Assembly: GCA_025062325.1 (NCBI GenBank)
Contig: JANXAL010000016.1
Location: 1 to 47,644 of the forward strand
Reading direction: 5' to 3'
Length of the DNA stretch: 47,644 nucleotides
Origin: Roseiflexus sp.
GTDB lineage: Bacteria > Chloroflexota > Chloroflexia > Chloroflexales > Roseiflexaceae
Every line of letters begins with the position of its first letter. The stretch's first letter is position 1. Below the pieces are notes generated by a model that made no database searches, was not told the DNA's origin, and saw nothing but the letters and a program-made list of their open reading frames with translations. Shown here in pieces: positions 1 to 47,644 of this stretch. A program made the position numbers and the translations under genes.

Positions 1-200
1 GCTCCCTTCTCTCACAAGGGGAGAAGGGAGAGGTAGGGCGCTCTCACGTGTAGGCTGTTTGGCGTGCGAAGCGACTGTGCTGCATCCTGACGCTCTTTCC
101 CCCCTCATCCCCCCTACCCCCTTCTCCCACCAGGGGAGAAGAGGGAGATGGGGCGTCCTGCTGCCTGAAACGGGCGATGCAACCGAAGGGCGTGCCGGAA
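1..200. repeat. Degenerate copies of the ~110-bp hairpin repeat
   Basis: Two copies of the C/T-rich hairpin core (like TTCTCCCACCAGGGGAGAA) occur near 5-30 and 120-150. Between them lies a segment resembling 'gtaggctgtttggcgtgcgaagcg', which recurs inverted near 14665 and 14865. The same family fills 5655-6390 and 14200-15170. Long open frames across it arise from the repeat and do not look like genes. Confidence 0.75.
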
Positions 201-380
201 AAATCTACCCCTTGTGAGGGAAAGGCGAGCAGGAGCAGCAAGAGGCGAGGGGCGAACAACCGATTATTCGTTTCCATTCGCGTATGCGCGATTGTGTGCG
301 TTTACCTGCCAGTACAACCATAGAGACACAGAGGGCATAAGGGTTGCGTGTTACACATTGAACGTTGAACGCTAGTGCGT

Positions 381-517
381 TCGTTTATTTGCTGGCACAT
401 TTTCGCTTATTTATTCGCCAAAGCATTCGCTCATTCGCTGCCCCCATTCGTTGTCCCCTTCGTTTATTCGTTTCCCATTCGTTGTCCCCTTCGCTCATTC
501 GCTTATTCGTTTCCCTA
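381..517. repeat. Array of degenerate ATTCGTT/ATTCGCT micro-repeats
   Basis: Some fifteen short units of the form ATTCGTT, ATTCGCT or TTCGTTTA follow one another with irregular C-rich spacers in the gene-free stretch before the secreted protein at 606. The pattern is seen directly. Its function is unknown; slippage-driven microsatellite growth is the simplest explanation. The rest of 200-605 shows no recognisable gene. Confidence 0.6.
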
Positions 518-605
518 TCCGTGTAGACGTCGATGCTGCTATAGCACTGTATAGCTTCCGACCTTACAGTATAATTGTCTCACCTATCGCTGCGTCAGAT
601 AAAGA

Positions 606-1049
606 ATGAACACTTGCATCCTTTCAACACTCGCTGTCACCCTACTCTCCGTAATTGTGCCTAGTTCGCCCGCATTGGTGTCATCTTCCACATCTCCGGT
701 CCCTCCTCGATCCCTGACCATAGCTGCGCAGTTGCAGGGAGACGCACCATGCGTCTGTCGTTCGTCGGCGCAGCGCTTCTTCTGCAACACGGCGCGCAAC
801 GGCGGCGCTGCCGAGTTCACCGTTGCATTCGGCGAGCCTTTGGATGCGCCGCTTCTGGGTGACGTCGACGGAACCGGTCGTGATGCCGCCTGCGTCTATC
901 GCCCGTTGACGCAACGCTTCTTGTGCGATACAGCACGCAACGGCGGCGCTGCCGAGTTCGAAGTCGCGTTCGGCAATCCCTCGGATATCCCGCTTATTGG
1001 ATCTCTCGGTCAGCCCTTTGGCGTTGCCCTGCCCCTCGTGGTACGATAA
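606..1049 (+). CDS. Small secreted protein with two VCBS/FG-GAP-like repeats
   Basis: The 147-residue product starts with a hydrophobic stretch (about residues 3-25) that looks like a signal peptide, so export is likely. Two roughly 37-residue repeats follow, at about 49-85 and 95-135. Each contains a Cys-x-(C/Y)-R start, a 'QRF-C-TARNGGAAEF' core and an 'AFG-P-D-PL-G' end, joined by a 'GDVDGTGRDA' turn. This layout resembles the beta-propeller-type repeats (GDWDGDG...GVYRP...FAFG) of large secreted proteins in Chloroflexota and other bacteria. Here there are only two blades and paired cysteines, so it may be a fragment or a minimal version. The Shine-Dalgarno signal is weak. It lies alone between repeats. 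Its role is unknown. Confidence 0.6.
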   Translation: MNTCILSTLAVTLLSVIVPSSPALVSSSTSPVPPRSLTIAAQLQGDAPCVCRSSAQRFFCNTARNGGAAEFTVAFGEPLDAPLLGDVDGTGRDAACVYRPLTQRFLCDTARNGGAAEFEVAFGNPSDIPLIGSLGQPFGVALPLVVR

Positions 1050-1319
1050 GTTTCGACAAGGCGCTGGTTGCCCTATCGGCGCCTGATTGCTCAAAAAGGC
1101 TGACACGAGAACGCAAAGGTGCAAAGCCTCGCAATCAACAGGTGACAGCACTGGGTCTTCGCGCCTTCGTGTCAGCCCTTTGAAGAGCCGTTGAGCGCTA
1201 GCGCATTTCCGAATGAGAAAGACAAGCCAGTATCGGCAGCTTCATACGCAGAGTCGTTGTGCCTTTGCGCCTCTGTGTGCGCTTACTTGATAAGGTATGA
1301 CCTTCAGCACCTTTACCGC

Positions 1320-3854
1320 ATGTTGCGACTGATTGAGGAGTGGTTTGCGCGCCGCGGCTGGACGCCGTTCCCTTTTCAGCGCGAGGTATGGCAGGCGTAC
1401 CTGGCAGGTGAAAGCGGTCTGATCCACGCCACCACCGGCGCCGGGAAAACGTATGCCGCCTGGCTGGGACCGGTCGCCGAATGGCTGGCGCACGAGACAT
1501 CGGAGTGTACCGCGCCTGCGTTGCGCGTGCTGTGGATCACACCGTTGCGCGCACTCGCCGCCGATACGGTCGAGGCGCTACGAGCGCCGCTCGATGATCT
1601 CGGCATTCCCTGGCAGGTCGAGGCGCGCACTGGGGATACATCCGCCACTGTGCGCGCCCGTCAGCGTCGTCGCCTGCCGACAGCGCTGGTCACTACCCCT
1701 GAAAGCCTCTCACTCTTGCTCACCCAACCCGAATGGCGCAATCTGTTTGCCGATCTGCGGTTGGTGGTCGTCGATGAATGGCACGAACTGCTCTCGACCA
1801 AGCGCGGCGTGCAGGTAGAACTGGCGCTTGCGCGGCTGCGCGGGTTACGTCGCAATCTGCGCATCTGGGGACTGTCTGCAACTATGGGGGATCTGGACGC
1901 GGCGCTGGATGCCTTGATCCCCGGAACTGGCGATCAACCGCCGCACGCCAGGGTTGTGCGCGGTCTGCTGCCCAAGCCCATTGTTATTGAAACATTGTTT
2001 CCTGAAACAATCGAGCGCTTTCCGTGGTCGGGGCACCTGGGGTTGAAGCTGTTGCCACAGGTAGTGGCGACGATCGAGCGGAGCGAAACGTCGCTAGTCT
2101 TCACCAACACGCGCTCCCAGGCAGAAATCTGGTATCAGGCGTTGCTGGAGGCGCGTCCTGATTGGGCAGGCACGTTGGCGCTTCATCACGGATCGCTGGA
2201 TCGCGAGGTGCGCGAGTGGGTTGAGGAAGCGCTGCGTGCACGGCGCCTGCGGTGCGTGGTGTGCACATCCAGCCTCGATCTGGGGGTCGATTTCTCGCCG
2301 GTAGATCAGGTCATTCAGATTGGCAGCCCGAAGGGGGTGGCGCGCCTGTTACAGCGCGCCGGGCGCAGTGGCCACCGACCCGGCGAGGTCAGCCGGGTGA
2401 CGTGCGCGCCTGCGAGCGCTCTGGAATTGATCGAAATTGCGGCGGCGCGCGACGCGATTGCGCAGGAACGGATTGAAGCGCGTCCGCCGCTGGAGTTGCC
2501 GCTTGACGTGCTGGTGCAACATCTGGTCACCTGCGCGCTAGGGGGTGGTTTCACCGCCGATGAACTGCTCACCGAAGTGCGATCCACGCGCGCCTTCCGC
2601 CGCTTGAGCGATGCCGAGTGGCAGTGGGCGCTCGACTTTGTGGTACGCGGAGGCGCATCGCTCCACGCCTACCCGGAGTTTCATCGAGTCGTGGAGCGTG
2701 ACGGGCGCTACATTGTGACGAACGATACCGTTGCACGTCGCCATCGGGTTAGCATTGGCACGATTGTGAGCGAGACGGCGTTGAAAGTGCAGTACGTGCG
2801 CGGCGGAACGCTCGGTACGGTCGAGGAGTCGTTCGCATCGCGGTTGAAGCCGGGAGATGTCTTCTTCTTCGCCGGGAAGGCGCTCGAATTCGTGCAGTTG
2901 CGCGACATGACGGTCTTTGTGCGCAAAGCGGAACGGCGCGAAGGCGTGACGCCGCGCTGGATGGGCGGGCGCATGCCGCTCTCCACCGAACTTTCCCGTG
3001 CCATTCGCGCGCTCATCGAAGAAGCGCGCAGCGGCGTCTTTCGTAGCGCCGAGATGGAAGCAGTGCGTCCGCTGCTTGAGGTGCAAGCGCGCTGGTCGTT
3101 GTTGCCCGGCGCAGACGAACTCCTGATCGAGCGAGTGCAGACACGGGAGGGGCATCACCTGTTCATGTACCCCTTCGAGGGGCGGTTGGTGCATGAAGGA
3201 ATGGCGGCGCTGATCGCCTTTCGTCTAAGCCGTCTGCGCCCGATCACCTTTACGATGGCAATGAACGATTACGGCTTCGAATTGCTGGCGTCGGAACCGG
3301 CGCCGCTTGCTGAAGCGCTCGGAACAACATTTGACGCCGCGCACGGCGCGCAGCGATGGTCGATGGCTGGCGCAGATGCGCCGCTCTTCAGTGTCGAGCG
3401 CCTGGCAGACGATATTCTCGCCAGCCTCAACGCTACCGAGATGGCGAAGCGCCAGTTCCGCGAAATCGCACGGATCGCCGGTCTGGTCTATGAGGGGTAC
3501 CCTGGCGAGAAGAGCGCGCGTCAAATTCAGGCGTCGAGCAGCCTGCTATATGACGTATTTGCGCGCTATGATCCGGAGAACCGGTTGCTGGAACAGGCGC
3601 GACGTGAGGTGCTGGAGCGCCAGTTGGAGCAGAGCCGTCTAGCAGCGGCGCTCGCACGCATCGCTGCAGGACGAATCACTGTGGTAGACGCACCGCGCCC
3701 GACCCCGCTCGCCTTCCCGTTGCTCGTTGATCGTTTGCGTGAAAGTCTCAGCTCTGAAAAACTGGCAGACCGAGTGCGCAAGATGCAACTGGCGCTCGAG
3801 CGCGAGGCAGGAGCAGCGCCACAAAGAACCGGCGCCACGCCGATGCTCGACTGA
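1320..3854 (+). CDS. Lhr-type, ligase-associated DEXH-box DNA helicase
   Basis: An ATP-dependent superfamily 2 helicase of the Lhr group, close to the 'ligase-associated DNA damage response DEXH helicase' family; it probably unwinds DNA or hybrids during repair. From the ATG at 1320 it has 844 residues, as usual for the family. Visible motifs are Walker A ATTGAGKT (37-44), TPLRALA (74-80), DEWH (152-155, motif II), SAT (motif III) and QRAGRSGHRPG (motif VI, about 350-365). A winged-helix and C-terminal Lhr core follow. An upstream TTG at 1191 would add 43 residues rich in Cys and Leu encoded by repeat-like DNA, so the ATG is preferred. In many bacteria this helicase sits with a DNA ligase, an exonuclease and a phosphoesterase. 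None of these is adjacent here, so it stands alone. Confidence 0.87.
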   Translation: MLRLIEEWFARRGWTPFPFQREVWQAYLAGESGLIHATTGAGKTYAAWLGPVAEWLAHETSECTAPALRVLWITPLRALAADTVEALRAPLDDLGIPWQVEARTGDTSATVRARQRRRLPTALVTTPESLSLLLTQPEWRNLFADLRLVVVDEWHELLSTKRGVQVELALARLRGLRRNLRIWGLSATMGDLDAALDALIPGTGDQPPHARVVRGLLPKPIVIETLFPETIERFPWSGHLGLKLLPQVVATIERSETSLVFTNTRSQAEIWYQALLEARPDWAGTLALHHGSLDREVREWVEEALRARRLRCVVCTSSLDLGVDFSPVDQVIQIGSPKGVARLLQRAGRSGHRPGEVSRVTCAPASALELIEIAAARDAIAQERIEARPPLELPLDVLVQHLVTCALGGGFTADELLTEVRSTRAFRRLSDAEWQWALDFVVRGGASLHAYPEFHRVVERDGRYIVTNDTVARRHRVSIGTIVSETALKVQYVRGGTLGTVEESFASRLKPGDVFFFAGKALEFVQLRDMTVFVRKAERREGVTPRWMGGRMPLSTELSRAIRALIEEARSGVFRSAEMEAVRPLLEVQARWSLLPGADELLIERVQTREGHHLFMYPFEGRLVHEGMAALIAFRLSRLRPITFTMAMNDYGFELLASEPAPLAEALGTTFDAAHGAQRWSMAGADAPLFSVERLADDILASLNATEMAKRQFREIARIAGLVYEGYPGEKSARQIQASSSLLYDVFARYDPENRLLEQARREVLERQLEQSRLAAALARIAAGRITVVDAPRPTPLAFPLLVDRLRESLSSEKLADRVRKMQLALEREAGAAPQRTGATPMLD

Positions 3855-3858
3855 AGCG

Positions 3859-4143
3859 CTACCACGTTGATTGCTGCGCCATTACCTGGAAGACAAAGAT
3901 GCCGAAAATGATCAGCGGCGTTAGGCGACGCAACCAGCGCAACGCAATGTCGTTCTGAACTATTTCATCGGCTGCGGGGAAATGCCGCGCCAGGTGGAGG
4001 CATCCAAGCACTAGGACGACCGTCGTCATCCAGAAGCTGCCCGTCAGCATAAAGGCGAAGCACAGCAATGCCGCCAGGCCGACAATAGATACATAGATGG
4101 GCATTTCGTCCGCTTCGTCACCCTGAGAGTTGCGGGGGTCCAT
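3859..4143 (-). CDS. Small hypothetical membrane protein
   Basis: About 94 residues, converging tail to tail with the helicase gene (4 bp between stops). It has an acidic N-terminus (GDEADE) and then hydrophobic segments at about 17-35, 37-50 and 72-88, so two or three membrane spans are likely. The start at 4143 is chosen because AGGTGAAC lies just upstream on this strand; an ATG at 4164 would add seven residues. The family is not recognised. It is divergent from the PucC-like gene and shares its upstream region. Confidence 0.5.
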   Translation of the reverse strand: MDPRNSQGDEADEMPIYVSIVGLAALLCFAFMLTGSFWMTTVVLVLGCLHLARHFPAADEIVQNDIALRWLRRLTPLIIFGIFVFQVMAQQSTW

Positions 4144-4164
4144 ACGGTTCACCTGTACCTGCAT

Positions 4165-4185
4165 TGGAGTGAGTGTCTCACTCCA
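4165..4185. promoter_or_regulatory. Perfect inverted repeat, possible operator
   Basis: TGGAGTGAG and CTCACTCCA form a perfect 9+9 inverted repeat around a 3-base centre. It lies between two divergent genes, just upstream of the preferred start of the small membrane protein, and could bind a dimeric regulator. No factor can be named from the sequence. Confidence 0.35.
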
Positions 4186-4247
4186 CATCCAGTAGCCGAG
4201 AAGCGGCGGAGAAGTCATGCCGCCTGTTGTGTGGTTTTGTTCACAGG

Positions 4248-4253
4248 TATAAT
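4248..4253 (+). promoter_or_regulatory. Candidate -10 box of the pucC-like gene
   Basis: A perfect TATAAT lies 97 bases before the ATG at 4350. The best -35 partner at 17-base spacing is the poor TGTTGT (4225-4230), so the promoter may be activator-dependent or the -10 fortuitous. Confidence 0.4.
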
Positions 4254-4295
4254 AGCATGAGGAAGATACAATCGCCATGATCGACGTTGTAACAA

Positions 4296-4319
4296 GTTGA
4301 TTGCCGGATTGCAATCAAC
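4296..4319 (+). promoter_or_regulatory. Hairpin in the leader of the pucC-like gene
   Basis: GTTGATTGC and GCAATCAAC pair perfectly around the loop CGGATT. It lies between the candidate -10 box and the start codon, so it would be in the 5' untranslated region. It may be an operator or an mRNA hairpin. Confidence 0.4.
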
Positions 4320-4349
4320 GTTTCATCGATCTTTCTTTTAGGATGTGTC

Positions 4350-5654
4350 ATGCGCTGGACGACCATCTTTCGTCTGGGGTTAATCAATGTCGCCGTTGCA
4401 CTGACGGCAGTTCCAATCGAAAGCACGCTCAACCGGATCATGATCAGTGAGCTGCGGCTGCCTGCCTCGCTCGTGGCGCTGCTGATTGCGTTGCCCTACG
4501 CTTTTTCGCCGGTACAGATCTGGATCGGATCCTTCTCGGATCGTCGCCCGTTGCTGGGACTGCGACGCACACCCTATACGATCATTGGACTGCTGTTATG
4601 TGCCGGAGGATCGGCGCTTTCGCCGACGGCCGCGTTTGCCATGGCAGAGAACTTCTGGCTGGGATTGCCGCTTGGGTTGCTGGCATTCGGTGCATGGGGG
4701 ATGGGATTCAACTTTGCGACGGTGTCGTATCTGTCGCTGGCGACGGATCTTTCCGGCGAAGAATACCGTGCCCGCACTGTCGGCGTCATGTGGTTCATGC
4801 TGATCATAGGGGTCATTATTGCTGGCGTGGGTCTTTCGCGCATGCTGCGCGACTACACGCCAGCGGCGCTGTTTACAGCATTCTACGTGGTGTGCGGCAT
4901 TGCACTGCTGATCGGCGTTGCCGCGCTCTGGGGCCTTGAGTCGCGCAACGTTGAACCGACGACTTCTGAGCGACGCAATTTCAGGCAAACGGTCGCTACC
5001 GTGGTGGGAACGCCGCAGGCCCGCCTGTTCTTCATCTACCTGGTGCTGCTACTGATAGCAATTCTAGGGCAAGACGTGCTGCTCGAACCGTTCGCTGCCG
5101 ATGTATTTGGCATGCCGGTCGAGGTTACGACGCGCTACACATCGATCTGGGGCGCAGCGCTGTTGGTTGGACTTTTGGCGACAAGTCCGCTGGCGCGGCG
5201 CCGCGGGAAGCCTTTCGCCGCTGCCGTTGGCGGGTCGCTAGTGGCGCTTGGCCTAGGATTGATTGCGCTGAGCGGCATCCTGGGTATGCCGGTCATCTTC
5301 ACGCCGAGCCTGATTATTTTCGGCTTTGGCAGCGGTGTTTCGACGGCAGCCAATCTGGCGCTCATGCTCGATATGACGATACCAGGGCAGATTGGCGCGT
5401 TTGTGGGAGCATGGGGAGTCGCTAACTCCATGGCGCGCCTGCTGGGAACTGTGCTGAGCGGCGTGACCCGCGATGTCCTGACTGATCTGTTCGATGACCG
5501 CATGCCCGGATATGTCATCGTCTTCCTGCTCCAGGCGGCTGCGATGGTGATATCGCTGGCGCTGCTGCCGCGGATCAGCACGGCGCGCTTCCGCCGCGAA
5601 GCGGCGCCCTCAACGCGAGAGCTTGTTGCACTTGCTGGCGAATCGCAGGGGTGA
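4350..5654 (+). CDS. PucC/BCD-family MFS protein (bacteriochlorophyll delivery or antenna assembly)
   Basis: A 434-residue, roughly 12-span inner-membrane protein of the major facilitator superfamily. The region at about 48-75, including LPYAFSPVQIWIGSFSDR and LGLRRTPY, is characteristic of the PucC/LhaA/Bch2 (BCD) branch, whose members help assemble light-harvesting complexes in phototrophs. The acidic and aromatic residues typical of drug-efflux MFS proteins are not evident. AGGA lies nine bases before the ATG. This gene is the clearest phototrophy link in the window. Its specific partner (LH1-type antenna or chlorosome-like component) cannot be told, and it is not next to other photosynthesis genes. 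Confidence 0.8.
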   Translation: MRWTTIFRLGLINVAVALTAVPIESTLNRIMISELRLPASLVALLIALPYAFSPVQIWIGSFSDRRPLLGLRRTPYTIIGLLLCAGGSALSPTAAFAMAENFWLGLPLGLLAFGAWGMGFNFATVSYLSLATDLSGEEYRARTVGVMWFMLIIGVIIAGVGLSRMLRDYTPAALFTAFYVVCGIALLIGVAALWGLESRNVEPTTSERRNFRQTVATVVGTPQARLFFIYLVLLLIAILGQDVLLEPFAADVFGMPVEVTTRYTSIWGAALLVGLLATSPLARRRGKPFAAAVGGSLVALGLGLIALSGILGMPVIFTPSLIIFGFGSGVSTAANLALMLDMTIPGQIGAFVGAWGVANSMARLLGTVLSGVTRDVLTDLFDDRMPGYVIVFLLQAAAMVISLALLPRISTARFRREAAPSTRELVALAGESQG

Positions 5655-6390
5655 TCAGGGGGGGAAAGGGAAGCTCTCACGTGGAGGCTTTTCAGGACGC
5701 GAAGCGGATGTAACGGATTCGGACTCCCTTCCCCCTCATCCCCCTGCCCCTTTCTCCCACCCTCTCAGGTGGAAGCTTTTTCGGGTGCGAAGTAGGCTTG
5801 CCGCGTCCTGACGCCCTTTTCCCCCTCATCCCCCTACCCCTTTCTCTCCTTGTGGGAGAAGGGGGAGACTCACCAGTGTCGAGTTTTTGGGGTGTGATGG
5901 ATGTTTTTCTGCGTTTTGACGATCTTTTTCCCCCTTATCCCCCCTACCCCCTTTTCCCACCAGGGGAGAAGGGGGAGCTAGGGCGTCCTGTTGCCCGGAG
6001 CAGGTGATGCAACGTGAGGGCTTGCCGGAAACATCCACCCTTGTGAGCCCCCCCGTCCCCTCATCCCCTTCTCCCACAAGGGGAGAAGGGGGCGTTAGGG
6101 CGCCCCACTGCCTGAAGCGGTCGATGCAACAGAGGGCGGGCCAAAAAACCTACCCTTGTGAGCGGCCCCCTTCTCCCACAGGGGGAGAAGGGGGAGGGTG
6201 CGCACCCTGATGCTCAAAACGAGTGATGCACCATAAAGGCTTGCCAAAAAACCTACACTTGTGAGCCTCCCCCAGCCCCCTTCTCCCACACTGCGGAGAG
6301 AAGGGGGGAGATGAGGCGTCCTGACGCCCAAAATGGGCATATAACGCAGAAACGCACCGGAAAACCTGACCATTGTAGGAGAAAGGCTGC
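5655..6390. repeat. Tandem array of ~110-bp hairpin repeats
   Basis: After two or three partial copies (5665-5860), four degenerate copies follow head to tail at about 5941-6047, 6048-6161, 6162-6265 and 6266-6379. Each holds a C/T-rich lead, a hairpin core (TTCTCCCACAAGGGGAGAA or a variant), a 'GGCGTCCTGACGCC'-like stretch, a 'GATGCAAC' motif and an end like CCTACCCTTGTGAG. Copies differ in the stem but keep pairing, which suggests that structure is maintained. The open frames across the array look spurious. 6390-6600 holds nothing recognisable. Confidence 0.8.
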
Positions 6391-6603
6391 AGGGCGAACA
6401 GGAGCAGGCAGGAGCGCACCCTATGAGCGCCACCACAGGTGTGGGTTGAGGATGTTATGACACTGCAGTGCAGTGTCGCCAGGTTGCGGCGCAGCATCGC
6501 TGCGTGCTACGGAATGGATGTCGAGTGTGTGATGCTGTGAATTTGGAATGCGACATACGACGATAGGGCGTTACAGATTGTGCGACTAGAAAGGGATGCA
6601 TGG

Positions 6604-6632
6604 TTGATCGCCGACATCGTCTGACATATAAT
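6604..6632 (+). promoter_or_regulatory. Sigma-70-type promoter of the DUF262 gene
   Basis: TTGATC and TATAAT are separated by exactly 17 bases. Transcription would start near 6640 and give a leader of about 80 bases before the ATG at 6722. This is one of the best promoter matches in the window and supports expression of this solitary gene. Confidence 0.65.
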
Positions 6633-6721
6633 GTGCGGAAATACGGTCCAACCCTCTCTGCAGCGCGCTCCAGTGCAGCGCCACGCAGACCTTTAATCCG
6701 GCATAAGCGCCGAGGCGTCAC

Positions 6722-8518
6722 ATGGCCACACAGCGCTACTCTGTCACCCCTTACCCGATTGAAACCTTGCTAACATGGGTGAAGTCCGGAGAGATTGCGA
6801 TTCCCGAAATCCAACGCCCTTTCGTCTGGGATGCAACAAAAGTCCGCAATCTGCTCGACTCGCTCTATCGGGGCTATCCCGTCGGCTATCTAATCACCTG
6901 GCGCAATCCAACGGTCAGACTTAAGGATGGCACACTTTCCGCCGGTAAACGCATCCTGATAGATGGTCAGCAGCGGATGACGGCGTTGATGGCTTCACTG
7001 CTTGGCTACGAGGTGCTTACCAAGGATTACGAGACGGTACGTATTCAAATTGCGTTTCATCCTCAAGAGGAGCGCTTTGAGGTTGTCAACTCCGCCATTC
7101 GGAAAGATGTTGCCTGGTTGCCAGACATTGCCGAGATTTTTGCGCCGCATACAAGCCTCTTCCAGCTCGTTGACGAGTATTGCACCAGAAACCCCGATGT
7201 TTCCCGAGACTCCATATTCAAGACGATTGAGAAACTCCGAAAGATCCTCAATAATCATGTCGGGGTTATTGAGCTGAACGACGACCTCGATATTGAAACA
7301 GTTACAGAGATTTTCATCCGGGTGAACTCGGCAGGCGTTGAACTTTCGCAGGCGGATTTCGCTATGTCAAAGATCGCGGTTAATGAAAAGTATGGCGGCA
7401 ACTTATTGCGCAAAGCGATCGACTACTTTTGTCACGCTGCAGTAACCCCAGAATTTTTATCGCAAATCGAAAGAAAAGATAAAGAATTCGCCCAATCCGA
7501 ATTCTTACCAAAGATGCGGTGGCTCAAAGAGACAAACGATGATCTCTACGACCCCACATACACTGATATGCTCAGGGTGGCTTTTACCTCTGAGTTTCGT
7601 CGCGGAAGGTTGCAGGATCTAGTGGCGCTGCTATCGGGGCGTAATTTTGAGACCAGGCAGTTCGAGGACGCTATTGCTGAAGAATCATTCGCGCTTCTTA
7701 AGCAAGGCGTCCTCAACTTTATGAACGAAACTAACTTTAAGCGTTTTGTTATGATTCTTCGTTCCGCGGGTTTTGTAACTAATGATCTTATTGGTGGCCG
7801 AAATGCGGTTAATTTTGCCTATATCCTTTACTTGCGCGGTAGAGCCGAAGGCGTCGCTGCAGCCGATCTTGAGCGTTTAGTAAGGCGATGGTATGTCATG
7901 TCCACCCTGCGCGGACGTTATATTGGCAACCCCGAGACAGCATTCGATTTGGATATGCGCCAGATAGAGGCAAGAGGTCTCATAAATTATACGAATATCG
8001 TTATTGAAAATGAGTTGCCGGAAAGCTTCTGGAATGGACTTCTTCCACAACTAATGGATACCTCGTCACCACAAAGTCCCTACTTTCTTGCTTATCAGGC
8101 GGCACAGGTGAAGCTCGGAGACAAAGGGTTTTTGTCTCGTGATATTACAGTGCTAGATTTGCTGATGAATCGGGTAGATGTTCATCATGTGTATCCAAAG
8201 AAATATCTGAAGAGCATAGGGTTGCCGCGCAGTCGATATAACCAGATTGCCAATTTTGTACTGGCGCAGAGTGAAATTAACATTGCTATTGGAGACAAAC
8301 CTCCTGAGCAATACTTCAAGGAGCTTGCTGAACAATGTCGTGGCGGGAAACGAAAGTATGGCGCCATCACTGATGAGCAAGAACTCCGTGCCAACTTGCG
8401 GATGCACTGTATCCCGGAAGTGATGCTTGATGGACCGGCGCCCACGTATGAAGCCTTTCTGGAGGCCCGGCGAAAACTGATGGCGCAGAAGATCAAGACC
8501 TGGTTTGAGACGCTGTAG
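6722..8518 (+). CDS. GmrSD-like DUF262/HNH protein (predicted anti-phage nuclease)
   Basis: A 598-residue protein with an N-terminal DUF262 (GmrS/ParB-Srx-like) domain and a C-terminal HNH-type region. The N-terminus has [10 protein letters not shown] (27-36) and the hallmark DGQQRMT (81-87), a nucleotide-hydrolysis motif of the family. Near residue 487, HHVYPKKYL followed by a distal asparagine-rich stretch looks like a DUF1524/HNH nuclease motif. Known relatives include the Type IV enzyme GmrSD, which cleaves glucosylated phage DNA, and SspE, which acts with phosphorothioate marking. Neither partner system is nearby, so a stand-alone nuclease against modified phage DNA is the inference. It is visibly more AT-rich than its neighbours and is flanked by repeats, which fits horizontal gain. 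GAGG lies seven bases before the ATG. Confidence 0.8.
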
Positions 8519-8814
8519 GTCCTTCTGGCCGCTGGATGCTGCATTGGCATCGGATGAGTCGTGTTCGCGGTTCTGCCCGGGCTTACATTTCTCCCTGATA
8601 CATCCAGGCAATGAGTCATTGAGCCTGACTCTGAGATCTCAACGAATGTACATGATGAGACATTACGGTGCAATGCTGCCGCTTCCCCGCCGATAACGCT
8701 GCGCGCCTTCGCCCTCGCTTTCCGCTCGCCTACCGCTTCTCGCCCCGTTTGACATTCACCCTATCCCCGGTAATAATCCTTCAATATGGCTGTACGCCCG
8801 CGTAGAGACGTTGC

Positions 8815-10116
8815 ATGCACCATGTTATCGAGCGCTGGCGTGCGTTGGAGACCGGCGCGCGTCGTTATCTTCTGCACCTGGCGATCCTCACGCTGAGCCT
8901 GTCGTTCGTGGCATTGTACTATAACCTGGCAGTGCTGGCGCTCGGTTATTCCCGCGGCTTCCTCGGCATTCTGCAGACGGTCACGCAGGCAGTGGCAGCG
9001 CTATTGAGCCTGCCGCTCTGGTTAGGCGTGCAACGCTTGGGGTTGCGCACTGCGATTGCGGTATCAGTGGCGCTGTATGCCGCTGGCATTCTGCTGTTCG
9101 CTGCTTTTCCCCAGGCGGCGCTGCTGGTCTGTTCCGCTGCACTGATGGGAATGGCGTCCGTGCTGATGCAGGTGACCGCCGCGCCGCTCATGATGCGCCT
9201 CAGCGACGACGCCACCCGCGATTATCTGTTCAGCGCCAGCGCCGCAGTCGCGATTGGACTGAGCGGCGTTGGCAACCTGAGCGCCGGGTTTCTTGCCGAT
9301 GCGCTAGGACGGGCGCTCGGCGTCCCCGCCGATAGCGGCGTGACTTACCGCGCCGTGTTTGCGATCGCAGGAGTTGGGGTGTTGGCGTCGCTCCCGCCGC
9401 TGCTGCTGATCTGCGAGCCAGGGCGCGCGCCAGCCCTGTCATCGCCAGAAAGCGCCGCTACGCCGACAGATGCGGATGCGCTGTTTGACGGCGCGCTACC
9501 CTGGCTGGGATGTGCCCGACAATGGCTCAAGCGCCTGCCAGCGCCGCTGCGCGCCTTGCTGCGGAGACCGGCGCTCGTGGCAAAACTGCTGCTGCCGCCG
9601 TTTTTGATTTCATGGGGCGCGGCGCTGCTCATTCCGTACCTCAATCTCTACTTTCACGAGCGCTTCGGTCTCGACAATCGCGCGCTCGGCGCTCTCTTCG
9701 CCGGATTTGACATAGCGACCGGCCTGGCATCGTTGACCGGTCCGGCGCTGGCGGCACGGTTGGGGAAGATGCGCACCGTGGCAGTGACCCGTGCCATTGG
9801 CGTGCCGTTGCTGCTGATCCTGGGAGCGGCGTCGGATCTCTGGCTCGCCATTGCAGCAGCGCTGGCGCGGGTTGTTGCATTCAACATGGCAGCGCCGCTC
9901 TACGATGCTTACGCGATGGAACAGACCGAGGAAAGTGCGCGTCCGTTCATGATCGGCCTGCTAGGAGCAGCGTACAGCGCCGGGTTTCTCGTTGCGCCGC
10001 TGATCAGTACGTTCGTTCAGGAACGGTACGGCTTCGGTCCGCTATTCGCCGCTACCGCGACGCTGTATGCGCTCTCGGTCGTAGTGACGTGGTGGTTCTT
10101 TGGGAAAGAACGTTAG
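8815..10116 (+). CDS. MFS transporter of unknown substrate
   Basis: A 433-residue protein with about 12 hydrophobic segments and a long polar loop near 205-240 joining the two halves, as in major facilitator proteins. After the loop, the second half opens with an arginine-rich patch and a helix beginning LVAKLLLPPFL. The substrate cannot be told. The 296-base gap upstream (8519-8814) and the 343-base gap downstream (10117-10459) hold no recognisable gene. The start ATG has only a weak ribosome binding site (GAGACG). Confidence 0.75.
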   Translation: MHHVIERWRALETGARRYLLHLAILTLSLSFVALYYNLAVLALGYSRGFLGILQTVTQAVAALLSLPLWLGVQRLGLRTAIAVSVALYAAGILLFAAFPQAALLVCSAALMGMASVLMQVTAAPLMMRLSDDATRDYLFSASAAVAIGLSGVGNLSAGFLADALGRALGVPADSGVTYRAVFAIAGVGVLASLPPLLLICEPGRAPALSSPESAATPTDADALFDGALPWLGCARQWLKRLPAPLRALLRRPALVAKLLLPPFLISWGAALLIPYLNLYFHERFGLDNRALGALFAGFDIATGLASLTGPALAARLGKMRTVAVTRAIGVPLLLILGAASDLWLAIAAALARVVAFNMAAPLYDAYAMEQTEESARPFMIGLLGAAYSAGFLVAPLISTFVQERYGFGPLFAATATLYALSVVVTWWFFGKER

Positions 10117-10459
10117 GTCTGCCGGGAAATCCCTTGCCCCCTGGAGTACGTACACAAGCGTGGGGTGTTGCTGGTCCGGGCATACATTGTTGAACAGACA
10201 ATGAATGTGGCTGAGTATGCTACGCGCTGTACGCACCCGAGGATGAGTACGGATCCGGCGAAGCGATGCAGCGATTGACCCGGCACACGTGCAGTGCTAT
10301 ACTATCGCACGCCTGTTCAGCTATTTGCCGTAAATCAGAAGGGGCTGATGCAAAGTCGCGTCGTGTTGAGGTCGAAGGCTTTGCCCTTCACGCCTTTGTT
10401 TCAACCTGTTCAAGAAATACTGCAGGCTGGTGTTTTATCCCGCGAAAGGTCGCCAGATC

Positions 10460-13400
10460 ATGGCAAAGGACGCTATTGTTATCAAAGGCGCGCGTGAGCA
10501 TAATCTGAAAGGGATCGATGTCGAGATTCCGCGTGATAAGCTGGTTGTCCTGACCGGCGTTTCCGGGTCGGGCAAGTCGTCGCTGGCGTTCGACACCCTC
10601 TACGCCGAAGGACAACGCCGGTATGTCGAGTCGCTCTCGGCGTATGCGCGGCAGTTCCTCGGTCAGATGGAAAAGCCGAAGGTCGATTCCATCGAAGGGT
10701 TGTCGCCCGCCATAGCCATCGAGCAGAAGAGTGCGTCGAAAAATCCGCGCTCGACTGTTGGCACGATCACCGAAATCTATGACTATTTGCGCCTGCTGTA
10801 CGCTCGCGTCGGGACACAGCACTGTCACGTATGCGGTCGCCCGGTCAGTTCGCAGAGCGCTGAGCAGATGGTCAACCGGGTGCTCACCCTGCCGGCCGGA
10901 ACGCGCTTTATGGTGCTGGCGCCGCTCATATCGCAGCGCAAAGGTGAGTACAAGGACGTCTTCGCTGAAGCGCGCGCCGAGGGATTTGCACGGGTGCGCG
11001 TCGATGGCGAGATCTTCGATCTGGCGAGTGAGATTAAGCTCAATAAGAAGGTCAAGCATACTATCGAGATTGTGATTGACCGGCTGACGATGCCCGCCCG
11101 CGACACTGCGACCGATCAGGCGCGCTCTGCTGGCGGTCTTATTGGTCGGGCGCAGGAAGGGGCGCGGAGCGAGTGGGACGCTTTTGTAACCCGCCTGACT
11201 GACAGCATCGAGCAGGCGCTGCGGGTCGGCGAGGGACAGTTGATCATCAGCATTCAGAGCAAAACCGGCGCCGCCGAAGAATGGCTGATGAGCGAAGCCA
11301 ATGCCTGTGTCCACTGCGGCATCTCATTTCCTGAACTTTCGCCGCAAATGTTTTCGTTCAACAGTCCGCAGGGCGCTTGCCCCGAATGCACCGGTCTCGG
11401 CGTCCGGCTGGAGGTCGATCCGCTCCTGCTGGTTCCCAACCCCTCGTTGACGCTGCATGAAGGCGCAGTGACGTACTGGGGCGAACTGCGCAAGAAACGC
11501 GATTCGTGGGGGTATCGCGCGTTGCTGGCGATTGCGCAACACTATGGGTTCGATCTCGACACGCCCTGGGAACAGCTCAGCGAGCAGGCGCGCCACGTCA
11601 TCATCTACGGCAGCGGGAAAGAACGGATCCGCTTCCGCTGGGGCGACGAAGGCAGTGATAGCCGCGGTGAGTATCTGCGCACGTGGGAGGGTCTGGCGAG
11701 CGAGATTCGCCGCCGCTATCAGCAAGCCAGCAGCGACTATGCGCGCGAGTACTACCAGAGTTTCATGAGCGAACAACCCTGCCCGGCTTGCGGCGGCGCA
11801 CGTCTGCGCCCCGAAAGCCTAGCAGTCAGGGTCGGCGGGTTGTCGATCCGCGACGTTACCCGGATGACAATTCTGGAGGCGCTAGCGTGGGTGCACGCGC
11901 TGAGCGGAATGCCCGGAAATGGCGCCTATCGGTCGGACTCAGAGGGACAGGCGGCAGTGGAGTTGGCAACAGGCGACGGCGCTGTACATCACCACCCAGT
12001 GACGCCGCTGACCGACTATCAGATGGCAATCGTCAGCGATGTGTTGAAGGAGATCCGCGAGCGTCTTGGTTTTCTGCTGAATGTCGGTCTTCACTACCTG
12101 ACCCTCGACCGTCCTGCGCCGACGCTGTCTGGCGGCGAGGCGCAACGCATCCGCTTGGCATCGCAGATCGGCTCTGGTCTTGTAGGTGTGACCTACATTC
12201 TCGACGAGCCAAGCATTGGGCTGCACCAGCGCGACAACCGTAAGCTCCTCAATACGCTGCTCAAGCTGCGCGACCTGGGCAATACTGTCGTGGTCGTTGA
12301 GCACGACCTGGAAACGATGCAGGCGGCTGACTGGATCATCGATTTCGGTCCCGGTGCAGGCGTCAAGGGCGGTCAGATCGTTGCCGCCGGTCCGCCCGAC
12401 GTAGTGGCAGCAACCCCTGAGTCGCTGACCGGCGCATATCTAGCCGGGCGGCTGGAGATCCCCGTGCCGCAGCAGCGTCGCACTGCGCGGGTGCGTCCGG
12501 TTGCTGAGGCGGCGCAGGGTGCGCCGCGTCGTCGCCGTCGCGCCGACCATCAGGCTGATCCTGCAGGAGGACCATGGCTCGAACTCGAAGGCGCAACGAT
12601 GAACAACCTGCGCGATGTGACTGTCCGCTTCCCGCTTGGCGTGTTCATTTGCGTCACCGGGGTATCGGGTTCGGGCAAGTCGTCGCTGATCACTGAAACC
12701 CTCTACCCGGCGCTGGCGAATCGCTTGAATCGCGCTCAGTTGAAGCCAGGACCCTTCCGCGCTCTGCGCGGGCTGGAACACCTCGATAAGGTGATTAACA
12801 TCGACCAGCAACCGATCGGGCGCACGCCGCGCTCGAACCCGGCGACGTATGTTAAGCTGTTCGACCTAATCCGTGAATTGTTCGCCTCAACCAATGAAGC
12901 GAAACTGCGCGGCTACAACGCCGGGCGCTTTTCGTTCAATCTGAAGGGCGGGCGCTGCGAAGCCTGCGAGGGCAACGGCGAAAAACGCATTGATATGCAG
13001 TTTCTTCCCGATGTCTGGGTGCGCTGTGATGTCTGCAAGGGCAAGCGGTACAACCGTGAAACGCTACAGGTCAAGTACAAAGGAAAGTCCATCGCCGACG
13101 TCCTTGACATGGACGTGCAGACGGCGTTGGAGTTCTTCGACAATGTGCCGCGCATCAGGCGCATCCTGCAGACGCTGCACGATGTCGGACTGGACTACAT
13201 CAAACTTGGACAGTCGGCGACCACGCTCTCTGGCGGCGAGGCGCAGCGTGTGAAACTGGCGAAGGAGTTGGCGCGGGTGGCAACGGGTCGTACCATGTAC
13301 ATTCTCGACGAGCCGACGACTGGGCTGCACTTTGCCGATGTGCAGCGCCTGCTGAAGGTGCTGCATCGCCTGGTGGACGCGGGCAATACGGTAATCGTTA

Positions 13401-13588
13401 TCGAACATAATCTCGATGTGATCAAGACAGCCGACTGGATCATCGACATGGGACCGGAAGGCGGCGACGGCGGCGGCATGGTCGTTGCCACCGGCACACC
13501 CGAAGAGGTCGCTCTGGTCGAGGCATCGCACACGGGGCGTTTCCTGCGCGAGATTCTGTATGCTGCCAGGTTAGGGGTTAGAGGTTAG
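10460..13588 (+). CDS. uvrA: Excinuclease ABC subunit A
   Basis: The damage-recognition ATPase of nucleotide excision repair, which loads UvrB at lesions. It has two ABC ATPase modules, with Walker [10 protein letters not shown] at 33-41 and again near 740, and LSGGEAQR signatures in each half. Zinc-binding CxxC pairs include CVHCG...CPECTG and the C-terminal CEACEGNG...CDVCKG. At about 1042 residues it exceeds the usual 940-960. The extra length lies in a segment near 215-250 and in an Arg/Ala-rich linker near 675-710. The ATG at 10460 is preferred to the GTG at 10430 because the family begins with '[12 protein letters not shown]'. The last residues and the TAG stop are encoded inside a TTAGGGGT-type repeat. 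No uvrB or uvrC is nearby. Confidence 0.95.
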
Positions 13589-13600
13589 GGGTTAAGGGTT
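13571..13600. repeat. Telomere-like TTAGGGGTTAG array at the uvrA stop
   Basis: Units TTAGGGG, TTAGAGG, TTAGGGG and TTAAGGG run in tandem. They encode the last residues of UvrA (LGVRG) and its stop codon. The same motif, inverted, lies at 35961-36006 across the end of rlmB. Confidence 0.75.
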
Positions 13601-14200
13601 ACACGGTTGACGGAGGAGAGTATCGGCAACATGCACTAAGGACAGACCTATCGGCATCGACTTGGACGTTCAGCGCCTCGTGCGCTGTCTTGACTTTGGG
13701 AAGAGGGTGACTCCTCTCAAAGTCAACGTTTTACAGGTATGAGGGACGCTTTCGGCATCTCAACGCCTGTTCTCCTTATATCCCTCCGGCTCGCTTCTAT
13801 CAGGCTCACAAATGGAGAGTTTGAGGGTGCAATGTACGTTTTCCACATCATCACACCTGTTTTTCATCCTCCCGACACCCTTCTCTCACTAGGGGAGAAG
13901 AGGGAGCGTGCACGCTAGCGCTCAAAGTGCATTTCTCAACTAAGTCGCGGATTACGAAAAGCGAAGCCCGCCGGTAGCAGGGGCTTCAGCCCATAGCGAC
14001 AGTTGCCCGGGAGGACTGGCTTTGCTGAGCCTGCCGCAAGCGCAGCGCGGCGATTCGCAATGACGCCTGACGCGCCGGCGACGGGAGCAGTATCGGCATC
14101 TCATGCGTTCGATGTCTAGATGATCTTCCTAATCAGATAGGGATGACCCAAAAGCGTGTCATACTGATTGTCTGTTTCAAGCATTGGGATGCCTTGACCC
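13601..14200. other. Gene-free stretch with dispersed repeats
   Basis: No supportable gene is seen. It holds an imperfect hairpin at 13690-13726 (arms TTGACTTTG and CAAAGTCAA), too far from uvrA and without a T-run to be a convincing terminator. A copy of the dispersed 'gaagcccgcc...ggggcttcagcccatag' repeat lies near 13960-14010. Confidence 0.5.
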
Positions 14201-15170
14201 CCCCTTCTCTCCCTAACCCCCCCGCATGCGGGGGGCGCAGAAAATTCGTGAAACATAGCCGTCCCTCTTATCCCCAATCCTCCGCACGCGGGGGCGGAGA
14301 ACGCCGCCAGCGATCACTGCAGCGTCGGCGATCCCCAATCCTCCGCACGTGAGGGCGTAGAGCTCACAAGTGTAGATTTTTTGGCAAGCCCTCATGTTGT
14401 ATCGCCCGTTTTGGGCATCAGGACGCCCTAACTCTCCCTTCTCCCTTGGTGGGAGAAGGGGGCGGGGGGATGAGAGGCAAAAGGGCGTCAGGGTGCGCAT
14501 CCTCGCCCTTATCCCCTCACAAGGGTAGTTTTTTCCGGCAAGCCCTTCCGTTGTATCGCCTGTTTTGGGCGTTGGGACGGGCAAACTCCCCCTTCTCCCC
14601 TTGTGGGAGAAGAGGGCAGGGGGGATGAGGGGCAAAAGGGCGTCAGGATGCGGCAAATCCGCTTCGCACGCCAAAAAGCCTACACGTGAGAGCCCCTTCT
14701 CCCCTAGCGGGAGAAGCTCACGAGTGTAGATTTTTCTGGCAATCCCCCGTGCTGACTGTCTGTTCCAGTCATCAGGCCGCCCTACCTCCCCCTTCTCCCC
14801 TGGTGGGAGAAGGGGGTCGGGGGGATGAGGGGGAAAAGGGCGTGAGGATGCGACACATCCGCTTCGCATGCCAAAAAGCCTACACCTGAGAGGGTGGGAG
14901 AAGGGGAGCATCGGGGATGAGGGGAACAAGGGCGCAAGGATGCAGCACATCCGCTTCGCGCGCCAAAAAGCCTACGCTTGAGAGGGTGGGAGAAGGTGGT
15001 CAGAGAGATGAGGGGAACACCAGCGTCAGGGTGCGCACCCTCCCCCTTCTCCCCTGGTGGGAGAAGGGGGCAGGGGGGATGAGAGGAACAAGGGCGTTAG
15101 AACGAGGAAAACATCCATCGCGCCCAGAGACGCGACAAACGTCCACTGCATCTAAAAAGCGTTACACCTG
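14200..15170. repeat. Long array of ~110-bp hairpin repeats, reverse orientation
   Basis: At least six copies of the family seen at 5655-6390 are present here mostly inverted. Each has an end like CTCACAAGTGTAG, a 'TTGTATCGCC-GTTTTGGGC' segment, the hairpin core TTCTCCCCTGGTGGGAGAA and a 'GGGCGTCAGGATGCG' stretch. Copies near 14640-15000 carry an extra 'ATCCGCTTCGCACGCC' segment. Near 14213-14370 a shorter repeat with CCCCAATCCTCCGCACG occurs twice. The array fills the gap between uvrA and the TRAP permease. The open frames in it look like by-products. Confidence 0.8.
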
Positions 15171-15198
15171 CAAAGCAGATGTCCCTCCCCCGTTATCG

Positions 15199-17478
15199 TC
15201 ATCCAACGGATCGCTCGCCGAGAGTCTCCGTTTCCGCCACTTCGACCGGCTCCTTGCGACGCATCTGGCGCACCCGCACGATGTGAACCAGCGCTGCCAC
15301 CAGGAACAGCCCAAACCCAACGGCATCGGATCCCAGATCGGCATACAGCATCGCTAGGCCCGCAATCCCCATCACCACGCGCTCGAAAAGGTTTGCCTGA
15401 CGGAGCAACCATCCGCCAAAGGCGACCGCCAGCGCACCAACTGCCACACAACCAGTTAGGAACGTGACCGTAATCGTGACCCATCCGCCAGCCGCGAGCG
15501 CTTCATACCAGGCGGGTTTGAACGCCAGCGCCACCGTACCTGCATCTTTGCCGACCTGCTGCAACAACAGCAGCAGACTCGTACCATCGATAGTCATCGT
15601 AAACATGAACGGAACCAGAAAGCCCGGCAGACAGTATTTCCAGGCCATAAACATCGCGGGCCACGGACGACCGCCGGTAATCGCTGCCGCTGCCATTGGC
15701 GCCAGCGCCGTCGGCGGCGATACATCAGCAAGGACGGCATAGTAGAAAATGAACATATGCGCAGCAGGTTCCGGTACGCCTACCTGCCGGAGCGCAGGAA
15801 CGATCATCACGGCTGCCAGAATATATGAGGCCGTGACCGGCACTGCCAGCCCCAGCACCCAGACCGCCAATGCGGCGAAGAAGATAGTCATCAAAATATT
15901 GCCCCCGCCCAGGCTGACGATCAGACCAGAAATTTTCAACCCTAGACCAGTCAGTGTGACGGCTGACACGATGATGCCCGCACAGGCAGTAGTGGCAGCG
16001 ATCGAGATCACACTCCGACCGCCATACTCCAGCGCCCGCAGAATGCGCATATTCTCGTCCTCGCCTGGAATGGCGCGCACCCGCCGATAGAGCGCCATTG
16101 CTGCCGCAATCACGACGGTGAGCATCAACCCCCAGAAGATCGCCACCGACAGGCGCATGCGCGGCAGAACACCGATCATTTCCAGCGCTATCAGCACCAC
16201 CGTCAGCGCAACGCCAGCCGCCAGCGCTTTCAGCGAGGACAGGCGCGTTTCAGGGCGGAGAAAACTCAGGAAGAATGCAACGACGATTGACCAGTAGACC
16301 GCCATAAATGGCGTCATGCCAAACGCCATCAGGACAGCAACTGCGAACAGCGACGAGAAGTGATACCCGAACTTGCGCGTCAACTCCCAGAGCGGCTCGG
16401 TTTTGATTTCGACCGCCCGCGTCTTCATACGGCGCGAGTCGGCCTCGATCATCAGAATGATTGAGAGGTAGTAGAGGATTGTCGGCACAATCGCCATGAT
16501 CAGCACGTCGAGGTAGGAGATGTCGAGGTATTCAGCGATCAGGAAGGCCGCTGCGCCGAGGGTTGGCGGTGAGAGGGTGGCGCCGATCCCTGATGCTGCC
16601 AGCATGCCAGCGGCGACCGTCTTATCGTATCCTGCCTTACGCAGCATGGGCCACGAAAGCGACCCCAGCGTGACTGTCGTTGCCACACCGCTGCCCGACA
16701 CGGTGCCGAGCAAGAACCCAGCCGCTGCCACAGTGCGCCCTGGACCGGCGCCGCTCTTCGATTTGCCCAACGCCGCGAAGGACCAGTCGATAAAGAATTT
16801 GCCAGCGCCGCTGTACTCCAGCACGGCGCCATAGATCGTAAACAGCACGATGAAGGTGGCGGCCACATCGAGCGGCACGCCAAACACTCCCTGTAACGTC
16901 AAGTAGTTTGTGCCGATCAGGCGTTGCAGCGAGATCCCGCGATGATCGAACGGCTCAGGAAAGACATATCCGAACAGCGCATACAGGATCGAGAAGATCG
17001 CCACTAGCGTCAGCGCTATGCCGGTGGTGCGGCGGGTCGCCTCCAGCACCAGCAGCAACATAATGGCACCCATCACCAGTTCCGTTGGCGTGGGCTGAGT
17101 GACACGCTGCAGCGCTTCACGGAAGTGGAGGCTCAAATAAATCAAACTGGCAGCGCCAAGCGCTGCCAGTACGACGTCATACCAGGGCACCTTCGCGCGC
17201 GCAGCTTTGCGCAATGGAAAGTAGAAGAACGTCAACGCCAGGACGAGCATCAGGAACGTAGCGCGATACACCTGGGTCGTGATGATCGCCTGTGTCCAGT
17301 AGAGCGCGTAGATCGAGAGCGCCGCTGCGAGGGTTCCGGCGATCCACGCCCAGGCGCCGCTCAGCTTACGAGTAGCTGCTTCACTCTCGAACTCTTCGAG
17401 GAGTTGCTCGACCTTGTCCTGGGAAATGACCTCATTGTCAGGTGAGTCGTTGTTCTGCGCGTTGGCAGCGATGCTCAT
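15199..17478 (-). CDS. TRAP transporter permease, fused 4TM/12TM subunits (TAXI type)
   Basis: A 759-residue membrane protein fusing the small (DctQ-like) and large (DctM-like) TRAP permease subunits, as is normal for TAXI systems. It would import an organic acid or amino acid using an ion gradient, with the lipoprotein encoded just upstream. Many membrane spans are visible from residue 45 onward. The central glycine-rich stretch 'FLLGTVSGSGVATTVTLGS' marks the large subunit. The ATG at 17478 is preferred to the GTG at 17487 because a G-rich ribosome binding site lies nine to ten bases before it. The spacing to the receptor gene is about 110 bases and contains a hairpin. The substrate is unknown. 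Confidence 0.9.
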   Translation of the reverse strand: MSIAANAQNNDSPDNEVISQDKVEQLLEEFESEAATRKLSGAWAWIAGTLAAALSIYALYWTQAIITTQVYRATFLMLVLALTFFYFPLRKAARAKVPWYDVVLAALGAASLIYLSLHFREALQRVTQPTPTELVMGAIMLLLVLEATRRTTGIALTLVAIFSILYALFGYVFPEPFDHRGISLQRLIGTNYLTLQGVFGVPLDVAATFIVLFTIYGAVLEYSGAGKFFIDWSFAALGKSKSGAGPGRTVAAAGFLLGTVSGSGVATTVTLGSLSWPMLRKAGYDKTVAAGMLAASGIGATLSPPTLGAAAFLIAEYLDISYLDVLIMAIVPTILYYLSIILMIEADSRRMKTRAVEIKTEPLWELTRKFGYHFSSLFAVAVLMAFGMTPFMAVYWSIVVAFFLSFLRPETRLSSLKALAAGVALTVVLIALEMIGVLPRMRLSVAIFWGLMLTVVIAAAMALYRRVRAIPGEDENMRILRALEYGGRSVISIAATTACAGIIVSAVTLTGLGLKISGLIVSLGGGNILMTIFFAALAVWVLGLAVPVTASYILAAVMIVPALRQVGVPEPAAHMFIFYYAVLADVSPPTALAPMAAAAITGGRPWPAMFMAWKYCLPGFLVPFMFTMTIDGTSLLLLLQQVGKDAGTVALAFKPAWYEALAAGGWVTITVTFLTGCVAVGALAVAFGGWLLRQANLFERVVMGIAGLAMLYADLGSDAVGFGLFLVAALVHIVRVRQMRRKEPVEVAETETLGERSVG

Positions 17479-17539
17479 CGTTGACACCCCCCTCTCAGTG
17501 CGGAGATTGAGACGTGTGCGGTCTGGTATGACAAGACAA

Positions 17540-17574
17540 GAGGCAAGACGCGGGATGTTGCCGCGTCCTGCCTC
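17540..17574 (-). terminator. Intercistronic hairpin between TAXI receptor and permease genes
   Basis: GAGGCAAGACGCGG and CCGCGTCCTGCCTC pair over 14 bases (one mismatch or G-U) around a 7-base loop. On the operon strand it is followed by TTGTCTTGTC rather than a T-run. It may be a weak terminator or a 3' stabiliser that keeps receptor mRNA above permease mRNA, as is common for binding-protein transporters. Confidence 0.5.
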
Positions 17575-17586
17575 ACTCTCGCCTCG

Positions 17587-18696
17587 TTACTCCTTCCAGA
17601 CGCCGCGTTCCTTGTAGAACTCAATAGCAGCCGGGTGGAATGGGATCGATGAGCCGACAACCGCCGACTCAAGCGATAGGCTGCGCGCTGCCGGGTGGAT
17701 CTTGCGCACTTCTTCGATATTATCGAAAATCGTGGTCAGAATACCCTTCACCTGATCAGCGGGCATATCCTGGCGCACCACGAGCAGGTTTGTGACCCCA
17801 ATGCCCGGTACGTCCTTGTCCGTCCCTTTGTAGGTGCCGCCGGGAAGGACGGTGGCAGCATAGATCGGACCGTATTTATCTACCAGTGGCTTCAAAAGCG
17901 AGCTGGTGTCGATAAAGACAACCGACTCGGTCGTGACAAGATCGGTGACCGCCGCTGTTGGCAATCCGCCAATCCAGAAGAAGGCATCGATCTTCTTATC
18001 CTTCATGGCAGCCACCGAGTCGGCCACACCCAGGTTCTCGCGGATCACGTCCTCCTGTTTCAGTCCTGCCGCCTCCAGCAGGCGAATGGCTGCGATTTCA
18101 GTACTGCTGCCCGGCGATCCGATTGACACAGGGCGTCCTTTCATGTCGGTAATGCTCTTAATGCCCGAATCGGCGCGTGCAACCACGTGGATGAAGCTCT
18201 GATACAGGACGGCAATCGCCGCTGCGGGAACCGGACCAGTCGCCTGATATGCTCCCACGCCATTGATGGCGTCATATGCCGAATCTGCAGTGGTGAAGCC
18301 GATCTGCGCTTCGTTATTCTGGAGCAGCTTCATGTTATCGACGGAGCCGCCGGTTTCCTGCGCTATCGCTTCAGTATTGGGCATCTTTTCGGTGAGAATG
18401 CGCGCCAGACCGCCGCCATAGGGGAAGAAAACGCCGCCAGTGCCGCCAGTGCCGATGATCAATCGGAGCTTTTCGCCTGTGGGCGCTGCGGGAGGGGTGG
18501 CGGGCGCCGCTGTGGGCGCTGTGGGAGGGGTAGTGGGCGCCGCTGTGGGCGCTGCGGGAGGGGTGGCGGGCGCCGCTGTGGGCGCTGTCGGAGGAGTTGT
18601 AGGCGCCGCTGTAGGCGCTGTGGGCGCAGGCTGACCACACGCAGCCAGCACCAATGCCAGAACCGACCCGAGCACGACCAGCGTTCGTTTGAGCAT
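17587..18696 (-). CDS. TAXI-family TRAP transporter solute-binding lipoprotein
   Basis: A 369-residue extracytoplasmic receptor that hands its ligand to the adjacent fused permease. It begins with a lipoprotein signal ending LVLAAC (lipobox), then a Pro/Ala/Thr-rich tether of four 11-residue repeats (about 24-72). The binding domain starts near LRLIIGTGGTGGVFFPYGG, the conserved TAXI opening. AAGGAG sits nine bases before the ATG at 18696; an upstream ATG at 18723 would add nine charged residues before the signal and is less likely. The repeat tether is low-complexity and could vary in length between strains. Ligands of TAXI proteins are often glutamate-like, but nothing here fixes it. Confidence 0.9.
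   Translation of the reverse strand: MLKRTLVVLGSVLALVLAACGQPAPTAPTAAPTTPPTAPTAAPATPPAAPTAAPTTPPTAPTAAPATPPAAPTGEKLRLIIGTGGTGGVFFPYGGGLARILTEKMPNTEAIAQETGGSVDNMKLLQNNEAQIGFTTADSAYDAINGVGAYQATGPVPAAAIAVLYQSFIHVVARADSGIKSITDMKGRPVSIGSPGSSTEIAAIRLLEAAGLKQEDVIRENLGVADSVAAMKDKKIDAFFWIGGLPTAAVTDLVTTESVVFIDTSSLLKPLVDKYGPIYAATVLPGGTYKGTDKDVPGIGVTNLLVVRQDMPADQVKGILTTIFDNIEEVRKIHPAARSLSLESAVVGSSIPFHPAAIEFYKERGVWKE
18479..18610. repeat. Four 33-bp tandem repeats inside the TAXI receptor gene
   Basis: Four in-frame 33-base units encode 11-residue A/P/T blocks such as APTTPPTAPTA. Units 1 and 3 are identical; units 2 and 4 differ by a few bases. The higher-order 66-base period suggests a duplication of a two-unit block. 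Confidence 0.85.
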
Positions 18697-19181
18697 GCGA
18701 CTACTCCTTTCCTTTCTATGCACAGATCAGGCATCAGGCGCCTGACCCTCGTTCCCATGAGGAGTGGTGTATGCACGTGCGCCAAATGGTCGTCTGGAAG
18801 TGGTCCATATCATCCATGCGACCAGTGCTGCCGTTCGGCATATAACCGCCCGCGCCCGATGGAGCGTCTCACATCGGGTCATTCGGCTTGACACAACGAG
18901 AACACTGCCCTTGCATCGCTGCAAGTGAGAGCGACGCAGAACCAGTATCCTCTTTGTTATATCTCTCAGGCGCAGACACGCGCCGGATCGCTCTAATCGC
19001 AGCAGTCCTCAGGCGAGGATGAAGACCGGCACGGAGAGATAGGATAGCACAAGTGTACCCGTAATCGCGTGCTACGTCAAGGGCACGCCCTTACCGCTAA
19101 AATAAAGATTTCCTAACCACCACGCAGCGGGCGGGCACTCGCGCCGGTGCAAGGAGTATCACATCTACAAGGGACAATCCG
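18697..19181. other. Gap upstream of the TAXI operon
   Basis: No gene is supported. It should hold the promoter of the TAXI/TRAP operon, but no convincing -35/-10 pair was found. A small perfect hairpin (CTTGCA-TCGC-TGCAAG) lies at 18910-18925. Confidence 0.4.
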
Positions 19182-19943
19182 CTATGCCTGCGAACGCGGA
19201 AGGTCGCGTGCGGCGCTTCTGTCGCAGAAGAAGAGGGTGCCAGCAGTGATACAGAGGGGTATGGCGAACAGATTGAGAAGCGGAATGCTCACCAGCCCGA
19301 GACAGACCAGTCCAAAACCGGCAGTCGCTGGCAATCCCTGCCAGATGTATCCCAGTTTGTCGCGGAAGCGCAACCGGCGGCGTTCGAGCGGCGGATCAAG
19401 GAAATCGAGGCATGAAATTGTGGCCCCAAGCGCAATGCCGCCTGCTGTCGCCAGGAAAGAACCGACCACCGGGATCAGATGCAGGAGCAGCGTTGAGGCG
19501 CCGATAGTCAGCGCCAGAAGCGATTTCTTGATCTCGAACAGAAGGGCGCGGGCAACGTCGCGCACTACGCTGCCCCCGGTCGGCGGTGGCGCATCGAATG
19601 CGACGCCGCTGAGGTGTTCTTCCAGTCGCTCCGAGAGGCGGCTGTAGAATGGCGAACCAATCACTATCCCAAAGCGCACCAGTATGAAGCCGGTTGCTAT
19701 CAGCAGTGTCACTGCCAGCAATGCACGCAGCACCCAGGCAATGAGCGCCATCCATTCGGGGAGACCGGTAATCAGCCCATCGATCATACGAAATCCGGCG
19801 AGGAGCAGACCGGCGTACAGCGTGGCGCCCGCGAGCATGTTCAGAAAGACGGGTATGATAATGTACTTCCAAAATGTCGGATAGCGTCCGAGCACATTAA
19901 GAGCGCGTAGGGGATAAGCGGCGCCGGTGAGGAACATCTGCAT
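19182..19943 (-). CDS. EI24/CysZ-like membrane protein
   Basis: About 253 residues with roughly five or six membrane spans. The pattern (GAAYPLRALNVL near the start, long spans, then 'LIPVVGSFLATAGGIALGA' and a C-terminal hydrophobic pair) fits the EI24 domain family, which includes the sulfate permease CysZ. A role in sulfate uptake is possible but not shown; no cysteine genes are nearby. The start at 19943 (alternative 19937) is chosen because the upstream 86 codons are translated from a GGTTCTCGGTTCTT-type repeat (ENREPRIENQEPRT) and look artificial. Confidence 0.72.
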   Translation of the reverse strand: MQMFLTGAAYPLRALNVLGRYPTFWKYIIIPVFLNMLAGATLYAGLLLAGFRMIDGLITGLPEWMALIAWVLRALLAVTLLIATGFILVRFGIVIGSPFYSRLSERLEEHLSGVAFDAPPPTGGSVVRDVARALLFEIKKSLLALTIGASTLLLHLIPVVGSFLATAGGIALGATISCLDFLDPPLERRRLRFRDKLGYIWQGLPATAGFGLVCLGLVSIPLLNLFAIPLCITAGTLFFCDRSAARDLPRSQA

Positions 19944-20053
19944 TGCGTGGCTGAGACTAAGAACTGATACCAATGTACAGTCATTCGTACAGTTGATGCG
20001 TGTTGTCCAGTTCTCCGGGCGAACTGAACGCCTCATCATCTGGTACGACCGAC

Positions 20054-20197
20054 AAGAACCAAGAACTGAGAACCGAGCACTAAGAACTGACTGCCAGGAG
20101 CCCGGAAGCAAAAAACCAGAAACGCACCCGGATACGAATAACAAATCGGTTCTCGGTTCTTGGTTCTCGATTCGTGGTTCTCGGTTCTCGATTCTCC
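20054..20197. repeat. Inverted arrays of GGTTCTYGG micro-repeats
   Basis: The left array (20054-20090) reads AAGAACCAAGAACTGAGAAC and the right array (20146-20197) is its reverse complement, TCGGTTCTCGGTTCTTGG. The 23-base inner arms match at 21 positions and enclose about 70 bases. A further short piece lies at 20598-20632. The array sits between the EI24 and Trm112-like genes. Confidence 0.7.
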
Positions 20198-20560
20198 TCA
20201 CTCTTGCCGGATGATCAAGCTCTCATCACGGTTCTTCTCGCCTTCTTCAAGTAGCATGATCGGAATGCCATCTTCGATCGGGTAGCGGTACCCATTGCGG
20301 CGGTTAACCAGCCACTCTCTGCCTTCGCTATCCCGCATCAACTCCACCGGTCCTTTATCGCCGGGGTCTGCCAGGATGGCCAGCAACTCCGGGCTGATGC
20401 TACGACGCTCAGTGCTAGACGATGACGACGGCGGCGACGATTGTGTGCTGGATCCCAGATCGAATACGCTGTCTTCACGATACTGGCGCACGGCGCGGTA
20501 GATAACAATACCCAGAGCAACCAACGCTGCCACGCCGAGGAGACGAAGGACGAGTTTCAT
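20198..20560 (-). CDS. Membrane-anchored Trm112/YcaR-like protein without cysteines
   Basis: A 120-residue protein with one N-terminal membrane span (about 3-22), a Ser-rich linker (about 38-50) and a domain that looks like Trm112 (SPELLAILADPGDKGPVEL ... YPIEDGIPIMLLEE). Trm112 proteins bind zinc through CP-x-CKG, or serve as small partners of methyltransferases. Here the cysteines are replaced (ADPGDKG), so zinc binding is probably lost, while the YPI-DGIPxML signature is kept. AAGGAGG lies eight bases before the ATG at 20560, which excludes the upstream repeat-encoded extension. Its partner is unknown. Confidence 0.7.
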   Translation of the reverse strand: MKLVLRLLGVAALVALGIVIYRAVRQYREDSVFDLGSSTQSSPPSSSSSTERRSISPELLAILADPGDKGPVELMRDSEGREWLVNRRNGYRYPIEDGIPIMLLEEGEKNRDESLIIRQE

Positions 20561-20639
20561 CAGTCTAACCTCCTTTATGCCTGTTCTCAATATTGTAGCC
20601 TCCATGTTCTTAGTTCTTGGTTCTGAGTTCTCAGACCCA

Positions 20640-22019
20640 TTATACCGGGCATTCGACCTTTTCCAACATCGGCGCGCGCTCATCGCGCCAGGGAGATGGC
20701 GGATGACCCGCGCCTCGCCACACCAGCAGTCGCCAGTTTGGCGGAGAACCTGGCGCCGGATAGGTCACTTCCAGATAGGGAAAGCGCTGCCGCTGACGTT
20801 GTGAGGCGGCGACATCAACGATCACATCGGTCCAGGTGCCGGTATTGATATATACCTGGCGCTCATTCAGCGCCACGATCTGCGCCAAGTGCGTATGCCC
20901 GCAAATGAAAAGACTGATCGATCGATACCGTGGATCGCGCGCAATACGTGCCACGCTGCGAACAGATGTATTCCCGAAGACACGAACAGAACGGCGCATC
21001 TGGCGCTCCGCCTCGCGCTGGAACACAGCGCCGGAGAAGAGGCTGAATTGCTGGCGCACCCCTGCTGCGCGCCCCAGCAACGTCGCTGCCAGCGCAACCT
21101 GGCGATACATCGGCTTCCAGAGCGAACGCCGCGTCTGTTGCCGTGGATCAGCATCGAGAACGTAGGTAGTGTGGCGTAACAATACGCTGATCAGCAACAC
21201 CAGACCGCGCGCCGCCAGCCGACGGGTGGCCTGGTTGCGCAGCGTCGGCAGCGACAAGGCGTACCAGAAAATGGCTGACAGCGGCTTGATGTTGTCGATC
21301 AGTGTGGCAACATCAACCGGCTCATCTTCGAGCAGGTTGATCGCTTCACGGATCAAGCGCGTGCCGAGCACAACCTCAAACGGCTCACAGATGCCGCCAA
21401 AGTGGACAAAACGGTTCCAGCGGTCGTATTGATTGCCGTGCACGAGAAAAATGCCGTCACCTTCGTAATAGATGCCAAACCGCAACCGGGGATCATCGGG
21501 TCCTACACCAAGCGTCCGGCGCAGCGTCTGTTTGGCGCTGGCATAGTGCAACTCGAAGTCGTGGTTTCCGATAATAACCGTCACCTGATTATCAGGCTGT
21601 GCAAGAAAGACGCGCAACGCCGCCGTAGGTTCGGGATGCGCACGTAGAATGGCTTCGAGGCGACGCGCCGCTGCGCGTGGCGACCACTCGAGGTCTGGCA
21701 CGTCCGGCAGGCGTACCTGCAAAAACTCGAAGGTGTCCCCCGCCAGGATCAACTCCGTCGGCGTCGGATCAGCAGCATAATGGTGCAGCAACGCGGCCAG
21801 TTCGCTATCGGCGGTGAAGTCATCGAGGCGATCACCTGCGCCCATGTGAAGATCGCTGATTACCAAGCGACGTATACCAGGTCGAACATCATCGGGTCCA
21901 ATTGGCGGAGTAGTCTCACCTGTCGGGCGAAGGCGCACCGGGTGCAGGCGACGCCGAGTGAGCAACACAGCGATTGCTCCAACGAGCGCCAGAGGAAGCG
22001 ACCGAAGATTGGGCAGCAT
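20640..22019 (-). CDS. Calcineurin-like metallophosphoesterase
   Basis: About 459 residues carrying the dimetal phosphoesterase motifs in order: DLHMGAGDR (D-x-H, about 56-64), GDTFEF (a GD-x-x-(D/E) variant, about 93-98), GNHDFE (about 152-157), and GHTHLA near 395. An N-terminal hydrophobic segment (about 6-21) may be a signal or anchor. Activity on a nucleotide or phospholipid-type substrate cannot be told apart. The ATG at 22019 lies four bases after the trpF stop, suggesting translational coupling. An in-frame ATG at 22073 inside trpF has an AAGGA only two bases away, so it is less likely. The 3' end lies about 80 bases from the Trm112-like gene. Confidence 0.82.
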   Translation of the reverse strand: MLPNLRSLPLALVGAIAVLLTRRRLHPVRLRPTGETTPPIGPDDVRPGIRRLVISDLHMGAGDRLDDFTADSELAALLHHYAADPTPTELILAGDTFEFLQVRLPDVPDLEWSPRAAARRLEAILRAHPEPTAALRVFLAQPDNQVTVIIGNHDFELHYASAKQTLRRTLGVGPDDPRLRFGIYYEGDGIFLVHGNQYDRWNRFVHFGGICEPFEVVLGTRLIREAINLLEDEPVDVATLIDNIKPLSAIFWYALSLPTLRNQATRRLAARGLVLLISVLLRHTTYVLDADPRQQTRRSLWKPMYRQVALAATLLGRAAGVRQQFSLFSGAVFQREAERQMRRSVRVFGNTSVRSVARIARDPRYRSISLFICGHTHLAQIVALNERQVYINTGTWTDVIVDVAASQRQRQRFPYLEVTYPAPGSPPNWRLLVWRGAGHPPSPWRDERAPMLEKVECPV

Positions 22020-22023
22020 AGCG

Positions 22024-22662
22024 TTATGATGCAGCAGCGCGAGCAGCCGCAATGAATGCTCGAATCTTCGCATGATCCTTCATGCCATTACTCTCGACGC
22101 CGCTGCTGACATCGACGCCCCACGGACGGACGCGCGCTATGGCGGTTGCAACATTCTCTGGTGTCAACCCTCCCGCCAGGAGCACTGGACGCCAGCGCGC
22201 CAGTTCAGCAGCACGGTCCCAGTCGGCAATGATGCCAGTACCACCGTAGCTGCCTGGCACGCGGGCATCGACCAACAACCGCACATGTGGCCAGTCGTGC
22301 ACGAGCCACGCACGTTCCTCCGCCGAGTCATCGAAGCGAATGGCTTTGATGACCAGTAGAGGCGCCAGCGCATCGGCATAGGACACCGGTTCGTCGCCGC
22401 TCAACTGGACGCCGTCAAGACCGCAGGACTGTACGATGTCACGGATGCGTTCCACAGTCTCGTTGACGAACACCCCGATCAGCAGGACGGCTCGTCCGCG
22501 ATCCAGAGCAGCCGCGCGCGCTGCGTCCGCAATGGACGCGGCGTCTGCAACGTCGATCTGGCGACGTGAAGGAGCGAACACCAGCCCGATCATATCGGCG
22601 CCAGCATCAACCGCAGCCCGAGCATGGTCGTGCGTGCACACGCCACAGATTTTGATCTTCAT
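22024..22662 (-). CDS. trpF: Phosphoribosylanthranilate isomerase
   Basis: A 212-residue (beta/alpha)8 barrel enzyme converting phosphoribosylanthranilate to CdRP in tryptophan synthesis, in the cytoplasm. KICG (4-7) supplies the catalytic cysteine. LLVDAR near 130 supplies the catalytic aspartate. The phosphate-binding ends are LLAGGLTPENV and GVDVSSGVES near 165-190. Length is typical. No other trp genes are adjacent. It lies between the NYN-domain gene (18-base gap) and the phosphoesterase, probably in one transcript. Confidence 0.92.
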   Translation of the reverse strand: MKIKICGVCTHDHARAAVDAGADMIGLVFAPSRRQIDVADAASIADAARAAALDRGRAVLLIGVFVNETVERIRDIVQSCGLDGVQLSGDEPVSYADALAPLLVIKAIRFDDSAEERAWLVHDWPHVRLLVDARVPGSYGGTGIIADWDRAAELARWRPVLLAGGLTPENVATAIARVRPWGVDVSSGVESNGMKDHAKIRAFIAAARAAAS

Positions 22663-22680
22663 CGTATGCTCACTGTGGTA

Positions 22681-25074
22681 TCACGATGCCTCAGACGAAT
22701 CTTCGGTCGCCTCAACCTTCTTTCGTCGTCGCGTTGGACGCGGCGCCTCTTCGGTTGGCGCAGCGACAGCGGCTTTGCTGCGCGAGCGTTTTGGATGCGC
22801 TGCGGATGCAGACTCTGCTGGTTTTTCGTCTGTATCCGCCGTTAGGCGCGCAACGGTGCGACGGCGGCGTGACTTCGGTTGATCCGCAACGGTTATATCT
22901 ATCGGTGCGCTCTCGACAGGCGCCGTCGCCTCTGATTCTGCAGATGCCTCGACAACGACCGATGGCTCATGAGGAATATCCTCCGCTACTGCTAGTCCTT
23001 CCGCTGCGACTGCCGAAACCTCTTCGCCAATCGCTTCACCCGCTGCAGCAACTGGCGCAGGTGCACTTGTTTCCGTTTCAGCGGCAGGCTCTGCTATTTC
23101 GGGCGCTGTTCCTGCCTGCGTTCCGGCAGTCATATCTGCGACTGTCGAAATATCGGAGGCAGGCGCCTCTACGGCGACGGGCTCCGGCGCCGTCGCGGGC
23201 GCGGACTCTGCCGACGTCACAACAATTTCTGTTTCGACGGCATACATGACGACTGACGTCTCAGGCGCCGCTGCGATTGCGTCTGCAGGCTTGTCTTCAA
23301 TCGGCGCTTGCAGCGGTTCAGCGCCAGCGCCGTTGGCGCTTTCGAGCGTCTCCTGTGGCGCCAGATAATACACGACGCGAGCGCCTTTGCCGCTGCGACG
23401 GAGGACGCCAGTATTGATCGCCTGCTTGATGAGCGACCGCAGTTCTTCATTTGTGCGAAAGATACTGGCATTATTGCGAGCTTCCCGCAGCCGATCGTGG
23501 ATCTGTGCAAACGACAGCGGGCGACCCGCAGCCTTCACCACATCGCGCAGCATCTGCCATTCAGCGTCGGTGAAGGGGCGCGCCTCTGCTGCTGGCATCG
23601 CTTCACTTGCCGATGACTTGGGCGCCTCAAACATCTCCGGCGGCTCAATCGGCGTATCGATGATAATCATCTGGTCTGCCAGATCGGGAGCTTCCAGAAC
23701 CGGTTCATCTGCCACATCGTCGCTTCTGGCCGCCAGATCTGGCTCCTCTTCCAGATCGGGCAACTCATCGAGCGCTGACGAGACGCTGCCAAACCGCATG
23801 TCGAGCGACGCAAGCGCCTCCTGCCGCTCACGCTCAGCTTCCAGGCGGTCGAGCAATTCTTCAAAGACATCATCGGCAGCCGCTGTTCCGCCGTTCACCG
23901 CGCTGCGCAGAGTCTCAGCCATCAGTTCGTCGGTTACGTCCTCGCGCAGCGCAAAATCCTGCGGTTGCGCCACAGTCGTCTCAGGCGCTGTCGTCGGACG
24001 CGAGGCGCCGCCGCGCCGACGTCGGCGTCGGCGACCGGTCGAAACCGGACGACCATCGATATGGGCGTCGGTATGAATCGGCGTTTCGGGCGTGCTCGCT
24101 GGCGGTTCTTCTTTGAGATCCTGCGCGAATTGCGAAAGCTTGTACGGATCCTCGCCAGGCAGGAACACCTCGACAATCGTACCGCTAGTAAAGACCTGCA
24201 CCTTGCCGCGCCGTTCGGCTTCGAGCGCGAAATCCTTGAATTTTGCGAACGGCTTGCCGGTGGAGTCGCGGTACTTGCTCTCTTTGAACTCGCCGCCCAT
24301 CAATTCCTTCATGATCAGTTTGAGCGATCCGAAGGAGCAGACATACCCGCGCTCACGGGCAAGATGCACTGCACGCACGAGCATATCGTAGATGTCGGGC
24401 TCCTCGCGTGGAGCTTCAGTCGCTGGCGGCTCAGGCGGCGGGGTGCGCTCCGCCGGTTGCGGCTCCTGGCGCATCCGCACGGATGACACAGGTTCGACCA
24501 CATCCTCAATATCACGTCCTCGCTCTATGGTGCGGATGCGCGGAATGTCGTCCTGCAGCGGCTGCGGCTTCTTGCCCAGCAACTGCTCATAGAAAATGAA
24601 CTCGTCGGCGCTCTGGGCAAGGTGACCGGAAGCGGCGCCGCCTACCCCGATAATGATGACTTCCTTGCCGTGCTGGCGAATCGCATTTACCAGCGGAATG
24701 AAGTCGCGGTCGCCGGTGACGAGCACGAACTTGGCAATGTTCGGGTTGGTGTACAGCGTTTTCATCGCGTCGATACAGAGATTCATATCGACGCTGTTCT
24801 TGATTGCGCGTCCTGTCCGCCCCAGATCCCGGTCGTAGTAATAGGTCGGAACATACATCGGCTCAATGCCGTTGGCGTACAGGGCGCTCGTCACTCGCGG
24901 ATAGCGGTACCAATCAGCATAGGCGCGGGCGATCACCACCCGCCCCAGGTCCGCGACGCGATCCATAATGATTTCAAAGTTTGGGTTGACGTCCAGTTTG
25001 TCACGAACACTAACATAGACGTTCTCGAAGTCGATGAACAGGGCGACATCGAGACGCGGATTGTCGGTAGCCAT
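22681..25074 (-). CDS. Large NYN-domain (LabA/DUF88) protein with LOTUS-like and winged-helix domains
   Basis: About 797 residues. The N-terminal NYN domain (about 8-165) has the acidic residues of the PIN-like fold in DVALFIDFENVYVS, SVDMNLCIDAM and FVLVTGDRDFIPLV, so RNA cleavage is plausible. A conserved domain at about 230-325 (YVCSFGSLKLIMKEL...GKVQVF) resembles OST-HTH/LOTUS. A second winged-helix-like segment lies near 510-580. The C-terminal third is Ala/Glu/Pro-rich with basic patches (SRRRRT, RRRKK), probably disordered and nucleic-acid binding. AGGAG lies 15 bases before the chosen ATG; an ATG at 25170 would add 32 poorly conserved-looking residues. NYN-LOTUS pairing is known in RNA regulators, and the RNA target here is unknown. 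Confidence 0.78.
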   Translation of the reverse strand: MATDNPRLDVALFIDFENVYVSVRDKLDVNPNFEIIMDRVADLGRVVIARAYADWYRYPRVTSALYANGIEPMYVPTYYYDRDLGRTGRAIKNSVDMNLCIDAMKTLYTNPNIAKFVLVTGDRDFIPLVNAIRQHGKEVIIIGVGGAASGHLAQSADEFIFYEQLLGKKPQPLQDDIPRIRTIERGRDIEDVVEPVSSVRMRQEPQPAERTPPPEPPATEAPREEPDIYDMLVRAVHLARERGYVCSFGSLKLIMKELMGGEFKESKYRDSTGKPFAKFKDFALEAERRGKVQVFTSGTIVEVFLPGEDPYKLSQFAQDLKEEPPASTPETPIHTDAHIDGRPVSTGRRRRRRRGGASRPTTAPETTVAQPQDFALREDVTDELMAETLRSAVNGGTAAADDVFEELLDRLEAERERQEALASLDMRFGSVSSALDELPDLEEEPDLAARSDDVADEPVLEAPDLADQMIIIDTPIEPPEMFEAPKSSASEAMPAAEARPFTDAEWQMLRDVVKAAGRPLSFAQIHDRLREARNNASIFRTNEELRSLIKQAINTGVLRRSGKGARVVYYLAPQETLESANGAGAEPLQAPIEDKPADAIAAAPETSVVMYAVETEIVVTSAESAPATAPEPVAVEAPASDISTVADMTAGTQAGTAPEIAEPAAETETSAPAPVAAAGEAIGEEVSAVAAEGLAVAEDIPHEPSVVVEASAESEATAPVESAPIDITVADQPKSRRRRTVARLTADTDEKPAESASAAHPKRSRSKAAVAAPTEEAPRPTRRRKKVEATEDSSEAS

Positions 25075-25521
25075 GGGTCGTCTAATCTTCTCCTGATACT
25101 TGGTGTCGCCAAGTATCGACTCCGGGGATTGATGCGGGCCAGGCGCTTTCCGCAAAGAGGCGTCGAACATTCATAATGCCAGACGCGCGGCGATGTCATC
25201 TGAACGGATCTGCCTGGATTTGGAGCGTTCGCTTCCGTCTGCGACATCGTTGCGCATCACCCGCCTGCGGGTGGACCAAAGCCCGCGAACGCGCGGCGAT
25301 ACCTGCAGTGTCGCTCTTACAAGCAGGCTGCATAGTGATGCCGCTGCCTGACCCTGTCTTTTCGCTGAACACCAAGCCACCGCACGAGTATCGAACCACT
25401 GCGCCGTTCGAGGAGTCGATCACTTGTCAACGTACAAACAAATAGCCTCTCTCCCAGACATAGGCGTTGGCGCGCCAACGCCTGATGCTCCATACATATT
25501 CTAACTATAGCATTGCCGCAC
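25075..25521. other. Gap between NYN and photolyase genes
   Basis: No gene is supported. It should hold the promoter for the NYN-trpF-phosphoesterase run. The notable item is the perfect palindrome at 25462-25483, listed separately. Confidence 0.4.
25462..25483. promoter_or_regulatory. 22-bp perfect palindrome
   Basis: AGGCGTTGGCG is followed directly by its reverse complement CGCCAACGCCT. It lies 39 bases past the photolyase stop. It could fold as a terminator hairpin for the photolyase transcript (no T-run follows on that strand) or bind a dimeric regulator. Confidence 0.5.
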
Positions 25522-26994
25522 CTAAAGCGCAACCGATGACACCGCCCGATAGAGCGCCAGTGCGCGTGTGCGTCGTTGTGCGTGATCGACAATTGGCGCA
25601 GGATAGTCGCGCCCTATGATCACGCCACACCGTTGCTGTTCTGCCTGCGGCATTGTCCACGGTGCATGGATGTAGCGATCCGGCACCTGTGTCAGTTCTG
25701 GCAAATAGCGACGTACAAAGGCGCCTGTAGGATCGAATTTTTGCCCCTGACTGACCGGATTGAAGATTCGGAAATAGGGTTGTGCATCGGTGCCCGTGCC
25801 GGCGCTCCACTGCCAGCCGCCGTTGTTGGCGGCGTGATCGCCGTCGACCAGTTGCTGCATGAAGTAGCGCTCACCCCAGCGCCAGTCGATCAGCAGATCT
25901 TTCGTCAGAAAGGACGCGACGATCATGCGCGCCCGGTTGTGCATCCAGGCTTCCTGGTTCAACTGGCGCATCGCGGCATCGATGATCGGGAAGCCGGTGC
26001 GTCCTTCCTTCCAGGCGTCGAACAGCGCCGGATCGTTTTCCCATGCTAGCGCATCGTATTGCGGTTTGAACGAGCGACGCAACACATGCGGGTAATGCCA
26101 CAGGATCTGATAGTAGAAGTCCCGCCAGGCAAGCTCCCCGATCCAGGTCTCAATTGATCGAACGATTCGTCCAGCATCCTGGTCGTCGCCTACGGAGTCG
26201 AGCAGACGGAGCGCCGCACGCAGCGCCGTGCGCGGCGCCACGCACCCGAACCGTAGATAGGGTGATAGGCGCGAAGTCGCCGGTTCCGCCAGCAGGTCGC
26301 GGCCATCCGCATACCCTGCAATGCTGTATTCGGCAGCGAGATCGACAAACGCTGCCAGTCGCGCGTTGCCGGGGGTTTCGCCGCCTGGAGGAATGCGCTG
26401 GGAGACGGTAATGCCGAGTTCTGCTGCGTCGGGAATCCTCTGGTCGGCAATACGCTCAGGAACTGGACGGAGCCGTGGTTGATCGATCTCGTTCAGCAAT
26501 TCAGTGCGACGTTGCTCCACCAGCGCGCGCCAGCGTCGCCAGTAGGGCGTGTAGACGGTGTATGGTCGTCCCTCGCTGGTACGCACATCGTCAGGACCGA
26601 GAATAATCGCATCTTCGGCGATCAGCGTTTCGACGCTCAGATCGCGGAGCAACGCTTCGATCTGCATATCGCGCCGGCGCGCAAAGGGAGTGTAGTCCCG
26701 GTTCCAGGCAACGCCAGCCGCTCCGGTTTCCTGCACCAGATCACGGATCACGTCCAGCGTCCGTCCCTGCCGCACCACCAGGCGGCTGCCGCGGGAACGC
26801 AGGCTGGCGTCGAGATCGCGTAGCGCTTCGAGCATGAAGGCGATGCGGGCTGCGCCGGTGCGTGGAGCGCGCAGGATACCATCATCCAGAATGAAGAGCG
26901 GAATGACATGCCCGTTACTCCGCGCAGCAGCGGCAGAAAGCGCGGGGTTGTCGCGCAAGCGCAGGTCGCGGCGAAACCAGTGGATCCAAGTCAT
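25522..26994 (-). CDS. phr: Class I deoxyribodipyrimidine photolyase
   Basis: A 490-residue FAD enzyme that splits cyclobutane pyrimidine dimers using light. The N-terminal antenna domain starts WIHWFRRDLRLRDNPAL. The FAD-binding half contains GELAWRDFYYQ, GRTGFPIIDAAMRQL, WMHNRARMIVASFLTKDL, DWRWGERYF and NNGGWQWSAGTGTDAQPYFR, the standard class I signature. The tryptophan series needed for photoreduction appears present in these blocks. Length fits the family. The ribosome binding site is weak. With uvrA in the same window, it fits a light-exposed organism. A cryptochrome-like role is less likely but not excluded. Confidence 0.93.
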   Translation of the reverse strand: MTWIHWFRRDLRLRDNPALSAAAARSNGHVIPLFILDDGILRAPRTGAARIAFMLEALRDLDASLRSRGSRLVVRQGRTLDVIRDLVQETGAAGVAWNRDYTPFARRRDMQIEALLRDLSVETLIAEDAIILGPDDVRTSEGRPYTVYTPYWRRWRALVEQRRTELLNEIDQPRLRPVPERIADQRIPDAAELGITVSQRIPPGGETPGNARLAAFVDLAAEYSIAGYADGRDLLAEPATSRLSPYLRFGCVAPRTALRAALRLLDSVGDDQDAGRIVRSIETWIGELAWRDFYYQILWHYPHVLRRSFKPQYDALAWENDPALFDAWKEGRTGFPIIDAAMRQLNQEAWMHNRARMIVASFLTKDLLIDWRWGERYFMQQLVDGDHAANNGGWQWSAGTGTDAQPYFRIFNPVSQGQKFDPTGAFVRRYLPELTQVPDRYIHAPWTMPQAEQQRCGVIIGRDYPAPIVDHAQRRTRALALYRAVSSVAL

Positions 26995-27112
26995 ACGGCA
27001 TTTCTCAAAAAGTCAACACAACGATGCAAAGGCGCACATCCTCGCAAGGGCAATAACAACAACGCTGCGTTTTTGCGCCTTTGCGGCAATCTTGTGGAGC
27101 AACCCTCCGGTG

Positions 27113-28186
27113 CTACGAACTGGCGGAGCCCTCTAGCCGCTCACGACAGGCAGCGATTCCCGCCGCGCTTTCTGGAGAGGGTTCGAGCTCGTGCGAGTAC
27201 ATGAGCGCATCGCGCGCTTCGGCATAGCGCCCCAGCATATAAAGCGCTTTCCCGCGATTGAGCCAGTAGACCGCTCTCACCGTCGAAATCGGCGCGGCCA
27301 GATCAATGGCGCGCTCGAAACACTCCAGCGCCGCCTCCAGGCGTCCCAGCTCCATCAGGAGCGAACCCTTATTGTTCCATACGCCAGCGCTCTCCGGCGC
27401 GAGCGCCAGCGCCCGGTCATAACTGGCGAGCGCGTCATCGAAGCGCCCCAGATCGGTGAGCGCCATCGCGCGCCAGAGCCACGCGCTTTGATTGGCATCC
27501 GATGCCGCCAGCGCCGCCTCGAAGCGCTCGAGCGCCTCCTGCGGACGACCCTGGCGCAGCAGGATCTGCCCCTGGTCGCAAAGCATCCGGCTTTCCCGTT
27601 CAGCGCTGGCACGCTTATCCTCAGATGCGCCTTCGATTTCGAACATGCGTGTCACCTGCTCGCGCAGGCGATCCTCGATTATTTGCAATCGCCGTTCATC
27701 GTCACCCCATCCGGCGCCACCGATCAGGCGTCGCGCCTGTTCACAGATCAGTAGCGCCGTTTCAAGCGATTCATAGTTGCCCAGCATGCGTGCCGCATCG
27801 GCAATCCAGAACGCAAATGCAAGGATCGCGCGCCGAGCAGCAGGCAATTCGCGGGTCGACAACTCTCCGGCTCTGGCATACGCCGCCACCGTCTTGGCGG
27901 CGTAGGTCTGGCTGAGAGTATTGCCCTGCACGGTCAGGCGGGCGCAGAGATCGCCAATGACGAAGTAATCGTTCGACTCCTGCGGACGCCGCGCCCGCGC
28001 AGCACGCCCCAGGGCGCGCACCTCCGGGTTGGCGTCATTGGCGAATGCATCGAATACACCGCTCAGATCGCGGAATGCGGTCAACAGTTGCGCCCATAGA
28101 CCGATCGGCTCTTCACGCACATGATCCGTGGTCGTGCGACCAGTTTGTGGCGGGGCAGGGATGTTGGGGTCAGCAGGTACTGTCAT
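27113..28186 (-). CDS. TPR-repeat protein of unknown role
   Basis: A 357-residue soluble protein. The first half is helical and unrecognised, with residues such as 'ANDANPEVRALGRAARARR'. From about residue 210, tetratricopeptide repeats are clear: LLRQGRPQEALERFEAAL, MALTDLGRFDDALASYDRAL, LLMELGRLEAALECFERA and KALYMLGRYAEARDAL. TPR arrays mediate protein contacts. No partner is evident; it is separated by about 40 bases from the end of the ECF operon and could be read from its own promoter. AGAGGCG precedes the ATG. Confidence 0.75.
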   Translation of the reverse strand: MTVPADPNIPAPPQTGRTTTDHVREEPIGLWAQLLTAFRDLSGVFDAFANDANPEVRALGRAARARRPQESNDYFVIGDLCARLTVQGNTLSQTYAAKTVAAYARAGELSTRELPAARRAILAFAFWIADAARMLGNYESLETALLICEQARRLIGGAGWGDDERRLQIIEDRLREQVTRMFEIEGASEDKRASAERESRMLCDQGQILLRQGRPQEALERFEAALAASDANQSAWLWRAMALTDLGRFDDALASYDRALALAPESAGVWNNKGSLLMELGRLEAALECFERAIDLAAPISTVRAVYWLNRGKALYMLGRYAEARDALMYSHELEPSPESAAGIAACRERLEGSASS

Positions 28187-28226
28187 AAACGCCTCTCTGC
28201 GTCATCGATGTTGGGGAAATTGTACA

Positions 28227-29987
28227 TCACTTCGTGCTGTCGGTGAACCCGCCAAGATGCCTATTTTTTGATACCCATATGTAACGTAGACGCAGTGCGA
28301 TCGGCAGTCCGACGTCGTGGTCGAGCATGTCCATCTGCGCATCGTCAAGTTCCGCAAAGCGGCTATCAAGCGCAATCTGTCCATCGCGCATTAGAACGAC
28401 GCGATCCAGCGCCTCATAGCAGAAATCAAGGTCGTGACTGACGACCAGCACGCTACGCTGCTGCGCCGCAAGGTTGTTGATAAGCTGCACCAGCAAGCCA
28501 ATGCTGGCATTGTCCAGACCCGCCGTCGGCTCATCGAGCACAAGCAGCGCTGTATCCATTGCTACGACTGCGGCGATGGCGACGAGACGACGGCGAGCAA
28601 GCGGCAAATCATAGGGATGTTCATTGACGACGTCGCGCAGGTCCAGCGCGTCGATAGCGGCTTCGGTGAGCGCATTCACCTTTTCAGGCGAAAAACCCAG
28701 GTTTCGCGGTCCAAAACGGATCTCATCACGAACGGTGCGGGCAAACAGTTGATTGCGCACGTCCTGGAACACGATGCCGACGTGCCGGGCGCAACGGGCG
28801 ACAGTGGTCATCCGCGTATCAACGCCGCCCACGAGCGCACGCCCGCGTGATGGGCGCAACAGACCGTTCAGGTGACGCACCAGCGTGCTCTTTCCTGCGC
28901 CGTTTCGTCCCACCAGCGCAATACGTTCGCCGCGCCGCACCGTCAGCGATACGCCACGGAGCGCCTCGACGCCGGTCGGATACGTGAAATGCACCGCATC
29001 GAGCGTCACGATTGGTTCAGCGGCTGGCGTCGTCCTCTGCGAACCGTCCGTGTCACTTTCTGGTTGAGTCGCCAGGGAACGCAGTGCACGAAGTTGTTCA
29101 TTCGCAGCGCCCTGATCTGCGGTTGCGGGGCGTAATCCCGCCGCAAGGTCGGTGATTGTGATCGGCAAGGGATGGTCCGGCGCCCAGCATCCTTCAGCGC
29201 GCGCCTGGACTGCTATCCGTGTCGGACGGGGCCAACCGATGCCATACGCGCACAGTCGGGGATCGGTCAGCACCTCGGCAGGCGCGCCGTCAGCGAGGAT
29301 AGCGCCGCGATCCAGCGCCACCACCCGTTCCGCCACCTCGGCGACCCAATCTAGGCGATGCTCGGCGACAAGAATGATCATTCCCTGCCGACTGAGCGAC
29401 CGTAGCACATCGGCAAGTTCCGCCATCGCTGGCGGATCAAGCTGCATGGTCGGCTCATCAAGCGCCAGAATCGGCGGGCGCATTGCCAGCACAGCCGCAA
29501 TCACCAGGCGCTGTTGCTGACCGCCGGACAGCGCATAAGGCGAACGGTCGCGCAGGTGATCGATGCCGAGCGCCTTGAGCGCCCATTCAATGCGCTCGAT
29601 CATCTCTGCACGCGGCACGCCAAGGTTTTCCAGCCCAAATGCCACCTCGTCGTAGACCGTGAACCGCGCTCCAGAGATCTGACTGAAAGCGTCGCTGCCC
29701 ACCAAGGCGACATGCCGCACCAGTTCGGCGATTGGATGAGTCGCTATCGATAATCCGTCCACAAACGCATCACCGTCGAGGCGACCTCGAAAAAAATGCG
29801 GCACAAACCCGGCGCAGAGCGCGCAGAGCGTACTTTTGCCTGCGCCTGCCCTGCCAATAACGGCGCAGATCTGACCGGCAGGAATCGCAAGCGTCACGTC
29901 GCGCAGCGCTGGTTCAGTTGCGCCTGCGTAGGTGAAGGTCACATGACGCAACGTAACAGGATGGTGCGGTTGCGAGGCACGATCCAT
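28227..29987 (-). CDS. ECF transporter energizing ATPase, two fused ABC domains
   Basis: A 586-residue protein with two ABC ATPase modules that power an energy-coupling-factor (vitamin-type) importer with the T and S components upstream. Module 1 has GRAGAGKST, LSGGQQQR and LALDEPT. Module 2 has GRNGAGKST and LVLDEPTAGLD, but its signature is degenerate (YDLPLARRRLVA in place of LSGGQ), a pattern I associate with YkoD-like fused subunits. The ATG at 29987 starts one base after the stop of the upstream gene (TGAAATG), so translation is probably coupled. Longer starts at 30011 or 30050 would overlap that gene. Confidence 0.88.
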   Translation of the reverse strand: MDRASQPHHPVTLRHVTFTYAGATEPALRDVTLAIPAGQICAVIGRAGAGKSTLCALCAGFVPHFFRGRLDGDAFVDGLSIATHPIAELVRHVALVGSDAFSQISGARFTVYDEVAFGLENLGVPRAEMIERIEWALKALGIDHLRDRSPYALSGGQQQRLVIAAVLAMRPPILALDEPTMQLDPPAMAELADVLRSLSRQGMIILVAEHRLDWVAEVAERVVALDRGAILADGAPAEVLTDPRLCAYGIGWPRPTRIAVQARAEGCWAPDHPLPITITDLAAGLRPATADQGAANEQLRALRSLATQPESDTDGSQRTTPAAEPIVTLDAVHFTYPTGVEALRGVSLTVRRGERIALVGRNGAGKSTLVRHLNGLLRPSRGRALVGGVDTRMTTVARCARHVGIVFQDVRNQLFARTVRDEIRFGPRNLGFSPEKVNALTEAAIDALDLRDVVNEHPYDLPLARRRLVAIAAVVAMDTALLVLDEPTAGLDNASIGLLVQLINNLAAQQRSVLVVSHDLDFCYEALDRVVLMRDGQIALDSRFAELDDAQMDMLDHDVGLPIALRLRYIWVSKNRHLGGFTDSTK

Positions 29988-29988
29988 T

Positions 29989-31532
29989 TCACCATCTCGC
30001 AGCGGGCGCATATTTCCATGACTGGGACCGAAGCCACTCACAGCGTACAAAGATCACCATCCTGTCCTCACGGAACGCTTCACACCAGCCAGGAGTCTGT
30101 GAGAGACGTTGTGCTAATGCTGGTTGATTCCAGAGGTCGATCAGGAGATGGGAAATATTCCATCGCTCAATCACGACCAGGCTTTCAGGTCCTCCCTGTG
30201 CGATGGTAAAGTATTCCTCCCAGATCGACAGCGGAAAGAGCTCAGCGCGCAAATCGGCGAACACCTGTTTGTGAGGAAGCCGCCAGATCGTATAACTGGA
30301 AAACGACATATCCGTCCAGAAACGTCCCGGAATGTCGTGCTGCGCCAGCCATTCAGTCGCTGCAACTGGCGTATTGCTGTCGAGCAACAGCCGATAGGGG
30401 CCAGCGGTCGCAAAATTTGCCTCTGCTGCGGAACCGAGCAGACGGATGGGCAGAAACCAGGGCAATGTTCCAACTACCAGTGTTGCCAGCAGAGCAATGA
30501 TCACCGCACTCATCGCTCCGGGCAAAGGCGCATGGCGACGTTCTGGCAGGAGAAGCGCCAGACGTTCAGCCGGGAGCGGGGTGAGCAGAAGTGTGAACCA
30601 CACGACGTAGCGAACCCCATCGAAACCAAGCCAGCCCAATCCGCAATACCAGAACAGATCAACACTGGAAGGGCGTTGCCTGCCAAGCGCCAGGAGCACC
30701 GCTAATCCCAGCACTAGGACAAAAAACCAGAAGCCTGCATCAAACAGGTTCAGGCTTGCCGTCGGAGGCGGCCATTCGATAAACCAGCGCTGCAGCGATT
30801 CATTTGACAGCATGGCAGCCAGATAAACGTTAATCCGAGGGGGTTGATGCATGTCGCCAGCATCGTTGCGCCTGTCGCCAGGGCAAGATCGCGTATCAAG
30901 CGTTCAGGCGGTCTCGCTACATCAGCACGCACCGTATCGCACCACATCCCGATCCATGCCAACATCAGCAGGATCGGCGCCAGCACAAACGATCCATGGG
31001 TATTAGCCCAAATAATAGTGATCATCGGCAGGATGCCAAGCCAGCGTCGCCTGAGCCGACCGGCGAGGACCTCGCCGAGCAGTGCTGCAAACGATGCCCC
31101 CAGTACAAACGCATATGTTTGCGGTCGAAGCGTCCAGTTGTCCCAACCGGCCATCATTGCGCCCAGGAGCGCCAATCCAGTGGCTATGCCATGCCGACTG
31201 CGCCGGAATGCGTGCCAGGCAATGATTGTGGAGGCGCCAACGATCGACAGGGTCCGACTGAGTGAAAGGAATGGCACATCGCCGAGTCGGTACAACCCAT
31301 ACATCAGGATCTCGCTTAACCAGCTCTGATAGACATAGGGAGCGTTGAACGGCAACGTGTATGCCCAGCGATTCGTAGTCAACAGGCTGCCCTCTTGCAC
31401 CATTGTGCGCCCGGCTGCCATATGCCACCAGAGGTCATTGGCCGGGAGCGGCGCCAGGCTGAGAAACAGCCAACTGAGCGCCAGCACGCTCACTATCCAG
31501 ATATGGTCAATGCTGAGGCGGATGCCGGACAT
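29989..31532 (-). pseudogene. Frameshifted GT-C-like polytopic membrane protein inside the ECF operon
   Basis: Two overlapping frames make one protein of roughly 510 residues. The first (from ATG 31532) begins with a membrane span, then PANDLWWHMAAGRTMVQEG and many spans up to ATCINPLG near 30845. The second continues in another frame with INVYLAAMLSNESLQRWFIEW and ends with a soluble domain (FWTDMSFSSYTIWRLP...). Adding one base near a run of five C (about 30838-30842) restores INPLG-INVYLAAML. The DLWWH-x-x-x-G motif and topology resemble GT-C-type glycosyltransferases or flippase-like proteins. Its start is two bases after the T-component stop and its end one base before the ATPase start, so it was designed as an operon member. 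It is now a pseudogene, a programmed frameshift, or a sequence error. Confidence 0.75.
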
Positions 31533-31534
31533 TG

Positions 31535-32320
31535 TTATCCTAATGCGAGCGTTGCTACACGCCACACGATCAACGCTCCCAGCGCCGTTAGCATCACGAT
31601 CCGCGCCATACGTTCAGCAGGCGGATCGGGAATGTCGCGCACCCAGGTTTTGGGACCCGGCGCGTTGAAGGCGCGCGCCTCGAGCGCCATAGCGCGCTCC
31701 TCTGCTTCAATAAGCGCACCAACAATCAAGGGACTGATCAACGGCAGCAGGCCGCGGATGCGTTGCAGGATATTCCCTTCCGTCTCCAATCCGCGTGCGC
31801 GTTGCGCCTCCGCTACCCGTGCAGCGCGCTCAGTGACAGCGGGGATGAGTTGCAACGCTGTCAGCAACATATATCCGACCGAGCGCGGCATGCCGCGCTG
31901 GATCAGCGCCTGGACCAACGTGCCGGGGTGGGTTGTTTGAAACACCAACAATGGCGCTCCGGCGACAACCAGCAGCCGGCTGCCGATATCGAGCGCAAAC
32001 TGAATCCCGGCGCGACGGAACAGGAGCGGCCCGACCGCAACAGTGGCCGGATCGGCTGTTGGGAAGAACAACCCCTGCACCAGCGCCAGCGAGATCAGCA
32101 CTGGCAGCAGCGTCTTCAGCAGCGTATCGAGGAAGCGGCGCACTACCAGCGACGCGAGCGCCAGCGGAAGCAGCACGCCTCCCAGGAGCGCCGCTCCCGT
32201 TAGCGGCGCGGGGAGCAGAAACGTCGCTCCGATAAGCAACAACGCGCCAGTTATTTTCGTCAGCGGGTTCAACCGCTGGAGAAAACCGGCGCGCTCAATA
32301 AACAGACCAGTGCGTTGCAC
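31535..32320 (-). CDS. ECF transporter transmembrane (T) component, CbiQ/EcfT family
   Basis: A 261-residue integral membrane scaffold that couples the ATPase to the substrate-binding S component. It has about five membrane spans and the two coupling-helix motifs typical of the family, here EAQRARGLE near 165 and MALEARAFN near 215, which contact the ATPases. The gene lies 13 bases after the S-component gene and is followed two bases later by the GT-C-like gene. The substrate cannot be read from the T component. Confidence 0.88.
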   Translation of the reverse strand: MQRTGLFIERAGFLQRLNPLTKITGALLLIGATFLLPAPLTGAALLGGVLLPLALASLVVRRFLDTLLKTLLPVLISLALVQGLFFPTADPATVAVGPLLFRRAGIQFALDIGSRLLVVAGAPLLVFQTTHPGTLVQALIQRGMPRSVGYMLLTALQLIPAVTERAARVAEAQRARGLETEGNILQRIRGLLPLISPLIVGALIEAEERAMALEARAFNAPGPKTWVRDIPDPPAERMARIVMLTALGALIVWRVATLALG

Positions 32321-32333
32321 AGCGGCGAAAGAG

Positions 32334-32927
32334 CTAATGTTCGGTTGCGCCGAAGCGCGCGAGCAGGCGTTTCGGCAGTGCGTAAATAATCATCCACACA
32401 ATCAGGTATGTGATCGTCTTATCAAGCGGGTCGGAAACGGCGCCCTGCATAAACGAAGCGCCCAACACGCTGGCGCCAAGGTTCTGGAACATCGCCACCA
32501 GCACATCGGTACCCCCGCCCGTGACGCCTCCAAAGACATACGTTGCGATTGGCGCCGAGATAGCTGCGGCAACTATACCCGTGATCACCCCCGCAAGCGC
32601 CATTTTCCACCATGCGTGTAGTGCACCATACTGGCGGGCATATCCTGCGATTAGACCGATTACCGCTGCCACTGCGGCGAACGGCAGCGCCGAAGGCGCC
32701 AACGTCAATCCCCAGATGACATTGGCAAGCAAGCCGGTGATCGCTCCCGCTAGCGGACCAAGCAGCACGCCAACCAGCACTGTGCCGATCGAGTCAAGAT
32801 AGATTGGTAGTTTCAGAACGCTCTGCACCAAATGACCCAGCGCCACATTGATGGCAATAGCGATGGGAATCAGCGCAAGCGCCGTGCTGCTTAACTCGCC
32901 GCGGCGCGATGTTGTCGACGTAGTCAT
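32334..32927 (-). CDS. ECF transporter substrate-binding (S) component, substrate unknown
   Basis: A 197-residue membrane protein with about six spans: INVALGHLVQSVLKLPIYLD near 25-45, then GTVLVGVLLGPLAGAITGLL, a helix pair around 85-130, and C-terminal LIVWMIIYALPKRLL. The length and glycine-rich helices fit ECF S components. It is the first gene of the operon, preceded by AAGGAG close to the ATG and by a good promoter at 33023-33050. No riboswitch was recognised in the leader, so the ligand (thiamine-, queuosine- or other vitamin-like) is open. Confidence 0.8.
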   Translation of the reverse strand: MTTSTTSRRGELSSTALALIPIAIAINVALGHLVQSVLKLPIYLDSIGTVLVGVLLGPLAGAITGLLANVIWGLTLAPSALPFAAVAAVIGLIAGYARQYGALHAWWKMALAGVITGIVAAAISAPIATYVFGGVTGGGTDVLVAMFQNLGASVLGASFMQGAVSDPLDKTITYLIVWMIIYALPKRLLARFGATEH

Positions 32928-33002
32928 AGCCGTATCTCCTTACAGAGCTGGATCATCCTTCCTCGCAGGCCGCTTCCGGGAATAAGTTGCGCGTTGGGGG
33001 TT

Positions 33003-33015
33003 GTCAATTTGACAC
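33003..33015 (-). promoter_or_regulatory. Palindrome at the predicted transcription start of the ECF operon
   Basis: TGTCAA-T-TTGACA is a perfect inverted repeat, 8-20 bases downstream of the -10 box, placed where a repressor would block initiation. The cognate regulator is unknown. Confidence 0.45.
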
Positions 33016-33022
33016 TAAAATG

Positions 33023-33050
33023 AGTATACCACATCGCGTGCGCCCGTCAA
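33023..33050 (-). promoter_or_regulatory. Sigma-70-type promoter of the ECF operon
   Basis: On the minus strand TTGACG and TATACT are 16 bases apart. The leader to the ATG at 32927 would be about 90 bases long. Confidence 0.6.
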
Positions 33051-33069
33051 CCGACGCCGGACGCATAGC

Positions 33070-33190
33070 GCGTGATGGAACATGGATGCGCACGGATTGA
33101 GACGGAGGGATGCGGATCGGTTGCCTGCCATCAGTAGCGGATCTGTACCGATCCGTTGCATCTGCGTCAATCCGTGTTCCCATACCCATT
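33070..33190. repeat. Inverted repeat of the dispersed CACGGATTGA family
   Basis: The left arm (about 33082-33122, GCGCACGGATTGAGACGGA...) is imperfectly complementary to the right arm (about 33145-33185, ...TGCGTCAATCCGTGTTCC). The 16-base piece CACGGATTGAGACGGA recurs inverted near 43459-43474, and shorter pieces occur near 40815 and 41372. It lies between the divergent ECF and oxidoreductase genes. Confidence 0.6.
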
Positions 33191-33293
33191 GGGCATCAAT
33201 CCGGGGGCAACGTATGCTATGATGGAGACGCTGGCAGGTTGGGGAGAGTAAAGGAAAGTCGAAGGTCTGGAAAGCCGAAGGTGGCGCGCATCT

Positions 33294-34403
33294 ATGATCA
33301 CCCCCGCTAACGTCGGTATTATTGGCTGTGGCACTATCAGCGGCATCTATCTCGACAACAGCAAGTTCTTCGGTGCGCTGAACGTCGTGGCAGTGGCGGA
33401 TATCGACCCGGATCGGGCGAAGGCGCGCGCCGCGGAGTATGACATCCCCAGAGCATGCAGCGTCGAAGAATTGCTGGCCAATCCCGACATTGAGATCGTC
33501 GTCAATCTGACAACTCCTGATGCCCATGGTCCGGTGGCGCTTGCGGCGTTGAACGCTGGCAAGCACGTTTACAACGAGAAACCGCTTGCCGTTACCCGTG
33601 ATGAAGCGCGTGCGCTACTTGATCTCGCTGCGTGCAAAGGGTTGCGCGTCGGCTGCGCTCCCGACACCTTCCTCGGCGGCGGGTTGCAGACTTGCCGCAA
33701 ACTGATCGACGACGGCTGGATCGGTGAACCAATCGGGGCGACCGCCTTCATGCTGAGCCACGGACCCGAAAGCTGGCATCCGAACCCGACCTTCTTCTAC
33801 CAGCCCGGCGGCGGTCCGATGTTCGATATGGGACCCTACTACCTAACGGCGCTCTGCGTGCTGCTTGGTCCGGTGCGGCGAGTAACCGGCTCGGCGCGCG
33901 TCTCGTTCCCAGAACGCACGGTAACCAGTAAGGATAACTACGGTGCAAAGATCCCGGTCAATACCCCGACGCACGTCGCTGGCGTACTCGATTTTGCTTC
34001 CGGCGCCATTGCGACAATCATCACCAGTTTCGACGTCTGGAGTTCGCAATTGCCGCGCATCGAGATTTACGGTTCGCAGGGCACCCTGATCGCGCCTGAT
34101 CCGAATACCTTCGACGGACCGGTATTGCTCCGTCGTGCAGGTGCGTGCGAATGGTCGAACATACCGCTGTCGCACGGCTTCACCCGCAACCGCCGCGGTA
34201 TCGGCGTAGCGGATATGGCGACCGCCATCCGAACAGGCAGACCGCACCGTGCTTCTGGCGAACTTGCATATCACGTGCTCGACATCATGCACGCTATCCA
34301 CGAAGCTTCGCGCGAGGAGCAGCATATCATCCTGCGCAGCACGATGATCCGTCCGACGCCATTGCCGCTTGGTTTCGACGAGCACAGCGTCGATCTGGAG
34401 TGA
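33294..34403 (+). CDS. Gfo/Idh/MocA-family NAD(P)-dependent oxidoreductase
   Basis: A 369-residue sugar- or inositol-type dehydrogenase. The Rossmann motif [11 protein letters not shown] lies at 7-17, an acidic residue after VAVADID (about 36) suggests NAD preference, and the family motif NEKPLA is near 96-101. The C-terminal half is the alpha/beta substrate domain. It is a single gene pointing away from the ECF operon. The substrate is unknown. The 242-base gap after it (34404-34645) holds nothing recognisable. Confidence 0.88.
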
Positions 34404-34645
34404 CGTGGTGCAACGTCTTTCCCGCTATGCTCAATTGAGGCGGCAGGGGTTGGCTTCGACAGGCTCTGCCAATAGGCAATGTATGTCGGTCGAGGTGTGG
34501 TTCACGGATCGTGAAAACTGCTCTATGACCAGTGATATGTGATGCGGAGCACGCCGTGAACAACCGTTCCCGCTGCAGATGTCAGCGCCAGACTGGGGAC
34601 GACGTTGATGCTGCTGCAGTGCGGCAGGAGAAGATGACAGGCGCC

Positions 34646-35287
34646 TCACCCCGTGTTGCCAGCAATCCCTAACCGGTGCGCATCGGCGCGCAACCCATCG
34701 ATGACATGCCCAATGACCTCATCGAGCGGCATACCGAGGGCGGCAGCGTTGTGGGTGATCTCATCGCGGCTCACGGCGCGCGCAAACGCCTTATCCTTCA
34801 TCTTCTTGCGCACTGCCGTCACATCCACCTCAAAGATGCTCTTCGTCGGGCGGACAAGCGCCACCGCCACTACGAAACTTGACAGCTCATCAACGGCTGC
34901 CAGCGTCTTTTCCAGTACCGTTTCGCGCGGCACGCCGCTGTAGTTTGCGTGCGCCAGAATGGCGCGGCACACCTCCAGTGGCCAGTCGTTCAGTCGCAGG
35001 TAGGTGACCCCGACAAACGGGTGCATCTGGAGCGGCGGTTCTGTCACCTGCCCTGCCAGAATCGCCTCGGATGCGGCGGTGATGCTATCACCCGGCGGCG
35101 GCATCTGCGGGTAGCGCTCGAAATCCATATCGTGCAGCAGACCAATCGCCCCCCACAGGTCAGGATCGGTGCCGTTCAACTGCGCAAAGTGGCGCATCGA
35201 CGCCGCAACGGCATAGCAGTGCTTACGCAATTGTTCGCCCTGCACCCACTCATGCAGGATCGCAAACGCGCGATCAGTGTACGTCAC
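34646..35287 (-). CDS. HD-domain phosphohydrolase
   Basis: About 213 residues with HD-superfamily metal ligands: a first His in LRKHCYAVA, then LLHDMDFE (the HD pair) and a later His/Asp in AHANYSG and AVDELSS. The fold suggests a metal-dependent phosphohydrolase on a nucleotide or similar. The GTG at 35287 is preferred because GGAGG lies five bases upstream; the ATG at 35299 overlaps that site. The start overlaps the original end of the broken HEPN gene by several codons, so the two were probably co-translated. Confidence 0.75.
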   Translation of the reverse strand: MTYTDRAFAILHEWVQGEQLRKHCYAVAASMRHFAQLNGTDPDLWGAIGLLHDMDFERYPQMPPPGDSITAASEAILAGQVTEPPLQMHPFVGVTYLRLNDWPLEVCRAILAHANYSGVPRETVLEKTLAAVDELSSFVVAVALVRPTKSIFEVDVTAVRKKMKDKAFARAVSRDEITHNAAALGMPLDEVIGHVIDGLRADAHRLGIAGNTG

Positions 35288-35652
35288 GTATCCCTCCATT
35301 CAGACGAATCAGCAGATCCAGCGTGCGCAACAGACGCTCAACCGCCTGGCGCGGCGCCTGAACGTCGCATGTCGCCGCTTCCCAGACGATGTCCCCGTCA
35401 AGGTTGAAATAGCCATAGACAAGCAAGAATGTTGCGCATTCCGATCATTTTGCTCCGGGGAATATCTGGCGCCGTATCGCGCACTGCATCAGGCAGCGTC
35501 CGCGCAGCCTCGCCAAGGATTTGCAAATGGAGCAGGAACCGCGCCTGAAGCAACTCATCCTGGTCGAAAGCGGTTCGACCTCGATCACGGCGCCGCTCAA
35601 TTGCATCAATGGCAGACAGAATGTCGCGTAGACGCTCGACCAGACGTCTCAT
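35274..35652 (-). pseudogene. HEPN (DUF86/HepT-like) gene broken by a 4-bp duplication
   Basis: Partner of the MNT nucleotidyltransferase. The current frame stops after 84 residues (…IGMRNILACLWLFQP). Removing one copy of the tandem CAAG-CAAG at 35420-35427 restores …RNILVYGYFNLDGDIVW… and a full HEPN C-terminus ending at 35274. HepT toxins have an R-x4-H-x-Y active site. The restored version would read R-NILV-Y-GY, with Tyr in place of His, so it may already have lost RNase activity. The ATG overlaps the MNT stop (ATGA). The gene probably arose as a toxin or an oligoAMPylation target of its partner. Confidence 0.82.
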
Positions 35653-35945
35653 AGCGCTACTGCCTCACGGAGCGCCTCTTCACGCAGACGCATCTTGAGA
35701 CCCTGTTCCGTAACGACATCTACCCGGCAACCTAGGAGTCGTTCGAGATCATATTGCAATCCCCCTAGATTGAAGAGCGAGCGCCCTGGCTCCATCTGCA
35801 CCAGAAAGTCAACGTCACTCTGCGCATCGGCGTCGCCGCGCGCCACGGAGCCAAACACGCGCACACTGCGCGCCCCGTGCTTCGCCGCGATCGCCAGGAT
35901 TTCAGCGCGTTTTTCCCGAACCACTTCTGCCAGCGTCGTCGCCAT
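35649..35945 (-). CDS. MNT-type minimal nucleotidyltransferase (antitoxin-like)
   Basis: A 98-residue protein with the polymerase-beta-fold motif FGSVARGDADAQSDVDFLV (about 31-49), giving the GS-x10-D-x-D metal site. In MntA/HepT systems this protein AMPylates and silences the HEPN toxin. Here the HEPN gene downstream is frameshifted while this gene is intact. GGAGGAG lies about seven bases before the ATG at 35945; a GTG two codons earlier is less likely. A TTAGGGG-type repeat lies immediately upstream. Confidence 0.85.
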   Translation of the reverse strand: MATTLAEVVREKRAEILAIAAKHGARSVRVFGSVARGDADAQSDVDFLVQMEPGRSLFNLGGLQYDLERLLGCRVDVVTEQGLKMRLREEALREAVAL

Positions 35946-35960
35946 GGCCACTCCTCCAGC

Positions 35961-36006
35961 CTCTAACCCTCAACCCCTAACCCCTAACTCCTAATTCCTA
36001 ACCCCT
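35961..36006. repeat. Telomere-like CCCCTAA array at the rlmB stop
   Basis: Units CTAACCCT, CAACCCCTAA, CCCCTAACTC and CTAATTCCTAACCCCT form the inverse of the array at 13571-13600. On the minus strand it encodes the last residues of RlmB (RGVRN) and its stop. Confidence 0.75.
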
Positions 36007-36746
36007 CGCTCCCGCACCCGCCACGCATGGTACAGCACAATACTCCCGGCGACCGCCACATTCAACGATGCAATCTGCCCGCGCATCGGCAGGCGCACGA
36101 GAAAATCGCAGCGTTCGCGCGTCAGGCGTGCAAGCCCCGGTCCTTCGGCGCCGAGCACCAGCGCCAGCGGCAAGTCGAGATCGACCTCATCGAACACCTT
36201 TGCGCGTTCGTCGTCTTCGACCCCCACGACCCACACGCCAGCGTGCTGCACCTGTTCAATCGTCGCCGCAAGATTGGTGACAACCACAATTCGCAGGTGT
36301 TCCACAGCGCCTGCCGAGGCATTCACCACGGCTGGCGTGATCTCCGCCGCGCGTCTGCCAGGAATCACAACGCCATGGACGCCAACGACCTCCGCCGTGC
36401 GCAGGAGGGTGCCGACATTTTGCGGGTCCTGAATGTGGTCGAGCATAAGGAGGAGCGCCGGTTCATTGCGTTCTTCCGCAAGCGCCAGGCACTCATCGAG
36501 TCCGACGTAAGGATAGTCGCTGCACTCCAGCGCCACGCCCTGATGGTTCGCATTCAGCGTGCGTCGGTCGAGTTCACGCCGGTCGATCCGCTCGACTGGC
36601 ACGCCAATCTCGCCGGCAATGCGCACAATGTCGCCGAGTGTACCGGTCTCCTGTGCGCCAGCCGATACTAACAAACGTTGAAAGGTGCGGCGTCGGGCGC
36701 GCAGCGCCTCGCGCACCGCGTGGCGACCGTACAGCAGATCAGCCAT
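35991..36746 (-). CDS. rlmB: 23S rRNA (guanosine-2'-O)-methyltransferase, TrmH/RlmB family
   Basis: A 251-residue SPOUT methyltransferase predicted to methylate a ribose in 23S rRNA. It has an N-terminal substrate-binding domain (LLYGRHAVREAL) and a knotted domain with motif 1 DHIQDPQNVGTLLRTAE (about 97-113), motif 2 LVLGAEGPGLARL (about 197-209) and motif 3 RLPMRGQIASLNVAVA (about 218-233). Another TrmH-family target (tRNA) is possible. It precedes, but is divergent in function from, the MNT/HEPN pair. Its final codons come from the repeat noted above. Confidence 0.9.
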   Translation of the reverse strand: MADLLYGRHAVREALRARRRTFQRLLVSAGAQETGTLGDIVRIAGEIGVPVERIDRRELDRRTLNANHQGVALECSDYPYVGLDECLALAEERNEPALLLMLDHIQDPQNVGTLLRTAEVVGVHGVVIPGRRAAEITPAVVNASAGAVEHLRIVVVTNLAATIEQVQHAGVWVVGVEDDERAKVFDEVDLDLPLALVLGAEGPGLARLTRERCDFLVRLPMRGQIASLNVAVAGSIVLYHAWRVRERGVRN

Positions 36747-36763
36747 AGGAGAGGTGCTCAGCG

Positions 36764-37876
36764 TTACAGACCGAGCGCATTCTTAATGCGCCCAAAGAAA
36801 CCCTCATCGCGCTGATTGCCAATCGGCTCATTTTCGAGCGAGCGCGCGAGTTCCTCAAACAACCGGCGTTGATGATCGGTCAGCTTGGTAGGCACCACAA
36901 CGCGCACAACCACAATCTGATCGCCGCGACCGCTGCTGCGCAGGAATGGCACGCCCTTGCCGCGAATGCGAAAGACAGCGCCGTTCTGAACGCCGGGCGG
37001 GATGTGGATGCGCTCTGGACCGTCGATGGTTGGTACATCGATTTCGACCCCCAGCGCTGCCTGCGCGACATTCAACGGCAACTCAAGAATGATGTCGTTG
37101 CCTTCACGGACAAAGTACGGATGCGGTTGGACATCAATCACGACATACAGGTTGCCATGCGGTCCGCCGCGCGGACCGGCGTCGCCCTCGCCGCTGATCC
37201 GGATCTGTGATGAATTATCAACGCCGGGGGGAACGCGCACCGTAATTTTGCGCGTCTGACGAACGCGTCCTTCGCCGCGGCATTCACGACACGGGATAGC
37301 GATAACCGTTCCCTCACCGCGGCACATATCGCAGGTGGTGACGGTCACCATATTGAAAAAGGGCGCACGCTGTCGGATCTCGCCGAGACCGCCGCATTTC
37401 GGGCAGCGCACCGGTTCGGTGCCCGGTTCGGCGCCGCTGCCGCGACAGGCTGGGCATGTTTCCATCCGGCGGTACTCAATCGCTTTCTCAACCCCGAAGA
37501 TCGCCTCTTCAAACGAAATCGACAGCGTATAGCGCAGATCGGCGCCGCGCTGCGGACCGCGCTGCGTCCCGCGCATTGTTCCGCCGAAGAAGGTCTCGAA
37601 GATCGAGCTGAACGGATCAGCGCTGGCGAAGGGATCGAACCCCGGTGCAGCAGTGGGACCGGCGTGACCGAACCGGTCGTACATACTGCGTTTCTCCGGG
37701 TCGGACAGCACCTCATACGCCTCATTGATCTCTTTGAATTTTGCCTCCGCGTCCGGCGCCTTGTTGACGTCGGGGTGATACTGCCGCGCCAGGCGACGAA
37801 ACGCCTTTTTGATCTCGTCCTGCGAGGCGTTGCGCTGAACGCCTAGCACTTCGTAGTAGTCGCGCTTGACTGCCAT
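36764..37876 (-). CDS. dnaJ: Chaperone protein DnaJ
   Basis: A 370-residue Hsp40 co-chaperone that delivers clients to DnaK and stimulates its ATPase. It has a J domain with HPD at 34-36, a short G/F-type linker ([11 protein letters not shown]), four CxxCxGxG zinc motifs ([32 protein letters not shown]) and a peptide-binding C-terminus. The ATG at 37876 fits the conserved [12 protein letters not shown] start; an ATG at 37891 adds five residues. It is the last gene of the hrcA-grpE-dnaK-dnaJ operon, directly after the dnaK pseudogene, so it must serve another DnaK copy if the genome has one. Confidence 0.94.
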
Positions 37877-37894
37877 ATGCCGCCTCAGCAACGC

Positions 37895-38645
37895 TCAACG
37901 CATGTCGTCTTTGCGATCCGCACTCTGTCGTCGGCGCTGCGCGTGTCGCTTGTCTGCGTCACCTGCTGCACCACAACCATGAGTTCCGCCGTCCGGTTTC
38001 GAGTCTCATTCGTATTATCGTCCTCAACATGAGCCGTACTGCCGTGACCCAGTCGCGCACTCGCGTCTGTAACGCCTCGTCAGTGATTTGCCCCATTTCG
38101 CGGAGGAGACGTTCAGCCTGATAAATTGCGCCGTTTGCCGCATTCCATGCGTGTATCCGTTCGCAGCGACGTCGATCCTCTTCGGCATACTGTTCCGCTT
38201 CTGCGATCACGCAGGATTTCATTTTCCGGCAACCTTGCCGCGCCGGTGCGCGTATCCATTGCTGAAACGTTCAGAATGCCGCATGCCAGCGCCGACGCCA
38301 GCGGCGCGTTGATCATATGCACCGCTTTCGCCCGGCGATGCGACCGGCGTCGCGCGTCGCCTGACGCAGACTGCCGTTGCAATAGGGCGGTACGGCGCCA
38401 GCGCCCGATTCCTCTGCGCTGCCGGAAGACGGTTGGCGCCTGACAAAGCGTTTGACCGAAAAGACCTTCTGAGTTAATCACCGCCTATCGTTGGGCAGTC
38501 TGCCCAACGAGACGTTTCCCGGCCTTATTGAACGTAACGACCGGGGATCAGGCGGCTCTCCTCAACGTTAGCAACAACCAGCGGTTCGTTGCCTTCCATC
38601 ACTGCGACGACGGAGTTGGTTGCACCACGGTCGATACCGAATCAT
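37895..38645 (-). pseudogene. dnaK: Collapsed dnaK pseudogene
   Basis: Successive frames in order match both ends of Dna[17 protein letters not shown], then RLVGQTAQR, INSE, FSVKRFVRR, VPPYCNGSLRQATRDAGRIA and INAPLASALACG come from the ATPase domain. ILNVSAMDTRTG and EAEQYAEEDRRRCERI...NAANGAIYQAERLLREMG come from the substrate domain and lid. About 750 bases remain of about 1,900. The main deletion joins the 'INEPTAAALAYG' region directly to 'ILNVSAKD', so most of the nucleotide-binding domain and beta-sandwich are gone. Several frameshifts and stops follow, the first right after the ATG at 38645. That ATG is still one base after the grpE stop, the ancestral coupling. No functional chaperone can be made. 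Confidence 0.9.
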
Positions 38646-38646
38646 T

Positions 38647-39270
38647 TTACTCACTCGTCGTCTCTGAACCTGACGGTTGCTTTCGCCCCTGGCTGACCTT
38701 CACCATCGCTGGTCGCAGCACGCGGTCACGCAGCATATAGCCGTGCTGGAGTTCGGCGATTACTTTGCCGTCCTCACCGTCCTCCGACGGCTCATAGATA
38801 ATCGCCTCGTGGCGATTCGGATCGAACGCCTCCCCAACCGTTTGCATCCGCGTGACCCCCTCGCTTTCGAGGATCATCTGCAGTTTTTGGGGAATGAGTT
38901 TGAATCCGCCATACCAGGGCGTCTCGGCGACATCAGGCGTCACACTTGCCATTGCGCGCTCGAGATCATCCATGACCGGCAGTAGTTTGAGCAGGAGCGC
39001 AGCGCTGGCGTTACGGATCATCTCTGCGCGCTCCTGTTCGGTGCGTCGCTTGAAGTTTTTATAATCTGCCACGGCCCGCAGCCAGTTATCGCGCAGTTCG
39101 GCGTTTTCGCGTTCCAGTTCGGCAATCCGTGCCTGGAGATCCTCGACGCTCGGAGGCGCTGCGCTTTCCGCAACCGGCGTCTCGGTTGCGACGACCTCCT
39201 GCCCATCGGGAGGCGTTTCAGGCTGCTCAGCATGTGGCACTGGTTGCAATTCGTCAGACATTGGCATCAA
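38647..39270 (-). CDS. grpE: Nucleotide exchange factor GrpE
   Basis: A 207-residue DnaK nucleotide-exchange factor. An acidic, Pro/Glu-rich N-terminus (1-45) leads to a long coiled coil with ARIAELERENAELRDNWLRA. The conserved FKRRTEQERAEMIRNA and LLPVMDDLERAM precede the beta domain, with EAFDPNRHEAI and GYMLRDRVLRPAMVKVS at the end. Length is normal. It lies between hrcA (22-base gap) and the dnaK relic, so its natural partner is no longer encoded here. Confidence 0.93.
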   Translation of the reverse strand: MMPMSDELQPVPHAEQPETPPDGQEVVATETPVAESAAPPSVEDLQARIAELERENAELRDNWLRAVADYKNFKRRTEQERAEMIRNASAALLLKLLPVMDDLERAMASVTPDVAETPWYGGFKLIPQKLQMILESEGVTRMQTVGEAFDPNRHEAIIYEPSEDGEDGKVIAELQHGYMLRDRVLRPAMVKVSQGRKQPSGSETTSE

Positions 39271-39292
39271 CCTCCCTCATAAAGGTCGGGTC

Positions 39293-40372
39293 TCACGACT
39301 CCGTTTCCCAACGGCTTGCGCTTTCTACGCCGTAGAGTTCCGCCAGCAGGTCGCTCATCACGGCAGAGATATAGCGCACCGCTGAAATAGCGCGTGGATA
39401 TGCCATGCGCGTCGGACCAATGACGCCAAGCACGCCGACAATCTCGCCGCCGCCGTAGCGCGAGAGCACAACGCTATACTCACGCATTTCATCATAACTA
39501 TGCTCGCCGCCAATCACCACCTGCACGCCGCTGCTGGCGAGCGCGCGCGGAATGAGCGCGCCCAGCGCGCGTCGGCTGTGGAGAATCTCAACCATCCGGC
39601 GCACCCGTTCGATCCGTGAGAACTCCGGCTGGTTTAGGATCTCGATCAGCCCATCGCTGTGGATATCACTATTCAGATGCTCATTGAACTGATGCATCGC
39701 CTTCACAACCAGGTCGAGCACCTGACAGACAAGCGCGTCACCGGCTGGAGGCTCCTGGGCGCGTTCCTGCTTGAGGAACTCCTCAATACGTTCGACTGGC
39801 GCATCGGCGCAACGCTCGTTGATGCGCGCTGCACGGCGGCTCAATTCCTCCTGCGACAGCGCCATATCGAGCGTCAATGTCTGCTGCCGGATCGTCCCAT
39901 CGTGCAGCACCAGCACCATCAGCGCCGTCGTATCGTGGATCGAGATCAACTCCAGGTGCTTCAGGCGCGCCTGTTGCGCACGCGGCGGCGTGACGACCGA
40001 TGCGTTCTGCGCGGTGCGCGCCAGCACGGCGCCCGCCAGTTGAATCCACTGGTCAAGCTCACTGCGCACCTGATAGAACTGATGCCGGATCGTACGCTGC
40101 TCGGTTGCCGACAGCGGCGTGCGATCCATCAGGTTCTCGACAAAATATCGGTACCCCGCATCGGTCGGCACGCGCCCGGCTGAGGTGTGCAGGTGCGTCA
40201 GATAGCCAAGCTCTTCCAGCGCCGCCAGTTCATTCCGCACGGTCGCAGGCGATACATTGAGTTTATATTTGCGCACCAGCAGCTCCGAGGCAACTGGCTG
40301 CGAACTCTCAATAAACTCCTGGATCGCCAGTTTGAGAATCAGCCGGCGGCGATCAGTCAGATCGGTCGTCAT
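39293..40372 (-). CDS. hrcA: Heat-inducible transcription repressor HrcA
   Basis: A 359-residue repressor that binds CIRCE elements and shuts off chaperone operons until heat stress. It has an N-terminal winged helix ([21 protein letters not shown] and [18 protein letters not shown]) and the [17 protein letters not shown] block near 67-83, then a GAF-like dimer domain. The ATG at 40372 fits the family start ([10 protein letters not shown]); an ATG at 40390 adds six residues. It is the first gene of its operon and controls itself through the CIRCE site 75 bases upstream. Confidence 0.94.
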
Positions 40373-40446
40373 AGACTGTTCCTCTGGCATGCTCTACACG
40401 GCTCTCTCCACGCCTCGCAACGTCCTCCAACCTTGCCCGGCGACCT

Positions 40447-40473
40447 TTAGCACTCTCGACTGGTGAGTGCTAG
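40447..40473 (-). promoter_or_regulatory. CIRCE operator of the hrcA operon
   Basis: TTAGCACTC, nine bases, GAGTGCTAG. This matches the CIRCE consensus TTAGCACTC-N9-GAGTGCTAA at 17 of 18 arm positions. It lies 74 bases upstream of hrcA and implies HrcA autorepression. Confidence 0.93.
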
Positions 40474-40491
40474 CGCCGAAGCCTAAATGAT

Positions 40492-40511
40492 TGGCGTGCC
40501 TTCGCACGCCA
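40492..40511. promoter_or_regulatory. Small hairpin upstream of the chaperone operon
   Basis: TGGCGTGC and GCACGCCA pair perfectly around CTTC. It lies between the CIRCE site and the small membrane protein gene on the other strand. There is no T-run. Its role is unknown. Confidence 0.35.
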
Positions 40512-40576
40512 TCACGCGCTGTATTGTATCATACTTCTCACGTGCTCTGCAACGATGGATGAAGGAGAGTTCTTCA

Positions 40577-40717
40577 GTGGAATCGCTTATCGTCATCATC
40601 ATCGCCGCGATTGTGGCGTATATCGTCTTCAAAATCCTGACCGGAATCATCCGGTTCGTCATTTCTCTGGCAATCGTGGGGATCGTCCTCTTTCTCCTGT
40701 TGCGCTTTCTTTCCTGA
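40577..40717 (+). CDS. 46-residue hydrophobic membrane protein
   Basis: The product is almost entirely hydrophobic, with two membrane spans (about 3-19 and 25-44) and a short basic end. The GTG start is chosen because AAGGAG lies nine bases upstream. Longer ATG starts at 40559 or 40487 would place the ribosome binding site inside the gene. It is divergent from hrcA and could respond to the same region. The family is not recognised. Confidence 0.55.
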   Translation: MESLIVIIIAAIVAYIVFKILTGIIRFVISLAIVGIVLFLLLRFLS

Positions 40718-40944
40718 ACAGCGCTGGCGGGGAGGAAAGTTGCGCGGAAGACGCACGGCGTCGTAGGGGGCGCTCCTGTAGGTGCAGCCCATTTTCAGGT
40801 GTCACGTGGAATGGAACACGGATATGCGCGGATTGTGGCGGATTCTTACGGATTAGGCAGTGCGCTCCGCGCCTTTTCTCGAAACCAGCAACGTGCGCGA
40901 CCCGCTGACGCGGGCGAACCTGAGCATACTTCCAGAGGACGGAG
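40718..40944. other. Gap with dispersed repeat
   Basis: No gene is supported. A copy of the CACGGATA/CGGATTGTGGCGGATT dispersed repeat lies at about 40808-40855. Confidence 0.4.
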
Positions 40945-41379
40945 ATGAAGCTGGATGCCGTCTTTGCGCAGTATCTAGATAGTGCACCGGCGTCGCTGGG
41001 CGGGCGACTGGTTGAGTTGCACCTGCTCCGTTCACCGGAGCTGGACCCGCCGCTGGCGCGCTTTGAGGGCGTCGGCGATGGTCGCGTGGCGAAGGGGAAG
41101 CGCTTGCGCTATGACGCAGAGACGCAGCGCATTTACGTCAACGAGACGCAGTACTTCGCACCTGTGCCGCCGGAGGTGTGGAACTATCAGATCGGCGGCT
41201 GCCAGGTCTGCCACAAGTGGCTAAAGGATCGCGTCGAACGCCAGCTCTCGCTGAACGAGGTGCGCACCTATTGCCGCGTGGTCACTGCACTGGCGCGCAC
41301 CCTGGCGATCCAGGCAGAGATCGACGCACGGTACGATGACATCGAGACAACCGCGCTGCCGGACGGGCCCACGGATTGA
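40945..41379 (+). CDS. Orphan C-terminal domain of a Type ISP restriction-modification enzyme
   Basis: A 144-residue product matching the end of large Type ISP (LlaBIII-like) or related methylase-helicase enzymes: LVELHLLRSPELD, then QRIYVNETQYFAPVPPEVW, QIGGCQVCHKWLKDR and a terminal helix RVVTALARTLAIQAEID. In intact enzymes this is the last part of the DNA-specificity domain of proteins above 900 residues. The methylase, helicase and nuclease parts are absent upstream, so it is probably a truncated remnant. An intact start (ATG after AGAGGACGGAG) means it could still be translated, as a lone DNA-binding domain. Confidence 0.75.
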   Translation: MKLDAVFAQYLDSAPASLGGRLVELHLLRSPELDPPLARFEGVGDGRVAKGKRLRYDAETQRIYVNETQYFAPVPPEVWNYQIGGCQVCHKWLKDRVERQLSLNEVRTYCRVVTALARTLAIQAEIDARYDDIETTALPDGPTD

Positions 41380-41426
41380 GATGCATGCGGACAGATCTCA
41401 ATTGTTCCAGGCAACCTTATGGCGGT

Positions 41427-42608
41427 CTACCACAATGTCAACTGCTCGGCGATCGGCGATTGGCGCATGTAATGCTGCAGACGGTCGCGTTCGTTCCTGC
41501 CGAAAAAGCGCCCGTTGAGCGTCACAAAATCGCGCGCACGTGCAATCGCCCCGCCGAGCGCCGCAAGGTGCGCCGGGTCGCGGAAGCGCCCCTCACGTCG
41601 CAGGCGCAGAATGCGCGCCACACTCACCGGACCTAACCCCGGCACCCGCAGGAGTTCATCGCGGTCGGCGCTGTTCAGTTCGACCGGAAACCGCTCGGGG
41701 TGCGCCAGCGCCCATGCGAGTTTTGGGTCGATGTGCAACGGCAGATTGCCCGCGTCATCGTAGGGCAACTCGCGCTGGTCGAAGCCGTAGCGCCGCACCA
41801 GCCAGTCGGCTTCGCGGAGGCGCTGTTCGCGTACAAATGGCGTTGGCGCGCACTGCTCCAGCGGCGTGCCCGCAACCGGTCGAAACGCGCCAAAATAGAC
41901 GCGCCGCAACCCCAGATCACGGTAGAGCCATGCGGTTGTCTGCAGAAGATCGCGGTCGCTCTCGCCAGCCGCGCCGACCACGAATTGTGTCGCAAGCCCC
42001 GCGCGAAAGGCGCCGGTCCGGCTCCAGTCGTGCGCCAGCGCCAGCGGCGCAATCAGGTCGCGCAGCCAGTCGCGCTCCGGCGAAATGCGCGCCAGGTGCA
42101 GCGCCGTTGGCGCTTCCAGGTTCAGGCTGATACGGTCGGCAAGGCGCGCGGCGCGCTCGATTTCCGCCGCGGGCGCGCCGGGCAACAATTTGACGTGGAT
42201 ATACCCGGTGTAGCCGTAGCGTGTGCGCAACGCTTCGACGGCATCGAGCATGCGCCCGGTCGCAGCAGACGGATTGCCATCGACGCCAGTGGAAATGAGC
42301 AATCCCTGCACGGTCTTCCGTTCGACGCGCGGCAGAAAGACGCGCGCCAGTTCGTCGGAGGTCAGTGCAGCGCGCGGTATGTCATTCCCGGAGCGCAGCG
42401 GACAATAGGCGCAATTCCATTCACAGCGGTTGCTCAGCAGTAGCCGGAAGACCAGCAACGCGCGCTCGTCGATGTCGGCATCGGCGACCACGGCGGCGTC
42501 GTTCCACCCGGTTGCCGGGGATGTCACACGGCGTTTCCCCAGGAACCGGTCACAAGCATCAAAGCGCGCCGCCAGCGCCAGAATGGCGAGCTTGTCGTCG
42601 AGGTCCAT
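41427..42608 (-). CDS. Radical SAM protein with helix-hairpin-helix, putative DNA modification/repair
   Basis: A 393-residue protein of the 'putative DNA modification/repair radical SAM' family. The 4Fe-4S motif is C62-EWN-C66-AY-C69. A helix-hairpin-helix near 325-345 (LLRVPGLGPVSVARIL) suggests DNA binding, and the end has NGRFFGRNERDRLQ. In many bacteria it pairs with a uracil-DNA-glycosylase-like DUF4130 partner, which is not adjacent here. A TATAAT lies eight bases before the ATG, so the mRNA may be leaderless. The reaction is unknown. Confidence 0.85.
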   Translation of the reverse strand: MDLDDKLAILALAARFDACDRFLGKRRVTSPATGWNDAAVVADADIDERALLVFRLLLSNRCEWNCAYCPLRSGNDIPRAALTSDELARVFLPRVERKTVQGLLISTGVDGNPSAATGRMLDAVEALRTRYGYTGYIHVKLLPGAPAAEIERAARLADRISLNLEAPTALHLARISPERDWLRDLIAPLALAHDWSRTGAFRAGLATQFVVGAAGESDRDLLQTTAWLYRDLGLRRVYFGAFRPVAGTPLEQCAPTPFVREQRLREADWLVRRYGFDQRELPYDDAGNLPLHIDPKLAWALAHPERFPVELNSADRDELLRVPGLGPVSVARILRLRREGRFRDPAHLAALGGAIARARDFVTLNGRFFGRNERDRLQHYMRQSPIAEQLTLW

Positions 42609-42616
42609 AGAACGGG

Positions 42617-42622
42617 ATTATA
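42617..42622 (-). promoter_or_regulatory. -10 box of the radical SAM gene, leaderless layout
   Basis: TATAAT on the minus strand is eight bases before the ATG at 42608, so transcription would start at or beside the start codon. The -35 match (TTCATC, 18 bases upstream) is weak. Confidence 0.5.
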
Positions 42623-42639
42623 CCGCAGATCGCATTAGC

Positions 42640-43490
42640 AGATGAACATTCACCACACAATCCGGCATTCGCGCTGCGCCCGGCGCCTGAAGTCGCGGGC
42701 TACGGGATGCGAAGCCCGCCTGCGCGGGCTGGACCGGGCGATACCGGAGTATGTTCTCAAACTCCATAAGCCGCAGGCTACGGTTGCGAAGCCCGCCTGC
42801 CGGGTAATGTTCATACACCGCGCCCTAGGGCGCATGCGCGCCGGGCGTCAGCCTGCGCCGACGCTTTCCCGCCCGCGCAGGCGGGTGGCCGACCGGAGGC
42901 CCACAGGCGCGAATTACCACAGCGCGCCGCGCCACACGCTGTGCCAGCGGGTGGCCCGTCGGAGACCCACAGGCGCGAATTATGAGGATTTAGGAAACGA
43001 ATCCGGTAAATCCATGCTGCCGAGCCGCGCGTCCTTTGAGCTGCGGGCTAAAGCCCTTGCTCAGGACGTGGAAGCCCCGAAGGGACTTTCATGACCTCAG
43101 CCAGGGCTTCAGCCCGCAGCGCCCAGGAATGCCGGACTATTTTCTTAATCTTCATCATTTGTTGACTCGCTCATTTCGCCCTTTGCAAATCCAAACCTTT
43201 GCGCCTTCGTGTCATCACAAACGTTCAGCCCTTGCGCCTTGGTGTGACCGGCGCTATGCGACATTTCCCATACACAGCGCGCGATAGCGTTTCACCGGGA
43301 CTGTCGAGGTCAAGCGATGGATATAGAGCGGACAGGGTGCGTGTGATGATCTCGAAAAAGGCGGCTTCACTCATCATCGAGCGGACTGCGCACTGCGCCG
43401 GGACCCTGGCGGAGCGCAGGGGCGGAGGTTGTCGTGGAGTCAACCCATCTGTGCACATCCGTCTCAATCCGTGTTTATCCGTGTCCGCTT
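42640..43490. repeat. Gene-free stretch of dispersed repeats
   Basis: It holds several copies of 'gcgaagcccgcctg' type sequence (42700-42810) and a direct repeat ending CCCACAGGCGCGAATTA at about 42881-42917 and 42948-42984. A hairpin pair GCTGCGGGCTAAAGCCCT and AGGGCTTCAGCCCGCAGC lies near 43039-43120. Further items are 'TTTGCGCCTTCGTGTCA' pieces near 43200-43245 and a CACGGATTGAGACGGA copy near 43459. A short minus-strand frame near 43255-43380 (starting MMSEAAFFEIITRTL) could be a gene remnant, but I do not recognise it. Confidence 0.6.
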
Positions 43491-43721
43491 CTACAACCTG
43501 TCCAGGTGAAAATCCCGCTCGTCGTCCTTCACTGTCAGCCAGGTCAGGAATGCGCCAATTTCCCTTGATCCCATCTCGCGCGGATGGCGCGGGTGGTGAA
43601 AGCGGATAAACCGGCGCACCCATCCGAGGTACGCCTCTTCGGTGCGGAGCGATCAGCGCTTGCAGTGGAGCGCGCTGCGGACCTGATCGAGCAGTTTTGG
43701 CGGTCGGCTGGAGGATGACAT
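43491..43721 (-). pseudogene. Truncated integron-integrase (IntI-type tyrosine recombinase) relic
   Basis: From the ATG at 43721, the frame reads PPKLLDQVRSAL, then an in-frame TGA at 43653-43655, then [20 protein letters not shown] and [16 protein letters not shown] before stopping at 43491. This matches the N-terminal DNA-binding (core-binding) domain of integron integrases (compare IntI1 '[34 protein letters not shown]'). The catalytic domain with the R-H-R-Y residues and the IntI-specific insert is missing, so the product would be inactive. It reads away from the cassette-like genes, as intI does in integrons. A XerC-like recombinase is the alternative. Confidence 0.8.
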
Positions 43722-44077
43722 GTGAGGAAACCGCTTTACATCGAACATGGAGCGATCTATACTTGTCGCAACGATGTACCGCGCATCGCGCGCGCAAATG
43801 ATATGGCTTCGTCGCACCCATGTTTCAGGGGCAAAGGCTATTCGCCTATCAGGGTGCATGCGACAACAGGCGGACGAATGGCAGCCGAGCGCCGCAAAGA
43901 GTGGGATGAGATGGGCAACTGTAACACGGTGCAAACAGGAATAGGCGGACGAATGGTGGTCGAACACCGCGCAGGGCGGGATGAGACGGACAGCTATCCG
44001 TTAATATGGTGCAGGCGGGAATAGGTGGATGGAGTCGGTCTACTTCTTCATGTTAGGACGTCAGGAAGGATCTACGC
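43722..44077. other. Region between intI relic and first cassette, diverged tandem duplication
   Basis: Two diverged copies of an ~80-base unit starting AGGCGGACGAATGG occur at about 43868-43946 and 43944-44022, with a partial third start near 44020. In integrons this interval carries attI and its direct-repeat integrase sites. No inverted-repeat attC was recognised here, and no gene is supported. Confidence 0.5.
44052..44058 (+). other. Candidate recombination core (attI or cassette junction)
   Basis: GTTAGGA matches the integron core GTTRRRY at six of seven positions. It lies 26 bases before the first cassette ORF. The attC core at 47551 lies 21 bases before the next ORF, so the spacing agrees. 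One short motif is weak evidence alone. Confidence 0.3.
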
Positions 44078-44961
44078 ATGAGTCATAGTGGACAGCCATT
44101 AGCAGAGGTCTTCGGTCATCTGGTAACAGACCAAACCGACACAGCGAGACGCTACCGTTCTCATCGCCTTTGCCCATTTAATAACAAGGTGCCAAATTGT
44201 ACAAAAGACAAGGCGAAGAGTCCTCTTGGAGTGTGCAGTATCACGAGAATGAGCCTGTCATTACCTGTCCCGTCCGATTTCGCCAGGACTGGATTATTGC
44301 TGACCATGCTGCTTCTTTCTTTTTTCAAGAAGGAGCAAAATGGACTTCTCTAACTGAAGTACGTTTGAATGATGCCACTGGAAAGTCTGCCGGAAACATT
44401 GACGTGGTTCTCGTTGCCTATGACGATAGCGGAAAAGTCATTGATTTTGGTGCCCTTGAGATTCAAGCTGTCTACATTTCTGGCAATGTCCGTGAACCAT
44501 TTGAGTATTACATGAGCGATCCGCAAAGCAGAGCGTCAATGGATTGGTCTAAAGAGCCGAATTATCCTCGTCCCGATTACCTTTCATCGTCTCGAAAGAG
44601 ACTTGTCCCCCAACTAGTATACAAGGGTGGAATCCTGCATAGTTGGAAAAAGAAAATCGCTGTAGCACTGAACAGAAGCTTCTTTGCCACTCTACCCGCT
44701 TTGAAACAAGTCCCCAAAGGTGAGGCCGACATTACATGGCTCATCTATGATCTGAAGCTACACACCGAAGAGGATCCTGGGCCGGGGCGCTACTATCTCA
44801 CGAAGGTAGATGAAGTTTTTACTGAGTTTGAGCCTGCTTTGCTTTCGATCACCACTCCGCTGCCCGGAAAGATGGAGGATTTCATCAAGTTGCTTCAGGA
44901 AAAACTCGATGAGCAACTGGAAACTCCCCCAATGAACCAAACTATTGAGAGACCGTTTTGA
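44078..44961 (+). pseudogene. NotI-family Type II restriction endonuclease, frameshifted
   Basis: The first frame starts at an ATG with AAGGA nine bases upstream and reads LAEVFGHLVTDQT, RLCPFNNKVPNCTKDKAKS and PLGVCSI. Near 44242 one base appears lost; the other frame continues ENEPVITCPVRFRQDWIIAD, FFFQEGAKWTSLTEVRL and SAGNIDVVLVAYDDSGKV to 44961. The order matches NotI-type enzymes, including the four cysteines of the iron-binding fold (LCP, PNC, GVC, ITC) and the catalytic-looking E-VRL...GNIDVVLV block with LEIQAVY. The second frame alone (from 44197) lacks three of the four cysteines. The methyltransferase gene starts 3 bases after its stop. Confidence 0.8.
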
Positions 44962-44963
44962 TC

Positions 44964-45929
44964 ATGGCGACACAGAGACAGCTACCCTTGTTCTCTGAAT
45001 CTTCTGAGAATGCCACTCTGCCCTACCCGGTGAACGTTGCATCGGTTCCGCAGAGAAGTCCTTTTCGCTATCCTGGCGGGAAGACATGGTTTGTTCCGAC
45101 ATTCCGACGCTGGATAGCCAGTCTGAAAAACAGACCGCGTATTCTGATTGAACCGTTCGCTGGCGGCGGGATTATTAGCCTTACTGCCCTCTTTGAGAAT
45201 TTGGTTGAAAAAGTAGTTATGGTCGAGTTGGATGACGAAGTTGCAGCCGTCTGGGACACCGTTGTAAACGGTGATGCGGAGTGGCTGGCTAATCGAATCT
45301 TGACGTTCACGTTGACGAGAGAAGCTGTCGAAGAAGAGCTTCAGAAAACTCCAGCGAGCAAGAAAGAAAAGGCGTTTCAGACAATTCTGAAGAACCGAAC
45401 ACTGCATGGGGGAATACTTGCTGAGGGCTCTCGTTTCATAAGATACGGAGAGAACGGAAAAGGAATCGGTTCTCGTTGGTATCCGAAGACGCTTGCCCAG
45501 AGACTCATCAGCCTTAATCATATCGTGAATAGGATCGATTTCCGGTGCGATGATGGATTGAAAGTGATGATGGAGTTTGCTGGCCGCGAAGATGCAGTCT
45601 ATTTCATTGATCCTCCATATACTGCCGGTGGAAAGAAGGCAGGCAAACGGCTCTATAAACATCATCAAATTGATCATGAACATCTCTTTATGATATGCGA
45701 GTCACTTGTTGGCGATTTTCTGATGACATACGATGAGGCAGAAGAAGTAAAGGAAATGGCACGCAGGCATGGGTTTCAGATGCGTTTGATCCCGATGAAG
45801 AATACACATCACGCTAAAATGAGTGAATTAGTCATCGGGAGAGACTTGTCATGGTTTGATGAGCTGCCTCTCATACGAGAATCTGGAACCAGGTTTAGCG
45901 TAAAGAAAGCCAGGAAACAAACGTCCTAA
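44964..45929 (+). CDS. D12-class (Dam-like) adenine-N6 DNA methyltransferase
   Basis: A 321-residue methyltransferase that protects host DNA from the companion nuclease. The motifs are SPFRYPGGKTWF (motif X, about 32-43), EPFAGGG (AdoMet site, about 64-70) and DPPYTAGGK (catalytic DPPY, about 217-225). The order is that of the alpha/D12 class (Dam, M.EcoRV). The ATG at 44964 overlaps no upstream gene and is coupled to the nuclease stop (TGATCATGG). It methylates adenine, so the target must contain A and is not the NotI site GCGGCCGC. The gene is intact though its nuclease is broken. An IS element begins at the base after its stop. Confidence 0.88.
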   Translation: MATQRQLPLFSESSENATLPYPVNVASVPQRSPFRYPGGKTWFVPTFRRWIASLKNRPRILIEPFAGGGIISLTALFENLVEKVVMVELDDEVAAVWDTVVNGDAEWLANRILTFTLTREAVEEELQKTPASKKEKAFQTILKNRTLHGGILAEGSRFIRYGENGKGIGSRWYPKTLAQRLISLNHIVNRIDFRCDDGLKVMMEFAGREDAVYFIDPPYTAGGKKAGKRLYKHHQIDHEHLFMICESLVGDFLMTYDEAEEVKEMARRHGFQMRLIPMKNTHHAKMSELVIGRDLSWFDELPLIRESGTRFSVKKARKQTS

Positions 45930-46825
45930 GAGCATGATCGGAAACTATTCTCTCGGATAGAGACGATTTAGTAACATTGTCACCGAATCAAGATAGATGA
46001 ACACCTCACTCGATCCTGGATTGCGATTATATTCGCGACTTGTCAATCTATTGCGCCCAGCCCAGGCAATCGAGCGTTCCACCACCCAACGCTTCGGAAT
46101 AACCGCGCATCCTTTTTGTCTGATCGGTTTTTCGACAACGTTGAGCTGTATGGATGTATGCTGCGTGAGCCACCGATCGAACCCCGCTTGATACCCTTTA
46201 TCGACCCGAATCTCTTCCATCCGCGGAAAACAGGGATGGCGCTCGGTCAAGAGCCATTCCGCTCCTTCCGTGTTCGACCGGTCGGATGCAGACGCCAACA
46301 CCCGCAACAAAAGGCCGTTCGTATCAACCCAGAATTGACGCTTGCGCCCGTTGACCTTCTTTCCCCGTCGTCGTGCTCGCCGCCCGCTTCCGTTGTTTTC
46401 GCTGTTTGCAAGTCCAACACACCGATTGACGGCTCTTCGTCCCGACCAAGCGCGTTGCGCGCTTGTTTGCGCAGTGCGTCATTTATCCGAACAAAGGTTC
46501 CGTCACGTTTCCATTTGTCAAAAGAGTATCGAACTGCACGTATCGGCGGAAAATCCGCCGGAAGCGTACGCCATTGACACCCCGTGCGATTTTTGGAGAT
46601 GAGCGCATTCACGATCGCCCGCAGATCAATCTCGGTTGGACGACCGCCCTTTGGCGAAGACGTGGTGACGATCGGCTCAATCGCCGCCCATTGGGCGTCG
46701 GTCAGGCCTGTTGGCTCGTTGGTCGGGTAACAGCGGCGCTCACGCTTTGGCATGCTGTCCTTCTCCTCATCAGAACGCCATGATCGCCGCTATCATACCA
46801 CAAATCCGGGTTTCCGATCATGCTC
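45930..46825 (-). mobile_element. IS5-family insertion sequence, 896 bp
   Basis: Perfect 16-base terminal inverted repeats GAGCATGATCGGAAAC (45930-45945) and its complement (46810-46825) bound the element. It carries a transposase in two frames. The flanks are CCTAA on the left and TCATG on the right, with no target-site duplication, which suggests recombination between two copies and loss of the DNA between. It abuts the methyltransferase stop and cuts off the 5' end of an acetyltransferase gene. Confidence 0.9.
45945..46753 (-). CDS. IS5-family DDE transposase in two frames
   Basis: Frame A (46753 to about 46380) gives TNEPTGLTDAQWAAIEPIV, an insertion-domain helix, RTGCQWRTLPADFPP and GVLDLQTAKTTE with the first catalytic Asp. 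Near 46370-46380 (GGGGAAAG) the reading moves by -1 into frame B, giving GKKVNGRKRQFWVDTNGLLL, RVDKGYQ with the second Asp and VVERSIAWAGRNRRL-like residues with the Glu. Several IS5 relatives make transposase by programmed frameshifting, but the site here is not a textbook slippery heptamer, so an ordinary indel is equally possible. Confidence 0.82.
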
Positions 46826-47128
46826 TCATGCTTTTGCATCCGGCGCGGCTATCGAAGACGGGGCATCATGTCAGCTCTGATTACAGCGGCGTTGCAGGAA
46901 GCAAAGCGCGCCAATGCGCCTGCGCTTGAGGCGTATCCGGTTGACATGGTGCAACCAGGTAGTTCCTCCAACATTTTCACCGGCACAGTTTCAGCTTTCG
47001 AGCGTGCCGGATTCAAAATCGTTGCATGCCGCTTGCCGTCTCGACCGATTATGCGCCATGATCTGAAATCTGAATGGGATTACATTGGTCTGAGCGGCTA
47101 TGAAGCTATGGCTGAGACAGCGCAATGA
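46826..47128 (+). pseudogene. GNAT-family acetyltransferase, 5' end removed by the IS
   Basis: Starting at the IS edge, the frame reads CFCIRRGYRRRGIMSALI, the acetyl-CoA-binding motif A of GNAT enzymes (R-x-x-G-x-R/G-x). ALEAYPVD, SNIFTGTVSAFERAGFKIV and a terminal RPIMRHDL follow. Full-length relatives have about 100 more residues before this point. The apparent ATG at 46820 is in IS sequence. The stop overlaps the next gene's start (ATGA at 47125-47128). The remaining fragment is unlikely to be active. Confidence 0.82.
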
Positions 47129-47394
47129 ACTGCTTGGCTGACGAGAGCGTAGACCATCGGGTTGTCGACCGCCTGCGGCGCGATGGTCGTCAGGTGTGGT
47201 AGGTTGCGAAGATGGGGCCAGGAACCCCTGACGATGCAGTTTTGGCCCCGGCGAATCAGAGAAACGCCCTTCTGCTGACTGCGGATAAGGATTTTAGAGA
47301 GATGGTCTTTCGTCAGCAGCTTCATATGCACGGGACTGTATTGATCCATTTGGTGGGATTGTCGCCCAGTCGCACAGCAGAGATTGGAGCTTAG
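47125..47394 (+). pseudogene. DUF5615 PIN-like gene with a nonsense codon
   Basis: The 90-codon frame reads MNCLADESVDHRVVDRLRRD, then TAG at codon 26 (47200-47202) after QVW, then VAKMGPGTPDDAVLAPA, LLLTADKDFREMVFRQQ and HGTVLIHLVGLSPS to its stop. This is the DUF5615/PIN-like fold with acidic residues at D7-E8 and TADKDF. Such genes usually pair with a DUF433 antitoxin as toxin-antitoxin modules. Here the partner position is taken by the acetyltransferase remnant, with an ATGA overlap. Relatives have Tyr or Phe where TAG stands. A restart at ATG 47212 would give only 60 residues. Confidence 0.8.
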
Positions 47395-47487
47395 GCGGTC
47401 AATCGGCACGCTACTGAATTGTCGCGCAGTTTTGCCGTAATTGCACCCGGGGGTTTTCCGTACTCGTCGTTTTGGCGAGTGATGCTC

Positions 47488-47557
47488 GCCCAACACGCGC
47501 TTGCAGCCGACGCCGCTCCGCTGCGCTTCGCGGCGCGGCTGAAGCGGAGCGTTAGCT
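47488..47557 (+). other. Integron attC site (59-base element)
   Basis: R'' GCCCAAC (47488-47494, consensus RYYYAAC) and R' GTTAGCT (47551-47557, consensus GTTRRRY with one mismatch) bound an imperfect inverted repeat. The arms GCAGCCGACGCCGC and GCGGCGCGGCTGAAGC pair with unpaired bases, and a short loop TCCGCTGCGCTT lies between. The centre closely resembles the aadA1 attC (AAGCCGACGCCGC...GCGGCGCGGCTTAA). It lies 94 bases after the PIN-like gene stop, where a cassette's attC belongs. Confidence 0.8.
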
Positions 47558-47571
47558 CGCCAGAGAACGAG

Positions 47572-47644
47572 ATGCAGAAAGTAAAGGCAGTCGTTGAAGT
47601 AGTAGCTGCCTTCGGTCTTCCCTTGCTACTCATAGCGGTTGACA
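47572..47644 (+). CDS. Start of next cassette ORF, runs off the window
   Basis: An open frame (MQKVKAVVEVVAAFGLPLLL...) begins 21 bases after the attC core, on the same strand as the other cassette genes. The visible 24 codons contain a hydrophobic stretch that may be a membrane segment. The family cannot be told. Position relative to attC is the main support. Confidence 0.4.
   Translation, partial: MQKVKAVVEVVAAFGLPLLLIAVD

Follow-up and report, generated by a model that had tools for sequence, protein, structure and literature searches.

X, a gene that lies between the T and A genes of an energy-coupling factor (ECF) transporter operon in Roseiflexus sp., is best explained as a GT-C-type passenger gene that was inserted once into the S-T-A operon of the genus ancestor, is not needed by the transporter and has repeatedly been lost, a reading to which we assign a probability of roughly 0.8. 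Because most relatives carry no X at this junction, X has the look of a common passenger gene in the course of being lost and not of a new transporter part, and we regard the finding as ordinary turnover of passenger genes in an operon rather than as an ECF novelty. The window, by which we mean the whole stretch of 47,644 nucleotides that was analysed, is one entire contig (C3) of the 4.7 Mb, 143-contig draft genome of this organism (G000).

The operon in the window and the break in X

The operon is encoded on the minus strand in the order S, T, X (broken), A, as an earlier sequence-only reading of this DNA had described (Table 1). Its account of the junctions was also borne out: X starts two nucleotides past the T stop (ATG at 31532, T stop at 31535-31537) and ends one nucleotide ahead of a potential A start, with the X-frame stop at 29989-29991 and an ATG at 29987 in the ATPase frame. 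In Roseiflexus sp. isolate 629F.7 (G001; JAGHYV010000016.1), the gap between T and X is 6 nt and possible A starts lie closely downstream of X; since the A start region differs among species, the exact abutment of X and A is not conserved.

Table 1 Features of the ECF operon in the window
Feature	Coordinates	Strand	Evidence
S component (ECF_trnsprt)	32334..32927	-	Pfam PF12822, 33.4 bits (cut-off 30.7)
T component (CbiQ family)	31535..32320	-	Pfam PF02361, 80.5 bits
X, N-terminal piece (GT-C-like membrane protein), first open frame	30750..31532	-	63% over 231 aa to L067:4263-5816
X, C-terminal piece, second frame	29989..30852	-	71% over 266 aa to L067:4263-5816
Lesion in X (approximate placement)	30829..30848	-	7-nt deficit against each of the 36 aligned family members
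A, single-chain ATPase carrying two ABC domains (uncertain start codon)	28227..29987	-	two ABC_tran stretches, PF00005

The NCBIfam model nearest to S is of the CD3073 type (NF045596; 136.8 bits, under its cut-off of 180), and an Rfam scan of the window for a riboswitch that might hint at the ECF substrate gave 0 hits. As a side observation, the S genes of six other family members (L056 in G006, L048 in G014, L051 in G008, L052 in G011, L057 in G024 and L058 in G012) are open frames of ~270-300 aa, with an extra ~60-80 residues in the middle of the protein compared with the 197-aa S of the window; in the full-length reading of the L056 protein this extra stretch looks hydrophobic.

The two pieces of X cover residues 16-246 and 249-514 of an intact orthologue of 517 aa in G001 (L067:4263-5816). 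As they match this one protein consecutively and without overlap, they represent a single broken gene and not a chance arrangement. Residues beyond about 237 of the N-terminal piece are in the wrong frame, and the C-terminal piece is homologous from about position 30834 onward. All 36 aligned family proteins, the orthologue included, are ungapped and equally spaced from an N-P-x-G motif through a conserved E-W, and compared with every one of them X in the window lacks 7 nt immediately after the N-P-x-G motif. The sequence-only reading had attributed the break to one base lost near a run of five C. That X is broken, with the net change of frame then described, holds; what is missing, however, is 7 nt beside the run. 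We considered the loss of a single C and ruled it out, given the position of the shortfall and the nature of the run: because the five C are ordinary codons of the conserved N-P-L, both a lost C and a slippery run fail as explanations, and no slippery-run lesion common to the relatives was found. As assembled, the G000 copy of X is inactivated by a 7-nt out-of-frame shortening.

In other respects, the broken copy is well preserved. Across 29 family members, 37 alignment columns are invariant, of which the X of the window keeps 36, along with 15 of 17 nearly invariant residues, and the single invariant residue that has changed sits at the edge of the lesion. This indicates that constraint on the gene lasted until very recent times, and that the lesion is either young or a fault of the assembly. 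In relative-rate comparisons between the window and G001 copies, only one of ten exceeded a chi2 of 3.84 (7.04, for the N-terminal half with L079) and the next highest value (3.77) pointed in the opposite direction, so that there is no clear acceleration of the window copy.

If the break were a sequencing or assembly error, X would be intact in the living organism and only the last step of our explanation would be touched. The presence of just one lesion in a gene that keeps nearly all its invariant residues, and the draft state of the genome, are compatible with such an error. A 7-nt shortfall that adjoins a homopolymer instead of lying inside it does not, however, match the typical error profile of short reads, and decay of X is seen independently in a second species (G003, below), which makes an error unlikely in our judgement.

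A putative GT-C-type glycosyltransferase

Neither piece of X matched a Pfam or NCBIfam model at E values up to 1, a sequence profile of X gave 0 hits against the PDB at E up to 10, and no member of the X family reached the Pfam PMT_2 family (PF13231) on its own. We used profile-profile comparison to assess the likeness to GT-C enzymes proposed in the sequence-only reading. With hhalign, the X alignment matched PMT_2 members at 87.5% over 173 N-terminal columns, a moderate relationship to a known GT-C family, and matched DUF2079 at 60% over only 38 C-terminal columns. The PMT_2 reference proteins were taken from 20 relatives; for every reference ORF in these comparisons the strand was picked by hydropathy, and ORFs outside 300-1000 aa were dropped. 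As controls, PMT_2 against DUF2079 (positive) gave 96.7%, and X against MFS gave 0.6%, although the latter is weakened by at least one MFS row that looks misread. An AlphaFold model of X built from three rows (the orthologue and the two window pieces) was too poor to use (pLDDT 41, pTM 0.24). The proposed likeness is thus upheld by the PMT_2 profile match and gains no support from the structure model, Pfam, NCBIfam or the PDB.

The invariant columns include D46-x-W-W-H (numbered on the intact orthologue). D46 follows the first predicted helix, within the region aligned to the PMT_2 profile, and is kept in the window copy; it would be placed in an external loop. In the GT-C superfamily, the first external loop bears a conserved acidic residue.

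Genes of the X clade (>=50% identity) were found in 10 of the 158 genomes of the class that were searched, counting the broken window copy and G001, and the next matches fall to 35-40%. Outside the ECF operon the neighbours of X differ from locus to locus: a PMT_2-type protein and a methyltransferase (L077), an acyltransferase (L078), GT2 and GT4 glycosyltransferases (L079), an ABC ATPase (L080), a ketoacyl synthase (L114) and a transporter permease (L116). Several of these loci are glycosyltransferase neighbourhoods and none, judged by eye, is an ECF operon. Two X-clade copies, L115:4332-5857 (G070) and L116:1295-2814 (G067), both in draft genomes, appear split into two frames.

More distant paralogues of X have a GT2 gene, which we take to be DPM1-like, no more than about 1.5 kb away at 33 of 44 loci (a count in which some genomes appear twice), whereas 0 of 13 X-clade loci adjoin such a gene, with GT2 assigned by Pfam. 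In the window genome itself (G000:C62), two adjacent paralogues (L082:3965-5602 and 5481-7001) stand beside a DPM1-like GT2; this type of cluster is widely kept in the order, and the family was matched by no model in Pfam or NCBIfam.

Mycobacterial GT-C mannosyltransferases are described in PMC3485146 as using polyprenyl-phosphate sugars. Together with the PMT_2 profile match and the paralogues beside DPM1-like GT2 genes, this makes a GT-C-type transferase likely, and X is most likely a stand-alone membrane glycosyltransferase of this type. Its product would probably take a sugar from a polyprenyl-phosphate carrier and attach it to a putative acceptor outside the cytoplasm. No description of X was seen in the listed entries on the energy-coupling factor in Roseiflexus (PMC3766115) or on GT-C enzymes.

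Occurrence and history of X at the T/A junction

We surveyed 18 loci that allowed T as well as A to be located (G000-G005, G009, G026, G032, G035, G038, G006, G008, G011, G012, G014, G018 and G024; in the last seven, only the ends of the matches were used to assess the T-A gap). L050 (G016), on which no A was seen, and the other S-bearing loci fall outside this count. X stands between T and A in two of the 18, broken in G000 and intact in G001, and is absent from the junction in the other 16, one of which (G003) holds a relic. In three species of the same genus (G002, G004 and G005) and in the outgroup genus (G009), T and A are close together and X was not found between them, nor was it found there in eleven further S-T-A loci of the order. 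The idea that X was built into the operon hence applies to the window and a single relative: among the 18 loci the order S-T-X-A recurs at one other only, and homologous operons without X are the norm, an outcome that the sequence-only reading had itself named as refuting its proposal.

In G003 (L071), the gap between T and A is about 420 nt (about 5029-5450) and contains a stretch, in the correct orientation, in which 34 of 39 nt are identical to the 3' end of X and which corresponds to its last codons (E 2e-9; a score reached by 0 of 1000 dinucleotide shuffles). A search for relics in G002, G004, G005 and G009 returned only chance-level matches of 9-11 nt. Beside the relic, the G003 gap also holds a G+C-rich, REP-like repeat whose core occurs three times there and was not found in the window or in the fetched loci of G001, G002, G004 and G005.

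A species tree built from six linked genes, with G009 as the outside member, gave ((G000,(G002,G005)),G004),(G001,G003), with support of 99-100 for the main splits and a weak order among G000, G002 and G005 (86 DNA, 52 protein). By this topology, each main clade has a single species that carries X. Synonymous differences between G000 and G001 (pS) are 0.71 and 0.75 for the N- and C-terminal halves of X, compared with 0.68, 0.55 and 0.61 for S, T and A. With X at least as divergent as its flanks it was not swapped recently, and we rejected a recent transfer between G000 and G001 on this comparison, in which synonymous sites are near saturation. Both halves of the window X group as sisters with the G001 copy (support 0.99 and 1.0). 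The simplest account is a single insertion before the genus radiated, followed by at least three losses and the break in G000.

Had the G000 and G001 lineages each acquired X independently at this junction, the slightly higher pS of X relative to its flanks and the lack of X or any relic in G002, G004 and G005 would fit. Set against this, the trees of both halves pair the two copies as sisters inside the X clade, the G003 relic demonstrates that loss occurs, and one junction would have had to be hit twice, making this history quite improbable.

We also asked whether X belongs to the transporter, as the sequence-only reading implied. X matched none of the S, T or A families in Pfam or NCBIfam, homologous operons mostly do without it and its relatives adjoin unrelated genes; judged on these sequence comparisons, X is outside the ECF machine. 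The proposal that it modifies or flips a lipid-linked form of the substrate finds no support either, with 16 of 18 operons devoid of X. One might still picture X as a functional accessory in a subset of Roseiflexus, given the near-abutting junctions in G000, the identical position in 629F.7 and, by the tree, retention of that position since the genus ancestor. Not only do those 16 operons speak against such a role, but G032, G011 and G006 carry X elsewhere in genomes that also possess an X-less S-T-A operon, and, of the three species in this genus that hold any X, two have it broken or as a relic; we think such a role very unlikely. We give slightly less credence still to the idea that, in Roseiflexus lineages where X is intact, it works with the ECF module in handling a substrate that is lipid-linked or glycosylated, its loss marking a switch in what is imported. 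Least credible is that programmed frameshifting at CCCCC, as had been suggested, yields full-length X or that the two frames are two cooperating chains: the second frame does have an ATG at 30852 near the lesion and both pieces remain conserved, but the C run consists of conserved codons, the relatives are in one frame there, and what X lacks in comparison with each of the 36 members is 7 nt next to the run.

On the passenger-gene reading, X would have entered once between T and A in the genus ancestor, as synteny, trees and the relic best suggest, and would be transcribed along with the ECF operon. It would give nothing essential to the transporter, the X-less operon being the norm and presumably functional. 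It would have been deleted in several species, of which one retains the relic, and in G000 it is inactivated, on the assembled sequence, by the 7-nt shortening; premature termination in the broken gene may slightly change the expression of A. The sequence-only reading's idea of reduced ATPase translation through an early end of coupling found no support here; the start of A is not conserved among species, and homologous operons do without X. As a point against a pure passenger, the long persistence of X at close junctions, from the ancestor of the genus down to G001, could reflect some benefit of co-expression.

Comparison with known systems

Intact, frameshifted, relic and empty states of X are all visible within one genus, and a gene that seemed well built in appears to be a lineage-specific passenger between insertion and deletion; the case is a caution against inferring function from where a gene sits in the operon of one genome. 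The family is conserved and GT-C-like, was caught here by no Pfam or NCBIfam model, and would usefully be named. X resembles GT-C enzymes of the PMT_2 type (PF13231) in being a hydrophobic membrane protein with an invariant Asp 46 past its first predicted helix and in having distant paralogues that neighbour DPM1-like GT2 genes, but differs in that its family falls below PF13231 detection and its own clade lacks the GT2 link. With ECF transporters it shares its place, embedded in a standard S-T-A operon, yet it is none of the three components, is lacking in the majority of homologous operons and has relatives without ECF neighbours. The X of Roseiflexus sp. 629F.7 has the identical position and gene order, and differs in being intact where that of G000 is broken.

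Follow-up and report, generated by a model that had tools for sequence, protein, structure and literature searches.

A NotI-family nuclease gene with a broken frame, its D12 methyltransferase gene and the remains of an integron in Roseiflexus

In a contig of Roseiflexus sp., a nuclease gene of the NotI family, spread over two reading frames, is followed by an intact gene for a D12-class DNA methyltransferase. What kind of system do these two genes make up, how did they come to lie where they are, and what does the methylase tell us about the site recognised by the nuclease? The window, by which we mean the whole stretch of DNA that was analysed, is a complete contig of 47,644 bases belonging to a draft genome of 4.73 Mb in 143 contigs. 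The reading which we prefer, and to which we give a probability of about 0.8, is that of a type II restriction-modification (R-M) operon, made of a PF12183 nuclease and a D12 methylase, which was acquired as an integron cassette and whose nuclease has since been broken. The features of the locus are collected in Table 1.

Table 1. Features of the locus, with positions in the window (strand "." where no direction is assigned)
Feature	Position	Strand	Basis and remarks
intI remnant, 3' end (IntI residues 335-362)	43370..43453	-	tblastn, 57% identity to the intact IntI of G005
intI remnant, 5' end (IntI residues 19-105, one in-frame TGA)	43521..43781	-	80% identity to the intact IntI of G005
Presumed attI region	43782..44051	.	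Suggested by alignment to the flank of the intact intI in G005
Cassette start GTTAGGACGTCAG, G^TT recombination core	44052..44064	+	Left boundary of the homology to G264 and G309, both of which have the identical motif
NotI-family nuclease, N-terminal frame	44078-44353	+	91 aa, of which ~54 homologous (to ~44238); Cys1-Cys3
NotI-family nuclease, C-terminal frame	44197-44961	+	254 aa, homologous from ~44239; Cys4, catalytic D...ExQ; PF12183 E 2.3e-63
Frame break	44238..44239	+	4 nt absent compared with three relatives (DNA alignment)
D12-class DNA methyltransferase	44964-45929	+	Intact, 321 aa; ATG 44964, stop 45927-45929; FAGGG and DPPY motifs
ACGTCCTAA, the core of the cassette start (TTAGGACGT) inverted; presumed R'' (left end) of the cassette's attC	45921..45929	+	Suggested by the sequence; overlaps the methylase stop codon
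IS4/IS5-family element	45930..46825	-	Terminal inverted repeats; DUF4096/DDE transposase frames; directly behind the methylase
Truncated GNAT acetyltransferase, probable remains of the next cassette	46820..47128	+	PF00583
DUF5615 (PIN-like toxin) fragment, probable cassette gene	47212..47394	+	PF18480 E 1.2e-8
attC site (GCCCAAC ... GTTAGCT), extrahelical base	47488..47557	+	Strict scan score 28; bottom-strand hairpin -23.5 kcal/mol

The nuclease, the methylase and their pairing

The first-pass annotation of this DNA had assigned the nuclease to the NotI family, and the assignment is borne out. In an HMM search, the C-terminal frame alone matches PF12183 with 214 bits (cut-off 22), and this nuclease is the single match to the family in the draft genome. 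Four cysteines, together with a D, an E and a Q, are invariant across 12 aligned members of the family. In the window, the first three cysteines are found in the N-terminal frame, the motif of which reads MSHSGQPLAEVFGH...CPF...C...GVC, and the fourth one in the C-terminal frame; they make up a predicted metal site. The catalytic block reads GNID...LEIQ, and its LEIQ is aligned with the LEIQ of NotI. When a profile built from the relatives of the nuclease is run against the PDB, NotI is the sole match (E 1.6e-4). Likewise, the AlphaFold model of an intact relative, L009 (pLDDT 72), is matched by Foldseek to NotI at E 1.2e-7 and to nothing else at E < 0.001; comparison of this model with NotI gives a Z of 14.0 over 265 residues, the next fold reaching 7.1.

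NotI itself (PDB 3bvq and 3c25; PF12183) shares with the window branch the Cys4 metal-binding N-terminal region, the D...ExQ block and the fold, but the identity is of about 13% and the nuclease of the window branch is shorter (about 295 aa against 383). A single-sequence search with the window's own nuclease did not recover NotI itself; one sequence taken from a branch paired with C5-cytosine methylases did so, at E 8e-5. The family assignment is sound, and the kinship with NotI itself is distant.

The methylase begins two bases beyond the stop codon of the nuclease. Its product matches PF02086 with 46 bits (cut-off 22, E 6.5e-12) and, together with the DPPY motif and the adjoining gene order, this match agrees with the earlier description of a D12-class methylase coupled to the nuclease. 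Against TIGR00571 (Dam) it scores 38 bits for a cut-off of 115, so that by the NCBI cut-off it is no member of the Dam family. Nor does it cluster with solitary Dam enzymes in the methylase tree: it falls in a clade with all the nuclease-linked D12 enzymes and with two enzymes that stand alone on plasmids, and this clade is distinct from Dam and from the other D12 enzymes of the same genomes (support 99/94). A second D12 methylase of the window genome (G000:C88:536-1255, L251) lies on the Dam side of the tree. The two apparently solitary methylases are encoded by a Bdellovibrio plasmid (L269:3025-3909) and by a Deinococcus plasmid (L270:2998-3939). We sought alternative nuclease partners there, and no recognisable nuclease was found beside the methylase in either plasmid neighbourhood. 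The Bdellovibrio gene is located behind a DNA polymerase III-like gene, and both enzymes are possibly phage-borne means of counter-restriction.

The pairing with a D12 enzyme had been taken for an anomaly, a view which has to be given up. PF12183 is present in 31 of 400 Chloroflexota genomes, and the high-scoring genes have a homologue of the window's D12 gene downstream wherever the fetched DNA extends far enough (in L024 it is upstream). A scan of 84,980 species genomes yielded 408 relatives of the nuclease, and among the best 80 of these the same D12 gene lies directly downstream in 76. Three of the four exceptions are due to the end of a contig; at the fourth one, L081 (5001-7892), which lies inside the D12-paired clade, we found a 670-aa N6_N4/DUF1156-like methylase with a TDPPY motif. 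The best 80 span about ten phyla (Chloroflexota, Cyanobacteria, Planctomycetes, Acidobacteria, Verrucomicrobia, Chlorobi, Nitrospirae, Proteobacteria, Deinococci, Armatimonadetes and others). Because the two-gene order recurs in most relatives, it is not the product of chance. Moreover, genes paired in this way already bear the RefSeq annotations "NotI family restriction endonuclease" and "DNA adenine methylase". The pairing is thus the norm in a very large clade, and the pair is of a common type, ordinary as a pairing. On plasmid pTbrSNM4-1c of Thermus brockianus, for instance, a pair has the same gene order as in the window, with a methylase 64% identical to that of the window and a nuclease about 60% identical to L009, the query used for the clade; unlike that of the window it is intact and plasmid-borne, and no attC was found near it.

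The break in the nuclease frame

A frameshifted nuclease beside an intact methylase is what the first reading of the sequence had described, and the alignment confirms it: the nuclease has lost 4 nt at the junction of its two frames and the methylase frame is complete. The nuclease frame is uninterrupted at the break point both in the fragment found in G309 and in G147. The latter genome, which we take to be Chloroflexus aurantiacus, of the same order as the window genome, has an intact copy of the nuclease at about 61% identity, and intact relatives exist elsewhere; nuclease and methylase genes which are both intact and lie side by side are present in relatives and absent in the window. G264, presumably Chloroflexus aggregans and of the same order as well, has suffered a separate lesion of its nuclease, a 14-bp tandem duplication. 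(The complete comparison genome of the same genus is, we assume, that of Roseiflexus sp. RS-1.) Between the window and G264, dN/dS is 0.014 in the part of the nuclease before the break, 0.047 in the part after it and 0.109 in the methylase. The low values for the nuclease mean that both copies were functional until recently.

Six distinct loci of the fetched set have a broken nuclease (the window, G264, G011 by a nonsense codon, G036 by a deletion, and a further two), against one with a broken methylase; as this set is biased towards intact nucleases, the count of six is a minimum. This pattern fits the usual order of R-M decay, in which the nuclease goes first. Decay of the nuclease with retention of the methylase is supported, and the strong purifying selection before the lesion, together with the independent lesion of G264, upholds the earlier suggestion of a typical R-M decay. 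The split nuclease is presumably dead.

Purifying selection on both halves of the nuclease would equally be expected if the protein were still produced through programmed ribosomal frameshifting, or if the break were reversible by phase variation. Both frames are open on either side of the break, as a programmed frameshift would have it, and the breaks of two relatives fall within some 40 bp of one another. The lesions, however, are unlike (the loss of 4 nt against the duplication of 14 bp), other relatives are plainly intact, further copies are disrupted by a nonsense codon or by a large deletion, and there is no evident slippery run at the break. Programmed frameshifting was rejected on account of these differing lesions, and we consider either variant of the idea extremely improbable.

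An error of assembly or sequencing, behind which the system would really be intact, is a more trivial explanation. A draft genome of 143 contigs and the strong constraint reaching as far as the break could speak for it, but a related genome in one contig has a broken copy too, and the clean loss of 4 nt lies outside any homopolymer, which is unusual for a short-read error. Such an error is therefore unlikely, and we retain a genuine, recent loss of the nuclease frame.

The integron setting

The integron context had been missed by the first-pass annotation and is an addition of the present analysis. Upstream of the pair and on the opposite strand lie two pieces of an integron integrase gene, between which residues ~106-334 are deleted; a TIGR02249 match at 43524-43694 supports this remnant independently. 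The window is 80% identical, from 43522 to 44056, to the flank of the intact intI of G005, a genome of the same genus, and the two diverge at CATGTTAG. The integron integrases of G005 (482 bits) and of G309 (472 bits) are intact, for a cut-off of 265. In G309, which belongs to another part of the phylum, the intact integrase and the same cassette are divergently oriented, and one other cassette and an attC separate them. In G264 and G309, two genomes of different orders, the start of the cassette is 99% identical at the DNA level over its first 192 bases; this identity is limited to about 190 nt by the end of the G309 contig. Two other genomes of the Roseiflexus group (G003:C1 at ~1.04 Mb, L314; G001, L320) likewise have integron integrases that are intact, and canonical attC sites lie close to them. 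Positions 42600-43160 and 43900-44050 of the window contain dispersed repeats, with dozens of copies here and in related genomes, and a degenerate tandem repeat upstream of the cassette.

For the attC sites we used a strict scan, which replaced a loose version of too high a background and which gives 4 matches in 1.92 Mb of control DNA (0.21 per 100 kb). Besides the site listed in Table 1, strict matches are found directly upstream of the pair in G264 and beside the pair in G309, and folding of the bottom strands gives, as expected for attC sites, a hairpin in which one base is bulged. In G264 the upstream attC is the only one. As for the attC of the R-M cassette itself, the window has only the presumed R'' half, after which comes the IS4/IS5-family element, of which many copies exist in related genomes.

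Might the two genes be an ordinary chromosomal R-M islet which happens to lie beside an unrelated integrase relic, and no cassette at all? It is true that most members of the family elsewhere have no attC nearby. Yet the boundary of homology falls at the same GTTAGGACGTCAG core in three genomes, and this boundary adjoins IntI in one genome, attC in two and the intI remnant in the window. This explanation is thus very unlikely. Judging from the sequence, the pair is, or was, the cassette in first position of a chromosomal integron now degraded. With an in-frame stop and an internal deletion in its intI, which is intact in G005 and G309, the window has no functional intI beside attI, and the integron is probably no longer able to move the pair.

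The history that we propose is as follows. A nuclease of the PD-(D/E)XK type would have worked with a D12 (alpha-class) amino-methyltransferase; by methylating the sequence which the nuclease recognises, this enzyme would restrict cleavage to foreign DNA lacking the mark. The two genes, which could presumably be excised as a circular cassette and moved by integrase-mediated transfer, would have been acquired and recombined into the attI of a chromosomal integron. The integrase would then have been lost through its internal deletion, an IS would have landed in or beside the attC of the cassette, and a recent deletion of 4 nt would have destroyed the frame of the nuclease; we list these three losses without temporal order. 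A solitary methylase is left. A cassette setting would explain how the pair travels between distant bacteria.

A paper of 2008 described integron integrase genes in Chloroflexi (PMC2426708), and R-M genes are stated as known among integron cassettes (PMC9892861). The window system is likewise cassette-borne but differs from these by its NotI-family R-M genes, its Chloroflexota integron and its degraded integrase. A limited literature search, which left aside REBASE and most subscription papers, brought up no report of a NotI-family R-M system in such an integron. The kind is already known, while this member and its setting appear to be undescribed.

The target site and the exchange of methylases

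NotI itself cuts GCGGCCGC, a site without any adenine, and from this reference point it had been argued that the site of the present system, with its D12-class methylase, must contain adenine. Most characterised D12 enzymes do make N6-methyladenine (m6A), and the DPPY motif and the annotation as "adenine methylase" point the same way. It is reasonably probable that the target has an adenine, that the D12 enzyme makes m6A and that the specificity of the clade differs from that of NotI; this possibility bears on nothing but the target and leaves the rest of our explanation standing. Nevertheless the argument does not hold as a necessity, because M.CbeI and DmtB, which are annotated as D12-type or related to it and have the DPPY motif, make N4-methylcytosine (m4C) in GGCC (PMC3425538). 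The likeness of these alpha-class N4-cytosine methylases to the window enzyme is at the level of the D12 annotation and of the DPPY motif, and the sequence of the window methylase would suit m6A and alpha-class m4C alike. A specificity other than GCGGCCGC is plausible, as a candidate only.

The partners of related nucleases also weigh against the necessity of an adenine. The weaker PF12183 members of Chloroflexota adjoin N6_N4-type methylases with an SPPY motif, and many plasmid members adjoin a C5-cytosine methylase. Such C5 systems, found on plasmids of Xanthomonas, Pseudomonas and Cronobacter and on pBN5 of Paraburkholderia, have a PF12183 nuclease as the window does, with a C5-cytosine methylase where the window has a D12 enzyme. 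In the tree of the nucleases, the classes of methylases are clustered but interleaved. The clearest case is that of pBN5 (L122:2396-4754) and pEST4011 (L116:2974-5122), the nucleases of which are 82% identical over 339 residues: the partner of the former is a C5-cytosine methylase with Vsr, and the partner of the latter is a D12 methylase 50% identical to that of the window. It appears from these sequences that the chemistry of the methylase has been swapped among NotI-family nucleases. The nucleases of pBN5 and pEST4011 likely share one target and, if so, this target contains cytosine, so that the D12-paired nuclease would probably have a C in its site anyway.

A stronger version of this idea can be formulated, in which the nucleases keep a cytosine-bearing, perhaps GC-only target, protected according to the lineage by three kinds of methylases (D12 making m4C, C5-cytosine and N6_N4), the D12 enzymes of the window type being N4-cytosine methylases mis-annotated as adenine methylases. 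We put it forward tentatively and hold it to be rather doubtful. If true, it would mean that the nuclease stays the same while methylases of different chemistry replace one another beside it.

The avoidance of sites gave no answer after controls, for an adenine target or otherwise. In four genomes whose pair is intact, no palindrome is avoided more than CGGCCG, the core of the NotI site (72 occurrences for ~683 expected). In a case-control comparison with Chloroflexota devoid of the pair, however, CGGCCG was equally avoided and no palindrome passed the correction for 64 tests, and we rejected this avoidance as evidence on the target. Chloroflexota in general strongly avoid CGGCCG and several other GC-rich palindromes, whether the pair is present or absent.

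The locus is of moderate interest on two counts: nearly identical nucleases appear to have exchanged the chemistry of their methylases, and the pair is set in an integron. The first corrects a tempting inference, from a D12 methylase to an adenine in the site, which annotation pipelines make too, and nucleases 82% identical with two methylase chemistries are a natural experiment able to reveal the target quickly. The second would put R-M genes at the head of the cassettes in an integron of thermophilic (hot-spring-type) Chloroflexota, and would tie integrons to the spread and the decay of R-M systems beyond the usually studied proteobacteria.
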